Below, piece by piece: positions 1 through 40,158 of a stretch of 40,158 bases of DNA (the stretch's first letter is position 1; each line of letters starts with the position of its first letter). The position numbers and the translations under genes are program-made. The stretch is from Frankia nepalensis (GTDB lineage Bacteria; Actinomycetota; Actinomycetes; Frankiales; Frankiaceae), in the NCBI RefSeq assembly GCF_016786325.1, contig NZ_JADWYU010000126.1:1-40158 (forward strand). Direction: 5' to 3'. The notes below the pieces were generated by a model. The model was given only the letters and a program-made list of their open reading frames with translations. It was not told where the DNA came from and searched no databases.

Positions 1-54
1 CCGCCAAACGAAGTGGCCCACGCTCCCGGGAGCGTGGGCCACTTCGTTTGGCGG
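1..54. repeat. Perfect 54-bp palindrome at the window edge
   Basis: Every base of 1-27 pairs with 28-54; the centre is CCCGGG (25-30). Transcribed in either direction it would fold into a 25-plus base-pair hairpin, so it could be a bidirectional terminator or a REP-like element. It starts at base 1, so it may be longer outside the window. No T-tract follows it. Because it lies at the very end of the sequence it may also mark an assembly break. Confidence 0.9.
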
Positions 55-144
55 GCGAGGGCGTTGGAGATCGGATAACATCCTGATCGTTGATCAAGGC
101 GCGCGCCCGGCGGTCAGCGCCTCCGACGGTCGGGAGGACCCGCG

Positions 145-405
145 ATGACGGACTCATCCGTGCCGCACCGCAGCAAGCCGCTGTCCTGGGTCTGGGTGAT
201 CCTCATCAGCGCCGGCTCCATCGTCGCCACAGTCGGGATCTGCGTGGCCTCCTGGCCGATCTCGATCGTCGGCGCCGCCGTGACGGTCCTCACGGGCATC
301 GGGGCGCTGGTCACCGGGATCATGGAAGACGTGGACGAGAACACCTGCGGCGACCTGTGGCCGATCGGCCCGCGCGACGCCGCCCGCCGCGGCAAGGCCG
401 CCTGA
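145..405 (+). CDS. Small two-TM membrane protein (HGxxPAAW/DUF6704-like)
   Basis: An 86-residue protein with two hydrophobic helices (about residues 13-34 and 37-60) and a polar tail with acidic and basic clusters. A good Shine-Dalgarno GGGAGG (131-136) sits 7 bases before the ATG. The layout (short polar N-terminus, Trp at the start of helix 1, Trp-Pro between the helices) recalls the small actinobacterial membrane proteins with an HGxxPAAW motif, but that motif itself is absent, so the family link is weak. It stands alone, convergent with the flavin oxidoreductase gene 50 bases downstream. Function unknown. Other reading frames here are much less protein-like. Confidence 0.75.
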   Translation: MTDSSVPHRSKPLSWVWVILISAGSIVATVGICVASWPISIVGAAVTVLTGIGALVTGIMEDVDENTCGDLWPIGPRDAARRGKAA

Positions 406-455
406 CCGGATCGGCGGACCCGTCGCGCGGGGCCACGGCCGGGCCCGCCGGCCGT

Positions 456-1736
456 TCAGGCCTCCGGCTCGATCAGCGCGCAGCGCGACCGTGAGTAGAT
501 CGTCGGCATGCACTTGTTGCAGTGGATGCACAGCGACGTGGTCGTGGGATCCTTCCGCAGCCGCTCGACCAGGTCCGGCTCGCGCAGCAGCGCCCGGGCC
601 ATCGCGACGAACTGGAAGCCCTCCGCCATCGCCGTGTCCATGCCGGCCTTGTCGGTGACGCCACCGAGCAGCACCAGCGGCATCGTCAGCTCCGCCCGGA
701 ACTGGCGGGCGAGGTCCAGCATGTACAGCGGCTCGTACGGATAGGCCTTCAGGAACCGCGAGCCCACCATCTTCAGCCCGAGCCGGGTGACCCCCTTGAA
801 CGCGTTCGCGAACTCCGTCACCGGCGCGTCGCCGCGGAACAGGTACATCGGGTTGAGCAGCGAGCTGCCGCAGGTCAGCACCAGCGCGTCGAGAGTGCCG
901 TCCTCCTCGAGCCAGCGCGCGACCTGGACGGACTCGTCGGGCCCCAGGCCGCCCTTGACGCCGTCGTCCATGTTCAGCTTCGCCAGGATCGCCAGGCGGC
1001 CGCCGACCTCGGCGCGCACCGCGCCGGCGATCTCCCGGGCGAACCGGGCCCGGCCCGCGACGGCGCCGCCGTAGCCGTCCTTGCGGCGGTTCAGCTTCGG
1101 CGAGAAGAACGCGCTGGCCAGATAGTTGTGACCGAAGTGCAGCTCGACGGCGTCGAAACCGGCCTCCGCGGCAAGCCGGGCCGCTTCGGCGTGTGCCTTG
1201 ACGATCCGCTCCAGGTCGGCGACGGTCGCCCCCTGCGTCACCGAGCCGAACGGGCTGACCCGCCGGGTCGGCGCCAGCGACGGCAACCGGTTCGAGGCGC
1301 TGTTCGCGACCGGGCCGGCATGGCCGAGCTGGGCGCTGACCGCCGCGCCGGTGGCGTGCACCGCGTCGGTGAGCCGGCGCAGGCCCGGCAGCGCCTCCGG
1401 GCGCATGTAGATCTGCCTGCGGTCGGTGCGGCCCTCGGGGGCGACGGCGCAGTAGGCCACGGTCGTCATGCCGACCCCGCCGGCGGCCGGCGCGAGGTGA
1501 TAGTCGATCAGCTCGTCGGTCACCAGCGCCTTCGGCGTGCGGCCCTCGAACGTCGCCGACTTGATCACCCGGTTGCGCAGTCTGATCGGCCCGAGGTCGG
1601 CCGGCGCGAACACGTCCGGCGCCGCCACGGGCGCCGGGCGCCGGGCGGCCGTGGCCACCGGGCGCGCCGGGGAAGGCCCGGTCGCGCCAGGGCCCGCGTC
1701 CCGGTCAGCTGACGAGGCATCAGTGGCATGCGTCAC
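456..1736 (-). CDS. NADH:flavin oxidoreductase, old yellow enzyme family
   Basis: A 426-residue FMN-binding TIM-barrel protein. After a Pro/Ala-rich, probably disordered N-terminus (1-40), the barrel starts with FAPADLGPIRLRNRVIKSA. The substrate/FMN segment ELHFGHNYLASAFFSP followed by NRRKDGYGG is typical of the family. The C-terminal cysteines C403, C406, C409 and C419 (CIHCNKC motif) resemble part of the Fe-S site of 2,4-dienoyl-CoA reductase-like members, but the second flavin/NAD domain of those proteins is missing, so this is a single-domain ene-reductase-like enzyme. Members reduce activated C=C bonds with NAD(P)H; the substrate here is unknown. A 24-bp dyad lies 54-77 bases upstream, and the divergent-side neighbour is TetR, so repression by that TetR is likely. 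The start may be further in, since the first 40 residues are not conserved-looking. Confidence 0.9.
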   Translation of the reverse strand: MTHATDASSADRDAGPGATGPSPARPVATAARRPAPVAAPDVFAPADLGPIRLRNRVIKSATFEGRTPKALVTDELIDYHLAPAAGGVGMTTVAYCAVAPEGRTDRRQIYMRPEALPGLRRLTDAVHATGAAVSAQLGHAGPVANSASNRLPSLAPTRRVSPFGSVTQGATVADLERIVKAHAEAARLAAEAGFDAVELHFGHNYLASAFFSPKLNRRKDGYGGAVAGRARFAREIAGAVRAEVGGRLAILAKLNMDDGVKGGLGPDESVQVARWLEEDGTLDALVLTCGSSLLNPMYLFRGDAPVTEFANAFKGVTRLGLKMVGSRFLKAYPYEPLYMLDLARQFRAELTMPLVLLGGVTDKAGMDTAMAEGFQFVAMARALLREPDLVERLRKDPTTTSLCIHCNKCMPTIYSRSRCALIEPEA

Positions 1737-1789
1737 ACCGCCACTATCCTCCGGTGTCCCCCTACATGCGGCTTTTCGCGAGCTTCGGG

Positions 1790-1813
1790 CTGACAGATCT
1801 GACGGTCTGTCAG
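1790..1813. promoter_or_regulatory. Operator-like dyad upstream of the OYE gene
   Basis: CTGACAGA (1790-1797), 8-base spacer, TCTGTCAG (1806-1813): perfect 8-base arms, 54 bases upstream of the oxidoreductase start and just past the 3' end of the tetR gene. Size and symmetry fit a TetR-family operator; binding by the adjacent TetR is inferred. Confidence 0.6.
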
Positions 1814-1855
1814 AAAGATGGGCGTCCAGCGGTTCTGGCGCCGCGAGCCGGCCGC

Positions 1856-2695
1856 TCAGAGCAGGATGGCGTCGAGGAGCTCGCGGGCCAGCGCGGCGAG
1901 CCGTTCCGGATCGGCCTGCGCGAGCATCGGCAGCGTGCCGGCGGTCCGCGCGACGCTGATGCCCAGCAGCACGACCGCGGCGAGCTCCGCGCGCAGCTCG
2001 GCGTCAGCGCCCTGACGGCCGACGCGCACGAGCGGCAGCACCCGCTCGGCCACCCGGGCCGCGGTCGCGGCCCGGGCCGCGTCGTCCAGGTCGCAGCGGA
2101 AGACGTTCTGGCTGGCGGTGGTGGCCGGGCCGTCCCCCCACCGCTCGACGAGGCGGGCGAGCAGCTCGGTGAGGTCGACGGCCGGGCCCCGGTCGGTCTC
2201 CTGCGCGGCGCCCGCCACGCCGGTCTCGGCGCCCGGCTCGCCGGCGGCCGCGTCCGGCCGCCGAGCCTCGTCGGCGGCGCCCGTCCGGCCGCTGGAGGGC
2301 GCGGCACCGGCGGCGCCAGCGAGCGTGGCCGGGACGGCGGGTGGGCGGTCGACGCCGCCGACCACCGGGCCGCGGGCGGAGTCGACGACCGGGTCGGCGG
2401 CGAGCACGGCCCGGTAGAGGCCGTCCTTCCCGCCGTAGTAGCGCGCGATCAGAGCGGCGTCCACTCCGGCCCGTTCGGCGACGGCGCGCAGCGCCGTGCC
2501 CGCATAGCCGCGTTCGGCGAACAGTTCGGCGGCCGCGGACAGCAGGCGCGCGCGGCTGCGGGCCGCGTCCCGGCGCCGCACCGCGGGTGTCGGCGCGCCG
2601 CCGACGTCGGCGTGCCCTGGATGTTCGGCGTGCCCTGGATGTTCGGCGTGCCCGGCTCGTTCGGCGTGCCCGACCGTGGGGCCGGCCGGGGTCAT
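1856..2695 (-). CDS. TetR-family transcriptional regulator
   Basis: A 279-residue protein. The DNA-binding helix-turn-helix is at about 44-95: ARSRLL..AAELFAERGYAGTALRAVAERAGV..ALIARYYGGKDGLYRAV, a clean TetR signature. The C-terminal ligand domain (173-279) is generic. Two odd parts: a hexapeptide repeat (HAEHPG-like, residues about 10-30) before the HTH, encoded by 18-bp tandem repeats, and an Ala/Gly/Pro-rich low-complexity segment (about 105-172) between the HTH and the ligand domain, which makes the protein longer than the usual ~200 residues. The ATG overlaps the stop of the MFS exporter gene by 4 bases (ATGA), so the two are co-translated: a classic exporter-plus-local-repressor pair. 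Likely ligands are exporter substrates (inference). Confidence 0.9.
   Translation of the reverse strand: MTPAGPTVGHAERAGHAEHPGHAEHPGHADVGGAPTPAVRRRDAARSRARLLSAAAELFAERGYAGTALRAVAERAGVDAALIARYYGGKDGLYRAVLAADPVVDSARGPVVGGVDRPPAVPATLAGAAGAAPSSGRTGAADEARRPDAAAGEPGAETGVAGAAQETDRGPAVDLTELLARLVERWGDGPATTASQNVFRCDLDDAARAATAARVAERVLPLVRVGRQGADAELRAELAAVVLLGISVARTAGTLPMLAQADPERLAALARELLDAILL
2607..2678. repeat. 18-bp tandem repeat inside the tetR 5' end
   Basis: Four 18-bp units: 2607-2624 and 2625-2642 identical, 2643-2660 and 2661-2678 diverged at the end (shared core TCGGCGTGCCC). In frame, it encodes His-Ala-Glu-rich hexapeptides ahead of the HTH. Unit number could vary by slippage without breaking the frame. 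Confidence 0.9.
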
Positions 2696-4287
2696 GTCGC
2701 GCTCGCCGGGCGGCCCGCGCCGAGCGTCGCCGGGGCCTCGGCCGCGGCGGTCACCTCCTGGGCCGGCACCGCGGGCAGGGCGCCGGCGCGGGCCTTGCGG
2801 TCCCGGCGCAGCGTGAGGCCCAGCAACGCGCCGAGCAGGCTCACCAGACCGAGCATGAGGAAAGCGACCGAGTAGCCCGTGTCGCGAGGCAGCGGCGTGC
2901 CGGCGGGGGTGAAGCCCTCCAGCAACGAGGCGGCCAGGGCGCTGCCCATCGACCCTCCCACGACGCGCATGGCCTGGTTGAAACTCGTGGCGCTGCCGGT
3001 TTCGGTGAGCGGCACGTGCGTGATGATAAGCGTCGGCATGGCCGCGAAGCCGGTCCCGATCCCCACACCCAGCAGCGCGGTCGCCGCGGCGATCTCGACC
3101 AGGTGGTCGTGGCGGACGGCGAGGCCGAGGCTGGCCGCCGTGGACACGAGCCCGCCGAGGACCAGCACCGCCGCGGTGCCGAACCGCCGCTCGGCCACCC
3201 GCGCGACCCTCGTCGCGGCCAGCGTCCCGACCGACAGCGGCATGATCATCAGCCCGGCGAGCGACACGCCCCCGCCGAACCCGTAGCCGGCCGAGGTCGG
3301 CGTCTCCACCAGCCGGATGACCAGCGACACGGTGCCGAACATCCCGAAGCCCAGCAGCGCGGCCGCGCCGTTGCTGACCAGGACCGCGGGCACCGACAGG
3401 AAGCGCAGCTCGACGAGCGGCGCGGCGCTCGCGTGTTCGACCCGCACCCAGACGGCCGCGAGCACCACCGAGGCCGCGAACAGCCCCAGCACCGGCGCCG
3501 ACTCCCAGCCCCAGCGCGGCGCCTGGCTGAACCCGAGCAGCACCGCGCCCAGCGCCAGCCCGAGAAGAGCGGCGCCGGGCACGTCGAACGGCCGGCGCGG
3601 CGCCAGGGCGGCGAGGCCGGTCCTCGCCGGCGGCACGGCGACGGCGACCAGCCCGACCGCCGCCGCGCACAGCAGGCCCGCGAGCCAGAACGCGTACCGG
3701 TAGTCGACGTGGTCGGCGATCACACCGGTCAGCGGGTAGCCCAGCCCGGTGCCGCTGGCGACGCTCACCGACAGCACCGCGACAGCCCGCACGCCCGTCA
3801 GCCGAGGCAGGCAGTCGCGCGCGATCGCGAACGTCAGCGGCATCAGGCCGAGGCCGATCCCCATCAACGCCCGCCCGACCAGCAACTGCGGGAAGTTCCA
3901 CGCCGTCGCCGCGACGACCGCGCCGAGGACCACGGCGCCAAGCCCGCCCATGAGCACACCCTTGCGGCGTGGCCCGTCCCCGAGCCGGCCGAGCGTCGGC
4001 CCGGCGACCGCCCCCACAAGCAGGGTGATGGTGAGGATCCACTGCGCGGCCACGAACGACACGCGCTGCTCGCGCACGATCAGCGGGATGAGCGGCGCCC
4101 CCAGCGTCCCGATGAGCGACACGACCAGCCCTGTGTAGATCAGCGCCCCCACCAGCAGCCGCGGCCGCGGCACCCGGCCCGTGCCCGCCCCGCTGGCCGT
4201 GCGTGCCGCGCTGATCGTGCCTGCCGCGCTGGCCATATCCGCCGTGCCCGTGTCGCCCTTCGCCGCGGTCCGGTCACCTGTGCCCAT
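2692..4287 (-). CDS. MFS drug/metabolite exporter (DHA2/EmrB-QacA type)
   Basis: A 531-residue membrane protein with about 14 hydrophobic segments after a ~45-residue Gly/Thr/Ala-rich cytosolic N-terminus. The loop 2-3 motif GRLGDGPRRKGVL matches MFS motif A (GxLaDrxGrkxxl), and a RALMGIGLGLMP segment matches the motif of helix 4. The length and 14-helix pattern fit proton-coupled drug-efflux members. The start has a strong Shine-Dalgarno (GGGAGAGG, 6 bases upstream on the minus strand). It is the first gene of a two-gene operon with tetR (4-base overlap). A dyad 50-71 bases upstream of the start is the probable operator. It is clearly related to the second MFS gene at 12.2-13.7 kb. Substrate unknown. 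Confidence 0.92.
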   Translation of the reverse strand: MGTGDRTAAKGDTGTADMASAAGTISAARTASGAGTGRVPRPRLLVGALIYTGLVVSLIGTLGAPLIPLIVREQRVSFVAAQWILTITLLVGAVAGPTLGRLGDGPRRKGVLMGGLGAVVLGAVVAATAWNFPQLLVGRALMGIGLGLMPLTFAIARDCLPRLTGVRAVAVLSVSVASGTGLGYPLTGVIADHVDYRYAFWLAGLLCAAAVGLVAVAVPPARTGLAALAPRRPFDVPGAALLGLALGAVLLGFSQAPRWGWESAPVLGLFAASVVLAAVWVRVEHASAAPLVELRFLSVPAVLVSNGAAALLGFGMFGTVSLVIRLVETPTSAGYGFGGGVSLAGLMIMPLSVGTLAATRVARVAERRFGTAAVLVLGGLVSTAASLGLAVRHDHLVEIAAATALLGVGIGTGFAAMPTLIITHVPLTETGSATSFNQAMRVVGGSMGSALAASLLEGFTPAGTPLPRDTGYSVAFLMLGLVSLLGALLGLTLRRDRKARAGALPAVPAQEVTAAAEAPATLGAGRPASAT

Positions 4288-5030
4288 CGTTCGCCTCTCC
4301 CACCGCGCCTCATGTCCACGTGAGATGTCTACTCAGGATGTCATCGTATGATGACATCGCGAGGGTCGAGACGGGTTCGAGCGTGACGGGTGGGACATTC
4401 CGAAGCGCCGGCCGACCGTGCCGACGGCCCGTGATCTCGCGAGTCCTGGCCGGCTGCCACGTCGATCCATTCGCGCGCCGGCTTGGGGCGCGTCCCGTGG
4501 TTCTTCGGCCGCGCGGCTTGGCCAAGATCCGCGGGGTGCGCCCTACGGAACTTTCCGCGGATCGCGCTCCGCGGTCCCGGACCGCCGATCCGCGCACGCA
4601 ATCGGTGATCTTCGAACCGTCCCGCCTCCACCTGCCCGGTAGATCGCCAGATCCGTATGAAATTCATGGATAAAACGGACAGAAACCGCCGAATGGCGTA
4701 CACATTTGTCGATCAAGAAAGTTGTCAGGCCCTCGGCGGGCCGGTGATCATCGGATGTGTACGCGGATCGGCGGCCCAGCAGTCCCGGAGAGATCTACGA
4801 GAAGGGCCTTGGGGCGAACCCGCCAACGCGATGCCGGGAAGGGTGTGGCGTGGTCTCGGCGGGGACCGTGGTGCGCCTGGGCCACCGCGCGGTGGCGAAT
4901 CGCGGAAGTTGGTGGCGGTCCTCGGTGATTCGTCCGCGCAAACGCCTCCTGGGCGATTACAGTCACCCTTGATCCGTTCGCGCCGACCACTTCTCGAGTC
5001 GGCCGGACCGCTGATAACGGGGGAGCTTTC
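4288..5030. other. 743-bp divergent intergenic region
   Basis: It separates the MFS-tetR operon (leftwards) from the lipoprotein operon (rightwards). It contains the 22-bp dyad at 4337-4358 and a less GC-rich stretch at about 4650-4730 that may hold promoters. A long frame from 4657 runs into the lipoprotein gene, but its composition is not protein-like. No RNA gene recognised. Confidence 0.7.
4337..4358. promoter_or_regulatory. Operator-like dyad upstream of MFS-tetR
   Basis: GATGTCATC (4337-4345), GTAT, GATGACATC (4350-4358): perfect 9-base arms, 50 bases upstream of the exporter ATG. Position and size fit a TetR operator used for feedback repression. Its TGTCAT/ATGACA half-sites recur upstream of the second MFS gene with a different spacing. 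Confidence 0.65.
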
Positions 5031-5666
5031 ATGCGGGGATCTCTTCGTCGCGCCGTCGTCGCCGGAGCGCTGCTTTTCCTTCCCATTACGGCCGCTGCTT
5101 GCGGTGGCAAGGGCGATGGTCCCGGAGGTGGGCCTACATCCGAACCGCCGCCGACTTCCACGGCTCCCGCTCCTCCCGCGACCCCGGCCCCCACTTCGAC
5201 ATGCGAGGCCCCGCCCGCCGACGCCGCGGCGGGGGCGGCGGACCCCGTGAACCCCGCGAGGGGGCAGAAGACCTCCGACGAGGTACAGGGGCGAGACGTT
5301 TTGTACACTCTCTCGGCGCGCGGGAATCTTATCGCCGATGTCTGGATCACGGTGGAGAGCGAGGCTCCCGACGAGGACTACCTGTACCTGTACTCGCGGG
5401 AGGACAGGTTCGCTGATCCCAGCCTGGACGACGGGAGAAAGTACATCAAGCAGGCTTCCGTCGAGAAGGGCTGCGAGCATTGGCGGGTGAACCTCGGCCC
5501 GGCGGGCACGGGCAGCGCGGGGTACGAACTGTTCGTGGTGGTGATGGACGAGGCCGCCAAACAGCATTATGTCGACGGGGCGCCCGGGGACATCTGGGCG
5601 ATGAAGGACCTGAACCTGGTGGGGAACGCCCGCTGGACCTTCAAGATCTATCTTCCGGGCCAGTAG
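5031..5666 (+). CDS. Secreted lipoprotein with Pro/Thr-rich linker and ectodomain
   Basis: A 211-residue protein. Residues 1-23 are a lipoprotein signal (two Arg, hydrophobic core) ending in ITAAAC with lipidated Cys24. A Gly/Pro/Ser/Thr linker (25-57) leads to a compact domain (about 58-211) with two or three Cys (58, 148) and the segments LYLYS, GCEHWRV, GYELFVVVMDEAAKQHYVDG and ARWTFKIY. The same segments occur in the next gene and, more distantly, in the protein encoded at 10576-11796. Shine-Dalgarno GGGGGAG precedes the ATG. It is the first gene of a two-gene operon, 10 bases before the next start. I do not know a named function; the domain is expected outside the membrane. Confidence 0.85.
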   Translation: MRGSLRRAVVAGALLFLPITAAACGGKGDGPGGGPTSEPPPTSTAPAPPATPAPTSTCEAPPADAAAGAADPVNPARGQKTSDEVQGRDVLYTLSARGNLIADVWITVESEAPDEDYLYLYSREDRFADPSLDDGRKYIKQASVEKGCEHWRVNLGPAGTGSAGYELFVVVMDEAAKQHYVDGAPGDIWAMKDLNLVGNARWTFKIYLPGQ

Positions 5667-5676
5667 GCAAGGCCGC

Positions 5677-6756
5677 ATGACGGAACCGTCCGGTGATCGG
5701 GACCTCGCCCTCGATCCGGCCGACGGCCGGGCCCTGCGCGACGCCTGCGTGCGTCTTCTGCCCTCCCAGTCGGAGATCGTGAACCTGCTGGAGGACATCG
5801 AGTATCCGCGCGAGAGCCTTCCAGTGTTCCGGATCAGCTCCGCCGGCGAGGTGTGGGGCGAGATCTTCCGGAAGCTGGAGAACGGGGTCATCCCGACGCC
5901 GTGGGGGCGGCTACTCGGGGCCTTGGCCTGGCGGTTCTGGGGCGACGTCGAGGTTCGACGGCTGGCCCAGGAGCATCTGGGGCTGACCCGGCGTCCGCGT
6001 CGGTCGCGGTGGCGCCGCCGGCCACGGATGGTCATCGCGACCAGCGCGTTGGTCGTCGTCGCGGCCGCGCCGCCCGGGCGGCTGACGATCCCTGACGGCG
6101 GCCCATTCCCGCGCGAAGGGGAGAGCCATCTCCCGCTTCTCACGACCTCTGCCGGCGTGCCGGATTCGGCGGCACCGCCGCCGTCTTCCGGGCCGCCCAC
6201 AACGACGTCCACTTCCTCCGCGTCGCCCCCGACAGGCCCCTCACGCACGCCGGCGCCGAGGATTTTGCCGAGCCCGGAAAGGTGCACCGGCAAGGGAAAC
6301 CTCCAGCAGGTCAACCCGAGTCCCAATCGAGGTGACACGCCGAATAAATCGAACGAGGTCACGATTACCGGCGCCGCGTACGAGCTAACGCCTCAAGGGG
6401 ATAATCTCCTCGTTGACGTCGAGATCACATTTGGTGGGAACATCCCGGATGGGAATTTTCTGTATCTCTACACGCGAATGAACAAGGTCGGCGGGGTAAT
6501 CCAGAAGAACGACAACAAGTACCTTGTCGACAGTGTCGTCCAGGGCACGGGCTGCTGGCGCTGGGACGACCTCGACGCGGGCAGGCTCGGCGCCGGATAC
6601 GCCAGTTTACAGCTTTTCCCGGTCCTCATGGACGCAGCCGCCAAGCAGCGTTATGTGGACGGGTCGCCGGGCGATATCTTGGCGACGGAGGACCTCGATA
6701 ACGTCGGTGAAGCCCGATGGACCTCCGTCTACGTGAACGTCGGACTGGGGAACTGA
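5677..6756 (+). CDS. EAD-like / transmembrane / ectodomain protein
   Basis: A 359-residue bitopic protein. Residues about 15-103 form an all-helical domain (ALRDACVRLLPS, IVNLLEDIEYPRESLPVF, EVWGEIFRKLENG, LLGALAWRF) that looks like an effector-associated domain (EAD), the small death-like adaptor domains of bacterial conflict and signalling proteins; this is pattern recognition only. A basic stretch (104-117) precedes one short hydrophobic segment (118-131), then a Pro/Ser/Thr linker (132-200) and a C-terminal domain (203-359) paralogous to the preceding lipoprotein (YLYTR, GCWRWDDL, AAKQRYVDG, PGDILATEDLDNVGEARWT). By the positive-inside rule the N-domain is cytosolic and the C-domain extracellular. 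It ends 27 bases from the end of the convergent MoxR gene. Confidence 0.8.
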   Translation: MTEPSGDRDLALDPADGRALRDACVRLLPSQSEIVNLLEDIEYPRESLPVFRISSAGEVWGEIFRKLENGVIPTPWGRLLGALAWRFWGDVEVRRLAQEHLGLTRRPRRSRWRRRPRMVIATSALVVVAAAPPGRLTIPDGGPFPREGESHLPLLTTSAGVPDSAAPPPSSGPPTTTSTSSASPPTGPSRTPAPRILPSPERCTGKGNLQQVNPSPNRGDTPNKSNEVTITGAAYELTPQGDNLLVDVEITFGGNIPDGNFLYLYTRMNKVGGVIQKNDNKYLVDSVVQGTGCWRWDDLDAGRLGAGYASLQLFPVLMDAAAKQRYVDGSPGDILATEDLDNVGEARWTSVYVNVGLGN

Positions 6757-6783
6757 CGGGAGAATGTCCTCCGGCGTGGATGG

Positions 6784-7992
6784 CTAACGGGGGACCGCGA
6801 CCGCCGCGAGGACTTCTTCGACGATGTCCTCCGCGTTGCGTCCGGCCAGTACGGCGGCCGAGGACAGGGAGAGGCGGTGGGCGAGGACGGGAACGGCGAG
6901 CGGCTTGATGTCCTCGGGATAGACGCTGTCGCGGCCAGCGACCCGGGCGCGTACCTGTGCCGCGTGCAGGAGCCCGACGCTCGCGCGGGGGCTCGCGCCC
7001 AGGACGAGGCTTCCCACGCTGGGCGCGACCGCCGGACGCGCCCAGCCGTTGCGCCCGGAACGGGGGTCGGGGTCGTCGGACTGCCCCGCCACGAGCCGTC
7101 GAGTCGCCCGAGTGATCCTCAGCAGGTAGTCGTAGACGGGGTCCTTGACCGTGGTCCGGCGCGCGATCCCACGCAGCGCCAGCACCTCCGCCTCGCTGGT
7201 CGCCGCGGTCACTGGCCTAGCCTCGCGGCGGTGGTCGCTCCACTGACCGTCGCGCGGCAGCCAGGCTCGGTCCGGAGCGAGTGGGTCATAGGCCGGCTCG
7301 CTGCCGGCGCGCGCCTGGTGGCCAGCAACCCGGCCGTTCTCGTCCGGCCGGCCGTGTTCCGCCACGGCGCCACCCCCGGGTACCGTCGCGACCTTGGCCG
7401 CCAGCACCCGCTTCTCGGCCGCGAAGTCGGGGTAGCCCATCCGGATCCGCATCAGGAAGCGGTCGAGCTGCGCCTCGGGCAGCGGGTAGGTGCCGTCCAT
7501 GTCGACCGGGTTCTGCGTGGCGACGACCAGGAACATCTCAGGCAGCGGGTGGGTCACGCCGCCGACGGTGACGTGGTGCTCCTCCATCGCCTCCAGCAGC
7601 GCCGACTGCGCCCGAGGGGTGGCCCTGTTGATCTCGTCGGCGAGGACCACGTGCGCGAAGACCGGTCCCGGCATGAACTCCCGCTCGTTGCTGCGCGGCC
7701 GGTAGATGTCGGTGCCGGTGATGTCGCTCGGCAGCAGGTCGGGGGTGAACTGGATGCGCTTCATGCTGGCCTGCACGGAGGCCGCCAGGCAGCGCGCGAG
7801 CAGTGTCTTGCCGACCCCGGGCAGGTCCTCGATCAGCAGGTGCCCGCCGGCCAGCAGGCACGTGACCGCGAGCCGCACCTGATCGGGCTTGCCCTGCACG
7901 GCCGTCTCGATGGTGGAGGCGATCCGTTCGAACGCCTCCGGAAACCCCTCGTCCCGCACCTGTCCCCCGTCCGGTTGCCTGACTGAGCTCAT
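6784..7992 (-). CDS. MoxR-family AAA+ ATPase
   Basis: A 402-residue AAA+ ATPase of the MoxR/RavA class. Walker A is LPGVGKT (57-63), Walker B VVLADE (115-120), sensor 1 ATQNP (158-162), and the conserved LPEAQLDRF lies at 171-179. The C-terminal lid (about 268-402) includes the SPRASVGLL and VYPEDIK segments typical of MoxR proteins. Between core and lid is a ~58-residue polar insertion (about 204-262: GRPDENGR, HQARAG and more) not seen in most MoxR proteins; it is in frame and may be a lineage extension. MoxR ATPases are thought to be chaperones that mature partner complexes, usually with DUF58 and vWA proteins. The ATG overlaps the previous gene by 4 bases; this is the last gene of the operon. 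Confidence 0.93.
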   Translation of the reverse strand: MSSVRQPDGGQVRDEGFPEAFERIASTIETAVQGKPDQVRLAVTCLLAGGHLLIEDLPGVGKTLLARCLAASVQASMKRIQFTPDLLPSDITGTDIYRPRSNEREFMPGPVFAHVVLADEINRATPRAQSALLEAMEEHHVTVGGVTHPLPEMFLVVATQNPVDMDGTYPLPEAQLDRFLMRIRMGYPDFAAEKRVLAAKVATVPGGGAVAEHGRPDENGRVAGHQARAGSEPAYDPLAPDRAWLPRDGQWSDHRREARPVTAATSEAEVLALRGIARRTTVKDPVYDYLLRITRATRRLVAGQSDDPDPRSGRNGWARPAVAPSVGSLVLGASPRASVGLLHAAQVRARVAGRDSVYPEDIKPLAVPVLAHRLSLSSAAVLAGRNAEDIVEEVLAAVAVPR

Positions 7993-9347
7993 CGATGTGC
8001 CGCCAGCGAGCGGCGTGGCGAGTCCGCTTCGGCCCCGGGGCCGAAGCCGTCCCGCCGGTGGCCTCCGTCCCGCCGGTGGCCTCCGTCGCGCCGGGCACCG
8101 TTGTTCACCGGTGGGCCTGGTTCGGCTCGTGGCGCCTGAGCGCGGATCGCGGCCACGCAGCCGTCTCGCCGTCGCCAGGCCTTGGCGGCGTCCTCGGGAC
8201 CGACGGCGGCGTCCGCGCCATAGAGGACAGCGGCCGCGCTGTCGGCCAGCGCGCGCAACGGCTCGGCCAGCGGTCCGCCAGATCCCTGGACCGCTCGCTC
8301 GACGAGCTCGTCGATGGTCAGCCCAGCGTCGACCGGCAGCCCTGCATGCCCCAGCTCGCCGACCGTGTCCCTCCACGCGGCCAGGAGCCGCGCGTCCGGC
8401 CGGCCGTGAAGTCGCCGCCATCTGCGCCGCCACCGGCGCGTGGCCCAGCGGGCGACGAGTGCCAGCAGCACCAGAAGCGTCGCCGCGAGCACGGCGAGCA
8501 GCAGGATCGGCAGCGGATCCCGCCACGGCGGCGGGATCGGCGGCGGCGTGGGATCGGGCGGCGGGGTGTCGACCGGGCCCGTCGGCGCGGTCGGCCCATC
8601 CTGGGGACTGCCGGTGGTCGGCGCGGGGCTCGGGGCATCGGCGCCGCCGGTGGAGGCGAACAGGCCGAGGCGAGGGTCGACGGCGGGCCCGGTGAACGCG
8701 GCCATCGCGGCCCCCGCCGTCGCCGCCCCAGCGCAGAGCGCGGTGACGGCGACCATCGCGGCCATGGCGGCTCCGGGCCCGCGAACCGGCGGTCGCGGCC
8801 GGGGCGGTCGCGACTCGCCGGCCCGAGCCAGCAGGAACAGCGCGGTGACCGCGACCAGGCCAGCGGCCACAGCGACCTGGCGGCTGTCCGCGCGGAAGGC
8901 CAGAACCTGCGTTCCGGCGGCCACGGCGACGGCCGGCAGCAACGGAGCGAGCCCAGCGGTCCCGCGGCGGACCAGCGCGGTCCCGGAGGCGGCGGCGAGC
9001 CACACCAGCGCCGAAGGGACGACAGCGAGTTCGGCGCTGTATCCGGCTCCCTCCGCCGACAGCGGGAGGCGTGGGCCTTCCCACAAGGCCCACGCGAAGG
9101 CCCGAAGGCCGGTCCCATCGGGCAGGCCGTAGAGCAGGGCGAAGCTGGTGAGGAACCAGCCGGCCGCCGACACCGGCGCGGCCAGCCATCCGACGCCGCG
9201 TGGCCACCGGGTCGCCGTGAGCAGCGTGGGCACGGCCGCGCAGGCGACGAGTAGCGCGGCGAATCTCGGGTTCGGGGGCGCGAACCCGCCGCCGGCCATC
9301 GCCGACGCCGCCGCGACGCAGGCCACCGTCACCGCCTGGCGGCTCAT
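7989..9347 (-). CDS. TgpA-like membrane protein lacking the transglutaminase core
   Basis: A 452-residue protein. About six hydrophobic helices lie in residues 3-175, one more at 190-217, then a ~60-residue Pro/Thr/Gly-rich loop (218-277), a further helix (278-299), a basic stretch (RWATRRWRRRWRR) and a cytosolic DUF4129-like domain (about 318-400: LLAAWRDTVGELGHAGL, TIDELVERA, PLRALADSAAAVLYG). This is the layout of TgpA/DUF3488-transglutaminase-DUF4129 proteins, which usually accompany MoxR and DUF58, except that the ~100-residue Cys-His-Asp transglutaminase domain is replaced by the proline-rich loop. The C-tail has a short GGHRRD repeat. I chose ATG 9347 because it overlaps the DUF58 stop by 4 bases, as elsewhere in the operon; an upstream start would add 13 residues. 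Confidence 0.82.
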   Translation of the reverse strand: MSRQAVTVACVAAASAMAGGGFAPPNPRFAALLVACAAVPTLLTATRWPRGVGWLAAPVSAAGWFLTSFALLYGLPDGTGLRAFAWALWEGPRLPLSAEGAGYSAELAVVPSALVWLAAASGTALVRRGTAGLAPLLPAVAVAAGTQVLAFRADSRQVAVAAGLVAVTALFLLARAGESRPPRPRPPVRGPGAAMAAMVAVTALCAGAATAGAAMAAFTGPAVDPRLGLFASTGGADAPSPAPTTGSPQDGPTAPTGPVDTPPPDPTPPPIPPPWRDPLPILLLAVLAATLLVLLALVARWATRRWRRRWRRLHGRPDARLLAAWRDTVGELGHAGLPVDAGLTIDELVERAVQGSGGPLAEPLRALADSAAAVLYGADAAVGPEDAAKAWRRRDGCVAAIRAQAPRAEPGPPVNNGARRDGGHRRDGGHRRDGFGPGAEADSPRRSLAAHR

Positions 9348-10579
9348 CCGGGCGCGCCGTGGGTGAGGGCCGCGAGGCCCAGCCACAGGGCTGGCAGCGA
9401 GTCGACGCGGTCCAAGTCCACGGTGGCGACCGGCTCGCCTCGGCCGTCGGCCCGTTCCAGACGCGTGGCCGGAACGGACGCGCCCGTCCGCACGACGACC
9501 GCCGGTCCGCTCCGGTGGGCCCTAGCCGCGGCGAACGCGTCCCGGCTGCCCGGTCCCGTGACCACGACGAGCAGGGCGCCGGTGTCGCGGGCCGAGCCGC
9601 GCCGCTGTGCCAGCACGGTGTCGACCAGGGCAGCCGTCCCCCGCGCCGCGGGCCCGGAGCGCCCGACCACGTCGTCGACCGCGTCGTCGGCGCGCACGGC
9701 GGCGAGCTCGTCGAGCAGCCCGGTCGAGTCGTGGCCGCCCACGTGTGCCGGCCAGGCCAGGCCACCGGTCGCCCGCAGCCGCGCCGTCAGCCGTCGGCGC
9801 ACGTAGGCGTCCGTGACGGACGCCGCGACGTCCACCGCGTCCTCGAACGCGGCGTCGCCCGCGTCTCCCGCCGGGTAGGAGCCGCGCCGGGTGTCGAGGA
9901 GCACGAACGCGGCGGCCCTCGCCGGGTCCACATGGGTGCGTACCTGCAGCGTCCCGGCACGCGCCGACGACAGCCAGTGCACCCGGCGCAGGTCGTCGCC
10001 CGCGACGTACTCCCGCAGCCGTTCGAACTCCGCGAGACCGGGCCTCGGGAGTGCCCGCCCGGCGCCGGCCGTCCACTGATGGCGCGACCACACCAGGGGA
10101 TCGAGGTCGACCCGTCGCGGGTGGACGACGAGGGTTACCGCCTGCGCGAGCCCGCGCCTTCTCTCGAGCAGGCCGAGCGGGTCGCGGCGGACGGCCACCG
10201 CCGGGCCGAGGCACCACACCCCGCGGCGCGTGTCGGTCAGTGCCTGGCTCGCCGTCTCGGGCTTGGCGCGCCGGAGCCGCCGGACGGGAAGCGTGACCGG
10301 CGCCGGGCCGCCCGGCAGCTCGACCATGCCCGCGGCCCGCCGTCGACGCCGGCGGTTCTCGACGGTCACCGTTACCGTCACGGGTTCGCCGCGGGTCACC
10401 GGCATGATCGCGCCCGTCGACACGACAAGCCCGTCGCGGCCCGCCACCGCGAGCCCCGCCGCCCCCAGAGCCAGCGCGAAGCCGGCCGCGAGAGCGACCA
10501 GGCCGGGGTAGCGCAGCCCACCGCCGGCGGCTCCCAGGATGACGGCCAGCGTGACCGACCAGGTTCCGGCGGCCGTCAC
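9344..10579 (-). CDS. DUF58-domain membrane protein
   Basis: A 411-residue protein with two N-terminal hydrophobic helices (about 9-22 and 25-47) and a periplasmic or cytosolic beta-rich region, then the DUF58 signature at 185-215: FERLREYVAGDDLRRVHW, SSARAGTLQVR. This motif defines the family that travels with MoxR ATPases; DUF58 proteins carry a vWA-like fold and are likely MoxR clients. I chose the GTG at 10579 because it overlaps the stop of the upstream gene (GTGA), matching the other junctions in the operon; a longer in-frame extension to 10837 lies inside the upstream gene and has no protein-like character. Confidence 0.9.
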   Translation of the reverse strand: MTAAGTWSVTLAVILGAAGGGLRYPGLVALAAGFALALGAAGLAVAGRDGLVVSTGAIMPVTRGEPVTVTVTVENRRRRRRAAGMVELPGGPAPVTLPVRRLRRAKPETASQALTDTRRGVWCLGPAVAVRRDPLGLLERRRGLAQAVTLVVHPRRVDLDPLVWSRHQWTAGAGRALPRPGLAEFERLREYVAGDDLRRVHWLSSARAGTLQVRTHVDPARAAAFVLLDTRRGSYPAGDAGDAAFEDAVDVAASVTDAYVRRRLTARLRATGGLAWPAHVGGHDSTGLLDELAAVRADDAVDDVVGRSGPAARGTAALVDTVLAQRRGSARDTGALLVVVTGPGSRDAFAAARAHRSGPAVVVRTGASVPATRLERADGRGEPVATVDLDRVDSLPALWLGLAALTHGAPG

Positions 10580-11796
10580 GCGGGGCCTGCCCCGGTCGAG
10601 CCGGCCGGTGACGGCGTGACCTCGGGGACTGGTGCCGCGCCCTCGCTGGCCGGCGTGGTTACCGGCGTCGTGCCGGTCCGTGTCGTGGAGGCCGGTGGCG
10701 TCGTCGTGCTGGAGGGCGTCGTCGTGCTGGAGGACGGTGACGAGGGTGGACGGGGAGGGCTCGGCGCTGGGGTGGGCAGGGTTCTTTTTACGGAGAACGT
10801 GGCGATGGTGTCGGAAAAAGAGTCGATCGTGTTCCACTTGCCCGCGGGGATTCCGTTCCCGCGCGCGCAGTCGGGCAGCAGGTCGAGCGAATCCGCCGCC
10901 TGCGCGTACACGACCCGGATCTCGAACCGTTCGGCGCCTTCATAGGTGTTCTCGCGGCAGCCAACGCTGATCTCCGCGCTGAGCAGGCCGGTCGCCGGCT
11001 GGACGTGATGCAGAAAGTGCCTGGTGTCCGGAAAACTGAACACGGCGATCTTCGCGCCGGGCGGTAGATCTCCGTCGATCGTGGCCTGCAGGGTGTGCAG
11101 GTGTTCATAGGTCACGAACTCCCAGAGATTGTCGCTCTGGGCGCTGCCGTCGATCTTCAGGGGTGGAATCAGGTAGGGCGCGATCGGATCGTCCTCGCCG
11201 CCGCTCGGGCTGGGCGATCCCGTTCCAGGCCCGGTGCCGCTCGCGGATGGCGAGACCGAGGGCCGGTCGCTCGGGGGCCCGGTGCCACCGGTACTGGTCG
11301 CCGTGGACGTGGGAACGTTGGGCCTCGGAGCGCTCGGAATGCCGGAACTGGGGTTGCTCGACGGCTGGCCGGGCGGCCCCGAGGATCCGGCCGGGCGGCT
11401 GGTCGGCGCCGCGCCAGCGCCCGTCGTGGACGGGGCCGGAAGGGTACCGCCACCGTCGGTGGAGGTCGCGCCGGGAGCCGGGGTGGGGTGCGCGACAGGT
11501 GGCGAGACGCCGGCCGTCGGCGGGGTGCCAGCCGACGGCGAGGCGTCGGAGGGCGGCGGTGGGCTGTTCGAAGGTGGCGGTGTGCTCCGAGGTGGTGGGG
11601 TGCTGGAGGGCGGAGGCGTCGAGCTCGGCTGACCGGTCGAGGAGGGCGCCGTCGTCGGTGGGGAGGACACGATCGGCGTGGCCACGTCCACCAACTGCTG
11701 CCCGGAAGTGTTGGTGATCGCGATCGCCACAACCACCAGGACGAGTAGCGGTGCGGCGCCGATCAGCAGGGACGTCCGCAGCTCATCGACGCGCAT
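10576..11796 (-). CDS. Membrane-anchored Pro/Ser/Thr-stalk surface protein
   Basis: A 406-residue protein, first in the MoxR-DUF58 operon. One helix at about 10-29 anchors it. Residues 44-205 are a Pro/Ser/Thr/Gly-rich stalk. A compact domain follows (about 208-345: KIDGSAQSDNLWEF, KIAVFSFPDTRHFLHHVQ, SVGCRENTYEGAERFEIRVV, IATFSVKR), then a second Pro/Ser/Thr tail. The compact domain seems distantly related to the ectodomain of the proteins at 5.0-6.8 kb (shared GC, F/Y-E, VV, AA and terminal W/F-S/T-V/F-K positions). The long stalk suggests it reaches through the cell wall. It may supply the outer part that the neighbouring TgpA-like protein has lost. Two dyads lie upstream. No named family. 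Confidence 0.8.
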   Translation of the reverse strand: MRVDELRTSLLIGAAPLLVLVVVAIAITNTSGQQLVDVATPIVSSPPTTAPSSTGQPSSTPPPSSTPPPRSTPPPSNSPPPPSDASPSAGTPPTAGVSPPVAHPTPAPGATSTDGGGTLPAPSTTGAGAAPTSRPAGSSGPPGQPSSNPSSGIPSAPRPNVPTSTATSTGGTGPPSDRPSVSPSASGTGPGTGSPSPSGGEDDPIAPYLIPPLKIDGSAQSDNLWEFVTYEHLHTLQATIDGDLPPGAKIAVFSFPDTRHFLHHVQPATGLLSAEISVGCRENTYEGAERFEIRVVYAQAADSLDLLPDCARGNGIPAGKWNTIDSFSDTIATFSVKRTLPTPAPSPPRPPSSPSSSTTTPSSTTTPPASTTRTGTTPVTTPASEGAAPVPEVTPSPAGSTGAGPA

Positions 11797-11916
11797 CGCG
11801 CACCGTCGGCCCGTGCTCGCCTGGGTGTGCTCGGCTCGTGGCGCGCCTACGCGGCTGCGCGCAGGCGTCAGCGACCTGTGTCATGGCTGCCCCCGTATCC
11901 GGCCATCTGGCCGACT

Positions 11917-11940
11917 GCCGCTACCACCATTCGTAGCGGC
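11917..11940. promoter_or_regulatory. Dyad upstream of the surface-protein/MoxR operon (1)
   Basis: GCCGCTAC (11917-11924), 8-base spacer, GTAGCGGC (11933-11940). Perfect arms, 121 bases before the first gene of the operon. Possible regulator site; its protein is unknown. Confidence 0.4.
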
Positions 11941-11952
11941 GTTATTACCGAC

Positions 11953-11976
11953 CTTAGGGTGCGGATCGGCCCTAAG
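11953..11976. promoter_or_regulatory. Dyad upstream of the surface-protein/MoxR operon (2)
   Basis: CTTAGGG (11953-11959), 10-base spacer, CCCTAAG (11970-11976). Together with the dyad 13 bases to its left it makes a compact two-site region in the probable promoter. Confidence 0.4.
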
Positions 11977-12060
11977 TGCGGCCAATCACACAGCGTTGGG
12001 GATCGCTTAATGGTCATTTCAGGCTGAGCTGGCCGCGGCTCATGTGTCATGCCGCTAAGC

Positions 12061-12100
12061 AAGCCGGCGGAGTTGGCACCAACGTGCCGGCTTTCCTTTT
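12061..12100 (+). terminator. Rho-independent terminator
   Basis: AAGCCGGC (12061-12068) pairs with GCCGGCTT (12086-12093), with an inner GTTGG/CCAAC stem, then TCCTTTT (12094-12100). The T-tract lies on the plus-strand side, though no plus-strand gene precedes it. On the minus strand the hairpin also lies 73 bases past the MFS stop and could end that transcript, with a weaker TTGCTTA tail. Confidence 0.65.
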
Positions 12101-12137
12101 GAGCGTTGATTCATCATTTTGTGTGTCTTTGACGGAT

Positions 12138-12164
12138 TTGGCGCGTGGCGCGTGGCGCGTGGCG
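12138..12164. repeat. 7-bp tandem repeat GGCGCGT
   Basis: Three perfect copies of GGCGCGT plus a partial fourth, just past the 3' end of the second MFS gene. No function visible. Confidence 0.8.
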
Positions 12165-12172
12165 CGGCGCGG

Positions 12173-13690
12173 TCAGCGGGCGAGGTCCTGGACCGCCTCG
12201 ACCGGCCGCGCGAGGGCCGGGCCGGACGCTGTGGTGATGAGGGCTGCTTTGTCTGCCGTGGTGCGCGGGTGGCGGGCGGGGAGGGCCAGCGCGATGAGCA
12301 GGGCGGCGACGGCGGCGGCGGCGCCGAGCAGGAAGGCGAGACGCACGCCGGCCTCGGAGGGCACCTGGGTCGGGCCGAGCGAGACGGTCAGGTGCGCGAG
12401 AACCATCGCGATCACCGCGCTCGACGTCGAGGTGCCGACCGAGCGCATCAGGCTGTTCAGCGAGTTCGCGGCCGCGCTCTGCGACAGCGGGACGGCATCC
12501 ATGATGAGCGCGGGCATCGCGCCGTAGGCCAGCGCGACTCCGGAGCTGATCACCAGCGAGAACGCGACGACCCCGATCGTCGAGCCCATCAGCGGCAGCG
12601 CCAGCAGGTAGCCGGCCGCGACGACGGCGCTGCCGATCACCAGCGCCCACTTCGGGCCGCGGCCGCCGATCAGGCGGGCCGTCACCGGTGAGAACAGCAT
12701 CATGCCCAGGCCGCCGGGGGCCATCCACAGGCCGGCGGCCAGCAGTGACTGGCCGAGGCCGTAGCCGGTGGCCTCCGGCAGCTGCAGCAGCTGCGGGACG
12801 ACGAGGCCGTTGGCGTACATGGCGAAACCGATGACGATTCCGGCGAGGTTCGTCAGCAGGACCGGGCGGCGCGCGGTGGTGCGCAGGTCGACCAGCGGCG
12901 CGCTGACCCGCAGCTCCCAGGCGCCCCACGACGCCAGCACGACGACGGCGGCGGCGAGCAGGGACAGCGTCGTCGGGCTGGCCCAGCCCCAGTCGGTGCC
13001 CTTGGTGATCATGAGTAGCAGCGCGGTCAGGCCCACCGACAGCGCCACCGCCCCGGCCAGGTCGAAGCGGCCCTCGGCGCGCGTGGGCGGCTCGGGCACC
13101 ACCAGCGGCAGCAGTACGGCGAACACCAGGCCGGTCGCGCCGGAGATCCAGAACAGCACGTGCCAGTCGGCGTTCTGCGCGACCACGGCGGAAAGCGGGA
13201 GGCCGAGCGAGGCGCCCACCCCCATCGACGAGCTCATGACCGCGACCGCGCCGGGCAGCCTGCGCGGCGGCAGTACATCCCGCATCACGGACAGGCCGAG
13301 CGGGATGACGCCCATACCGACGCCCTGCAGGGCGCGGCCCACGACGATGGGCACGAGCGAGCTGCTGAGCGCGCACAACGCCGAGCCCGCGACGAGGGAC
13401 CACGTCGAGACGAGCATCATCCGGCGCTTGCCGTAGAGGTCGCCGAGGCGGCCGAGCACCGGCATGGCGACCGCGGCGGTCAGCAGCGTCGCGGTGATCA
13501 CCCAGGAGGCGTTCGACGCGGACGTGCGCAGGAGGCTGGGAAAGGAGGGGATGAGCGGGACGACGATCGTCTGGGAGACGGAGATGACGATGCCCGCGCT
13601 CGCGAGGACGCCGACGATCCACGCTGGGTGCCCGGTGGCGGTCGACGAGGCCGGCTGGGACGCTCGGGCACTCACGTGATCAGCGCTCAC
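12173..13690 (-). CDS. MFS drug/metabolite exporter (DHA2 type)
   Basis: A 505-residue protein with about 14 hydrophobic helices. The loop 2-3 motif GRLGDLYGKRRMML is a full MFS motif A, and GRALQGVGMGVIPLG marks helix 4-5 of DHA2 exporters. It resembles the exporter at 2692-4287 in length, helix pattern and several motifs, so the two are paralogues. It stands alone on the minus strand with no regulator gene next to it, but has a 24-bp dyad about 140 bases upstream. The GTG at 13690 is taken as start; a second GTG at 13675, with AAGGTG 12 bases before it, is equally possible. Substrate unknown. Confidence 0.9.
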   Translation of the reverse strand: MSADHVSARASQPASSTATGHPAWIVGVLASAGIVISVSQTIVVPLIPSFPSLLRTSASNASWVITATLLTAAVAMPVLGRLGDLYGKRRMMLVSTWSLVAGSALCALSSSLVPIVVGRALQGVGMGVIPLGLSVMRDVLPPRRLPGAVAVMSSSMGVGASLGLPLSAVVAQNADWHVLFWISGATGLVFAVLLPLVVPEPPTRAEGRFDLAGAVALSVGLTALLLMITKGTDWGWASPTTLSLLAAAVVVLASWGAWELRVSAPLVDLRTTARRPVLLTNLAGIVIGFAMYANGLVVPQLLQLPEATGYGLGQSLLAAGLWMAPGGLGMMLFSPVTARLIGGRGPKWALVIGSAVVAAGYLLALPLMGSTIGVVAFSLVISSGVALAYGAMPALIMDAVPLSQSAAANSLNSLMRSVGTSTSSAVIAMVLAHLTVSLGPTQVPSEAGVRLAFLLGAAAAVAALLIALALPARHPRTTADKAALITTASGPALARPVEAVQDLAR

Positions 13691-14176
13691 CTTCGTCGTC
13701 GACGTGGGGACGCCGCCTTGGCACCCACCGGCCGGCCGCCAGAACCAGCGCCGTCAGAACCAACTCCGCCAGAACCGGCACCGTCTGACTTGGGGCCGCC
13801 GGGCGGCATGAGGTGGCACGGCATGATGTGTCATAGCACTGCTTATGACACGTTAGCGACGGAACGTCGCCTCCACATCGTGAACTTGCGCTCAGGCGAA
13901 ACCTCGCGGCGCCCACCGGGGCTCGCGGGTCGCCGTGGCGAGGGCTCACGGTCGTCGCGGCGCCGCCGCGTCGGCCAGCCGGCCGGCCCGCGCCGTTCCC
14001 GCGGGAAGGGGCGGGGTGTCACGAATCCGGAACGCGCGCTGTGTACCGTCCCGGGGGTGCCCGCGCGTCCTGCGGCCAGCGCCAGCGCGCGGTCCGGGCG
14101 GCGGGCGGGCGGTACGGGCCGAGGGCGGCCGTCTGGATGGGCCAGTGAGTCGGGTGGGAAGGGTACGGGTACGCAC
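13691..14176. other. 486-bp divergent intergenic region
   Basis: It lies between the second MFS gene (leftwards) and the DyP peroxidase gene (rightwards) and holds the dyad at 13828-13851. The part nearer the peroxidase is very GC-rich, without a recognisable promoter. Open frames here look like composition artefacts. Confidence 0.6.
13828..13851. promoter_or_regulatory. Operator-like dyad upstream of the second MFS gene
   Basis: GTGTCATA (13828-13835), GCACTGCT, TATGACAC (13844-13851): perfect 8-base arms. The half-sites TGTCAT/ATGACA are those of the 4337-4358 dyad but 10 instead of 6 bases apart. Confidence 0.6.
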
Positions 14177-15085
14177 GTGACACAGCCGGGGATCTTCGCG
14201 CTTGGGACGCCGGAGCACTCCTACCTGGAGCTGGACCTCGTCGACGGCGCGTCGGCCGTCGACCTCGTGAAGGCGGTCGCCGGGCTCGCCGGGCCGCTGT
14301 CGACCGGCGGCGGCGTCAACCTGGTCGCTGGCTTCCGCCCTGAGTTGTGGGCGCGGATCCGGCCCGACGGCCTGCCGGCGGGTGTCACCGGTTTCAACGA
14401 GCCGATCGTCGGCGTCGACGGGTTCCAGATGCCGGCTACCCAGCGCGACGCCTTCGTGTGGATCGCCGGCCCCAACCGGACCGCTGTCTACACCAACGCC
14501 CTCGAGGTCGTCGGCGCGCTCGTCGGCGTCGCGACCGTCGCCACGGAGCTCGGCGGCTGGGTCTACGCGCACGACCGCGACCTGACCGGTTTCATCGACG
14601 GCACCGAGAACCCGTCGCTGCTCGACGCCGCGGCCGTCGCCGTCGTCGGCGACGGGCCGGGGGCGGGCGGCAGCGTGCTGCTGTTCCAGCGGTGGTCGCA
14701 CGACAGCCTGGCCTTCGAGTCGCTCAGCGTGCCGGAGCAGGAGAAGGTCATCGGCCGGACCAAGCTCGACAGCGTCGAGCTTGGCGAGGACGTCATGCCG
14801 GCGACCTCGCACGTCTCGCGCACGGTCGTCGAGGAGGACGGCGAGGAGTTGGAGATCTTCCGCCGTAACACCGCCTACGGCACGGTCACCGACCACGGCA
14901 CCGTCTTCGTCGGTTTCGCGGCCCAGCAGCGCGTCCTCGACCTGATGCTGCGCCGGATGGCCGGCGCGACCGAGGACGGCCTGCGCGACGCTCTCACCCG
15001 CTACACGACCCCGGTGAGCGGCGCCTACTACTTCATCCCGTCGGTCGCCGCTCTCGCTGGTTTCGCCCCGGAGGACGCGGACTGA
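14177..15085 (+). CDS. DyP-type haem peroxidase
   Basis: A 302-residue dye-decolorising peroxidase. The family motif GXXDG is GFIDG (138-142, catalytic Asp141); the proximal haem ligand is His212 in TSHVSR; the distal arginine lies in FRRN (229-230). Length fits the short bacterial (YfeX/EfeB-like B-class) type. There is no signal peptide, so it is cytosolic or an encapsulin cargo; I see no encapsulin gene and no clear C-terminal targeting peptide. The GTG start follows GGGAAGGG; the frame is open far upstream but without protein character. DyPs oxidise phenolics and dyes with H2O2. No operon partner except, 108 bases on, a SnoaL-like gene. Confidence 0.92.
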   Translation: MTQPGIFALGTPEHSYLELDLVDGASAVDLVKAVAGLAGPLSTGGGVNLVAGFRPELWARIRPDGLPAGVTGFNEPIVGVDGFQMPATQRDAFVWIAGPNRTAVYTNALEVVGALVGVATVATELGGWVYAHDRDLTGFIDGTENPSLLDAAAVAVVGDGPGAGGSVLLFQRWSHDSLAFESLSVPEQEKVIGRTKLDSVELGEDVMPATSHVSRTVVEEDGEELEIFRRNTAYGTVTDHGTVFVGFAAQQRVLDLMLRRMAGATEDGLRDALTRYTTPVSGAYYFIPSVAALAGFAPEDAD

Positions 15086-15192
15086 GCCCACAGCGCTCGT
15101 TCCACCGGTGAGAGTCTCCGGCCACCGGGGCGCGGCTTCGTCCCGGGCAATCAGCGGCGGCTCGCGGGGCTAGCCCGTAGGCTGACGACCTC

Positions 15193-15651
15193 GTGGAGAA
15201 CTGGGAGATTGTCGCCCGCGAGCAGGTGCGGGACACGGTGGCGGCTTACAACCACAGCGGGGACCGGTTCCTGCTCGAGGAACTCGCTGCCTGCTTCACC
15301 GAGGACGGCGTGCTGGAGTCCAAGGGTGACTGGGTCGCGCGGGGCCGCAAGGAGATCATCGCCACGCTCTCCGGCGTGCGGGCGACCGAGGCGGTTCCCG
15401 GCCAGGAGGGTGCAGTCGAGGCTCGCCGCCCGTCGTTTGTCCGTCACTTCCTCACGAACCTGCGGTTTGACGCGGTGAGCCCGGAGCGGATCCAGACGTC
15501 GGCCTACTTCGCGGTCCTGACGGCGGCCGGTCTCGATCACTGGGGCCGCTACCGCGACGTCCTGGTCCCCGCCGAGGGCCGCTGGCTGATCGCGCACCGC
15601 GTGGTCCGCACCGACGCGATGGTGCCCGACTCCCCGTTCCAGCGCGGCTGA
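15193..15651 (+). CDS. SnoaL-like (NTF2-fold) protein
   Basis: A 152-residue protein with the NTF2-like layout: N-terminal helices (IVAREQVRDTVAAYNHSGD), the LAACFTEDGVLES strand region, a central GRKEIIATL helix, and beta strands ending in GRYRDVLV and GRWLIAHRVVRTDAMVP. Matches the SnoaL_4 type, whose members include polyketide cyclases, dehydratases and ring-hydroxylating dioxygenase small-subunit relatives. A GTG start without a strong Shine-Dalgarno. It follows the DyP gene in the same direction with a 107-base gap and is convergent with the DUF427 gene. Substrate unknown. Confidence 0.8.
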   Translation: MENWEIVAREQVRDTVAAYNHSGDRFLLEELAACFTEDGVLESKGDWVARGRKEIIATLSGVRATEAVPGQEGAVEARRPSFVRHFLTNLRFDAVSPERIQTSAYFAVLTAAGLDHWGRYRDVLVPAEGRWLIAHRVVRTDAMVPDSPFQRG

Positions 15652-15724
15652 TCGCCGGCTGAGGCCTCGCGGCCGGGCCACCGTCCCGTCGAGGGCGGCC
15701 GGCCGCGAGTTGCCTGACCTCCGG

Positions 15725-16549
15725 TCAGGTGTGGACGCCGTCGACGTAGATGTCGAGCTTTTCGTCGTAGAAGCAGACCAGGCCCGCGATGCGGATGCTT
15801 TCGAAGAGCGGGGTTCGGTAGATCCAGATGACGTCCTTGTGGACGGTGCCGTTGACCTCGACCGAGAAATAGCCGGCCTCGCCCTTGTAGGGGCAGTGAG
15901 TGACGCTGTCCGACGGGCGGAGCAGCTCGGTCCGCACGTCGGAGAGCGGGAGGTAGAACCGGGGCCTGATGCCCGTCTCGAACAGCACCGTCGGGCGGGT
16001 CGACTCGGCGACCGTCACCCCGTCGATCTCGACCCGGACATGCCGGGAGCTGGACAGCACGTCGACCCGGTGGTACGGGTTGCGTGCGTGCCCGTAGACG
16101 ATCTCGTCCTCCTCCAGCCAGGTGTCCATCGCGTCCCAGTCGAGTCGGACCAGGCCGCGTAGCTCCGGCATCGGGGAGTCCGGGTAGGTCGCGGCCGCGT
16201 CCTCGGCGCGCCGGCCGTCGACGACCACGTCGTGCCGAGTCGCGTCGCCGCGGCTGGGGGAGCGCGCGACCTTGCCGTTGGGTACCAGCTCGGCCCGGAA
16301 GTCCTCGGCTGGCAGGTAGTACACGGGGTAGTGCGGCCCCTCCCACACCAGCACCGGCCGGACCGTGTCGACGACGAGGGCGCCGCCGAGCAGGGCCCGC
16401 ACCCGCTTGGCCCCCTGCTCCGCCCGTACTCGGCCGCGCCCGGGCCCGGCCGCGGGCTTCGCCGATCCCACCGGTGGCAACGCCGAAACGCTCGTAGAGC
16501 CAGTCGGCTCCGCGGAGGTCGAGCTGGTCGTGGAGCTTGTGGTCGTCAT
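15725..16549 (-). CDS. Tandem DUF427-domain protein
   Basis: A 274-residue protein with a Ser/Thr-rich start (1-40) and two copies of the ~90-residue DUF427 beta domain. Copy 1 has VRPVLVWEGPHYPVYYLPAEDF; copy 2 has STRPTVLFETGIRPRFYLPLSD, HCPYKGEAGYFSV and the closing FYDEKLDIYVDG. The phrase YLP followed by CPYKG is diagnostic; in copy 1 the Cys-Pro-Tyr-Lys-Gly is replaced by SPSRGDATRHDVVV, so only copy 2 keeps the full motif. The ATG has a strong Shine-Dalgarno (GGAGGA, 8 bases). It lies 74 bases after the cupin gene on the same strand and is probably co-transcribed. DUF427 function is not established. Confidence 0.88.
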   Translation of the reverse strand: MTTTSSTTSSTSAEPTGSTSVSALPPVGSAKPAAGPGRGRVRAEQGAKRVRALLGGALVVDTVRPVLVWEGPHYPVYYLPAEDFRAELVPNGKVARSPSRGDATRHDVVVDGRRAEDAAATYPDSPMPELRGLVRLDWDAMDTWLEEDEIVYGHARNPYHRVDVLSSSRHVRVEIDGVTVAESTRPTVLFETGIRPRFYLPLSDVRTELLRPSDSVTHCPYKGEAGYFSVEVNGTVHKDVIWIYRTPLFESIRIAGLVCFYDEKLDIYVDGVHT

Positions 16550-16623
16550 ACGTCCATTCCTCCGTCGTCCGCTCCTTGACGCAACCGTTGGGCCGGCCGT
16601 GTGCTTCCCTCCGGACTGGCCGG

Positions 16624-17109
16624 TCAGCGCGGTTCGGTGCCCAGGCCGGCCTGCCGGTCGGTGCGCGGGGCCAGCCAGTCGGGCCAGGGGACCGCCGGGT
16701 TGGGCAGGGGCCGCGCGCCGCGGTTGGCGAGCAGCCGGGCGAAGCCCTCCGGGTCGGCGGGGACGGCCCGCGGGTCGCCCGTCATGATCTCGTAGAGCGT
16801 GGCGCCCTCGGGTCCCGCGACCAGTGGGCCGAAGACGGCGCCGTGCTCCAGGGTGAGGTGCGTGCCGGCCGGGCAGGGCCGGTCGCCGACCAGCACCTCG
16901 CCGGCGACGACGAAGACGAAATGGTCCGACATGTGGCCGTGCCGCTCGACGACCATCCCCGGGTCGTAGCGCGCGTAGATGACCATCCGCTCCGGCGACC
17001 ACTCCAGGAACTTCTCCCAGACGGACACCCGCCGCCCGCCCGGGTGCTCCTGGGCCTTGACCTCGTGCCATGGCACGTCGCCGACAGAGACGATCTTCAG
17101 TTCGGGCAC
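16624..17109 (-). CDS. Cupin-domain protein
   Basis: A 161-residue single-cupin protein. Motif 1 is GMVVERHGHMSDHFVFVVAGEV (metal ligands probably His57, His59 and His63); motif 2 is EHGAVFGPLVAG with His89. GTG start with GGAGG four bases upstream. Small cupins act as dioxygenases, decarboxylases or isomerases, or simply bind metal and ligand; nothing here decides which. It is transcribed divergently from an amidohydrolase gene, with a 31-bp dyad between them, and followed by the DUF427 gene. The pairing suggests a shared substrate pathway (inference). Confidence 0.85.
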   Translation of the reverse strand: MPELKIVSVGDVPWHEVKAQEHPGGRRVSVWEKFLEWSPERMVIYARYDPGMVVERHGHMSDHFVFVVAGEVLVGDRPCPAGTHLTLEHGAVFGPLVAGPEGATLYEIMTGDPRAVPADPEGFARLLANRGARPLPNPAVPWPDWLAPRTDRQAGLGTEPR

Positions 17110-17170
17110 GGTGCCTCCAGACCGCGTGGCGGATGACCAGATGATCGATGTGACCTGGGTCTCGACAGGT

Positions 17171-17201
17171 CGCTTTGTGAAAAGTAACTTTCCAAAAAGC
17201 G
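17171..17201. promoter_or_regulatory. 31-bp dyad in the cupin/amidohydrolase divergent promoter
   Basis: The site is centred on 17186: outer arms CGCTTT (17171-17176) and AAAGCG (17196-17201), inner AAAGTAACTTT (17181-17191). 13 of 15 pairs match. It is the AT-rich part of a 162-base divergent region, so one regulator could control both genes. The inner core recalls HxlR- or MarR-type sites; the MarR gene at 18586 is a candidate. Confidence 0.65.
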
Positions 17202-17271
17202 ATCCGCAATCCCGCTCGCCGGGGCTCCATCTCTCGCCAGCGGACCTCGTCCGCAGACAAGGGGGCCGGCC

Positions 17272-18540
17272 ATGGCCGTCACCGACATCACCGCGCCCAC
17301 GCCCGCGTCCGCCGCCGGCTCCGTGACGCCGGCGCCGGAGGACCTACCCAAGATCATCTCGGTGGACGACCACATTCTCGAGCCGCGGGACCTGTGGCAG
17401 CGGGAGCTACCGGCCGCGATGCGCGAGCGCGGGCCGAAGGTCGTCCGCGACAAGCTCAAGCTGCACTTCTCCGGCGGGCACTACGGCTTCACCCGGGGCG
17501 CCGAGGACGGCCGCTGGTGCGACCTGTGGATCTACGACGACCTCGTCTACCCGACCGGCCTGCTGCACGCCTCCGCCGGCGTCCCCGCCGCGGAGGTGAA
17601 GAACCTCCCCGCCGTCTACGAGGACTTCCGCCCCGGCACCTATGACCGCGACGCGCGGCTGGCCGACATGGACGTCAACCACGTCGAGGCGGCGATCAAC
17701 TTCCCGAACACCTTCCCCCGGTTCTGCGGCCAGGGGTTCGCCGAGCGTCCCGACAAGGACGTCGCGCTCGCCTGCATCCGGATCTACAACGACTGGATGA
17801 TCGACGAATGGTGCGGCGGCGCCGGCCGGGGGCGGCTCGTCCCGTTGACCCTCATCCCGCTGTGGGACCCGGAGCTCGCCGCCGCCGAGGTGCGCCGCTG
17901 CGCCGCCAAGGGCTCGTACGCGATCGCCTTCTCCGAGAACCCGAGCAGGCTCGGGTTCGCCTCCATCCACTCCGGTGCCTGGGACGTGCTGTGGCGGGCC
18001 TGCGAGGAGACCGGCACCGTCGTGACGATGCACATCGGCTCGTCGTCGACCATGCCGTCCACCTCGCCGGACGCCCCGCTGGCCGTCAGCATGTCGCTGT
18101 CGTCGCAGAACGCCGAGGGTTCGCTGTGTGACTGGATCTTCTCGGGCACGCTCGACCGGTTCCCGGGCCTGACCATCGTGTACGCCGAGAGCCAGGTCGG
18201 CTGGATGCCGTACCTGCTGGAGCGGATGGACCTGGTCTGGAAGGGCGACGTCGGCGGCGGCGCGAAGCTGCCGAACCCGCCGAGCAGCTACGTGAAGGGC
18301 CGCGTCTACGGCTGCCTGTTCGACGACCAGCACGGCCTGGTGTCCCGCCATGAGGTCGGCCTCGACCAGATCGTCTTCGAGACCGACTACCCGCACACCG
18401 ACGGCACGTGGCCGCACTCCCGCGCCGTCGCCCACCGGCTGTGCGCCGGGGCGGACATGGACGCCGCCGAGGTCCACAAGTTCGTCCGCGGCAACGCGAT
18501 CCGCGCCTTCGGCCTGGAGCGTTTCGGAATCACGGACTGA
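17272..18540 (+). CDS. Amidohydrolase-2 family metal-dependent hydrolase (paralogue A)
   Basis: A 422-residue protein of the amidohydrolase-2 superfamily (PF04909-like TIM barrel). The N-terminal metal motif is ISVDDHILEP (DxH at 32-34). Further signatures are the central MHIGSSS histidine, YAESQVGWMPYLLERMD and the C-terminal FETDYPHTDGTWP aspartate. Family members include decarboxylases such as ACMSD and gamma-resorcylate decarboxylase, and hydrolases, so the reaction is open. Good Shine-Dalgarno (AAGGGGG). It is one of three paralogues in the window (others at 23909 and 30231) and is followed 45 bases on by a marR gene. Confidence 0.88.
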   Translation: MAVTDITAPTPASAAGSVTPAPEDLPKIISVDDHILEPRDLWQRELPAAMRERGPKVVRDKLKLHFSGGHYGFTRGAEDGRWCDLWIYDDLVYPTGLLHASAGVPAAEVKNLPAVYEDFRPGTYDRDARLADMDVNHVEAAINFPNTFPRFCGQGFAERPDKDVALACIRIYNDWMIDEWCGGAGRGRLVPLTLIPLWDPELAAAEVRRCAAKGSYAIAFSENPSRLGFASIHSGAWDVLWRACEETGTVVTMHIGSSSTMPSTSPDAPLAVSMSLSSQNAEGSLCDWIFSGTLDRFPGLTIVYAESQVGWMPYLLERMDLVWKGDVGGGAKLPNPPSSYVKGRVYGCLFDDQHGLVSRHEVGLDQIVFETDYPHTDGTWPHSRAVAHRLCAGADMDAAEVHKFVRGNAIRAFGLERFGITD

Positions 18541-18585
18541 CGCGGCGCCGGGGCCGGCCGCGGGCCGCGTCTAGAGTTCCGAGAC

Positions 18586-19116
18586 ATGCCGAACGGGCGC
18601 GCGATGACCGCGACGAGCGCGACAACGGTGGCCGCGCCAGCGCGTGAGCCCGGGTGGGTCGACGAGGTCGGCCTGACCGGGGGCGCCGGCCTGCTCGCCC
18701 GGCTGGTGCGGCTCAACATGCTGGTCTCGGCGGCGCTCGACGGCCTTGTCGAGCCGTTTGGGCTGACGGTGGCCGACTACCTGGTACTCGGCACGATCCG
18801 GCACTCACCCGGTGGACAGGGCGCGCCGAGCCGGCTGTGCCGACTGCTCGGCCGCACCAGCGGCGGCATGACGCTCGCCCTTGACCGCCTGGCCGCCGCC
18901 GGTCTGGTCAGCCGCGCCCCGGACCCGACCGACCGGCGCCGGATCATCGTCGAGCTCACCGAGGCCGGCGACGTCCTGAGTCGCCGCGTCAACGACCGCC
19001 TGCACGAGTGGGAGGCCGAGCTCGCGCTCCCAGCGGCGGTGCGCGACGACCTCCACCTCACCCTGGACGTCCTTCTCGACGCCGTCGCCACCCCCGGCGC
19101 CGGGCGCCGGCCGTAG
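18586..19116 (+). CDS. MarR-family transcriptional regulator
   Basis: A 176-residue winged-helix protein. The segment LDGLVEPFGLTVADYLVLGTIRHSPGG leads into the recognition helix (SRLCRLLGRTSGGMTLALDRLAAAGLV) and the wing DPTDRRRIIVELTEAG, a typical MarR signature. The first ~25 residues are not part of the domain, and a second ATG at 18604 is possible. It follows the amidohydrolase gene by 45 bases on the same strand, so it likely regulates that gene and perhaps the divergent cupin-DUF427 pair through the 31-bp dyad (inference). MarR proteins usually respond to phenolic or other small aromatic ligands. Confidence 0.9.
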   Translation: MPNGRAMTATSATTVAAPAREPGWVDEVGLTGGAGLLARLVRLNMLVSAALDGLVEPFGLTVADYLVLGTIRHSPGGQGAPSRLCRLLGRTSGGMTLALDRLAAAGLVSRAPDPTDRRRIIVELTEAGDVLSRRVNDRLHEWEAELALPAAVRDDLHLTLDVLLDAVATPGAGRRP

Positions 19117-19178
19117 GGCCGCCGCGCGCCGCCCTTGGGCACTGCCCTCGTGGCGGGCCGCCAGCGGGCGGGCGTGGG

Positions 19179-19586
19179 TCAGGCCCGGCGGCGGAGGCGG
19201 AGGAGCGGGATGCGGCGGCTGCCGGCCTTCGCCTTGTACTCGCTGAAGGCGGCCGACTGGGTGGTGAAGCCCTCCCATTCGCGGTCGTAGTCGGGGCCGG
19301 TGATCTCGGTGGCGGTGACCTCGACGACGCCGCCACCGGTCTCGATCGCGACGTCGGGGTGGGCGAGGAGGTTGTGGTACCAGGCCGGGTTGGTGGGGGC
19401 GCCGGCGAACGAGGCGGCGACGACCCAGTCATCCCCGGAGCGGCGGCCCAGGACGGGGTTGACCCGTTCGGTGCCGCTGCGGGCGCCAATGGTGTGCAGC
19501 AGGATCAGGCTCCTGCCGAATCCGCCGGTGCTCACGTTCCCGTTGTTCGCCCGGAACTCGGCGATCACGGTGTCGTTCCAGTTCAA
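19179..19586 (-). CDS. Ddn-family deazaflavin (F420)-dependent nitroreductase
   Basis: A 135-residue protein matching the Ddn family almost end to end: VIAEFRANNG, LILLHTIGARSGTERVNPV, SFAGAPTNPAWYHNLLAHPDV, then the closing ETGGGVVEVTATEI and the basic C-terminus RRIPLLRLRRRA. Members use reduced coenzyme F420 for quinone or nitro reductions. The start is a TTG at 19586 with only a weak GGAAG upstream, chosen because the preceding residues fit the family N-terminus. It is convergent with the marR gene; no operon partner within 160 bases. Confidence 0.9.
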   Translation of the reverse strand: MNWNDTVIAEFRANNGNVSTGGFGRSLILLHTIGARSGTERVNPVLGRRSGDDWVVAASFAGAPTNPAWYHNLLAHPDVAIETGGGVVEVTATEITGPDYDREWEGFTTQSAAFSEYKAKAGSRRIPLLRLRRRA

Positions 19587-19755
19587 CGCAGCTCGCTTCC
19601 GTAGGGAGCCGCCGGGGCTCGGGGGCGGCGCCGAGGCCGGGCGGGCCGGCGCCCGCCGCTCGGCAACCTAACTCCGGCGCCGGCCCGCCGCCCGGTGGGA
19701 CGCCCTGAGGTGTTGTCCACGCCGTTGACGGGGCGCGGCCGGCGATCCGCGCGTC

Positions 19756-20388
19756 TCACCAGCCGGCGACCCAGGTGTACCAGGGGCCATCGAGATGGTG
19801 GTACCTCGGTGACTCGAAGGAGCCGTTCGCGAGCGCGGGGTCGGGCCCGTCCGGCAGGTAGGCGAAACCCGCGTCGTCAAACAGGGCGCCGGTTTCCTCA
19901 TAGAAGATGACCGCGGTGCCGACCCGGTAGGCGCCGATGATCCGGTAGGCGCCCACCCAGGTGGGGACGTCGATGTCGTGCCATTCGGCGTCCGCGGATG
20001 CCGGGGGCAGGCCGACGACGACGGACTCGAATGCTCCGCGACTGAGATCCCACCTCACCGGCCGCGGCACGTCGGCCACGACCAGCCCGGCGACGAGCGC
20101 GCCGACCAGCGGCGCGACCGGGAACCACCAGGACCAGCGGACGCGGACCCACGTGGCGAGCGCGACGCGGACATTCCAGATGAACGCCGCGACGGCCAGC
20201 GCGAACACCGAGCTGACGGTCAACAGGAAGTCGCCCACCGGCGCGCTCGCCGCCCAGAGCAACGCCGCCGTGGGAACCACGAGGAACCCGTGGAAAACCC
20301 AGCCCGGCGGTTGCGCCCAGACGCGCAGGTACTGGCCCCGGACAGGTCGGGAAGCCTCCCTGTAGAACACGGCAATACCGTCCCACAA
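19756..20388 (-). CDS. Unknown actinobacterial membrane protein, three TM
   Basis: A 210-residue protein with three hydrophobic helices (about 30-48, 55-72 and 90-105) and a C-terminal soluble part with aromatic-rich segments (GAYRIIGAYRVGTAVIFYEE, GFAYLPDGPDP, YHHLDGPWYTWVAGW). I recognise no named family, although the ending YLPDGP...HLxGxWYTW looks like a recurring uncharacterised actinomycete protein. The TTG start is uncertain; a GTG about six codons later would also serve. It is 53 bases after the nitroreductase gene on the same strand. Confidence 0.6.
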   Translation of the reverse strand: MWDGIAVFYREASRPVRGQYLRVWAQPPGWVFHGFLVVPTAALLWAASAPVGDFLLTVSSVFALAVAAFIWNVRVALATWVRVRWSWWFPVAPLVGALVAGLVVADVPRPVRWDLSRGAFESVVVGLPPASADAEWHDIDVPTWVGAYRIIGAYRVGTAVIFYEETGALFDDAGFAYLPDGPDPALANGSFESPRYHHLDGPWYTWVAGW

Positions 20389-20441
20389 AGTGCGGCAATG
20401 CCGGTACTTCTCTTACTTCTCCGTGTCCGGCGAAGGCGCCG

Positions 20442-21128
20442 TCAGGGTGTGGCGGTGAACGGCTCGCCGTCGAAGGTGTCGAAACGGGTGAACTCCGCGA
20501 CCGGGCGGCGGGTGAGCTTGGTGGCGCGCCGCTCGGGGTAGCCGAGGGCGAGGACGCCGGCGATCGCGTGGTCCGGCGGGATGGCCAGCAGCTTCGCCGC
20601 CGCCGGCTCGCGGCGGACCAGGAACGTCGTCAGCGTCCCGCCGAGCCCCTCGTCGCGCGCCGCGAGCAGGACGTTCTGCGCGAACGGGTAGACCGACCCG
20701 CCGCCGACGATGCTCGTCCGCTCCAGCTCGATGTCCATCACCGCGAGCGCGGTGAGCCGCGCGACCAAAACCAGCAGTGCGGGCGCCCGGTCGAGGTCGT
20801 CGACGAACGACATCGGCGCCGGGGTCGCCGCCGCCTGCTCGAGGTCGACGGCCGGGCCGTGCCAGCGTCCGTCCTTGCCCGGCGCGAACGGGCGCACCCC
20901 GGCCGCGACCTGCGCCCGGTACTCGCGCCAGCCCAGCACCGCCAGGTCGCGCACCGCCCGGCGGATCGCCGGGTCGCGCAGCACGAGCACCGTCCACGGC
21001 TGGGTGTTGCCGCCGCTGGGCGCGAACCGGGCGTTGTCGAGCACCCGCGCGAGCACGTCGTCGGGCACGGGCTCGTCGGTGAACGTGCGCACCGCGCCCG
21101 ACGTGCGCATCGCCTCGCGCAGCTCCAT
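20442..21128 (-). CDS. Nitroreductase-family FMN protein
   Basis: A 228-residue protein of the nitroreductase fold: MELREAMRTSGAVRTFTDEPV with Arg and Thr/Ser FMN contacts, LDNARFAPSGGNTQPWTVLVL, and the C-terminal QNVLLAARDEGLGGTLTTFL and GVLALGYPERRATKLTRRPVAE segments. Full length for the family. Members reduce nitro compounds or quinones with NAD(P)H, or dehydrogenate substrates. The GAGGGAGCG upstream supports the ATG. It stands between the binding-protein gene (upstream on the same strand, 364-base gap) and the membrane protein gene. Confidence 0.9.
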   Translation of the reverse strand: MELREAMRTSGAVRTFTDEPVPDDVLARVLDNARFAPSGGNTQPWTVLVLRDPAIRRAVRDLAVLGWREYRAQVAAGVRPFAPGKDGRWHGPAVDLEQAAATPAPMSFVDDLDRAPALLVLVARLTALAVMDIELERTSIVGGGSVYPFAQNVLLAARDEGLGGTLTTFLVRREPAAAKLLAIPPDHAIAGVLALGYPERRATKLTRRPVAEFTRFDTFDGEPFTATP

Positions 21129-21148
21129 CCGGCCCCGCTCCCTCTGTC

Positions 21149-21190
21149 TGTGCCGCTCAGCCCGTGCCGCTCAGCCTGTGCCGCCTCGGC
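21149..21190. repeat. 14-bp tandem repeat
   Basis: Two near-identical units TGTGCCGCTCAGCC / CGTGCCGCTCAGCC and a diverged third, upstream of the nitroreductase gene. Confidence 0.75.
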
Positions 21191-21346
21191 GCGTGCCGCG
21201 CCGCGGCCGGCGTCAACCGTCGTCAGGGCACGACGGTAGCCGGGCGCGGCCTGCGCCGCGCCCGGCTGTGCCCGAAACGCCAGGACCGCGCGGGTGCCTG
21301 TACCCGCCGGTGGTCCGCGGGCCGGCGGGGCCGTGGGCCGCGTCGT

Positions 21347-21385
21347 CCTGTCCGACGTCAGGGGCATTCCTGTCCGACGTCAGGG
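21347..21385. repeat. Two copies of dispersed repeat CCTGTCCGACGTCAGGG
   Basis: Copies at 21347-21363 and 21369-21385 (22-bp period). A third copy is at 39732-39748, with an inverted, 15-of-17-matching copy at 39794-39810. Each copy is itself partly symmetric (CCTG...CAGG). Confidence 0.85.
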
Positions 21386-21426
21386 CGCGCGCAGGCCGCG
21401 GTTCGTGCCCCTAACGACTGACCGGA

Positions 21427-21459
21427 GACCCAAGATCCCCGCGGAGGGGGTGCTGGGTC
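21427..21459 (-). terminator. Candidate terminator after the binding-protein gene
   Basis: GACCCA (21427-21432) pairs with TGGGTC (21454-21459) and ATCCCC with GGGGGT inside, around a GCGGA loop. It lies 34 bases past the stop at 21493 on the minus strand. No T-tract. Confidence 0.5.
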
Positions 21460-21492
21460 GTTGAGCGGAGGGAGTTTTCGGGAGGGGAGGGG

Positions 21493-22875
21493 TCAGTCCT
21501 CGTCGGGCTTGGTCTGGGGCGCCAGGAGGGGGGACTGGGTGTTGGACGGCCACTGGGGGCGGTAGTAGCCGCGGAAGTGCAGCTCGCCGCCGCGCAGTTC
21601 CCGGATGGTGAGGAAGTCGCCCTTGTAGCCGCGGTGGTCGTACGGCGCGAACGTGATGTAGGCGCCCGGGCCGCCGTTGGTGCACGGCATCCACTTGATC
21701 TTCTCCAGCCCCAGCCGGACCTCCTCCGGGGTGGGGATGGTGGCGTTCGCGATGCCGTGGATCGCGGCCCGCGCGGTGTCGTAGCCGAGCGCGACGACGA
21801 CGTTGCGGGTCACCCGGCCGAAGCGTGCCTCGAAACGGCGGACCATCGCCTCGTAGTTCGGGTTCGCGCCGTCCTCGCCGAGCTGGTCGACCCCGTGCCA
21901 GCCCTCCAGGCCCTCGGCCCAGGCGTTCGAGTTCGAGTAGAACATGAACGCGGTGCCCATGAACCGCGGCGGGTCCCAGTCCAGGGCCTTGAACGCCTGG
22001 GCGAACCGGAACGTCGAGTAGCCGTAGCCCATGTAGACGATCGCCTCGGCGCCCTGGGCCCGCATCGTCTCCAGGTGCTCCTGGAAGTTCTTCGGGTTCG
22101 GCCCGAGGCTGACCTCCTTGACGATCTCGACGCCCACGTTCTGCGCCGCCGTCCGGAAGTAGTCCGAGTAGGTGTCGCCCGACGACCCCTTCTCCCAGAA
22201 GAAGCCGACCTTGGTGTGGCCCTGCTGGGCGCACCAGTTCGCGCCCATCACCGACTCGGTCGGGATGTCGCCGTTGGCGACGGTGAAACAGTAGTCACCG
22301 GCGAACTTGACGGACCCGGTCCAGCCGATGCAGGACACCCCGGTCCTGTTCGCGGTGTCCATCAGGTTCAGCGAGTTGTCCGAGATCATCGGGCCGAGCA
22401 CGACGACGCAGCCGTCGTCGACCAGCTTCTGGTAGCCGCGGCGGACCTTGAGGTAGTTCTCTCGCGGCAGCCCGCGCGCGTCCGCCGTGATGATCTCGAC
22501 CGGCCGGTCGTAGACGCCCTCGTTGAGCGCGTCCTCGACGGCGAGGATCGTGGAGTCGACCCAGTCGGACAGCAGCTGACCGAGGTCCATGTCGACCAGG
22601 ATGCCGATCTTCACCGGCTCGAACGGGTCACCCTGGGAGACGACGCCGCGCGTCGGCGGGTAGACGACGATCGACTCGACCGCCTTCTCGCCGATCCGCC
22701 CGCCGCCCTCGTACCAACGACCGTCCGGGTCGTTGTAGGTCACGGTGTCCGTGCCGCGCTCGACCGTGGAGACGGCCCGGTCCGACCGGGCGATCCCGTG
22801 GTCCACCGGCGCGGGGAACAGCCGCTCGGCGTACCGCGGGGCCGTCCGCTCCTGAGGTGAGTCCTGCTCGCTCAT
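21493..22875 (-). CDS. Leaderless branched-chain-type periplasmic-binding-protein homologue
   Basis: A 460-residue protein of the Peripla_BP_6/Leu-Ile-Val-binding type: VKIGILVDMDLGQ, YQKLVDDGCVVVLGPMISDN, VSCIGWTGSVKFAGDYCF, VGFFWEKGSSGDTYSDYF, AIVYMGYGYSTFRFAQAF and IHGIANATIPTPEEVRLGLEKIK. These cover both lobes. Unlike normal transporter subunits, it has no signal peptide or lipobox: the first ~85 residues are polar (MSEQDSPQERTAPRYAERLF and on). No ABC permease or ATPase gene is nearby. It therefore may act inside the cell as a ligand sensor or carrier (AmiC-like) instead of in import. Strong Shine-Dalgarno (GAGGAG). It is divergent from the catabolic operon, with a dyad in its promoter. 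Confidence 0.88.
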   Translation of the reverse strand: MSEQDSPQERTAPRYAERLFPAPVDHGIARSDRAVSTVERGTDTVTYNDPDGRWYEGGGRIGEKAVESIVVYPPTRGVVSQGDPFEPVKIGILVDMDLGQLLSDWVDSTILAVEDALNEGVYDRPVEIITADARGLPRENYLKVRRGYQKLVDDGCVVVLGPMISDNSLNLMDTANRTGVSCIGWTGSVKFAGDYCFTVANGDIPTESVMGANWCAQQGHTKVGFFWEKGSSGDTYSDYFRTAAQNVGVEIVKEVSLGPNPKNFQEHLETMRAQGAEAIVYMGYGYSTFRFAQAFKALDWDPPRFMGTAFMFYSNSNAWAEGLEGWHGVDQLGEDGANPNYEAMVRRFEARFGRVTRNVVVALGYDTARAAIHGIANATIPTPEEVRLGLEKIKWMPCTNGGPGAYITFAPYDHRGYKGDFLTIRELRGGELHFRGYYRPQWPSNTQSPLLAPQTKPDED

Positions 22876-23332
22876 CTATGACTCCTCGCCGCTTGCCGCT
22901 CGCCGCGCCGCTGAGCACGCGCATCATTTGAATGATCGTTCATCCTGGAGAATTGCTGCTCAGGCGCTACGTCTACCATCCGTCCCGCCATGCCGGCAAG
23001 GTGTCGCCACCGGTCGGCTGGCATGGCCGGGCCGCCGCGGGTGGCGGCGCCTGACGTCCTCCCCCGGACCTCCGCGAAACCGCCGACCCGGCGGGTCGCC
23101 GTTGGCGAACCTCAGGGCCCCGTCGGCCGGACACCAGCCTGACCGCGGCGCCCGGTGGCGGATCTCGAGAATCAGGGGTGGGCACAGTGGGACTATTGAG
23201 CTAATCTCCGGAACCGGAGGCCGCGATGCTGTCGAGGGCTTGGCCCTCGCTCGGCCGTGCCGGGGCGTGTCCGACCGGGCACTGGGGCTGGCGAGCGGTC
23301 CGTTCGGCAGAGAAAGGGCGGTTTGTGTCACT
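22876..23332. other. 457-bp divergent intergenic region
   Basis: It lies between the binding-protein gene and the DUF35 gene. The end near the binding-protein gene has the overlapping dyads at 22923-22942. An open frame runs from 22928 into the DUF35 gene, but its first part does not look like protein. Confidence 0.6.
22923..22942. promoter_or_regulatory. Operator-like overlapping dyads upstream of the binding-protein gene
   Basis: ATCATT-TG-AATGAT (22923-22936) overlaps TGAATGATCGTTCA (22929-22942), which matches 12 of 14 positions of a palindrome. It sits 48-67 bases before the minus-strand ATG. The TGAAYGATCRTTCA core is the kind of site TetR-family regulators use; no TetR gene is adjacent. 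Confidence 0.6.
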
Positions 23333-23869
23333 GTGGGTGATCCAGGTTTAGCCGATACGTCCTCGCGCGTTCGGACTATTAGTCCGAACCAGGAGGCCAC
23401 TGGTGGCGAAGTCGGCGGCGCCGCGGGCGACCTGCTGCGGCCGCAGGCCGGCGGTCTCCCGTTCGCGCCGCGCACGCCGCTCACCGAGCCGTTCTGGGCG
23501 GGCTGTGCCCGCGGCGAGCTGCTGTTCCAGCGCTGCGCGGACTGCCGCGCTCCCGGCTTCCCGCCGGCGGAGGCCTGCCGAGCCTGCCTGTCGCGCGCCG
23601 TGCGCTGGGAGCTCTCGACGGGCCTCGGCGCGCTCTACAGCTGGACCGTCGTCCGCCGGCCGGTGAGTCCCGCGTTCCGAGTCCCCTACGCGCCGGCGAT
23701 CGTCACCCTCGACGAGGGCTACCAGATGATGACCTGCCTGATCGGCCTCGACGCCGCCGACATCCGGCCCGGGATGCGGCTGAGGGCCGCCTTCCACCTC
23801 GTCGACCCGGCGGGGCCGTCGACGGTGGCGGTGGCGCTGCCGTACTTCGGACCGGACGCCCCCGCCTGA
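23333..23869 (+). CDS. DUF35 (zinc ribbon + OB-fold) acyl-CoA-binding protein
   Basis: The conserved part is 23460-23869: FAPRTPLTEPFWAGCARGELLFQRC, a zinc ribbon CADC...CRAC (four Cys), the LSTGLGALYSWTVVRR OB-fold start and GMRLRAAFHLV. Such proteins bind acyl-CoA and partner thiolase-like aldolases (ChsH2 with Ltp2 type); the thiolase-like gene at 28983 is the likely partner. The start is unclear. The intact frame is open upstream, with GTG 23333 as a possible start (178 residues). However, a near-perfect Shine-Dalgarno AGGAGG (23391-23396) stands 6-7 bases before GTG 23403, which is in a different frame. A one-base indel between 23403 and about 23460 would join it to the DUF35 frame. First gene of the catabolic operon. 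Confidence 0.75.
   Translation: MGDPGLADTSSRVRTISPNQEATGGEVGGAAGDLLRPQAGGLPFAPRTPLTEPFWAGCARGELLFQRCADCRAPGFPPAEACRACLSRAVRWELSTGLGALYSWTVVRRPVSPAFRVPYAPAIVTLDEGYQMMTCLIGLDAADIRPGMRLRAAFHLVDPAGPSTVAVALPYFGPDAPA
23369..23389. promoter_or_regulatory. Perfect 21-bp palindrome before the catabolic operon
   Basis: GTTCGGACTA-T-TAGTCCGAAC: all 10 pairs match around one central base. It ends 1 base before the AGGAGG Shine-Dalgarno at 23391. The site is a strong operator candidate; a repressor here would block transcription of the 23-32 kb operon. Confidence 0.75.
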
Positions 23870-23908
23870 TTCCGCCTGATTCCGCGATCTCACCCAACGG
23901 AGGCAGTC

Positions 23909-25231
23909 ATGAAGCCCGACGAGCTGATCCTGGTCAGCGTCGACGACCACATCGCCGAGCCGGCCAGCATGTTCGACGCGCACGTCCCGGCGAAGTACGC
24001 CGAGTTCGCCCCGCGGGTGGTCGATGAGCCTGGTGGCGTGCAGCAGTGGTACTACGGCGCCTTACGCGGGCGGAACCTGGGCCTGAACGCGGTCGCCGGC
24101 AAGCCGCCGGAGATGTTCAACGTCGACGCGAGCCGCTACGACGAGATGCGCCCCGGCTGCTACGACGTGCACGAACGGGTCCGCGACATGAGCGCCGGCG
24201 GCCAGCTGGCCGGGCTGAACTTCCCGAACTGGACCGGCTTCTCCGGCCAGGTCCTCAACCAGGGCCCGGACCGGGACGTCAACCTCGTCATGATCAAGGC
24301 GTACAACGACTGGCACGTCGACGAGTGGTGCGGCGCCTACCCCGACCGGTTCATTCCCTGCGGCATCCTGCCGCTCTTCGACGTCGAGGAGGCGGCCCGC
24401 GAGATCCACCGCCTCGCCGACAAGGGCTGCCACGCGGTCACGTTCTCGGAGAACCCCGAGGCGCTGAAGATGCCGAGCATCCACAGCGGCTACTGGGCCC
24501 CGCTGTTCCGCGCCGCCTGCGACACCGGCACCGTGCTGTGCCTGCACCTCGGCTCGTCGTCGCGCTCGCCGATGTACTCCTCGGACGCCCCGGCCAGCGT
24601 CAACATGACCGGCTCGTCGATCGCGTCGATCTTCTCGTTCGCCGAGCTCGTGTGGGCCGAGTTCTGGGCGGACTTCCCGGATCTGCGGATGGCGCTCACC
24701 GAGGGCGACATCGGCTGGATCCCTTACTTCCTGTGGCGCGCGGAGCACGTCGGCCGCCGCCACTCCGGCTGGACCCGGCCCACGTTCCCCGCCGGGATGT
24801 CCGGCCCGGCGGACGTCTTCCGCAAGCACATCCTGACCTGCTTCATCAGCGACACCGTCGGCCCGCGGCTGCTCGACTGGTTCGACGTCGGCAACGTCTG
24901 CTGGGAGTCCGACTTCCCGCATTCGGACTCCAGCTGGCCGAACGCCCCCGAGGACATCATCGCGAACCTCGGCCACCTGACCGACGACGTCATCAACAAG
25001 ATCACGTACGAGAACGCGCTGCGGCACTTCCAGTTCGACCCGTTCGCCACCCGCCAGCGCGAACGCTGCACGGCCGGCGCGCTGCGCGCGGAGGCGACCG
25101 ACGTCGACGTCGTCACCCACGTCGGGCGCGCGGCCGACGAACGCGACCTCGCGACCTGGAAGCGGATCACCAACCGCGCGGCGCCCTCCTTCCCCGCGGC
25201 GCCGGCCGCGCCGGCCGCGCCCCGGGCATAG
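23909..25231 (+). CDS. Amidohydrolase-2 family protein (paralogue B)
   Basis: A 440-residue amidohydrolase-2 protein. Signatures are LVSVDDHIAEP near the start, the invariant MRPGCYDVHERVRDM segment shared with paralogue C, LHLGSSS in the centre, EGDIGWIPYFLWRAEHV and CWESDFPHSDSSWP near the end. The C-terminal ~70 residues (after FDPFAT) are an extra Ala/Arg/Pro-rich tail. A good Shine-Dalgarno GGAGG lies 6 bases before the ATG. It is 39 bases after the DUF35 gene and 9 bases before the CoA-transferase gene, so it is co-transcribed. Reaction unknown: hydrolysis or decarboxylation of a carboxylated or cyclic substrate is typical of the family. Confidence 0.9.
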   Translation: MKPDELILVSVDDHIAEPASMFDAHVPAKYAEFAPRVVDEPGGVQQWYYGALRGRNLGLNAVAGKPPEMFNVDASRYDEMRPGCYDVHERVRDMSAGGQLAGLNFPNWTGFSGQVLNQGPDRDVNLVMIKAYNDWHVDEWCGAYPDRFIPCGILPLFDVEEAAREIHRLADKGCHAVTFSENPEALKMPSIHSGYWAPLFRAACDTGTVLCLHLGSSSRSPMYSSDAPASVNMTGSSIASIFSFAELVWAEFWADFPDLRMALTEGDIGWIPYFLWRAEHVGRRHSGWTRPTFPAGMSGPADVFRKHILTCFISDTVGPRLLDWFDVGNVCWESDFPHSDSSWPNAPEDIIANLGHLTDDVINKITYENALRHFQFDPFATRQRERCTAGALRAEATDVDVVTHVGRAADERDLATWKRITNRAAPSFPAAPAAPAAPRA

Positions 25232-25240
25232 GGCCGGTCG

Positions 25241-28006
25241 ATGACGCCCGAGCACGAGACGGCGCTGGACCACGCGGCGGCGGCGGAGCACGAGACCGTG
25301 TCGAAACGCAGGACCGCGTCGACACACGGGACCGCGTCGTGGGCCGGTGAGCCGCCCGCGCCCGCGGCGCCGGCCGGTCCGCTCGCCGGTGTCCGCGTCC
25401 TGGAGCTGGCGACCCAGATCGCGGGGCCATACTGCGGCAAGCTGTTCGCCGACGCCGGCGCCGACGTGGTGAAGGTCGAGCCGCCCGGCGGCGACCCGAT
25501 GCGCGCGTGGTCCGCGTCCGGCGCCCGCCCCACCGCCACCAGCGGCGGCGCCGACGACGGCGCGCTGTTCCGTTACCTCAACACGTCCAAGCGCTCCGTC
25601 GTCGACACCGTCGACGGTCCGGATGCCCGCGCGCTCGCCGCCGCCGCCGACCTCGTCATCGTCGGCGGCGCCCTCGCCGGCACCGGAGCCGGTGGTGCCG
25701 GAGGTGCCGCCGGTGCGGACCCCGCCGCTGTCCGCCGGCTGCACGCGGACAACCCGCGCGCGGTGGTGCTGTCGATCAGTCCGTTCGGCCTCACCGGCCC
25801 CTGGGCCGACGACGGCCGGCAGCAGGGGTCCCCGCCCGGCGCGGAGGCGCTGGGCGGGGGAGCGGTGACCGAGTTCCTCCTGCAGGCGGCGTGCGGCTCG
25901 ACCGCCGGCCGAGGCGAGCCGGACGCCGCCCCGCTGCAGGCCGGCGGGCGGATCGGCGAGTGGGCGTCGGGTGCCTACGCCGCCGTCGCCGGGCTCGCCG
26001 CGCTGCGCGGCGCCCGTCGCGACGGGACCGGCGACCTCGTCGACGTGGCGATGCTCGAATGCATGACGATCATGATGGGCGGTCTGTCCGTCGTCGGCCC
26101 GACCGTCATGGGCAGGCCGACCGGCCCCGCCGGGCCCGCCCGCATCCCCGAGACGCCGTCGATCGAGCCGACCAAGGACGGCCTGGTCGGCTTCTGCACG
26201 ATCACGGCCCAGCAGTTCCAGGACTTCCTGGTCCTCATCGAACGTCCCGATCTGCTCGAAGACCGGGAGCTGGCGTCACTTGCCGGCCGGCACGCGCGCC
26301 GCGGCGAGTTCCAAGCGGCTGTGCGCGCCTGGACCACCCGGCACACCACCGAAGAGATCGTCGAGCTCGCCGCCGCGCTGCGTGTCCCGGTCACCCCTGT
26401 CGGCACCCCGGAGACGGTGACGGCGATCGACCAGTTCACCGCCCGCGGCGTCTTCGTCCCGAACCCCGGCGGGGGCTTCCTCCAGCCGCGCGTCCCCTAC
26501 CGGGTCGGCGACTTCCGCGGCCGCCCGGCCGCGCCCGCCCCCGCCCTCGGCGAGCACACGGACACCGTCGACTGGCCCATCCGCGCGGGAGCCGCCCCGG
26601 TGCCGCCCGCGCAGGGGACGCGCGAGCTGCCCCTGGCCGACCTGCGGATCCTGGACCTGACCGCGTTCTGGGCCGGGCCGTCGGCGACCATGCTGCTCGC
26701 CGCTCTCGGCGCGGACGTCGTCAAGGTCGAGGGCGTCTCCCGGCCCGATGGCATGCGGTTCTCCGGCGGCAAGCCGCCGAGCGAGGACCGGTGGTGGGAA
26801 TGGGGGACGATGTTCCTCGCTACCAACGCCGGCAAACGCGCGGTCAGCCTGGAGCTGTCGCGGGCCGAGGGACTCGAGCTGGCCCGCCGGCTGGTCGGGG
26901 CCTGCGACGTCGTCATGGAGAACTTCTCACCCCGCGTCCTGACCAACCTCGGCCTGGACTGGGAGACCGTGCGCGCCGCGAACCCGGCGGCCGTGCTGAC
27001 CCGGATGCCGGCCTTCGGCCTCGACGGCCCGTGGCGGGACCGCACCGGATTCGCCCAGACGATGGAACAGGCCAGCGGCATGGCCTGGCTCACCGGCACC
27101 GCCGCCGGCCTGCCGGTGATCCCGCGCGGCGCCTGCGACCCGATCGCCGGCCTGCACGCCGCGTTCGCCACGCTGGTCGCGCTCGCGGCCCGGGACCGCG
27201 ACGAGGGCGCCGGCGCCCTCGTCGAGGCGACGATGGTCGAGTCCGTGCTGAACGTGGCCGCCGAGCTGACCGTCGAGTACACGGCGAACGGCGCGTCGCT
27301 GCGCCGCGACGGCAACCGCGGGCCGCTGGCCGCGCCCCAGGGCGTGTATCGGTGCGCCCCAGGCCCGTTCTTGGCCGGCGGAGACTCCGGCCCGTTCTTG
27401 GCCGGCGGAGACTCCGGCCCGTTCTTGGCCGGCGGAGACTCCGGCCCGTTCCCGGCCTCCGCGGACCCAGCCCTGGGCTCGGGCCCGGCCGCCACCGGCA
27501 CGGCCTCGGACGCGTGGATCGCGCTCGCCGTCACCGACGACGCCCAGTGGGCGGCGCTGTGCCGGCTGCTCGACCGCGCGGACCTGGCGGCCGACCCCGC
27601 GCTCGCGACGTTCGCCGGCCGGCGGGCCACCGCCTGCCACGACCGTCTCGACGAGGCGATCGGCGCCTGGGCGGCCGCGCTCGACCGCCCCCGCGCGCTC
27701 GCCGCGCTCGCCGCCGCCGGCATCCCGGCCGCTCCCGTCACCCCGGCCGCCGACCTGCTCGCCAACCCGCAGCTGGCCGCCCGCGGCTTCTTCGAGCGGC
27801 TTTCGCACCCGGTGGTCGGCGAGCACCCGATGCCCGGGGTGGCGTTCCGGCTCGCGAGCCACCCCGGCCCGCTGCTGCGCCGCCCGTCACCGGTCTTCGG
27901 CCAGCACGACGACGAGGTCTACGGCGGCCTGCTCGGGCTCACCGGCGCCGAGATCGCCGGCCTGCGGGAGCGTGGCGTGATCGCCGACCGGCCGGCCGGC
28001 GTATGA
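25241..28006 (+). CDS. Fused double CaiB/BaiF family CoA-transferase
   Basis: A 921-residue protein with two class III CoA-transferase domains in tandem (about 45-440 and 465-915); single-domain members are ~400 residues. Each has the LAGVRVLELATQIAGPYCGKLFADAGADVVKVE-type N-terminal motif (repeated as ILDLTAFWAGPSATMLLAALGADVVKVE). At the position of the catalytic aspartate, domain 2 has Asp633 (CDPIAG) but domain 1 has Glu240 (GEWASG), as in other double-domain members I recall, so only domain 2 may form the acyl anhydride. A 27-bp tandem repeat inserts GPFLAGGDS three times (708-734) in a loop of domain 2. It probably transfers CoA between acids in the pathway. The stop overlaps the padR ATG by 4 bases. 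Confidence 0.92.
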   Translation: MTPEHETALDHAAAAEHETVSKRRTASTHGTASWAGEPPAPAAPAGPLAGVRVLELATQIAGPYCGKLFADAGADVVKVEPPGGDPMRAWSASGARPTATSGGADDGALFRYLNTSKRSVVDTVDGPDARALAAAADLVIVGGALAGTGAGGAGGAAGADPAAVRRLHADNPRAVVLSISPFGLTGPWADDGRQQGSPPGAEALGGGAVTEFLLQAACGSTAGRGEPDAAPLQAGGRIGEWASGAYAAVAGLAALRGARRDGTGDLVDVAMLECMTIMMGGLSVVGPTVMGRPTGPAGPARIPETPSIEPTKDGLVGFCTITAQQFQDFLVLIERPDLLEDRELASLAGRHARRGEFQAAVRAWTTRHTTEEIVELAAALRVPVTPVGTPETVTAIDQFTARGVFVPNPGGGFLQPRVPYRVGDFRGRPAAPAPALGEHTDTVDWPIRAGAAPVPPAQGTRELPLADLRILDLTAFWAGPSATMLLAALGADVVKVEGVSRPDGMRFSGGKPPSEDRWWEWGTMFLATNAGKRAVSLELSRAEGLELARRLVGACDVVMENFSPRVLTNLGLDWETVRAANPAAVLTRMPAFGLDGPWRDRTGFAQTMEQASGMAWLTGTAAGLPVIPRGACDPIAGLHAAFATLVALAARDRDEGAGALVEATMVESVLNVAAELTVEYTANGASLRRDGNRGPLAAPQGVYRCAPGPFLAGGDSGPFLAGGDSGPFLAGGDSGPFPASADPALGSGPAATGTASDAWIALAVTDDAQWAALCRLLDRADLAADPALATFAGRRATACHDRLDEAIGAWAAALDRPRALAALAAAGIPAAPVTPAADLLANPQLAARGFFERLSHPVVGEHPMPGVAFRLASHPGPLLRRPSPVFGQHDDEVYGGLLGLTGAEIAGLRERGVIADRPAGV
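27362..27442. repeat. 27-bp coding tandem repeat, three perfect copies
   Basis: Units at 27362-27388, 27389-27415 and 27416-27442 are identical and encode GPFLAGGDS each; a diverged partial copy follows. In frame, in the CoA-transferase gene. Confidence 0.95.
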
Positions 28007-28980
28007 CGACGCGAGCCGGGACCCTACGAACCATGACGACGCGAGCCACGACGACGCCAACCACGACGACGCGGGAGACGACCACGCGAGACACGCCCGA
28101 CACGAACACGCCCGACACGAACACGTCCGACACGAACACGTCCGACACGAACACGTCCGACACGGCGGTTACGGGCGCGGGTTCGACGGGCGCCGGGGCG
28201 GGCGCCCGGACAGCCGGCCGGCGGGACGGTGACGGGCTGCCGCCGACCGGGTACGCGGTGCTCGGGCTGCTGGCCGTGGCGGACGTCCCGCTGTCGGCGG
28301 TCGAGCTGAAGACCCGCGCGGACTTCAGCCTGCGGTTCTTCTACTGGGCGCCCGCGATCAGCCACATCCGCAAGGAGCTCACCCGGCTGGAGGAGCTGGG
28401 CCTGGTCACGTCAGGGCCGGCGCCCGCCCGCCGGGTGCGGCGGACGTTCGTTCACGAGATCACCCCGGCCGGCCGCGCGGTGCTGCGCGACTGGCTGCAC
28501 GAGGTGGCCGACGACGAGCCGGTCGTCGTCAAACACCCGGTGCTGCTGCGGGTGTGGCTCGGCGCCGAGATGGAGCCGGAACGGGTCGTGGAGATCCTCG
28601 ACCGCTACCTGGACCAGACCCGCGCGGCCATCGACGAGCTGCGCTGGGGCCGGCGCCGGGCCCGCGAGGTGCGGCTGGACGAGCGGCCCGAGCTGCGGTA
28701 CTCCCGCGCCGTCGGCGACTACGTGCTGCGCCGGATGTACGCGGAGCTCGCGAACGTCGCGCAGCTGCGTGACGAGATCGCCGCCGTGCCCACCACCCCG
28801 AGGCCCCCGTTCGCCGGGCCGCCGCCGCTGCACGACTACGACCGCGACGGGCACGGTGACCGTGACGGGCACGGCGACCGTGACGGGCATGGACATCACG
28901 GCGAGCGCCGCCGTGACGGCGAGCACGGCCACGAGAGCGGCCGCGACGGCGACGCCGGCCCGGTGGGGGAGAGGAGCTGA
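28003..28980 (+). CDS. PadR-family transcriptional regulator with repetitive tails
   Basis: A 325-residue protein, much longer than typical PadR proteins (~110-200). The winged helix is at about 80-165: LPPTGYAVLGLLAVADVPLSAVEL, ISHIRKELTRLEELGLV, RRTFVHEITPAGRAVLRDWL. A helical dimerisation part follows to ~262 (typical of the PadR/Vir type). N-terminal residues 1-78 are a Thr-rich run with DTNTS repeats from 15-bp tandem repeats, and the C-terminal tail (279-325) is DRDGHG repeats, rich in Asp, His and Arg. The ATG overlaps the CoA-transferase stop (ATGA), so it is translationally coupled. As a regulator embedded in the operon, it probably controls the operon itself. Confidence 0.88.
   Translation: MTTRAGTLRTMTTRATTTPTTTTRETTTRDTPDTNTPDTNTSDTNTSDTNTSDTAVTGAGSTGAGAGARTAGRRDGDGLPPTGYAVLGLLAVADVPLSAVELKTRADFSLRFFYWAPAISHIRKELTRLEELGLVTSGPAPARRVRRTFVHEITPAGRAVLRDWLHEVADDEPVVVKHPVLLRVWLGAEMEPERVVEILDRYLDQTRAAIDELRWGRRRAREVRLDERPELRYSRAVGDYVLRRMYAELANVAQLRDEIAAVPTTPRPPFAGPPPLHDYDRDGHGDRDGHGDRDGHGHHGERRRDGEHGHESGRDGDAGPVGERS
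28099..28158. repeat. 15-bp tandem repeat in padR
   Basis: Four units of GACACGAACACGYCC (28099-28158), with a partial unit before. They encode DTNTP/DTNTS repeats, so the frame is kept with every unit gained or lost. Confidence 0.92.
28840..28893. repeat. 18-bp tandem repeat in padR 3' end
   Basis: Three units of about GACCGTGACGGGCACGGC (28840-28857, 28858-28875, 28876-28893) encode DRDGHG repeats. Confidence 0.9.
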
Positions 28981-28982
28981 GG

Positions 28983-30179
28983 GTGGTACGTCCGAGGCCG
29001 GCCGCGATCGCCGGCGTCTACAACACCGTTCAGGCCAGGCGGCTGCCCGATCAGACGCCCACGACCCTGCTGCTCGACGCGGTCGCCGGCGTGCTCGCCG
29101 ACGCGGGGCTGACCCTCGCCGACGTCGACGGCCTGTCCACTCCCGGCATGGCCGGCGGACTCGTCTACGACCTCGGCCTCGGCCCCGCCTGGCAGGGCGC
29201 CCAGCCCGGCATCGGGGCGGTGCTGGAGGCGGCCGCGGCGATCGGCGCCGGTCTGGCGGACACGGTCCTCGTCGTCTCCGCCGACGCGGGTACCTACACC
29301 GAGCGTGCCTCGACCGCGCCCTGGACCCGCCCGGAGAACGAGTTCGTCATCCCCTGGGGCCTGTTCACCGCCGCCGAGTTCGCGCTCGTCGCCCGCCGGC
29401 ACATGACCGAGTACGGCACCACGCCGGAGCAGCTCGCGACGGTCGCGGCGACCATCCGCAACAACGGCCACGCCAACCCGGCCGCGGTCTACGCGGGCCG
29501 CGGCCCCTACACGGCCGCCGACGTGCTCGCCTCCCGGATGGTGGCCGACCCGTTCCACCTGCTCGACTGCTCGACGACCTCCGAGGGCGGCTGCGCGCTG
29601 CTGCTGACGACCGCCGAGCGCGCCGCCGACCTGGCCCGCCCGCCGGTGCGCGTGCTCGCCGGCGGCGCCGACCACTTCGGCCCCAGCTACCGCTACCCGC
29701 CGGCCTGGGACCACACCGGCCATGCCCGCCGCGCGGGCGCGTCCGGCGCGTCCGGCGCCGAGGTCCCGGTGAACGGCCAGGTCGGGCGCCGCGCGTTCGA
29801 GCGGGCGCTCGCGACCGCCGGCCTGCGCCGCGACGAGGTCGACGTGCTGGAGCTCTACGACCCGTTCTCGTTCGAGATCATCCGTCAGCTGGAGGCGTTC
29901 GGCTTCTGCGGCCCGGGGGAGGGCGGCCCGTTCGTCGAGGACGGCCACATCGCCATCACCGGCAGTCATCCGGTCACCACCGACGGCGGCACGATGTCGT
30001 TCAGCCATGCCGGCTCGTCGGTCCAGATGCTGCAGCGCGTCATCCGTGGCGCCCAGCAGCTGCGCGGCGAGGCCGGCCGGGCCCTTCAGGTTCGAGACGC
30101 CCGCGTCGCCCTGTGCACGGCGGGCGGCGCCGGCGCGCTGTTCCTGCACCTCGTCCTTCTCGGCCGCGACCGGCCCTGA
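28983..30179 (+). CDS. Thiolase-like acyl-CoA protein (SCP-x/Ltp2 type)
   Basis: A 398-residue thiolase-fold protein of the SCP-x/lipid-transfer-protein group: LLLDAVAGVLADAGLTLADVDGLSTPG, AEFALVARRHMTEYGTTPEQLATVA, FHLLDCSTTSEGGCALLLTTAERA, VDVLELYDPFSFEIIRQLEAFGFC and the C-terminal SHPVTTDGGTMSFSHAGSS. The segment that carries the nucleophile Cys in true thiolases (CxSG) reads GIGAVLEAAAAIGAG here, with no Cys. This points to a non-thiolytic role, such as the retro-aldolase activity of Ltp2-like proteins, which need a DUF35 partner (encoded at 23333). The GTG start has AGGAG upstream, inside the end of padR. It precedes paralogue C. Confidence 0.87.
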   Translation: MVRPRPAAIAGVYNTVQARRLPDQTPTTLLLDAVAGVLADAGLTLADVDGLSTPGMAGGLVYDLGLGPAWQGAQPGIGAVLEAAAAIGAGLADTVLVVSADAGTYTERASTAPWTRPENEFVIPWGLFTAAEFALVARRHMTEYGTTPEQLATVAATIRNNGHANPAAVYAGRGPYTAADVLASRMVADPFHLLDCSTTSEGGCALLLTTAERAADLARPPVRVLAGGADHFGPSYRYPPAWDHTGHARRAGASGASGAEVPVNGQVGRRAFERALATAGLRRDEVDVLELYDPFSFEIIRQLEAFGFCGPGEGGPFVEDGHIAITGSHPVTTDGGTMSFSHAGSSVQMLQRVIRGAQQLRGEAGRALQVRDARVALCTAGGAGALFLHLVLLGRDRP

Positions 30180-30230
30180 CGACCGGCCCCCATGACCGGC
30201 AGTAGTTCCCCTTCACGCCCGGAGGCAGCC

Positions 30231-31454
30231 GTGGGCACCACTCCCACCGTCAGCGACGCCGCGCTCGACCCGAGCCTCTTCTTACCCGAGCCGGAGCCCC
30301 GCGAGGTCCGCTACACGATCATCTCGGTGGACGACCACGTGGTGGAGCCACCGCATCTGTTCGCCGGCCGCGTCCCGGCGCGGTTCGCCGACGCGGCGCC
30401 GCGGATCGTCGAGACCGAGCGTGGGCACCAGGTCTGGCGGTTCGAGGACGCGACGTTCACCCAGGTCGGCATGAACGCCGTCGCCGGCCGGCGGCCGGAG
30501 ACGGTGAAGGTCGAGCCGTTCCGGTTCGAGCACATGCGGCCCGGCTGTTACGACATCCATGCCCGGGTGCGGGACATGGACACCAGCGGGGTGTGGGCGT
30601 CGGTGAACTTCCCGTCGCAGATCACCGGGTTCTGCGGCCGGGTCTTCTTCAACGCCCGTGACCAGGAGCTGGGTCTGGCCTGCGTGCGGGCCTGGAACGA
30701 CTGGTTGTACGAGGAGTGGTTCCAGGCCTATCCCGAGCGGGTCGTCCCGATGGGCATCACCCATCTGTCCGACCCGGATCTCGCCGTCGCCGAGATCCGG
30801 CGCAACGCCGCGCGCGGGTTCACCGCGGTCACCTTCCCGGAGCGCCCGCACCGCATCGGCCTGCCGTCGCTGTGGGACCGCGACCACTGGGACCCGATCA
30901 TCGCGGCCTGCGTCGAGACGGACACCGTCGTCACGCTGCACGTCGGCAGCGCCGGCCTGTCCGAGGCGCCGCCCGGCGCGCCGGGCCTGCAGCTCGGCTC
31001 GACCCTGTTCGGCCAGGCGTCGCTCACCGCGTGCGCCGAGTGGCTGTGGTCGGCCTACCCGGTCCGCTTCCCGGCTCTGAAGATCGCGATGAGCGAGGGC
31101 GGGATCGGCTGGGTCGCGATGCTGCTCGACCGGCTGGACAACATCGTCGACCGGTCCGGCTACGGCGTCGGCTGGGACCTGCGCCCCGCCGAGGTGCTGC
31201 GCCGCAACTTCTGGTTCTGCACGCTCGACGACCCGTCGACCATCGACACCCGCCACCGCATCGGCGTCGAGAACATCATGGTCGAGACCGACTACCCGCA
31301 CGGCGACGGCACCTGGCCCGACACCCAGCGGGTCCTGGCCGACGCCTGGGGGCACATCCCGGCCGCCGAGATCCGGGCGATGTGCTGCGAGAACGCCGCA
31401 GGCCTGTTCCGCCACCCGCTCCCGCCGTCCGTCCTGCCCGCCGACCCGGCCTGA
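30231..31454 (+). CDS. Amidohydrolase-2 family protein (paralogue C)
   Basis: A 407-residue amidohydrolase-2 protein: YTIISVDDHVVEPPHLF, MRPGCYDIHARVRDM, LHVGSAG, MSEGGIGWVAMLLDRLDN and the C-terminal VETDYPHGDGTWP. It is closest to paralogue B in the N-terminal half (shared NAVAG and MRPGCYD segments). I chose the GTG at 30231 because GGAGG (30221-30225) stands 5 bases before it; an ATG at 30192 would add 13 residues but lacks a Shine-Dalgarno. It is co-transcribed with the thiolase-like gene and the class II aldolase gene, 11 bases downstream. Metal-dependent hydrolase or decarboxylase; substrate unknown. Confidence 0.88.
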   Translation: MGTTPTVSDAALDPSLFLPEPEPREVRYTIISVDDHVVEPPHLFAGRVPARFADAAPRIVETERGHQVWRFEDATFTQVGMNAVAGRRPETVKVEPFRFEHMRPGCYDIHARVRDMDTSGVWASVNFPSQITGFCGRVFFNARDQELGLACVRAWNDWLYEEWFQAYPERVVPMGITHLSDPDLAVAEIRRNAARGFTAVTFPERPHRIGLPSLWDRDHWDPIIAACVETDTVVTLHVGSAGLSEAPPGAPGLQLGSTLFGQASLTACAEWLWSAYPVRFPALKIAMSEGGIGWVAMLLDRLDNIVDRSGYGVGWDLRPAEVLRRNFWFCTLDDPSTIDTRHRIGVENIMVETDYPHGDGTWPDTQRVLADAWGHIPAAEIRAMCCENAAGLFRHPLPPSVLPADPA

Positions 31455-31465
31455 AAGGCATTCCC

Positions 31466-32209
31466 ATGACGTTCGTCCCCACCGCCGAGAAGCTGATGCC
31501 GGAGCTGTCGACCCGCGAGGAGATCGCCCTGCTCGCCCGTGCCCTGTGGCGGGAGGGCTACAACGACCACCTTGCCGGGCACATCACGGCGTTACAGCCC
31601 GACGGCACCCTGCTGTGCAACCCATGGCTGGTCCGCTGGGACGAGCTGCGCCCCGAGCAGATCATCCGGATCGACCTCGCCGGCAACCTGCTCGAGGGCG
31701 ACTGGCCGGTCCCGCTCGGCATCCCGCTGCACCTCGCGCTGCACGCCGCGCGCGCCGACGTCACCTGGGCCGTCCACAACCATCCGCTCTACGGCACCGT
31801 CTGGGCCGACATGGGGGAGATCCCGCCGATCTACGACCAGAGCTCGGCACTCGGCGGCGGTGGCGACCTCGTGCTGGTCAACGAGTACGAGGGCCCGGTC
31901 AACGACGCCGCGACCGCCCGCGGCGCCGTCGACGCGATGGGCGGCGGCCATCTCGCGCTGCTCGCCGGCCACGGCGTCTTCGTGCTCGGCACCTCGGCCC
32001 GCTCGGTGTTCCAGCGGGCCGTGGCGCTCGAACAGCGCTGCCAGCGCGCCTGGCACGTCCGCGCGGCGGGCGCCACCCCGAGCCAGGTGCTGCCCGCCGG
32101 CTTCCTGAACCACATGAGGAACTCCGACGGCGACGGCTTCATCGGCTTCTGGGAGACCGCCGTCCGCGCCGAGCTGCGCGCCGACCCCACCCTCCTCGAC
32201 ACCCGCTGA
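31466..32209 (+). CDS. Class II aldolase/adducin-family protein
   Basis: A 247-residue protein of the class II (zinc) aldolase/epimerase family. Metal and substrate signatures are GYNDHLAGHITA near the start, VPLGIPLHLALHAAR, the zinc-histidine pair in AVHNHPLYG and the third histidine in LLAGHGVFVLG. Members cleave sugar-phosphate or hydroxy-acid aldols, or act as decarboxylases and epimerases; none can be named here. The ATG has AAAGG from the end of paralogue C, 11 bases upstream. Last gene of the operon, convergent with the GMC oxidoreductase gene across a hairpin region. Confidence 0.9.
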   Translation: MTFVPTAEKLMPELSTREEIALLARALWREGYNDHLAGHITALQPDGTLLCNPWLVRWDELRPEQIIRIDLAGNLLEGDWPVPLGIPLHLALHAARADVTWAVHNHPLYGTVWADMGEIPPIYDQSSALGGGGDLVLVNEYEGPVNDAATARGAVDAMGGGHLALLAGHGVFVLGTSARSVFQRAVALEQRCQRAWHVRAAGATPSQVLPAGFLNHMRNSDGDGFIGFWETAVRAELRADPTLLDTR

Positions 32210-32242
32210 CCGCCACGCGCGTCCGGGCTCCCTGTCGGACAT

Positions 32243-32315
32243 GATCGCCGTTTCTGCCCTCCGGGGGTCGTGAACAGGGCCTCATCACAACCCCGTTGGG
32301 GCACTATCGGCGATC
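32243..32315. terminator. Long bidirectional hairpin between convergent genes
   Basis: GATCGCCG (32243-32250) pairs with CGGCGATC (32308-32315), GCCC with GGGC (32299-32302), and an inner GGGGT-C-GTGA (64-73) with TCAC-A-ACCCC (85-94). It sits between the class II aldolase stop (32209) and the GMC stop (32333), so it probably ends both transcripts. It also has the build of a REP-type element. Confidence 0.6.
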
Positions 32316-32326
32316 CTGCATGCAGG
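32315..32326. repeat. 12-bp perfect palindrome CCTGCATGCAGG
   Basis: Directly abuts the preceding hairpin and lies just before the GMC gene stop. No function known. Confidence 0.6.
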
Positions 32327-32332
32327 GCGACG

Positions 32333-33994
32333 CTAGAAGATCTTTCCGATGTCCTGGCTGACGATCCTGGCCATGCTGTGCTCGGCCAGGGCCGCGATGG
32401 TCATGGAGGGGTTGCAGGCGCCGGTGGAGCCCGGGATGCGGGCGCCGTCGAGGACGTACAGGCCGCGGTGGCCGAGGACGCGGCCGTAGAGGTCGACCGC
32501 CGCTCCCATGGGGACCCCGCCCAGCGCGTGCCAGGTCGACGGCTCGGTGAGGTTCGTATCGATCATCAGGCCGCCGCCCGTCAGCGCGATCCCCGCCATG
32601 CGGGCGGCGATCAGGGTCTGGAGCGCCGCGTCCGCCGTCGTCGGCCAGGTCAGCTTGGCGTCGTCCTTCGCCGCGTCGTAGGTCCAGGTGCCGGCGGCTG
32701 GGACGATCCCGAAGCCGACCACGGTCATCAGCCGGTTGATACCGGCCAGCAGCGGCGGCGCGCCGGCATGGATGATGGTGAGCGGTATCGGGCTGTTCGG
32801 GTCGGTGGCGCCGACGCAGGCCGGACCTCCCTGCTGGGTGCCGGGGTTGTCCCACATGCCGACCCATTCGTAGATCCGGTCGCCGTTGTTTCCCCACTGG
32901 GTGCCGATCGCGTCGGGAAGGTTCGGAATCAGGTTCTTGGCGCGCGCCTTGACCAGCAGCCGGGTCGTGCCGGGCGAGCCGGCGTTGAGGAAAACCGCGT
33001 CCGCGATGATTCTTTTCTGTTCCCGCACGACGCCGCCGGTGTCGATGCGGTCGACGGACAGCACCCACTTCTTGTTCGCGTCCAGGGCGACGTCCCGCAC
33101 GACGTGAAGGGTCTCGACCCGCACTTTTCCCGTCGCCTCGGCGGCGGCGAGATAGGTGACGTCGATCGAGTGCTTGCCGCCGTTGTTGACGCCGAAGGCG
33201 ATGTCGCTGTTGGTGTAGGCCGCGTTGTACTGACCGGAGAGCTCCCCGCGCACGAAGTTCCAGTCGACCGGCAGCGGCACCCGGAACGTCCGCAGCCCCG
33301 ACCTGGGCGCGACCTTCAGGAAGATCCGGGAAGAGGTGTACGGGGACGTGTTGAGCACGTCGTCGGGAACCGTGGAGATCCCCAGCATCGAGGCGACCGT
33401 GGGATAGCACCACTGGTTCAGCTCGTCGTACAGGCCGGCGGCCATCGGCATGGACTTGGCGAAGTTCGTCTTCGTCGGCTGCAGGGTCATGCCGTGGTAC
33501 ATGATCGAGCCGCCGCCGACGCAGGCCCCGCAGTTGACGGTCATTCCCGAGCCCTTGATGACCTCGAGCACCCCGGTGTACAGCGGCCAGGTCTGGTCGC
33601 CCCCCGGGACGAGGCTCGCGAAGCTGGGCAGCGGCGGCCGGTCGGACAGCCAGGCCGACCGGTTGTCGAGGTTCGCGAGTGTCGCGAAGGTGTTGGAGTT
33701 CGGCCCGGTCGGCCACCGCAGGCCACGTTCCAGGACGAGGGCCGACACGCCGGCCTTGGCGAGCCGCAGCGCGGTCACGCCTCCGCCGAAGCCGGTTCCG
33801 ACGACCACGACCCGTTCGCGCTGCTCGGTCGTGGCGGCCCGGGCTGCTCCGGCACCGGTCACCAGCCCGCCAAGCGTGGCCGCGCCCAGCGCGGCGCCGG
33901 CGCCCGCGGTGCCCGCGAACCTCCGGCGGGTGACCCCCGCGGCCGAAGGCGTGGTGGTGGGCGCCGATAACTCGGTGGAAGCGTTTTCAGGCAT
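32333..33994 (-). CDS. Tat-exported GMC flavoprotein, cholesterol-oxidase type
   Basis: A 553-residue protein. A twin-arginine signal (TRRRFAGTAG, 22-31) and hydrophobic run end near residue 52 (ARA). The FAD site is VVVVGTGFGGGVTALRLAKAG (about 62-82), and ACVGGGSIMYHGM is the GMC loop near the flavin. The C-terminal active site has His489 in WHALGG and Asn528 in the GACNPSMT segment, which correspond to the His and Asn of Streptomyces cholesterol oxidase. So an exported 3-hydroxysteroid or other alcohol oxidase is likely. Good Shine-Dalgarno (GGAG, 6 bases). Single gene; its region upstream has a possible TTGACC-N17-TATCCA promoter at 34280-34308. Confidence 0.9.
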   Translation of the reverse strand: MPENASTELSAPTTTPSAAGVTRRRFAGTAGAGAALGAATLGGLVTGAGAARAATTEQRERVVVVGTGFGGGVTALRLAKAGVSALVLERGLRWPTGPNSNTFATLANLDNRSAWLSDRPPLPSFASLVPGGDQTWPLYTGVLEVIKGSGMTVNCGACVGGGSIMYHGMTLQPTKTNFAKSMPMAAGLYDELNQWCYPTVASMLGISTVPDDVLNTSPYTSSRIFLKVAPRSGLRTFRVPLPVDWNFVRGELSGQYNAAYTNSDIAFGVNNGGKHSIDVTYLAAAEATGKVRVETLHVVRDVALDANKKWVLSVDRIDTGGVVREQKRIIADAVFLNAGSPGTTRLLVKARAKNLIPNLPDAIGTQWGNNGDRIYEWVGMWDNPGTQQGGPACVGATDPNSPIPLTIIHAGAPPLLAGINRLMTVVGFGIVPAAGTWTYDAAKDDAKLTWPTTADAALQTLIAARMAGIALTGGGLMIDTNLTEPSTWHALGGVPMGAAVDLYGRVLGHRGLYVLDGARIPGSTGACNPSMTIAALAEHSMARIVSQDIGKIF

Positions 33995-34612
33995 GGTTGG
34001 CTCCAGATCGCGGGATCGGAATGCGTGGGCCTGGCCCAGGCACGGCGAATGGCGCCGCCGGGCGCGGCGAAGGAGGGTGCTGGCGGCACCCGGCCTGGAT
34101 TTCTCCTGAAATCAGGCCGATTGGCGGGAGCGGCAGCGCTGATGGGATGCCAAAGTTCTTCCAAACCATGCTGACGGGTTTTGGAAGACAACTGACGAAA
34201 GCCGGTTCCGCTGGGCCTGGTCGCCACGCCACACTTGGGGAGGAGCTTTGGCGACCTTTTGGGCGGGATGTCGATTACATGGATAACACCGTCTGATCAA
34301 CCGGTCAAGGGGAGGGTTCTCGAGCCCTCGGGGTGCGACGGTTGCGCGGGCAACATTTGACTTCGTGGCGCCCGCGCGGCAACGCCGCGGCCAGTTGTGC
34401 CGCGGATGACGCGAGCGTGGACAGGGCCTCGCGGAACCTGCGTGAAACCGGGCGGATCCTGGTCGACCGGATCGGTGAGGACGCCGAAGAAGGTGGGCCC
34501 GAGGTGAGTATGTTCGGCGCCGCCCCATGGACGGCCTACCCCGATCGGGGGGATTTCCGACAACCAGGCGAACCACGAGAAGGATTCGTGGCGGACGTGG
34601 CCGGGCGGTCCG
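33995..34612. other. 618-bp intergenic region upstream of the GMC gene
   Basis: It lies between the GMC gene start and the P450-fusion gene stop. It contains a dyad-like pair (CTTCCAAACC at 34158-34167, GGTTTTGGAAG at 34177-34187) and a sigma70-like promoter at 34280-34308. The frames here are not protein-like. Confidence 0.6.
34280..34308 (-). promoter_or_regulatory. Possible promoter for the GMC gene
   Basis: On the minus strand: TTGACC (34308-34303), 17-base spacer, TATCCA (34285-34280). It would give a ~280-base leader to the GMC gene. Related GATCAACCG and GGTCAAGGGG bases recur near 36852-36880. Confidence 0.3.
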
Positions 34613-36700
34613 TTACCGCGGCTCCTTGGTGGTCAGGGCGGCGGTAAGAAGGTCCGGGGCGGTGCCGTGGGCGTGGCTGGGATGCGAGCGGGCGAGCGTT
34701 CGCTTCGTGACGCTGGTGGCGTGGGGGTCGCGGCGGGCGAGGCGGCGGGCGACGCGGTGCGCGCTCGCGGCCGTCTGGTGGGCCGGGACGAGCGTGTGCA
34801 CGAGGCCGATCTGGGCGGCGGTGGACGCGTCAGCGGGGTCGCCGAGCAGGAGCAGGTGGCGGACCCGGGAGGCGCCGACCTCGGCGACCGCCCGGCTGAG
34901 CATGCCGCTGGCGCCGACCGGGATGCCGAGCAGGGTCTCCGGCATGCGGAACGTCGCCGTCTCGGCGGCGAGGCGCAGGTCGCAGGCCAGCGCCAGGGCG
35001 ACGCCCGCGCCGACGACGTCGCCGTGCAGGGCGGCGACGGTGACCTGGGCGGCGTTCTGGATGAGGCCCATCACCCGGTCGGTCTGCTCGGCGATGGCGC
35101 GCACCCGTTCCGGCGCCCACCTGGCGAGCCGGCCGAGCTCGTCCAGGTCGCCGCCGACGCAGAAGTGCTCGCCGGCGCCGGTCAGTACCACGGCGCGAAC
35201 GTCGTGGGCGGCAGTGAGCGAGCTGAAGACCTCCTCGAGCGCCGTGAGCACCGCCGCGCTCAGCCGGTTGTGCCTGTCCGGGCGGTTGAGCGTCACGGTC
35301 ACGACCGCCCCGTCCCGCCCGACCAGGACGGGCGGAGCCGGAACCAGGCCAGCCGTGGCCGGATGCTGGCCCTCGGCCGGGTCGGGGCCGGCGATGGTGC
35401 CGGGGGTGGCCGTGGCCGGGGGTGTCCACGGCTTCGGCGGCGCGAGTCGCACGGGCAGCGCCCGTGTGCCGCGGAAGGCCAGGTTGTCGTCGAACTCCCC
35501 CTCGCCGGCGAGCTCCAGGTCGGGGAAGCGCTCGAGGAGCATCGGGAGGAGCAGTGCCGCCTCCAGCCGGGCCAGGGGAGCGCCGAGGCAGTAGTGCGCG
35601 CCGGTCCCGAACGCGAGATTGCGCCGCGGCGGGCGGGTCAGGTCGAGGACGTGCGGGTCGGTGAAGACCGCCGGGTCCCGGTTGGCGGCGGCGAGCACCG
35701 CGTGCAGGAGCTGGCCCCCGCGGGCTGTCGTCCCGCCGGGAAGCGCGGTGTCGGCGGCGGCGTACCGGCTCACGAGCTGTGCCGGTGACACCAGGCGCAG
35801 CAGTTCCTCCACCGCGTCGCCGGCCCGTTCGGGATGTGCCGCGAGCCAGCGGGCCTGCTCGCGGTCCGCGATCAGCAGGCGCAGCCCGTCCGTCAGCAGG
35901 TCGCGGGTCGTCTCGTGGCCGGCGACCAGCAGAAGCCCGATGTTGTCTCCCGCCGCCGCGAGCACCGCGGGGTCCTGCCCCGCCGCCAGCCAGCGGCCGA
36001 GCGGGCCGTCCTGGGCCAGCCGGCGGCGGTTCGCCGGGCCGGTCAGGTGTGCCCAGTAGGCCTCCCAGAGCAGGTTGGCCCGGTGGGCGTCGTCGAGACG
36101 AGCCCGATTCGGGGAAAGGTCCAGCGCGTAGGCCAGTTCGTGACTGAGATGGCGCAGCAACGCCGCGTCCTCGGCTGGCAACCCGAGAACGTCAAGCATC
36201 ACGGCCATCGGCAGCCGGGCACCGACCAGCGCGTGGAAATCCACCGTCCCGCCGGCTCGCAGCGCCCGGGCCAGGTCGTCGAGATGTCGCCCGACCTGCC
36301 GCTCGACCTGGGCCCGCCACTGGGCCATCGCCTGCGCGGTGAAGAACGGCGCGAAGGCGCGGCGCAGCGCCGGATGCGTCGGCGAGTTGGTACCGATGGT
36401 CGTCGCCGCCACGCCCTCGCTCGCCCGGCAGGCCCGCCAGCCCGGCTGGTGCCCGTCGCGCCAGGCCGCGTCGACGGCATGCCACGCCCGGTCGCCCACC
36501 ACGTGCTGGCAGACCTCGTGCGAGGTGGCGAGCAGCGCGCCCCACGGCATCCGCACGACCGGCCCGAGCGCGCGCAGGCGCTCATAGACCGGGTACGGGT
36601 CGGCCCGTCCCGCCGGCGACATCAGCTCGCGGACGAGGCGGATCATCTGGCGCCGGTCGCCAGCCGGCGCGGGCGCGTCGTCGCTACTGGCGGTGCTCAC
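34613..36700 (-). CDS. Cytochrome P450 fused to an enoyl-CoA hydratase domain
   Basis: One unbroken frame of 695 residues. Residues 1-420 are a class I bacterial P450: I-helix AGHETT (260-265), ExxR at 299-302 and the haem loop FGTGAHYCLG with ligand Cys371. A Pro/Ala/Thr linker (421-455) leads to a crotonase domain (456-695): AVVTVTLNRPDRHNRLS, GEHFCVGGDLDEL oxyanion site and FRMPETLLGIPVGASGM with a catalytic-type Glu588. The other usual Glu of hydratases is Ala here (GAGVALALACDL), so a hydratase, isomerase or other crotonase reaction is possible. The GTG at 36700 is chosen (GGGGGGA 8 bases upstream); in-frame ATGs at 36745 and 36808 exist. Same strand as the PKS gene, 326 bases after it. 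Confidence 0.9.
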   Translation of the reverse strand: MSTASSDDAPAPAGDRRQMIRLVRELMSPAGRADPYPVYERLRALGPVVRMPWGALLATSHEVCQHVVGDRAWHAVDAAWRDGHQPGWRACRASEGVAATTIGTNSPTHPALRRAFAPFFTAQAMAQWRAQVERQVGRHLDDLARALRAGGTVDFHALVGARLPMAVMLDVLGLPAEDAALLRHLSHELAYALDLSPNRARLDDAHRANLLWEAYWAHLTGPANRRRLAQDGPLGRWLAAGQDPAVLAAAGDNIGLLLVAGHETTRDLLTDGLRLLIADREQARWLAAHPERAGDAVEELLRLVSPAQLVSRYAAADTALPGGTTARGGQLLHAVLAAANRDPAVFTDPHVLDLTRPPRRNLAFGTGAHYCLGAPLARLEAALLLPMLLERFPDLELAGEGEFDDNLAFRGTRALPVRLAPPKPWTPPATATPGTIAGPDPAEGQHPATAGLVPAPPVLVGRDGAVVTVTLNRPDRHNRLSAAVLTALEEVFSSLTAAHDVRAVVLTGAGEHFCVGGDLDELGRLARWAPERVRAIAEQTDRVMGLIQNAAQVTVAALHGDVVGAGVALALACDLRLAAETATFRMPETLLGIPVGASGMLSRAVAEVGASRVRHLLLLGDPADASTAAQIGLVHTLVPAHQTAASAHRVARRLARRDPHATSVTKRTLARSHPSHAHGTAPDLLTAALTTKEPR

Positions 36701-37026
36701 GCCAACGTCCCCCCGTCGCGGCGCCGACCAGACCGGCGACCGCATACCAGGACGGTAGGAGGCGGAGGTTACTCGTGAATTACCACCCGTGGCCCTTCCG
36801 CCGCACACCGACGAAATGTCGCGACGTGCTGTGTCCTTGGGCCAGGAGACCGGTCAAACCCCTTGACCAACGGTTGATCCGCATGCGGAGCGGTGGAGCG
36901 CGCTACGGTCCGTGGAGGTCGACCGCCCGCCGGCCGGACCAGGAGCAGGCGCCGTCCGCCGAGCAGACCGCGGTCGTCGCCTGCACCCTGGCCGGGCTGA
37001 TGGAACCGATCTGGCCGCCCCTGAGC
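36701..37026. other. 326-bp gap between PKS and P450-fusion genes
   Basis: It contains the GGTCAA-ACCCC-TTGACC dyad at 36852-36868. Too long for tight coupling of the two genes but with no terminator found, so co-transcription stays open. Frames here are not convincing. Confidence 0.5.
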
Positions 37027-38136
37027 TCAGGACCTGCCACTCCCGCGGGCGGCGAGCCGGGAGGGCGGGACGACCGCCCTGCCCGCGGGCGCGGCCCAGG
37101 TGCCGACGCAGCTCTCGGCCGTGATGCCGGGGCCGAATCCGGCGATCACGCCGCTCGCGCCGTGCTCGAGCGTGTTCTCCTCGAACATGCGGCGCAAAGC
37201 GTCGAAAACCACGGCGCTCGCGATGTTGCCGTGCTCGGTGAGCGTCGCCCTGCTGTAGCGGAAGTACGCCGGGTCCACTCCCAGGATGTCGCGCAGGTCG
37301 TCCAGGATGCGCGGGCCGCCGGCATGGATGATGTAGAAGTCGAGCGCCGTGGCGTCCCAGCCATGGCTGTCCGCGAGAGCGCGCAGCGCCGGCGCGAGCA
37401 TCGCCATCGTTGTCGGCACCCGCTTGTCGAGGCGGAAATGGAAGCCCGTCGCCTTGACCGCGTAGGAGATCCAGCGCTCCGTGTCCGGCACGAGGTAGGA
37501 GCCGTTGCGCTCCAGCCGCACGCCGTGCCCGCCATTCCCGCGGACGACCGCGGCGGCCACCGCGTCGCCGAACAGGCCGTTGGACAGGAGCGAGCCCACG
37601 TCCCGGTCGGAGGGCTGGTAGAGCAGCGAGCAGAACTCGCAGGCGACGATGAGGACGTTCGAGCCCGGGTAGGCATTGCAGAAGTCGGCCGCGCGGTTGA
37701 TCGCGGCGCCACCGGCCGCGCAGCCGAGCTGGGCGATCGGGATCTGTCGCGTGTCGTTCCGGAATCCCATGTTGTTGATCATCCATGCTGTCATCGATGG
37801 CATCAGGAAGCCGGTGCAGGAGACGAAGATGATGGCCTCGATGTCCTGAGCCCTGAGGTCGCCCGCTGCCGCGAGCGCGGCCCGCGCGACCTCGGGCACC
37901 CGCTGCCGGGCCTCCGCCGCATAGGTCGCGTTACGGGCCTCGAAACCCGGATGGCGCAGAGTCTCGGAAAGCGGGCGCACCAGGTGGCGCTTGTGCACCC
38001 CCGTGTTCTCGATGAGCTGGAGCACCAGGCCGAGCTGAGGATGGTCCGCGTGCAGCTCGCGTGCCAGATCCAGCGTTTCCCTCATCCCGATCGTATGTTC
38101 CGGCACCATGACGGCCGGGCGGCAAAGGATTGGCAT
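37027..38136 (-). CDS. rppA: Type III PKS, 1,3,6,8-tetrahydroxynaphthalene synthase-like
   Basis: A 369-residue chalcone-synthase-fold enzyme. The catalytic triad is Cys139 (QLGCAAGGAAI), His271 (IIHAGGPRILDD) and Asn304 (EHGNIASAVVFDAL). SCTGFLMPS includes Cys107, which corresponds to the extra active-site Cys of Streptomyces THN synthase, and GFGPGITAE closes the fold. The overall sequence, including the start PILCRPAVMVPEHTIGM, is strongly RppA-like from memory. RppA condenses five malonyl-CoA into 1,3,6,8-tetrahydroxynaphthalene, a precursor of flaviolin and HPQ melanin. A very strong Shine-Dalgarno (GGAGGAGGGG) lies 7 bases from the ATG. The downstream P450 gene on the same strand fits the rppA-P450 pairing. 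Confidence 0.9.
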   Translation of the reverse strand: MPILCRPAVMVPEHTIGMRETLDLARELHADHPQLGLVLQLIENTGVHKRHLVRPLSETLRHPGFEARNATYAAEARQRVPEVARAALAAAGDLRAQDIEAIIFVSCTGFLMPSMTAWMINNMGFRNDTRQIPIAQLGCAAGGAAINRAADFCNAYPGSNVLIVACEFCSLLYQPSDRDVGSLLSNGLFGDAVAAAVVRGNGGHGVRLERNGSYLVPDTERWISYAVKATGFHFRLDKRVPTTMAMLAPALRALADSHGWDATALDFYIIHAGGPRILDDLRDILGVDPAYFRYSRATLTEHGNIASAVVFDALRRMFEENTLEHGASGVIAGFGPGITAESCVGTWAAPAGRAVVPPSRLAARGSGRS

Positions 38137-38740
38137 GACGGACCCCTCCTCCGCGTGCGCAGGTCAGCCCAGGGGCGGGCGGGGCGCCCACGCGGCGATA
38201 TCGCGGATCGCGTCGGCCTGGTGGTTCCTTCGAGCATGCCCTCGCCGAGAGTGCCAAAACGGCGCCCCTCACCCGCGCGCGAACTTCACCCGCGCGCGGT
38301 GCGGCAATCCTGTACCACGGACGAAATAAGGGAAAGGCCGACGCTTCGCGGAGCGCGCCAAAGGCGGTTCCGGATGTTCGGCGCCCGCGGTGTCGTCGGT
38401 TATGTCGATGACGTCGCTCGCCCGCCGATCCGCGCGCATTTCCGGAGATCATGAGACGCTCGAGGGCCGGCGGTTCTCCCGCTCGCCGGATCTGTGCACT
38501 TTCCAGGGATTTCTATCTATTTGCCGTGATTTCCCACGGGTCTGGCAATCTACTGGCCGGGGCAGGCCGGGGCAGGCCGGGGCAGGCCGGGGCAGGCCGG
38601 GGCAGGCCGGGGCAGGCCGGGGCAGGCCGGGGCAGGCCGGGCCGAAGATCGCCGGCCGTGCGCGACGATCGGCGCCCCGGGGTCCGCGCGCCTCTGATCC
38701 AGGGGAGCGCCAGGCGCCTACCACCTGGCACCGGGACCGG
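38137..38740. other. 604-bp intergenic region with minisatellite
   Basis: It lies between the PKS gene start and the DUF2218 gene stop. It contains the 10-bp repeat at 38561-38640. The first ~400 bases probably hold the PKS promoter; no clear boxes seen. Open frames come from GC bias. Confidence 0.7.
38561..38640. repeat. 10-bp tandem repeat GGCAGGCCGG, eight perfect copies
   Basis: Eight identical units, non-coding, with a partial unit before. The perfect copies suggest recent expansion; the number may vary between strains and sequencing reads. Confidence 0.95.
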
Positions 38741-39028
38741 TCAGGTCCAGCTGACGGTGAGCTCGTTGCGGGCGCCGAAGAGTTCGAGTTGACCGCCGAC
38801 GACGTCCTTGACGCGGTCGAGGCCCTCGGTGGTGGGGGCGGCGGCGTGCAGGAGCAGGGAGTCGCCAGTGGCGGTGAGCAGGCAGGTACCGCCGGCGATC
38901 GTGAGCATCGTGCCCTGGGTGGTCTCGACTGGCTCGACGCGCCGTCCCAGGTCGGAGGCGAGCTGCTTGAGATAGCGCGGCGCCGCGTCGGTCCTGACGC
39001 GGGCGTGGGCCTGCTGCATGTCGCTCAT
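38741..39028 (-). CDS. DUF2218-domain protein
   Basis: A 95-residue protein with the DUF2218 pattern: HARVRTDAAPRYLKQLASDLGRRVEP, TMLTIAGGTCLLTATGDSLLLHAAAP, and GLDRVKDVVGGQLELFGARNELTVSW at the end. Full length. The perfect Shine-Dalgarno AAGGAGGT stands 7 bases before the ATG, which decides the start over a longer frame to 39103. DUF2218 proteins often travel with iron or siderophore genes, but none are near, so its role here is unknown. It stands alone. Confidence 0.92.
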   Translation of the reverse strand: MSDMQQAHARVRTDAAPRYLKQLASDLGRRVEPVETTQGTMLTIAGGTCLLTATGDSLLLHAAAPTTEGLDRVKDVVGGQLELFGARNELTVSWT

Positions 39029-39465
39029 CGGAAGGACCTCCTTGACCCATGATGGGCCCGGTCGCCCCGGCGCGCGCGGCGAGCGGTCACCAGGGGCATA
39101 CACCTTGGCTCGCGTCTCCAGGCGCGGCCGACGGGCTGACGCCGCTCCCGCGATCGCGCCCGGTCAACGGCCGGTGCCCACCCCCGTCCGGGCCGGAAGC
39201 GTGAGGACGGTCGGGTGCCCACGCCAGCGACGGCGGCGCCACCAGGCAGGAACACCTTCGACTCGAACGAGCCGCGCGACCGGTGGACGTCGTTCTCTGG
39301 CGACGCCGGCATTGGGACCGGTGACCGGTGACCGGTGGGCCGTGGCGTCGATCGGAGGAGCGGGCGGAGGCGTTCGCGGCGGTGGTCGGTTGACGCCACG
39401 GGTGCGGGCCGGAGCCGGGTTGCCAGTACGGCCCGTCGCCTGAACGGGAGACCGGGGGGATCTTG

Positions 39466-39680
39466 ATGCGACGAACCATGGCGGCACTCGCGTCAACGGC
39501 GGCGGCCGGATGTGGACGAGCCCCGCCGGCCGCCCATATCAGGTCGACACCAATACGAACGAGGAAGAGGGTCTGCTTCCCGCCGAGGACAGGAAGAGCA
39601 AGGCCACTGTCCACGCGGCCACGCCCACGACCGTCAACGACGAAAGGCAGCCATCCGAAGAAGATCTGTGCCCTTTCTAG
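39466..39680 (+). pseudogene. Possible frameshifted small lipoprotein gene
   Basis: An ATG at 39466 after GGGGGGA starts MRRTMAALASTAAAAGCGRA, which looks like a lipoprotein signal with a lipobox Cys. After that the same frame loses protein character, while the frame starting ATG 39510 reads a hydrophilic segment (VDTNTNEEEGLLPAEDRKS, TVHAATPTTVNDERQP) to a stop at 39680. A one-base shift near 39512 would join them into a ~70-residue lipoprotein. It may be decay or a sequence error near the contig end; chance is also possible. Confidence 0.3.
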
Positions 39681-39731
39681 TGCCATGCCCGGCGACGTTC
39701 GCCCTGTGTCCGCGTGTGGCGGCGTTCTCGT

Positions 39732-39810
39732 CCTGTCCGACGTCAGGGGGGATCGTGTCAGACACCAGAGCCAGGACCGGCACCGTTTCGTGACCTTGAC
39801 GTCTGACAGG
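39732..39810. repeat. Dispersed repeat copy and inverted copy
   Basis: CCTGTCCGACGTCAGGG (39732-39748) matches the two copies at 21.35 kb; including TCGT before it, 22 bases match the first copy. CCTTGACGTCTGACAGG (39794-39810) is the inverted form with two mismatches, so the region could fold into a hairpin. Confidence 0.8.
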
Positions 39811-40086
39811 ACGTCCGGGATCCCTCAGGTGTCCGCCGCGACGTGGGAGAGGAGAGGAATCGAGGAAGAGCAACGGACGCCCTGCGGAGCCGTTCACACC
39901 CACCCCACGGGTCGTACTCGCCCACAAGAACGCCCGGTCGCTCGGGGCGCCACGCAGGCTCGTATAGCAGGCGAATTTCCTGCCGTGCTCCGAAACCCCT
40001 GCTCCTTTTCGAATCCTCACCAGACGGATCTCACGCGAACGGCAGCGGCGGGGAGGGGCCGATCACCAGTGCCGAGTCCCGGGCGG

Positions 40087-40158
40087 GGGGGCCCCCCCCC
40101 CCCCGGGGGGGGGGGGGGGGGGGTTTGGTGTGTGGTGGGCGGCGGGCCGGGGACTGGG
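40087..40158. other. G/C homopolymer end, probable sequence artefact
   Basis: Runs of seven G, thirteen C and nineteen G, then GT-rich bases. Such runs at the end of a sequence are typical of poor contig-end base calls. Confidence 0.75.

Follow-up and report, generated by a model that had tools for sequence, protein, structure and literature searches.

A P450-crotonase fusion gene beside rppA and its probable kinship with a conservon-linked gene pair

A cytochrome P450 and a crotonase are encoded in one frame, next to the gene for an RppA-type polyketide synthase, in a 40,158-nucleotide contig of Frankia nepalensis (the whole stretch is called the window here). With moderate confidence, the gene is read as a natural fusion of a P450 with a single-glutamate crotonase, kin to a conserved two-gene module, that would oxidise and then isomerise or dehydrate a thioester-bound substrate. 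The interpretation is thereby moved from naphthol coupling, proposed in the first-pass annotation, to a P450-crotonase module with conservon ties that is found at an rppA locus.

The fusion gene and its domains

Translation of the minus strand gave one open reading frame (36808..34613; 731 aa numbering) with no internal stops. The first 150 nt of this frame (from 36808) are without the coding GC pattern and a GTG at 36700 is preceded by a GGGGGGA stretch, so this GTG is likely the start of the fusion gene (34613..36700, minus strand), giving a protein of 695 aa and 73.8 kDa. A P450 domain (35435..36658, minus strand, ends approximate) is joined to a crotonase domain (34616..35335, minus strand) by a Pro/Ala-rich linker of about 33 codons (35336..35434, minus strand, boundaries approximate). 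Both domains scored above their Pfam cut-offs (PF00067 P450, 58.8 bits against 22.8; PF00378 ECH_1, 135.8 bits against 27), which agrees with the earlier description of a complete P450 and a complete crotonase in a single frame. Third-position GC is 0.88-0.94 across the linker (50-codon windows), and its codon-position GC pattern is the same as that of both domains. From the appearance of the sequence, the fusion looks real. The window is contig C397 of a draft assembly of 10.7 Mb (398 contigs, 96.8% complete). A structure prediction of the whole fusion from its single sequence (pLDDT 37.8, pTM 0.22) was discarded.

The I-helix acid-Thr (in AGHETT), the ExxR motif (E335/R338) and the heme cysteine (Cys407, or Cys371 counted from the 36700 start) that define cytochrome P450s are all present. 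The solved structures that best matched the P450 profile were 8yhn, P450 BioI (3ejb), CYP164A2, 5cje and PksS. P450 BioI has an acyl-ACP substrate. The BioI match is weak evidence, since macrolide P450s such as PikC scored nearly as high against the same profile.

The second domain belongs to the crotonase superfamily by its ECH_1 domain and by its predicted structure, a crotonase fold (pLDDT 73.7). Fold comparison placed LiuC at rank 1, enoyl-CoA isomerase 5e0n at rank 12 and DspI at ranks 26 and 30, so that the model resembles CoA-dependent crotonases, isomerases included. Alignment with rat hydratase put Ala604 at the Glu144 position, as the first-pass annotation had noticed for one of the usual hydratase glutamates, and Glu624 at Glu164. 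The domain is therefore outside the two-glutamate enoyl-CoA hydratases (Glu144 + Glu164), and has the single Glu164-type base of enoyl-CoA isomerase-like crotonases.

The rppA locus

The type III polyketide synthase gene upstream of the fusion (37027..38136, minus strand) is a full-length rppA of the THN synthase type. PDB 1u0m is the best match of its product, with 557.7 bits against 122.6 for the runner-up, in keeping with the RppA-type neighbour described at first pass. We take 1u0m to be the S. coelicolor THN synthase; the entry itself is labelled 'putative polyketide synthase'. The minus-strand order is rppA (38136-37027), the fusion (36700-34613) and a GMC oxidoreductase with a Tat-like N-terminus (33994-32333). 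The last two genes lie in a segment (32211..37086, which takes in the final 60 bp of rppA) that does not match the syntenic relatives G029 and G033 at the DNA level. The flanks of the segment are syntenic with both relatives, which argues against a gross contig misjoin; DNA identity to G029 is 89% over 30275-32210 and 83% over 37087-38196. Between these flanks the two relatives carry about 1.3 kb, with the gene for a CYP158-like P450; in the window the interval is 4.9 kb long and contains the GMC gene and the fusion. The fusion thus occupies the site where relatives carry a CYP158-like P450.

For the order to which the window belongs, the sample was 35 genomes, all from one family. rppA was present in 18 of them, and in seven of the eight of the same genus, window included. 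Thirteen of the 17 rppA loci of relatives were compared. The gene after rppA encodes a P450 from a single clade (support 99) at all six same-genus loci and at three of the seven others; L162-L165 lack this P450. The fusion P450 fell outside this nine-locus clade in the tree and is 30-35% identical to its members. It scored 120.5 bits with CYP158A2; the rppA-adjacent P450 of G029 scored 338 bits with CYP158A2 and 502 with 6kzs. The test for orthology with the rppA-linked CYP158-type P450s of relatives was negative. By sequence, then, the fusion P450 is of another lineage than the rppA-adjacent P450s of its relatives, and its earlier assignment to the RppA-linked, naphthol-coupling type is not upheld.

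The strongest alternative is that the fusion stands in for the CYP158-like P450 in the oxidation or coupling of THN or flaviolin, with the crotonase acting on a later intermediate or as a mere scaffold. The shared site, the full-length rppA beside it and a search of the own draft genome that found no orthologue of the relatives' CYP158-like P450 (best 39% identity, 190.5 bits) have to be weighed against the different lineage of the P450 and a gap of 326 bp between rppA and fusion, where rppA and P450 overlap or lie close in six same-genus relatives. Elsewhere the P450-crotonase pair is unlinked to rppA, with no rppA match at any of the 44 pair loci described below, and Glu624 is kept across the family, unlike what a mere scaffold would need. 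This alternative is considered unlikely overall; some role of the fusion in the THN pathway is possible, given its exchange for the usual THN P450. The swap is a natural experiment on whether a different P450 can handle THN.

Thirteen further genomes of the order have GMC homologues (37-83% identity), which lie away from rppA where the sites were comparable; the GMC gene is thus not specific to the fusion. As signs of transfer, GC content and codon use were unremarkable, and phage sequences gave no match. A repeat scan returned short imperfect repeats only, which do not reveal a mechanism for the replacement. A promoter and terminator scan gave no promoter-like site and one terminator-like site, with 2.2 expected. 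Elsewhere in the window, a plus-strand ORF (25241-28006) encodes a Family III CoA-transferase of 921 aa with three matched stretches and a short tandem repeat, GGDSGPFLA; it is conserved with a thiolase, amidohydrolases and an aldolase in G029 and G033. The contig end (40050-40158) gives a G/P-rich low-complexity translation, which may be an effect of the assembly end.

Separate P450 and crotonase genes in relatives and their link to conservons

A protein search of plasmids found a P450 beside a crotonase in Streptantibioticus cattleyicolor and two Streptomyces. Of 246 genomes of the genus of G287 (presumably Streptomyces), 72 contained a match at E <= 1e-50 to a crotonase profile built from the three plasmid sequences, the window and G287. 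Seventy-one of these scored 304-427 bits and the last, truncated by a contig end, 232; among the order's 35 genomes a high score was obtained in the own genome only (363 bits, other crotonases <=143), the window sequence being part of the profiles that gave both the 304-427 and the 363 bits. The crotonase subfamily is set clearly apart by these scores. A class sample of 325 genomes yielded 21 crotonase matches at E <= 1e-42: nine of the genus of G287 and the window above 300 bits; the rest came from other families, with four scoring 183-190 bits and seven 148-165.

A P450 lies directly upstream of the crotonase as a separate gene at 30/30 loci taken with short flanks, a set that overlaps the following one. 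Forty-four loci were collected from 41 of the 72 genomes (G287 included; a non-random choice that began with the top of the listing and then ranged over it) and from the three plasmids. P450 and crotonase are separate, adjacent and on one strand in all 44; the distance between the P450 stop and the beginning of the crotonase domain match ranges from -1 to 138 nt, and at six loci the two genes share a frame. No second fused copy was found among the 35 genomes of the order or in class and phylum samples of 296 genomes each, which overlap and in which three candidates per genome were scored, so that a divergent fused copy could escape; the search for the same domain order in other genomes, suggested at first pass, thus found no example besides the window. 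The fusion protein matched 10 loci on genome contigs, through the crotonase only (28-34% identity). That homologues are always separate genes, named at first pass as a point against the fusion, holds at the 44 loci, but these genes are also always adjacent on one strand, which favours a functional pair over an artefact.

An artefact would mean that assembly or sequencing lost a true stop between two genes and that the window holds an ordinary adjacent pair. Separate genes in every relative, six of them in the same frame, and a draft of 398 contigs are what this predicts, but the roughly 33 linker codons with coding-like GC3, a fusion reading that requires no frameshift and the syntenic flanks make it very unlikely.

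Profiles built from the 44 relatives only gave the window P450 322.5 bits and its crotonase 199. The best non-pair scores with these profiles were 322 (L025, a solo P450 with no crotonase alongside) and 288 for P450s, and 191, 187, 183 and 178 for crotonases; the solo crotonases L182-L185 (178-191 bits) have no P450 alongside. Identity of the window domains to four pair genes was 35-41%. Trees were calculated with 39 outgroup crotonases and 42 outgroup P450 rows, four of the latter being second entries of genes already included; the own genome has 79 P450 matches, of which only the subset extracted as loci entered the P450 tree. The 44 pair proteins formed one clade per domain, and the window fell just outside together with a few solo relatives (support of the P450 group 100, SH-aLRT, quick method; of the crotonase group 99/95). 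Both window domains are on long branches, with long-branch warnings for both trees. These comparisons are most simply read as pointing to one origin for the pairing. Convergent joining, with an origin independent of the conservon pair, is improbable: the long branches, and solo relatives that are just as close, would suit it, but among the P450s and crotonases compared both domains fall next to the partners of one conserved pair, a coincidence hardly to be expected by chance.

Four solo crotonases from other families (L208-L211, from G557, G116, G255 and G074) group with the pair crotonases and have no matching P450 within 12-17 kb. Among solo P450s, the closest relative of the fusion (L212, G280, 7924-10445) adjoins not a crotonase but an ORF that is ketosynthase-like, a label taken from the start of its sequence only. 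A Rhodococcus plasmid pair (H5/L023) was rejected as a member of the family on account of 23-30% identity, catabolic neighbours and a position outside the pair clades.

The I-helix Glu-Thr, the ExxR motif, the heme cysteine and the Glu164-type glutamate are invariant at the 44 loci, so both domains are probably catalytic. One fused gene here and adjacent genes in relatives suggest that the two enzymes work together. Among the 44 pair crotonases, 33 have Ala and 11 have Gly at the Glu144 position. PMC13126182 describes enoyl-CoA isomerase as needing one glutamate, which can be of the Glu164 type, and PMC9804861 reports Gly at position 144 also in T. thermophilus and Variovorax proteins. Because the loss of Glu144 is common to the pair crotonases and an isomerase needs a single glutamate, it fits known single-glutamate isomerases and is not by itself new chemistry, as the Ala had earlier been taken to imply. 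The oxyanion-hole Gly141 of the hydratase corresponds to Ala601, and to Ala in 44/44 pair relatives; this decides nothing, as the oxyanion hole there works through a backbone NH. A minor difference is a shorter C-terminus: the glutamate is followed by 107 residues, compared with 109-126 in 43/44 relatives (L099 was missed by the motif search).

The order cvnA-cvnB-cvnC-cvnD-CYP157-like-P450-crotonase was found at 41 of the 44 loci (39 of 41 genomes and two of three plasmids); L022, L098 and L112, without the full conservon order, were kept in the count. The cvn and CYP157 profiles came from L020, L021 and L047, which match by construction. The L020 genes gave HATPase, Roadblock, DUF742, ATP_bind_1 GTPase, P450, P450 and ECH_1 in Pfam, with the CYP157-like gene just under the P450 cut-off. 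The K-helix of three aligned CYP157-like proteins ends in VLW, with Arg absent; a K-helix missing Arg, hence without ExxR, is given as a CYP157 trait in PMC3599690. According to PMC13343842 (2026), the fifth, accessory gene of a conservon encodes a P450 or a GAF protein, CvnE proteins are P450s proposed to act on CvnA, and the function of CvnE and CvnF is called unknown; PMC8510531 places P450 genes in conservons 9-12. The word 'hydratase' is absent from PMC13343842 and PMC8510531, and searches of open papers returned none on a crotonase in conservons. The window has no cvnA-D match, and rppA lies upstream of the fusion instead. At L098 (G374) the pair is upstream of a cvnA-B-C-D set, not downstream; L098, L125 and L127-L137 have two roadblock (CvnB) matches before CvnC. 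The own genome has a cvnA-B-C-D-CYP157 conservon on contig C77 (L214), which ends about 85 bp past the CYP157-like match.

The conservon-end P450 and crotonase, with a natural fusion hinting at joint action, are a concrete pair to study. The crotonases RpfF and DspI make fatty-acid signals. A speculative and rather unlikely extension is that the conservon-end pair makes a small acyl-derived signal sensed by a complex of the ExxR-less CYP157 with CvnA, and that the window holds the signal-making pair fused and sensor-free in a naphthol pigment locus.

Proposed chemistry and comparison with known systems

The preferred reading of the fusion as a catalytic module implies two steps. The P450 would oxidise an acyl-type substrate bound to CoA or to a carrier protein as a thioester; the crotonase would use its Glu164-type base to shift a double bond in the oxidised intermediate or to eliminate water from it; and the fusion would keep the intermediate local. 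Judged from its sequence, the enzyme is most likely of this oxidise-then-isomerise or -dehydrate kind, and the two-step chemistry suggested earlier from the fused crotonase is plausible.

Several known systems share parts of this arrangement. In the conservon, an actinobacterial G protein system with CvnE (CYP157), relatives of the fusion are the last two genes at 41/44 loci; the window is without cvn genes, and the fused P450 has ExxR and so falls outside CvnE, whose K-helix is without Arg. With the rppA-adjacent, biflaviolin synthase-type P450 CYP158A2 the fusion shares its position beside rppA, but differs in score (120.5 bits, against 338 for the relatives' rppA-adjacent P450) and in clade. 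Like Delta3,Delta2-enoyl-CoA isomerase and other single-glutamate crotonases, it keeps only the Glu164-type glutamate; the window crotonase is isomerase-like by sequence, and is fused to a P450 where its relatives are paired with one. CYP221A1, a P450 fused to an acyl-CoA dehydrogenase, likewise joins a P450 to a CoA-ester enzyme, the partner being a dehydrogenase there and a crotonase in the window. The DpgA system, with DpgB/DpgD, has a type III polyketide synthase and a crotonase in a single gene set, as does the window; the polyketide synthase of the window, at 129.8 bits, is far under the DpgA cut-off of 425 and is closest to 1u0m.
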